Source of the DNA: Clostridia bacterium
GTDB taxonomy: Bacteria > Bacillota_A > Clostridia > Christensenellales > Borkfalkiaceae
DNA: 7,480 bases
Assembly: GCA_017504735.1 (NCBI GenBank)
Contig: JAFVQP010000088.1
Location: forward strand, 1-7,480
Reading direction: 5' to 3'
The first letter of the stretch is position 1, and each line of letters begins with the position of its first letter. This document shows, piece by piece, positions 1-7,480 of this stretch. Below the pieces are notes generated by a model, which saw nothing but the letters and a program-made list of their open reading frames with translations, was not told the origin of the DNA and made no database searches. A program made the translations under genes and the position numbers.

Positions 1-242
1 ATAACCAGTTTATCCTGCACACGCTCACTCACCTTTCCCAAACGAGAAACGTATTCTAAAATCGGTGCAGTTTCATGTGCAGAGCAAGGCCCGATGATCA
101 CCAACATTTTATCACTCTTCCCTGCAAGAACGTCGCAAATTTCTTTATCCCGCTGGATTTTTATCTCTCTCAAGGCGGGGGTCAATGGACTTCCCGCAAT
201 AAACTCCTCCGGGCCCGGAATATATTGTTGTTTTTCCAACAT
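1..242 (-). CDS. Class I DAHP synthase, N-terminal fragment (runs off left edge)
   Basis: 3-Deoxy-7-phosphoheptulonate synthase condenses phosphoenolpyruvate with erythrose 4-phosphate in the cytoplasm, the first step of the shikimate pathway. The frame has no stop from the ATG at 242 to the window edge, giving 80 codons plus two bases. Visible landmarks are SPLTPAL at residues 18-24, the helix REIKIQRDKEICDVLAGKSDK at about 25-45, then MLVIIGPCSAHE (46-57) and ILEYVSRLGKVSERVQDKLV up to the edge. This matches the AroF/AroG/AroH-type (class I alpha) N-terminus, whose usual block is GPCSIHD followed by an EYA-RL helix. Here the block reads GPCSAHE, a mild variation; the Cys and His are kept. 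The start is 4 nt after the coaD stop. SD candidates are GAAGG, 11 nt upstream inside coaD, and AAGG, 2 nt upstream, neither ideal. The catalytic barrel lies outside the window, so feedback specificity (Phe, Tyr or Trp) cannot be judged. Confidence 0.85.
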   Translation of the reverse strand, partial: MLEKQQYIPGPEEFIAGSPLTPALREIKIQRDKEICDVLAGKSDKMLVIIGPCSAHETAPILEYVSRLGKVSERVQDKLV

Positions 243-246
243 AACC

Positions 247-744
247 TTATCTACCTTCTTTTGCGTTTTTTTCAATATATTCTTTTACTTCTTTTGTTAC
301 GTATTCATCAATCGGAGTTTGAAATTTCAAGCTATTCCGTACCATAGACGAGCTAACGTGCAATAAATCCTGCGGGCAAGGCAAATAGACCGCTGTCAAA
401 TCAGGGTCAAGTTTCTTACTTGCGTAAAAATTAGCGTTTTCATAATCCAAATCAATAGAATTACGGATACCACGCACGTAGAATTTTGTATTTTCCTTTT
501 GTAACAGCTCCGCTACCGTCCCCATCGTACTAGTAATACGCACACGAGGATTATTTTTTACCGTCAAAGCAAGCATTTTTTCACGCTGTTCTAAGGTAAA
601 ATAGGGCTGTTTTTGCGGATTGACCATAATGGCAACCACAACCTCATCAAATAGCTTCAAACATTCGTCCATCAAAGCCTTATGCCCCAAAGTAGGGGGA
701 TCAAACGTTCCTGCAAAAATACATTTCTTCCTTTCGTCTTTCAT
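247..744 (-). CDS. coaD: Phosphopantetheine adenylyltransferase (CoaD)
   Basis: CoaD transfers AMP from ATP to 4'-phosphopantetheine, making dephospho-CoA, the penultimate step of coenzyme A synthesis in the cytoplasm. The protein has 165 residues, close to the usual 160. It shows the nucleotidyltransferase signature AGTFDPPTLGH at residues 11-21 (T/HxGH type, His20-equivalent at 21), the family-specific YVRGIRNSIDLDYE near residues 89-102, and HVSSSMVRNSL near 129-139, the C-terminal SSS-x-R element that contacts ATP. The RGIRN and SSSMVR blocks favour CoaD over NadD, although the GTFDPPTLGH block is somewhat NadD-like (CoaD usually reads GSFDPxTxGH). The ATG at 744 follows the rsmD stop by 2 nt and has the SD AGGGG, about 6 nt upstream, inside the rsmD end, so translational coupling is likely. 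rsmD-coaD is a very common pair in bacteria. Confidence 0.93.
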   Translation of the reverse strand: MKDERKKCIFAGTFDPPTLGHKALMDECLKLFDEVVVAIMVNPQKQPYFTLEQREKMLALTVKNNPRVRITSTMGTVAELLQKENTKFYVRGIRNSIDLDYENANFYASKKLDPDLTAVYLPCPQDLLHVSSSMVRNSLKFQTPIDEYVTKEVKEYIEKNAKEGR

Positions 745-746
745 GC

Positions 747-1292
747 TTATCCCCTTTTAAAAAAGCTAAGGTAGGCTTTCCCATACTTTCTTTCGTCATA
801 TTTTTCAAGCCCTTCAATTTCCCCTTCAAAGGGAATATCTCTTTCATAAACGGCAATCCCGCTTTCACTAAGCAAGCCTTTTTCCGCAATTTTTTTCAAA
901 GCTTTTTCGCCATACTCCATACGGTACGGAGGATCGATAAAAATCAAATCAAACTGTCCACGCACTTGTTCAAGGCAAGCAAGATAATCCCCTTGCACGA
1001 CCTTCGCCTCTACTCCGCCGACAGGAATTTTCAACGTCGTTAAATTTTTCTTAACGATGGCAATGCTATCCTTGGAAAAGTCGTTAAATACCACCTCTTT
1101 TGCGCCACGAGAAAGGCTTTCAATACCAAGCGCACCGCTACCAGCAAACAGGTCTAAAACACGCGCCCCATATATCTTTAAAGCAAGAATGTTAAAGAGT
1201 GCTTCCCTCGCACGATCCGAAGTCGGACGTACGTTTTCACCTGCAAATTCCGCCAACACTCTGCTTCTATATTTTCCACCGATAATCCTCAT
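747..1292 (-). CDS. rsmD: 16S rRNA (guanine966-N2)-methyltransferase RsmD
   Basis: RsmD methylates the exocyclic amine of a guanine in the 30S P-site region (G966 in E. coli numbering) using S-adenosylmethionine. The 181-residue protein is of normal family length. It opens with the conserved MRIIGGKYRSR. Next come RPTSDRAREALFNIL (22-36), the SAM-binding DLFAGSGALGIE (47-58), an acidic residue after the second strand (FNDFS, 69-73), GDY (101-103) and the N6/N2 amino-methyltransferase catalytic motif IDPPY (119-123). I chose the ATG at 1292 because homologues begin MRIIGG and because GAGG lies 6 nt upstream. An in-frame GTG at 1334 would add 14 residues (MWNWTSLLGLLRHN) that do not look family-like and lack an SD. 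The frame stays open upstream to the TAA of the preceding membrane-protein gene, which is in the same frame. Confidence 0.93.
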   Translation of the reverse strand: MRIIGGKYRSRVLAEFAGENVRPTSDRAREALFNILALKIYGARVLDLFAGSGALGIESLSRGAKEVVFNDFSKDSIAIVKKNLTTLKIPVGGVEAKVVQGDYLACLEQVRGQFDLIFIDPPYRMEYGEKALKKIAEKGLLSESGIAVYERDIPFEGEIEGLEKYDERKYGKAYLSFFKRG

Positions 1293-1349
1293 ATTATGCC
1301 TCAATAAACCAAGTAAACTTGTCCAGTTCCACACGCAAAAATCGCCGTC

Positions 1350-1364
1350 AACGCATACCTGCCC
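1350..1364 (-). repeat. Iterated 15-nt word, copy D (intergenic, upstream of rsmD)
   Basis: Minus-strand GGGCAGGTATGCGTT, starting 3 nt after the TAA stop of the membrane-protein gene. With the two following bases it is identical over 17 nt (1364-1348, GGGCAGGTATGCGTTGA) to the copy in the dnaG-rpoD spacer. It lies in the 75-nt gap before rsmD. It has no obvious -10 box at the proper distance, so it does not read as a promoter element. No known motif is recognised. Confidence 0.8.
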
Positions 1365-1367
1365 ATC

Positions 1368-2102
1368 TTATTTATGCTTTTTAGGCTTCGTACCAGGCAA
1401 GCCGCCGTAATTGATTTTCTTCACCTTACTTTCCTCAGCTTCCGCTGCACGCTGTGCAATTACTTGTTCGCGTAAGCGTTTATTTCTACGTGCATATGCG
1501 CCTGCAATATAGAAAGCGCCCGACACCGCAATAGGAATTAAAGCAAATACACAAGATACAAAATAGCTAATGGCTACCCCTGTCGCATTCATCAGATACA
1601 AAGGTACAACCGACCAACCCGTCAATAAAAAGCTAAGAAGCAATATCACCGCAAGTCCGCCTTTTACGTCTTGGCTGTCAATTTTTGCCTGATTGCAACC
1701 AAGCAAAATCCCAAACACAATGGTCAATACCGCCGTAAATGCACCAACGACAAAGCCTTTCCATACGCGATATTCTTTTACTTCTTTATGGGTAGACATC
1801 TTATATCCACCATCAAACTGCGCCTCTGACATACGCTTCACGTTGCCTGATACAAGCATTTCATACTGAGTACCGCCCTGTGCCCAAGCCAATAATGCGT
1901 TGTATGCCGCACCGCCAACAATACATACCACTGCCCAAGCGACTTCCTTTCCCGTCCAGTTCAATTCTTCTTTGACCGTCAGCATCAACAAAATTGTGCC
2001 TGCACAACAATACATCAGTGTAGAAGGCAATGAACTTTTCAACAGCTCCCATACGCTTCTACCAAATTTTTTTAAGTTCTTTTTTATTGCTTTTGTATCC
2101 AT
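1368..2102 (-). CDS. Unidentified multi-pass membrane protein with basic C-terminal tail
   Basis: I do not recognise this 244-residue protein. It has a basic N-terminus (MDTKAIKKNLKKFGR), then five predicted hydrophobic segments at about 26-43, 53-74, 114-135, 148-170 and 176-203. An approximately 40-residue polar loop between helices 2 and 3 contains QFDGGYKMSTHKEVKEYRVWKG. The C-terminus (205-244) is highly charged and ends in a Lys-rich PGTKPKKHK. With positive ends and an odd number of helices, topology by the positive-inside rule is ambiguous. No enzymatic, transporter or receptor motif is visible. It sits between 5-FCL (31-nt gap) and rsmD (75-nt gap), both housekeeping genes. The ATG at 2102 lacks a normal SD: the only G-run (GGGG) is 11 nt upstream, in the loop of a weak hairpin. 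A TATAAC hexamer ends 5 nt before the ATG. It is clearly coding (long, periodic hydrophobicity), but its function is unknown. Confidence 0.8.
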   Translation of the reverse strand: MDTKAIKKNLKKFGRSVWELLKSSLPSTLMYCCAGTILLMLTVKEELNWTGKEVAWAVVCIVGGAAYNALLAWAQGGTQYEMLVSGNVKRMSEAQFDGGYKMSTHKEVKEYRVWKGFVVGAFTAVLTIVFGILLGCNQAKIDSQDVKGGLAVILLLSFLLTGWSVVPLYLMNATGVAISYFVSCVFALIPIAVSGAFYIAGAYARRNKRLREQVIAQRAAEAEESKVKKINYGGLPGTKPKKHK

Positions 2103-2108
2103 AATTCG

Positions 2109-2114
2109 TTATAC
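2109..2114 (-). promoter_or_regulatory. Candidate -10 hexamer TATAAC, 5 nt before membrane-protein start
   Basis: TATAAC matches the sigma-A -10 consensus at five of six positions, with a 5-nt spacer (GAATT) to the ATG at 2102. No credible -35 hexamer sits 16-18 nt upstream. The same arrangement occurs before alr, and both genes lack a usable SD, so an internal promoter giving a nearly leaderless mRNA is possible. A short inverted repeat (ATTCG / CGAAT, 2104-2108 and 2117-2121) brackets the hexamer. Confidence 0.3.
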
Positions 2115-2133
2115 CCCGAATATTTTTCTTATG

Positions 2134-2730
2134 TTATATTTGTATAATTTCTTCATCCGTCACAACAACGGATACCTTTTCGTCCCACGGCTCCGTCGGC
2201 ACTTCGTTGACTATTTGAAAGCTATATCCAAAAGCCACACGCCTTGCTGTAGATTTTTTCAAAAATCGATCGTAATAACCGCCGCCGTAACCCAAACGAT
2301 TGCCTTGCTTGTCCGCCGCTAAAAAGGGAATTACTGCAATATCTATCTCCCCTTCATGCTTTTCACCAACAGGTTCGCGTATGCCATAATCGGAAAGGGT
2401 GAAATCTTCACCGTACTCCACAGCGACCATTTCCCCATTTTCAATACGCGGACAACACACCCTATGTCCATCTAAAAGTAGGCGCTCTATCAAACCATCC
2501 GTAGGAGCCTCGCGGAAAAACGACAAGTAGATAAAAAATGTTAAACGCATACCTGGGTATGGCATTTCGCCAAAAACAGCCTGGTAAAAATGCTCTATCA
2601 GCCGTTCCTCTTTCACGTCGCGATTGGTATTTTCCATCCGCTTATTTTTCATATATGTGCGCAAACGCATTTTCTTCTCTTTTTGCGTGACCGTCACGTT
2701 TTCGTCAACGAAAGATAGTTTCCTCGTCAT
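2134..2730 (-). CDS. 5-formyltetrahydrofolate cyclo-ligase
   Basis: 5-FCL (MTHFS, YgfA/YqgN family) converts 5-formyl-THF to 5,10-methenyl-THF with ATP hydrolysis, returning the stored folate form to one-carbon metabolism. The 198-residue protein shows the N-terminal basic helix KEKKMRLRTYMKNKR (17-31), RVCCPRIENGEMVAVEY (90-106), YGIREP (115-120), IAVIPFLAADKQGNRLGYGG (131-150) and GYYDRFL (151-157), then FGYSFQIVNEVPTEPWDEKV (167-186) and TDEEI near the end. These are the ATP- and folate-binding blocks in family order. I chose the ATG at 2730 because GGAG sits 7 nt upstream; the gene then overlaps the alr end by 26 nt. A start at M21 (2670) would give 178 residues, closer to many homologues, but has only a weak SD (AGAGAAG). 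Family identity is certain; the start is not. Confidence 0.92.
   Translation of the reverse strand: MTRKLSFVDENVTVTQKEKKMRLRTYMKNKRMENTNRDVKEERLIEHFYQAVFGEMPYPGMRLTFFIYLSFFREAPTDGLIERLLLDGHRVCCPRIENGEMVAVEYGEDFTLSDYGIREPVGEKHEGEIDIAVIPFLAADKQGNRLGYGGGYYDRFLKKSTARRVAFGYSFQIVNEVPTEPWDEKVSVVVTDEEIIQI
2544..2555 (-). repeat. Iterated word, copy C (12-nt core, inside 5-FCL gene)
   Basis: Minus-strand CAGGTATGCGTT, identical over 12 nt to the 3' part of the 15-nt word found three other times. The preceding bases are CC rather than GGG, which creates a dyad, CATACC-CA-GGTATG, overlapping the core (2548-2561). It encodes the PGMRL stretch at residues 59-63, between the N-terminal helix and the first core strand. 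Confidence 0.6.
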
Positions 2731-3790
2731 AAATCAACTCCGCACGGCGGGTTGCCGCACACAATACTTCATAAGTAATCGTCCCAACCGCCTTTGCAAT
2801 TTTTTCCGCATCCGTTAGAACGGGCAACCAAGCCCCATACTTTAAATCACCAAACCGAATACACGCATCCATACAAAGATTGTTCGCATGTTCCTGCCAG
2901 TTTTCAAGTCCGTTTTTTTGTTGCCGTAAAAAACCATCGGCATACCCCACACGACAAACAGATAGCCGATCTATTTCCCGTCCGTCTGTTTCTTCGCCGT
3001 ACCCAAAGCCGCCAAAAACATATTTTCTTCTAGCAACAACTTTTGCAAAGACCGTCATCCCTTTTTGCAGGTGTAAATCTTGAACCAGCTCCGTAGATAC
3101 GCCCGTTTCCACATTTGCTTCACAAGGCAAGTAGCCATACAAGCCAAGCCCCACCCGCACCATATCAAACGTATACGCTTCCCCTAGCATTGCCCCATAA
3201 GAAGCACCCAGGTGTGCGATGAACGTCGAAAAGTACCTTTTCCCGACGGCAATCATCCGCATAAACGTTTGTCTTTGCTTCTCAGCGCAAGACAGGGTAC
3301 ACGCATATAAATGAGAATATATCCCCGTTACGTGCACATAAGGATTTTTCTGCAACAGCTTGCACACTTTCCCAAGCGTTTGGACGTTCATGCCATATCG
3401 GTTCATGCCTGTATTTACTTTCAAATGTACGTTTATGGGCAAACGGTATTCTTCACAAACCTTGCAAAGCAGGCGCGCCGTTTTCAGCGTATCCACGCTA
3501 GCAGTAAAGCCATTCACCGCCAAAGCATATCCCTCTTCCGCTGTCGTCGGAGGGGTAAAAACGAGAATTTCCTTACCGCAAGCCGCCACGCGAATGGCGA
3601 TAGCCTCTTCTATCAATGCAACAGCAAAACAATCCGCTACACCGCTTAAAGCCGCCGTCACCGCCTCCGCGCCGTGACCATAAGCATTCGCCTTCACCAC
3701 AGCGCAAAGCCGTTTACCCGTCAATGCCGAAAATCGCTCGGCATTTTTCACAATATTGTCTAAATGAATAATCGCTTTTACCTTCTGCAT
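2705..3790 (-). CDS. alr: Alanine racemase (PLP-dependent)
   Basis: Alr interconverts L- and D-alanine in the cytoplasm and supplies D-Ala for peptidoglycan. The 361-residue protein has the PLP-binding AVVKANAYGHG (30-40, Schiff-base Lys33), HLKVNTGMNRYGM (122-134; Lys124 and Arg131 match the carbamylated Lys and substrate-contacting Arg of the family), H159, the phosphate-binding HLGASYGA (193-200), DMVRVGLGLYG (209-219, Arg212 under the pyridine nitrogen), the catalytic tyrosine in VGYADGF (281-287, Tyr283), NNLCMDACI (303-311) and the GTITYEVLC signature (336-344). All expected catalytic residues are present. The barrel motif more often reads H-xx-NS; here the Asn is Ala. The ATG at 3790 is the earliest possible start, since TAG precedes it in frame. 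There is no SD; a TATAAT ends 5 nt upstream. The gene starts 36 nt after the zinc-ribbon gene and overlaps 5-FCL at its end. Confidence 0.95.
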   Translation of the reverse strand: MQKVKAIIHLDNIVKNAERFSALTGKRLCAVVKANAYGHGAEAVTAALSGVADCFAVALIEEAIAIRVAACGKEILVFTPPTTAEEGYALAVNGFTASVDTLKTARLLCKVCEEYRLPINVHLKVNTGMNRYGMNVQTLGKVCKLLQKNPYVHVTGIYSHLYACTLSCAEKQRQTFMRMIAVGKRYFSTFIAHLGASYGAMLGEAYTFDMVRVGLGLYGYLPCEANVETGVSTELVQDLHLQKGMTVFAKVVARRKYVFGGFGYGEETDGREIDRLSVCRVGYADGFLRQQKNGLENWQEHANNLCMDACIRFGDLKYGAWLPVLTDAEKIAKAVGTITYEVLCAATRRAELIYDEETIFR

Positions 3791-3806
3791 TCTACATTAT
3801 ATGCAG
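3785..3806 (-). promoter_or_regulatory. Candidate alr promoter with dyad spanning the -10 box and start codon
   Basis: On the minus strand a perfect -10 hexamer TATAAT (3801-3796) is followed by GTAGA and then the alr ATG (3790). A perfect inverted repeat, CTGCAT-N10-ATGCAG, occupies 3806-3785, so one arm overlaps the 5' edge of the -10 box and the other is the ATGCAG that starts alr. There is no SD. Transcription from this hexamer would begin at or next to the A of ATG, giving a leaderless mRNA. The -35 region is poor: at 17-18 nt spacing only three of six bases match TTGACA. The dyad could be an operator or a start-codon-masking hairpin. All of this is inferred from sequence alone. Confidence 0.4.
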
Positions 3807-3826
3807 TAGGGGTAATTTTTGCTACT

Positions 3827-4522
3827 TTATTTACTGAAAATAATTCTATGACAGTTATCACATTCGATACTTGCGCCGCCGGTCAATTTATTTCTTGCCG
3901 CAAGAGGCGGTTCCATACTACAGAAAGGACATCTATTACCCACCATCTCACCAACGACGGGGAAAATTTTCTCCTTTCGCTTCGTGCGATAAATTTCCAG
4001 CATTTCCGCAGGCACATCCTTTTCAATTTTGGCAAGAGCTGATTCCAGTTCCTTCTTCTCAGGTTCACGCGCCGCTTTTACCGCCTTGTATTTTTCCGTT
4101 GCATCCGCATATTGTTTCTGTGCGGAAAGCACCTGCTTCTTCAATTTTTTATATTCTTCATCGGTGGCGTTGATATTTGCTGTCAAAGCTGCAAGGTCAG
4201 CCTTCAACTTTTTAAGCTGCTCCGCAAGCGCCTGCGCCTTCTTTTTATAGAATGCGATATCCGCGCCGCCCGTTACCAACTCGTCCAAATTTTCAAAATC
4301 ATTCAAAGATTCTTCCGCGTGCGTATATTTTTGTGTGAGCTCCATCGCTTCCGCCTGCAACGCCGCCGCTTTTACCTCCAACGCATCCAACTTTTCAGGG
4401 GCTGCTTCAAGGAATTTTTTAAACTTAACGTATTCCTTTCTCTCCTCGCAACCTGCAATTTCGCGTTCCAGCTTATAAAGCTTTGCATCCGTTTCTTGAT
4501 ACTGTAAAATAGCTTGTAACAT
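3827..4522 (-). CDS. Coiled-coil C4 zinc-ribbon protein (COG1579 family)
   Basis: The 231-residue protein consists of a long, Lys/Glu/Ala-rich alpha-helical region (about 1-180) with heptad-like coiled-coil character. A C-terminal C4 zinc ribbon follows: GNRCPFCSMEPPLAARNKL (about 195-213) and IECDNCHRIIF (219-229), with Cys198, Cys201, Cys221 and Cys224 as zinc ligands. This CPxC-M-P...CxxCxRIx(F/Y) pattern is that of the zf-RING_7/COG1579 proteins, described only as possible nucleic-acid-binding or scaffold proteins; the precise role is unknown. The ATG at 4522 is chosen over an upstream in-frame ATG at 4573 because the homologue-like N-terminus (LQAILQYQETDAKLYKLE) begins here and GGGAG lies 7 nt upstream; the longer form would start inside the Nif3 gene. 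It follows the Nif3 gene by 17 nt, a pairing common in Firmicutes. Confidence 0.88.
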   Translation of the reverse strand: MLQAILQYQETDAKLYKLEREIAGCEERKEYVKFKKFLEAAPEKLDALEVKAAALQAEAMELTQKYTHAEESLNDFENLDELVTGGADIAFYKKKAQALAEQLKKLKADLAALTANINATDEEYKKLKKQVLSAQKQYADATEKYKAVKAAREPEKKELESALAKIEKDVPAEMLEIYRTKRKEKIFPVVGEMVGNRCPFCSMEPPLAARNKLTGGASIECDNCHRIIFSK

Positions 4523-4539
4523 AATATATCTCCCTCCCG

Positions 4540-5358
4540 TTAAAACAGTTTGTCTTCCGTGTGATAAACACAAGGAATTTCCAACCGCTCACGGATTTTT
4601 TTATAATATTTTTCAAAACCGTATTGTTCGGACGCATAATGCGTCAAGACAATTACGGACATACCCGATTCCACCAATAATTGTATAAGATGATGTTTGA
4701 AATCGGAAGAAATCATCACCTGCGCGCCCATTTCTTTTGCGTAAAGAATAGAACGTTCATCTGCGCCTGCGCCACAAAAACTAGCAATACGCGTAATTGT
4801 TCCGTCTAGATTGCCGTATGCAAAGACGTTTTGAGTGGTAAAAACCTTCTTGATGCCGTCCGCAAGCGACCGCAAAGATATGCCTTTTACATCATATACT
4901 CGACCGTATCCGCCATCTTCCACGGGGTGCTGAATTGCAACTGAACGCATACCTGCCCCCTCCGTTTCTCCTGCCGCAAGCAAAATTCCTTCCATCAAGC
5001 TTTCATCAATACCGCCCTTTGCAACGTCCAAATTTAAGTGCATGGAAATCACCGATATACCCGCCTGGATGCATTTTACCAACTTTTCACCAAGCAACGT
5101 CTTATCACTAAGGCAAATGTGATCAATTTTTCCATAGATAACTGGATGGTGTGTAATAATTAAATTTGCACCGCAAGTCAACGCCTTATCAATAGCCGCA
5201 TTGGTCAAGTCCAAAGTAAACACAATCCCCGTCACTTCCTCGCAAGCCTCTACCAACAAACCGCTGTTATCATACGCGCCCGCCGTGCGACAATATTCAT
5301 CACTTAAACGCTTGGGTGCAATTTCATCTGCTATCTTATAAACTTCACTTAATTTCAC
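4540..5358 (-). CDS. Nif3-like dinuclear metal-centre protein (YqfO/YbgI family)
   Basis: The Nif3 family forms toroidal hexamers with a dinuclear metal site in each subunit. The biological role is unsettled; GTP cyclohydrolase-like and hydrolase activities have been proposed for members. The 272-residue protein shows AGAYDNSGLLVE (26-37), LIITHHPVIYG (66-76, metal-binding histidines), ISVISMHLNLDVAKGG (100-115, His107 and Asp111), ISSDFKHH (216-223) and VLTHYASEQYGFEKY (237-251), which carries the second-half metal ligands His and Glu. It is of the short form, without the roughly 100-residue PII-like insert seen in B. subtilis YqfO. It starts with GTG at 5358, overlapping the trmK end by 14 nt, and AAGGAG lies 9 nt upstream. 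The trmK-nif3 pairing is characteristic of Firmicutes. One copy of the 15-nt iterated word encodes EGAGMRS at about residues 134-140, in a segment that varies in length across the family. Confidence 0.92.
   Translation of the reverse strand: MKLSEVYKIADEIAPKRLSDEYCRTAGAYDNSGLLVEACEEVTGIVFTLDLTNAAIDKALTCGANLIITHHPVIYGKIDHICLSDKTLLGEKLVKCIQAGISVISMHLNLDVAKGGIDESLMEGILLAAGETEGAGMRSVAIQHPVEDGGYGRVYDVKGISLRSLADGIKKVFTTQNVFAYGNLDGTITRIASFCGAGADERSILYAKEMGAQVMISSDFKHHLIQLLVESGMSVIVLTHYASEQYGFEKYYKKIRERLEIPCVYHTEDKLF
4944..4958 (-). repeat. Iterated 15-nt word, copy B (inside Nif3-family gene)
   Basis: Minus-strand GGGCAGGTATGCGTT, an exact 15-nt match to the intergenic copies at 7174-7160 and 1364-1350. 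Here it is translated as part of GAGMRS. The bases on either side are unrelated to those flanking the other copies (ACGGAGG before, CAGTTGC after). Confidence 0.8.
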
Positions 5359-6037
5359 CGCTCAACACTCCTTCTAAACGAGCCTTTCTATTCAGCAAAT
5401 CTTCCTTGCTTGCGTCTTGTAAGTTTGGCTGCGCCAAATACCTATCAATCCCTGACAACAGCTTTCTGATTCTCGCTGTAAAAGCATCTGGAAAAGTTTT
5501 TAAATTATCTCTGCCAAACTCGTATTCCGCATCCGTATAAGGGGTTTCATCAAATACCTGCTCCCCTTCTTCGCGTCTTCCACCGACAATCACATCGTAA
5601 AATTTTACGTCTTGGAAGGTGTAATCCTTTTCAATATATCCACCATTTTCAAGAATATACCGACGCAATTTTTCTGCATCGTGCATCGGTTGAAAGACAA
5701 AGTATTTAGGCATAAAACCATGTTTCTCATTCGACAAAATGGATACAATTTCACTGCCGCCCATGCCAGCAATCAACACTTCGTCCACGTCACTAGACAC
5801 ACCGAAAAAGCCGTCACCCAACACGGAAACCGCCTTACCTTGTCGAATGTAAGGCGCAAGTAAGGTTTCCGCTTTTGCAAGACTCCCCTTGCTCACGTCG
5901 GACAAAATTGCCTTTTCGCACAATCCATTTTTGAGCATATATTCCGAGCAATAGCCATGGTCGCACCCCACATCAGCAAAGGTATCCACCTTTTTCAGCA
6001 ACGAACACAGCGTATCAATCCTCTTTCCGTAAGCCAT
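5345..6037 (-). CDS. trmK: tRNA (adenine22-N1)-methyltransferase TrmK
   Basis: TrmK (YqfN) places m1A at position 22 in the D-arm/core of several tRNAs, using S-adenosylmethionine. The 230-residue protein has the expected two-part build. First comes an N-terminal Rossmann methyltransferase domain with FADVGCDHGY (20-29, SAM-binding loop), AILSDVSKGSL (43-53, acidic ribose-binding position), GDGF (74-77), VLIAGMGG (87-94) and FQPMHDAEKLRRYI (115-128). A C-terminal helical tail follows, from about 165, with DNLKTFPDAFTARIRKLLSG and a Leu/Lys/Glu-rich helix. The ATG at 6037 overlaps the rpoD stop in a TAATG junction, so translation is probably coupled to that of sigma-A. In B. subtilis the orthologue likewise lies downstream of sigA and next to the nif3 homologue. 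Confidence 0.93.
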   Translation of the reverse strand: MAYGKRIDTLCSLLKKVDTFADVGCDHGYCSEYMLKNGLCEKAILSDVSKGSLAKAETLLAPYIRQGKAVSVLGDGFFGVSSDVDEVLIAGMGGSEIVSILSNEKHGFMPKYFVFQPMHDAEKLRRYILENGGYIEKDYTFQDVKFYDVIVGGRREEGEQVFDETPYTDAEYEFGRDNLKTFPDAFTARIRKLLSGIDRYLAQPNLQDASKEDLLNRKARLEGVLSGEIK

Positions 6038-7092
6038 TATTCGAGGAAATCTTTCAATTTTTTACTACGCGAAGGGTGACGAAGCTTTCTCAAAGCTTTC
6101 GCTTCGATCTGACGGATACGTTCACGGGTAACGTTAAATTCTTTGCCTACTTCTTCCAAGGTTCTAGGCTTACCATCGTCAATACCGTAACGCAAACGAA
6201 GCACCTTTTCTTCACGAGGGGTCAAGGTATCCAACACGCCGAGAAGCTGCTCTTTCAACATCGTCGTCGCCACCGAATCGCTAGGGGTCATCGTCTTTTC
6301 ATCTTCGATGAAATCGCCAAGATGGCTATCTTCTTCCTCACCGATTGGCGTTTCCAAGGATACGGGATCTTGTGCGATTTTTTGAATTTCGCGTACACGA
6401 TCTTCCGTAACACCCATTTTTTCCGCAATTTCTTCAGGGGTCGGTTCACGGCCAAGTTCCTGCAACAATACACGTTGTACGCGCGTCAGCTTATTAATCG
6501 TTTCCACCATATGCACGGGAATACGAATGGTACGTGCTTGATCCGCAATGGCACGAGTAATCGACTGACGAATCCACCAAGTCGCATAGGTAGAGAACTT
6601 GAAACCCTTTTGGTAGTCAAACTTTTCTACCGCCTTCATAAGACCAAGGTTCCCTTCCTGAATCAAATCAAGGAAAAGCATCCCGCGCCCTACGTAACGC
6701 TTTGCAATCGAAACAACCAAACGCAAGTTTGCTTCGGAAAGACGTTTTTTCGCCGCAACGTCATCCTCTTGCATGCGTTTTGCAAGCTCTACCTCTTCAT
6801 CCGCAGAAAGCAAAGGCACACGGCCGATGTCCTTCAAATACATTTTTACAGGGTCGTCCAAACCAATATCAGACAATGCCTGCTCGAACAATTCGCGGTC
6901 GCGTTGTTCTTCGTCCACGATTTGAATCCCTGCTTCGTTTAAGGATTTGTAGATATAATCAATCTGTGTAGGATTGGTATCATACTTTTCCATAATGTCG
7001 CAAAGTTGGTTGGTGGTGATGCTGCCTTTCTTGCCGTAATTATCAACAATACTAGCAAGAACTTCATTGAGTTTTTGTTCGGATATACTCAT
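6037..7092 (-). CDS. rpoD: Primary (housekeeping) sigma factor RpoD/SigA
   Basis: The main sigma-70 subunit directs RNA polymerase to -10/-35 promoters. The 351 residues cover all sigma regions. Region 1.1-like helices lie at 5-60, and region 1.2 at 79-112 ([22 protein letters not shown]). Region 2 is at about 118-190, with [35 protein letters not shown] and the -10-reading [20 protein letters not shown] (166-185). Region 3 is at 191-268, with the sigma finger near SHLGDFIED. Region 4 is at 280-345, with the -35 helix-turn-helix [20 protein letters not shown] (311-330). The length is slightly below that of many Firmicutes SigA proteins, mainly in region 1.1; the long Gram-negative non-conserved insert is absent. 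The start at 7092 is fixed by GGAGG, 7 nt upstream. It follows dnaG by 97 nt, as in the classical rpsU/dnaG/rpoD macromolecular synthesis arrangement. Confidence 0.97.
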
Positions 7093-7113
7093 TTTTTATC
7101 CTCCGTTAATACC

Positions 7114-7129
7114 AAACAGTTTTCTGTTT
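7114..7129 (-). other. Small hairpin ahead of the rpoD SD
   Basis: AAACAG-AAAA-CTGTTT on the minus strand is a perfect 6-bp stem with a four-base loop, 9 nt before the GGAGG of rpoD, inside an A-rich leader. It has only two GC pairs and no downstream T-run in the reading direction, so it is not a terminator for dnaG. It might mark an RNA-processing or stability site between dnaG and rpoD, but it is weak and may be chance. Confidence 0.3.
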
Positions 7130-7159
7130 TTCCCTTTTTTTATTTTTTCTTTTAGTTTC

Positions 7160-7174
7160 AACGCATACCTGCCC
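7160..7174 (-). repeat. Iterated 15-nt word, copy A (dnaG-rpoD spacer)
   Basis: Minus-strand GGGCAGGTATGCGTT, beginning 15 nt after the dnaG stop in the 97-nt dnaG-rpoD spacer. With the next two bases (GA) it is identical over 17 nt to the copy before rsmD. The rest of the spacer is A-rich leader, the small hairpin and the rpoD SD; I see no other gene in it. Confidence 0.8.
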
Positions 7175-7189
7175 GCTTCATTTTGGGTT

Positions 7190-7480
7190 TTATGCTTTCT
7201 TAAGCGCATTGCGCTTTTGTACACATTCGCTCAATTTTTTTGCTATCTCTTTACGTTCGGTTTCTTCCGTTGCCTTCACGTAGTCTTGATTCAGCTGTGC
7301 AATTTCTTCCTCGATTGCTTCCTTCCGCAAGGTCTTTAAGCTATCGTTAAAGAACCTTTCCGCAATTTCACCTACCAGCTTATCACCGTAGTTCAAATCT
7401 AAAATCGCATTAAATTCTGCACAATTTTCATCCAACAATTCAAAAAGTTCACTCGGTCGAATCCGTTCGCCCTTCTCCAC
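7190..7480 (-). CDS. dnaG: DNA primase DnaG, C-terminal fragment (runs off right edge)
   Basis: DnaG synthesises the RNA primers for replication. Only the last 97 or so codons are present, and the frame is open to the window edge; the true start lies outside. The visible part is all-helical: ERIRPSELFELLDENCAEFNAILDLNY, then AERFFNDSLKTLRKEAIEEEIAQLNQDYVKATEETERKEIAKKLSECVQKRNAL, ending in KKA. This matches the C-terminal helicase-interaction domain of Firmicutes primases, in particular the closing pattern of a long helix (R-x-E-x-I-E-E-E-I-x-x-L) followed by a second charged helix near the stop. The catalytic zinc and TOPRIM domains are not in the window, so the call rests on this weakly conserved tail plus position directly upstream of rpoD, where dnaG is expected. 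Confidence 0.82.
   Translation of the reverse strand: MEKGERIRPSELFELLDENCAEFNAILDLNYGDKLVGEIAERFFNDSLKTLRKEAIEEEIAQLNQDYVKATEETERKEIAKKLSECVQKRNALKKA

Follow-up and report, generated by a model that had tools for sequence, protein, structure and literature searches.

The question raised by this locus is why one 15-nt word recurs in a single orientation within a window of 7,480 nucleotides, the window being the whole stretch of DNA that was analyzed. The three exact copies and the 12-base partial copy named in the initial annotation were all recovered on the minus strand (Table 1). When up to three mismatches to the word were allowed, four matches were found, compared with a mean of 0.15 in 200 shuffled sequences, none of which reached four. 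That the reverse orientation lacks copies is true of exact matches, but a matrix built from relatives finds a site on the plus strand (site 3). At a threshold of 8 bits this matrix yields six sites in the window, which include site 3 and, on the minus strand, a further one (site 5).

Table 1. Word sites of the window, with their surroundings and their counterparts in relatives. Coordinates are window positions except in the last column.
Site	Core (strand)	Score (bits)	Dyad near	Predicted arms	Match to 15-nt word	Location	Counterparts
1	1348-1364 (-)	39.4	1360	~1240-1480	exact, 1350-1364	between membrane-protein gene 1368-2102 and next gene 747-1334	none at expected place in G001 (L001)
2	2542-2558 (-)	21.0	2554		12 of 15 bases, 2544-2555	within gene 2134-2730	by offset, L001 at 12787
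3	3206-3222 (+)	22.6	3210			within alanine racemase gene 2705-3790	by offset, L001 at 12168
4	4942-4958 (-)	37.1	4954	~4834-5074	exact, 4944-4958	within DUF34/NIF3 gene 4540-5358	aligned, G001 and G003; lost in G002
5	5547-5563 (-)	22.9	5559			within trmK gene 5345-6037	by offset, L001 and L003 at 9796
6	7158-7174 (-)	40.1	7170	~7050-7290	exact, 7160-7174	spacer between sigma-70 gene 6037-7092 and gene 7190-7480, presumably the end of dnaG	by offset, L001 at 8194, L003 at 8193

The suspected genome-wide distribution of the word was borne out. In G001, a relative of the host of the window, it is the top over-represented 12-mer: stretches chosen for hits, 331 kb in all, contain 49 copies where 0.03 would be expected. 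Across whole genomes the 12-mer is present on both strands, with 50 and 38 copies in G001 and 23 and 14 in G003. At least five copies were present in 23 of 201 genomes of the family, and the word is confined to one clade. Dialects and near matches occur among the genomes. The main word class is not palindromic, a second class of G001 is, and second-class words in G005 were close to the control (18 versus 11). Sites are conserved at orthologous positions in some species pairs and not in others (0/10 for G005 and G052, 0/9 for G002 and G005). A phage origin was rejected: among 50 viral stretches with the 15-mer, the extended motif, judged by eye, was seen only in L047. Motif refinement by EM was set aside because of drift, which affected G002, G005 and, in part, G052. 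No report of this word, nor of an uptake sequence in Clostridia, was found in the open-licence literature.

The word is part of a larger structure. The core comprises 17-20 bp and ~27 bits and contains a dyad (r 0.82). Around 246 sites the A/T content rises and falls every 11.5 bp, its phase locked to that of the word, for ~130 bp in each direction. The amplitude was 0.086/0.089, compared with 0.008/0.016 at random positions, and in a jitter null of 2000 the maximum was 0.031 against an observed 0.080/0.076. The phasing was repeated in G003 (30 sites) and in four more genomes (14 sites), was weak in G005 (mean z 0.86), and is visible in the six sites of the window when pooled (0.090 and 0.095, noise 0.043). 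A general tendency of the genomes to phasing was rejected as its cause: loci phased at 11.55 bp were not consistently more frequent than those phased at other periods. Only 10 pairs of sites lie less than 240 bp apart where 42.5 were expected, which is below all 1000 simulations; this test excludes L001, which overlaps part of contig C66 of G001. The short-range gap is visible with the distance test only. By coefficient of variation no regular spacing was found in nine contigs, and two of them were more clustered than random. Judged from these sequence patterns, the word is likely to be the core of a ~250-bp site that is wrapped by a protein, and an A/T period above 10.5 bp would imply a right-handed wrap. 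Right-handed wrapping of the Lrp type, as by LrpC, was considered and rejected; PF01037 is present in 11 of 13 word genomes searched and absent from G001 and G116.

Copies are found within genes and in spacers, in both orientations. Terminator-like inverted pairs occur, in five cases with a dyad-to-dyad distance of 22 bp, and some words form hairpin arms. These hairpins, together with a 2.8-3.8 fold enrichment of words in spacers, would suit a global transcription regulator or a terminator element whose sites are numerous by chance. However, of 290 sites, 152 are embedded deeply within one gene, on either strand, and their arms are equally strong. Such an element is highly improbable.

The sites are unevenly placed along the chromosome. 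The first 140 kb of contig C1 of G052, near the mapped terminus, harbor one of 41 sites, and this desert covers core genes. Around tex, 95 kb from four genomes were free of sites, whereas ~125 kb around comEC in eight genomes contained 29; that tex lies near the terminus is, for most genomes, extrapolated from G005 and G052. At the G005 terminus, no clear desert was seen with second-class words. The gene dnaA failed as an origin marker; its contig in G116 has a constant skew. The initial annotation had named chromosome-organizing words as its second class of explanation, and this class fits better than DNA uptake, but not in the form of a polar word like KOPS, given the 17-20 bp core and the scarcity near the G052 terminus. 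A polar word was also rejected on strand bias: the preference for the G-rich strand (54/73 and 43/56) may be explained by G-rich composition.

Alternatively, the words could be strong DNA-gyrase sites, with the arms wrapped on the GyrA C-terminal domains and the word in the gate, which would set supercoiling along the chromosome. The E. coli gyrase motif is symmetric about the point of cleavage, its central part being flanked on either side by DNA whose GC content is periodic, and the enzyme displays a gradient from origin to terminus (PMC6379681). Dyad, arms and terminus desert match this plan. The E. coli motif, however, spans 130 bp with a period of 10.75 bp and a degenerate centre, whereas the sites described here span ~250 bp, show an 11.5-bp period and have a core of ~27 bits. 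Moreover, gyrase is universal and the word limited to one clade, and GyrA of G052 and G005 looks ordinary. Gyrase sites are an unlikely explanation.

A DNA-uptake sequence, the reading favored by the initial annotation, found no support. No convincing machine of the type IV pilus kind was detected in 24 draft genomes: the N-methyl pilin domain PF07963 was found in none, and matches to the pilus/type II secretion ATPase family PF00437, present in 15 of 24, were all weak; one of them attained the cut-off only when combined with its neighbours. HHH_3 matches lay mostly in open frames of 615-805 aa, which we take to be Tex-like, or of 419-469 aa; two weak matches, from G006 and G144, have frames of 199 and 216 aa, respectively, which might be ComEA-sized. 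The failure to find pilin and pilus-ATPase genes in these 24 genomes speaks against DNA uptake, and a classical uptake sequence is not favored because this machinery is lacking. The word could still be a transfer signal kept by molecular drive, if DNA carrying it were preferentially moved without type IV pili and recombination spread it. ComEC is present in 24 of 24 genomes, and the placement of copies on either strand, within genes as well as between them, along with inverted pairs, dialects and near matches, agrees with such a signal, as in DUS and USS (PMC1852404, PMC2346458). However, ComEC is equally present in word-free genomes, the desert in G052 covers core genes, and arms of ~130 bp each way far exceed the AT tracts known from the USS of H. 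influenzae. To our knowledge, neither such arms nor scarcity near a terminus are features of uptake sequences. With no pilin or convincing pilus ATPase found in the 24 genomes either, a transfer signal is improbable. A search for such words in naturally competent Veillonella found none of at least 10 bp with at least 100 copies (PMC5397411).

The usual chromosome-sharing protein of this clade, a group of gut Clostridia, is ParB, which was surveyed in 80 genomes picked with their word counts already known. A derived ParB that has lost the CTP-binding box was found in 27 of them. GERR and ENLQR are absent in all 27 and present in the nine canonical proteins that were read. Of the marks of a ParABS system, the derived genomes show the GERRxRA box in 0/27, parA beside parB in 0/27 (loci of ~3-3.8 kb; 8/9 in canonical loci) and the exact parS pattern in 4/27, compared with 29/53 of the other genomes; parS-like sites persist singly and inside genes in 4/27. 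At least five words were present in 24 of the 27 derived-ParB genomes, but in none of the other 53. Derived-ParB genomes G002, G063 and G164 have only two to three exact 12-mers each, and G002 has a dialect. A word lies at most 120 bp upstream of the derived parB in 8/27; in five genomes, 2-15% of genes have a word so placed. The helix with which the derived ParB reads DNA has hardly changed, so the protein should still read parS. Its predicted model has a mean pLDDT of 83.4 and a pTM of 0.62. Derived and canonical ParBs split on one branch; the word and the ParB change may thus be one coincidence, and the ParB link comes from one clade.

The derived ParB also matches solved Noc structures and the Noc model TIGR04285 (121 bits). 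This match and the desert in G052 would be consistent with nucleoid occlusion, in which a Noc-like protein on the words blocks the division ring until the word-free terminus reaches midcell. Noc and SlmA sites are short palindromes under-represented in Ter, with ~70 sites for Noc and 24-52 for SlmA (PMC4726725). The match, however, falls short of the 315 cut-off and is not specific, since a higher score (202.6) was obtained by the canonical ParB of G151. The sites described here are far more numerous and carry phased arms, the main class is not palindromic, and the CTP box expected of a CTP-dependent reader of the ParB family is lost in 27/27. Nucleoid occlusion is quite improbable.

The co-occurrence of the word site with an altered ParB, without adjacent parA and mostly without parS, points to a chromosome-organizing site that is possibly read by ParB. 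We put the chances at about even that the word marks the core of a wrapped ~250-bp repeat which organizes or segregates the chromosome of this clade, with the altered ParB as the most likely candidate reader. A protein would wrap the site right-handedly around its core, the wrapped particle would act on chromosome layout or segregation, and the wrapped sites would have taken over from ParABS. A bolder version, which we regard as rather doubtful, is a holocentric-like chromosome, whose ParA-ParB-parS centromere was abandoned and CTP clamping lost, and in which hundreds of dispersed, right-handed ParB-wrapped sites compact and segregate all but the terminus. The main reading, if correct, would add a new mode of chromosome handling to those of bacteria. 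Replacement of ParABS by the site would illustrate how one centromere system can give way to another in a bacterium, and the site is predicted to offer a sequence-defined wrapped particle.

We know of no dispersed bacterial DNA signal that joins a long specific core, phased arms that total ~250 bp, a matching spacing gap and scarcity at a terminus. The DUS of Neisseria and the USS of Pasteurellaceae are alike in being genome-wide words in genes and spacers, in both orientations, with inverted pairs, dialects and A/T tracts by the core, but differ from the sites described here, for which no pilus genes were found and which have a specific core of 17-20 bp, phased arms of ~130 bp each way, a spacing gap and scarcity near a terminus. 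The gyrase motif shares dyad symmetry, periodic GC/AT arms and a bias from origin to terminus, whereas the present sites are longer (~250 versus 130 bp), have a longer period (11.5 versus 10.75 bp) and a strongly specific core, and are limited to a clade. Like Noc and SlmA sites they are dispersed and have a candidate reader of the ParB family, and they are scarce at the terminus in G052, though not clearly so in G005; unlike these, they are many more, carry long phased arms and have a candidate reader without a CTP box. With ParABS they share a ParB ortholog whose DNA-binding domain is intact, but the CTP box is lost, parA is not beside parB, parS is mostly gone, and the sites are dispersed instead of few.

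The 15-nt word described in the initial annotation occurs in the window as claimed, three times in full and once as its 12-base part (the 12-mer), always on the minus strand, and four matches were reached in none of 200 shuffles. Genome-wide counts were taken from relatives of the window that were found by searching with its NIF3-family protein. Draft genomes of three gut Clostridia (G001, from water deer caecum; G002; G003, from roe deer rectum) encode counterparts with 61-78% identity to this protein. G001 harbors 88 copies of CAGGTATGCGTT, G003 harbors 37 and G002 harbors 3; the reversed control yields 1, 0 and 2, respectively. At the family level 61 of 201 genomes contain a word match and 23 harbor at least five copies (our count); at the order level GGTAYGCGTTGAA was located in 35 of 396 genomes, with at least four copies only in G001, G005 and G039. 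Thus the word is spread over entire genomes within a single clade, and to this extent the initial guess of a genome-wide element was correct. In the stretches fetched from G001 (331 kb) and G116 (382 kb), which were chosen for hits, the 12-mer ranks first in over-representation among all 12-mers of the former (49 copies versus 0.03 expected) and second, behind an overlapping 12-mer, in the latter (20 versus 0.07). A matrix built from 129 sites with at most three mismatches comprises 33.6 bits, 27.3 of them in the core. Sites scoring 10 bits or more number 0, 2 and 0 in the word-poor genomes G028, G019 and G151 (400 kb together) and 0, 0 and 2 in the reversed control. Second-class words are the ACATGGTATGC type of G001 (14 copies; the opposite strand reads GGGCATACCATGT running into TGCGTTGA) and the CGGACATGGGT type of G116 (10 copies), and a dialect with GGGGGACGGTACG is present in G002.

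The 73 sites of G001 (at most three mismatches) are divided into 41 coding, 24 along and 17 against the gene strand, and 32 intergenic ones, in DNA that is 88% coding according to our own gene caller; the two word classes taken together are enriched 2.8-3.8 fold in spacers. The G-rich strand carries 54 of the 73 sites in G001 and 43 of 56 in G116. Comparing aligned coding positions between orthologs, we again found the word in 52 of 140 cases, with each pair counted from both sides and 19 further positions, which could not be aligned, outside this number. The word in the NIF3 gene is retained in the window, G001 and G003 and lost from G002. When positions are matched by offset, G001 has a counterpart to five of the six window sites, and the G003 stretch L003 has one to each of the three that it covers.

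Recurrence of the word at orthologous places in pairs of genomes
Genome pair	Word recurs/positions compared
G001-G116	20/28
G001-G052	18/26
G005-G116	4/10
G001-G002	6/21
G001-G005	2/18
G002-G116	2/16
G005-G052	0/10
G002-G005	0/9
G002-G052	0/2

When sites were aligned on the word, A/T content oscillated on both sides with a period of 11.5-11.6 bp. The amplitude of these arms was 0.086 and 0.089 for 246 sites, versus 0.008 and 0.016 at random positions, and 0.071 and 0.078 versus 0.036 and 0.023 in the smallest set (48 sites of G052 and G005). Random shifts of 248 sites by up to 12 bp gave at most 0.031 in 2000 nulls, compared to the observed 0.080 and 0.076. Measured from the dyad, the symmetry centre inside the core, the arm signal stays above the 99% null for about 139 bp to the left and 131 bp to the right. 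Their signal at 152 sites deep within genes, on either gene strand, at least equals that at 96 spacer sites, and arms of matching phase recur at 30 sites of G003 and 14 sites of four further genomes and also surround the second-class words. The six window sites show same-phase arms with weaker support (0.090 and 0.095 versus a noise of 0.043), and phasing in G005 on its own is weak (mean z 0.86, 15 sites). The arms are mirrored at core position 4.0-4.5 (r 0.82 and 0.81; joint fit 11.55 bp, centre 4.0), where, read by eye, the second-class palindrome of G001 is also centred. The site itself is established, and its wrapping, likely by a protein, is strongly suggested. By analogy with gyrase, a period above 10.5 bp would reflect a right-handed wrap.

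Spacing was analyzed for both word classes, with pairs less than 45 bp apart merged and the G001 stretch L001 left out. Only 10 neighbours lie within 240 bp, versus 42.5 expected and never fewer than 24 in 1000 simulations; 142 lie at 480-1080 bp, versus 77.7 expected and never more than 98. The deficit below 240 bp also occurs in single genomes (4 versus 21.8 in G001, 2 versus 12.2 in G116), and this gap roughly equals the two arms together in length. It is breached by five inverted pairs, whose dyads are separated by 22 bp, and by a few tandem pairs, of which three have a distance of 31 bp. The terminus was placed by the skew, which on contig C7 of G005 changes sign near 92 kb, from plus to minus; the stretch just past this switch is syntenic with the start of contig C1 of G052. 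The first 140 kb of the latter hold 1 of 41 sites, or, with second-class words added, the first 150 kb hold 8 of 63. This word-scarce stretch includes genes that we take to be groEL, tex, uvrC and mutS2, and most of its genes have an ortholog in G005. In G005 words are sparse everywhere (9 in 280 kb), and a wider count including second-class words revealed no clear desert. The surroundings of tex in G001, G169, G194 and G184, where it is assumed to lie near the terminus, contain no site in 95 kb, compared to about 11 expected by hand estimate; those of comEC in eight genomes contain 29 in 125 kb.

Components of the uptake apparatus that the initial annotation proposed to look for were searched in 24 genomes. 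ComEC is present in all 24 genomes and N-methyl pilins in none of them; PF00437 gave weak matches in 15, one exceeding the cut-off only when joined with its neighbours. HHH_3 matches fell mostly in long frames; the frames of two weak ones measure 199 and 216 aa.

Coordinates of ParB loci, parS-like sites, dnaA and other repeats
Feature	Location	Observation
Chromosomal derived ParB loci	L095:2187-3026; L255-L281	CTP box and N-terminal peptide lost, no adjacent parA
Single parS-like sites in four derived-ParB genomes	L285-L287; G116:C11:88553	Inside genes, presumably Fur-like in G001 and murE in G179 and G194; gene without assigned name in G116
dnaA	G116 C11:27538-28020	The surrounding contig shows constant GC skew; dnaA is therefore no marker of the skew switch in G116
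15-mer in IMG/VR contigs	L012:142-178; L042:3368-4062	Arranged as tandem pairs spaced by 22 bp; surroundings differ from those of the Clostridia sites
Distinct CGACAGAGATAAAATG-like repeated word	L002 (G002)	Four copies, several places in 20 kb
Short tandem families	L145, L150, L153 (G002)	Cores TACGTCTATGTA and CAAGATTATCTT; no relation to the word

ParB_N scored above the cut-off in all 11 word-poor genomes and in none of the 13 with words; of the latter, four gave a weak partial match. Among 80 genomes, a set chosen with word counts known and containing every genome with at least five words, the parB gene persists in 79 (matches to the G001 protein), and at least five words occur in 24 of the 27 genomes with a derived ParB, but in none of the 53 others. 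The derived proteins lack GERR, ENLQR, the glycine-rich N-terminal peptide and QPR and keep the helix-turn-helix; in three that were scanned HTH_ParB was strong and ParB_N missing or below the cut-off. All nine canonical ParBs that were read harbor GERR and ENLQR, and seven harbor the peptide and QPR, the other two being shortened by choice of start. A ParA Walker motif adjoins parB at 8 of 9 canonical loci, but at none of the 27 derived loci (about 3-3.8 kb each). The exact parS pattern occurs in 29 of the 53 other genomes versus 4 of the 27 derived ones, there in one copy each, within genes. At relaxed thresholds 8 of the 27 derived parB genes have a word at most 120 bp upstream, compared to 2-15% of genes in five genomes.

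As to function, we infer a role in chromosome layout, to which the spacing gap, the G052 desert and the decay of ParABS point. ParB is a candidate reader of the word and the weakest link, because its recognition helix is unchanged, four genomes retain parS-like sites and the derived and canonical forms are separated by one branch. The association of word and ParB therefore amounts to a single coincidence in evolution. The best alternative is that the word is read by gyrase instead.
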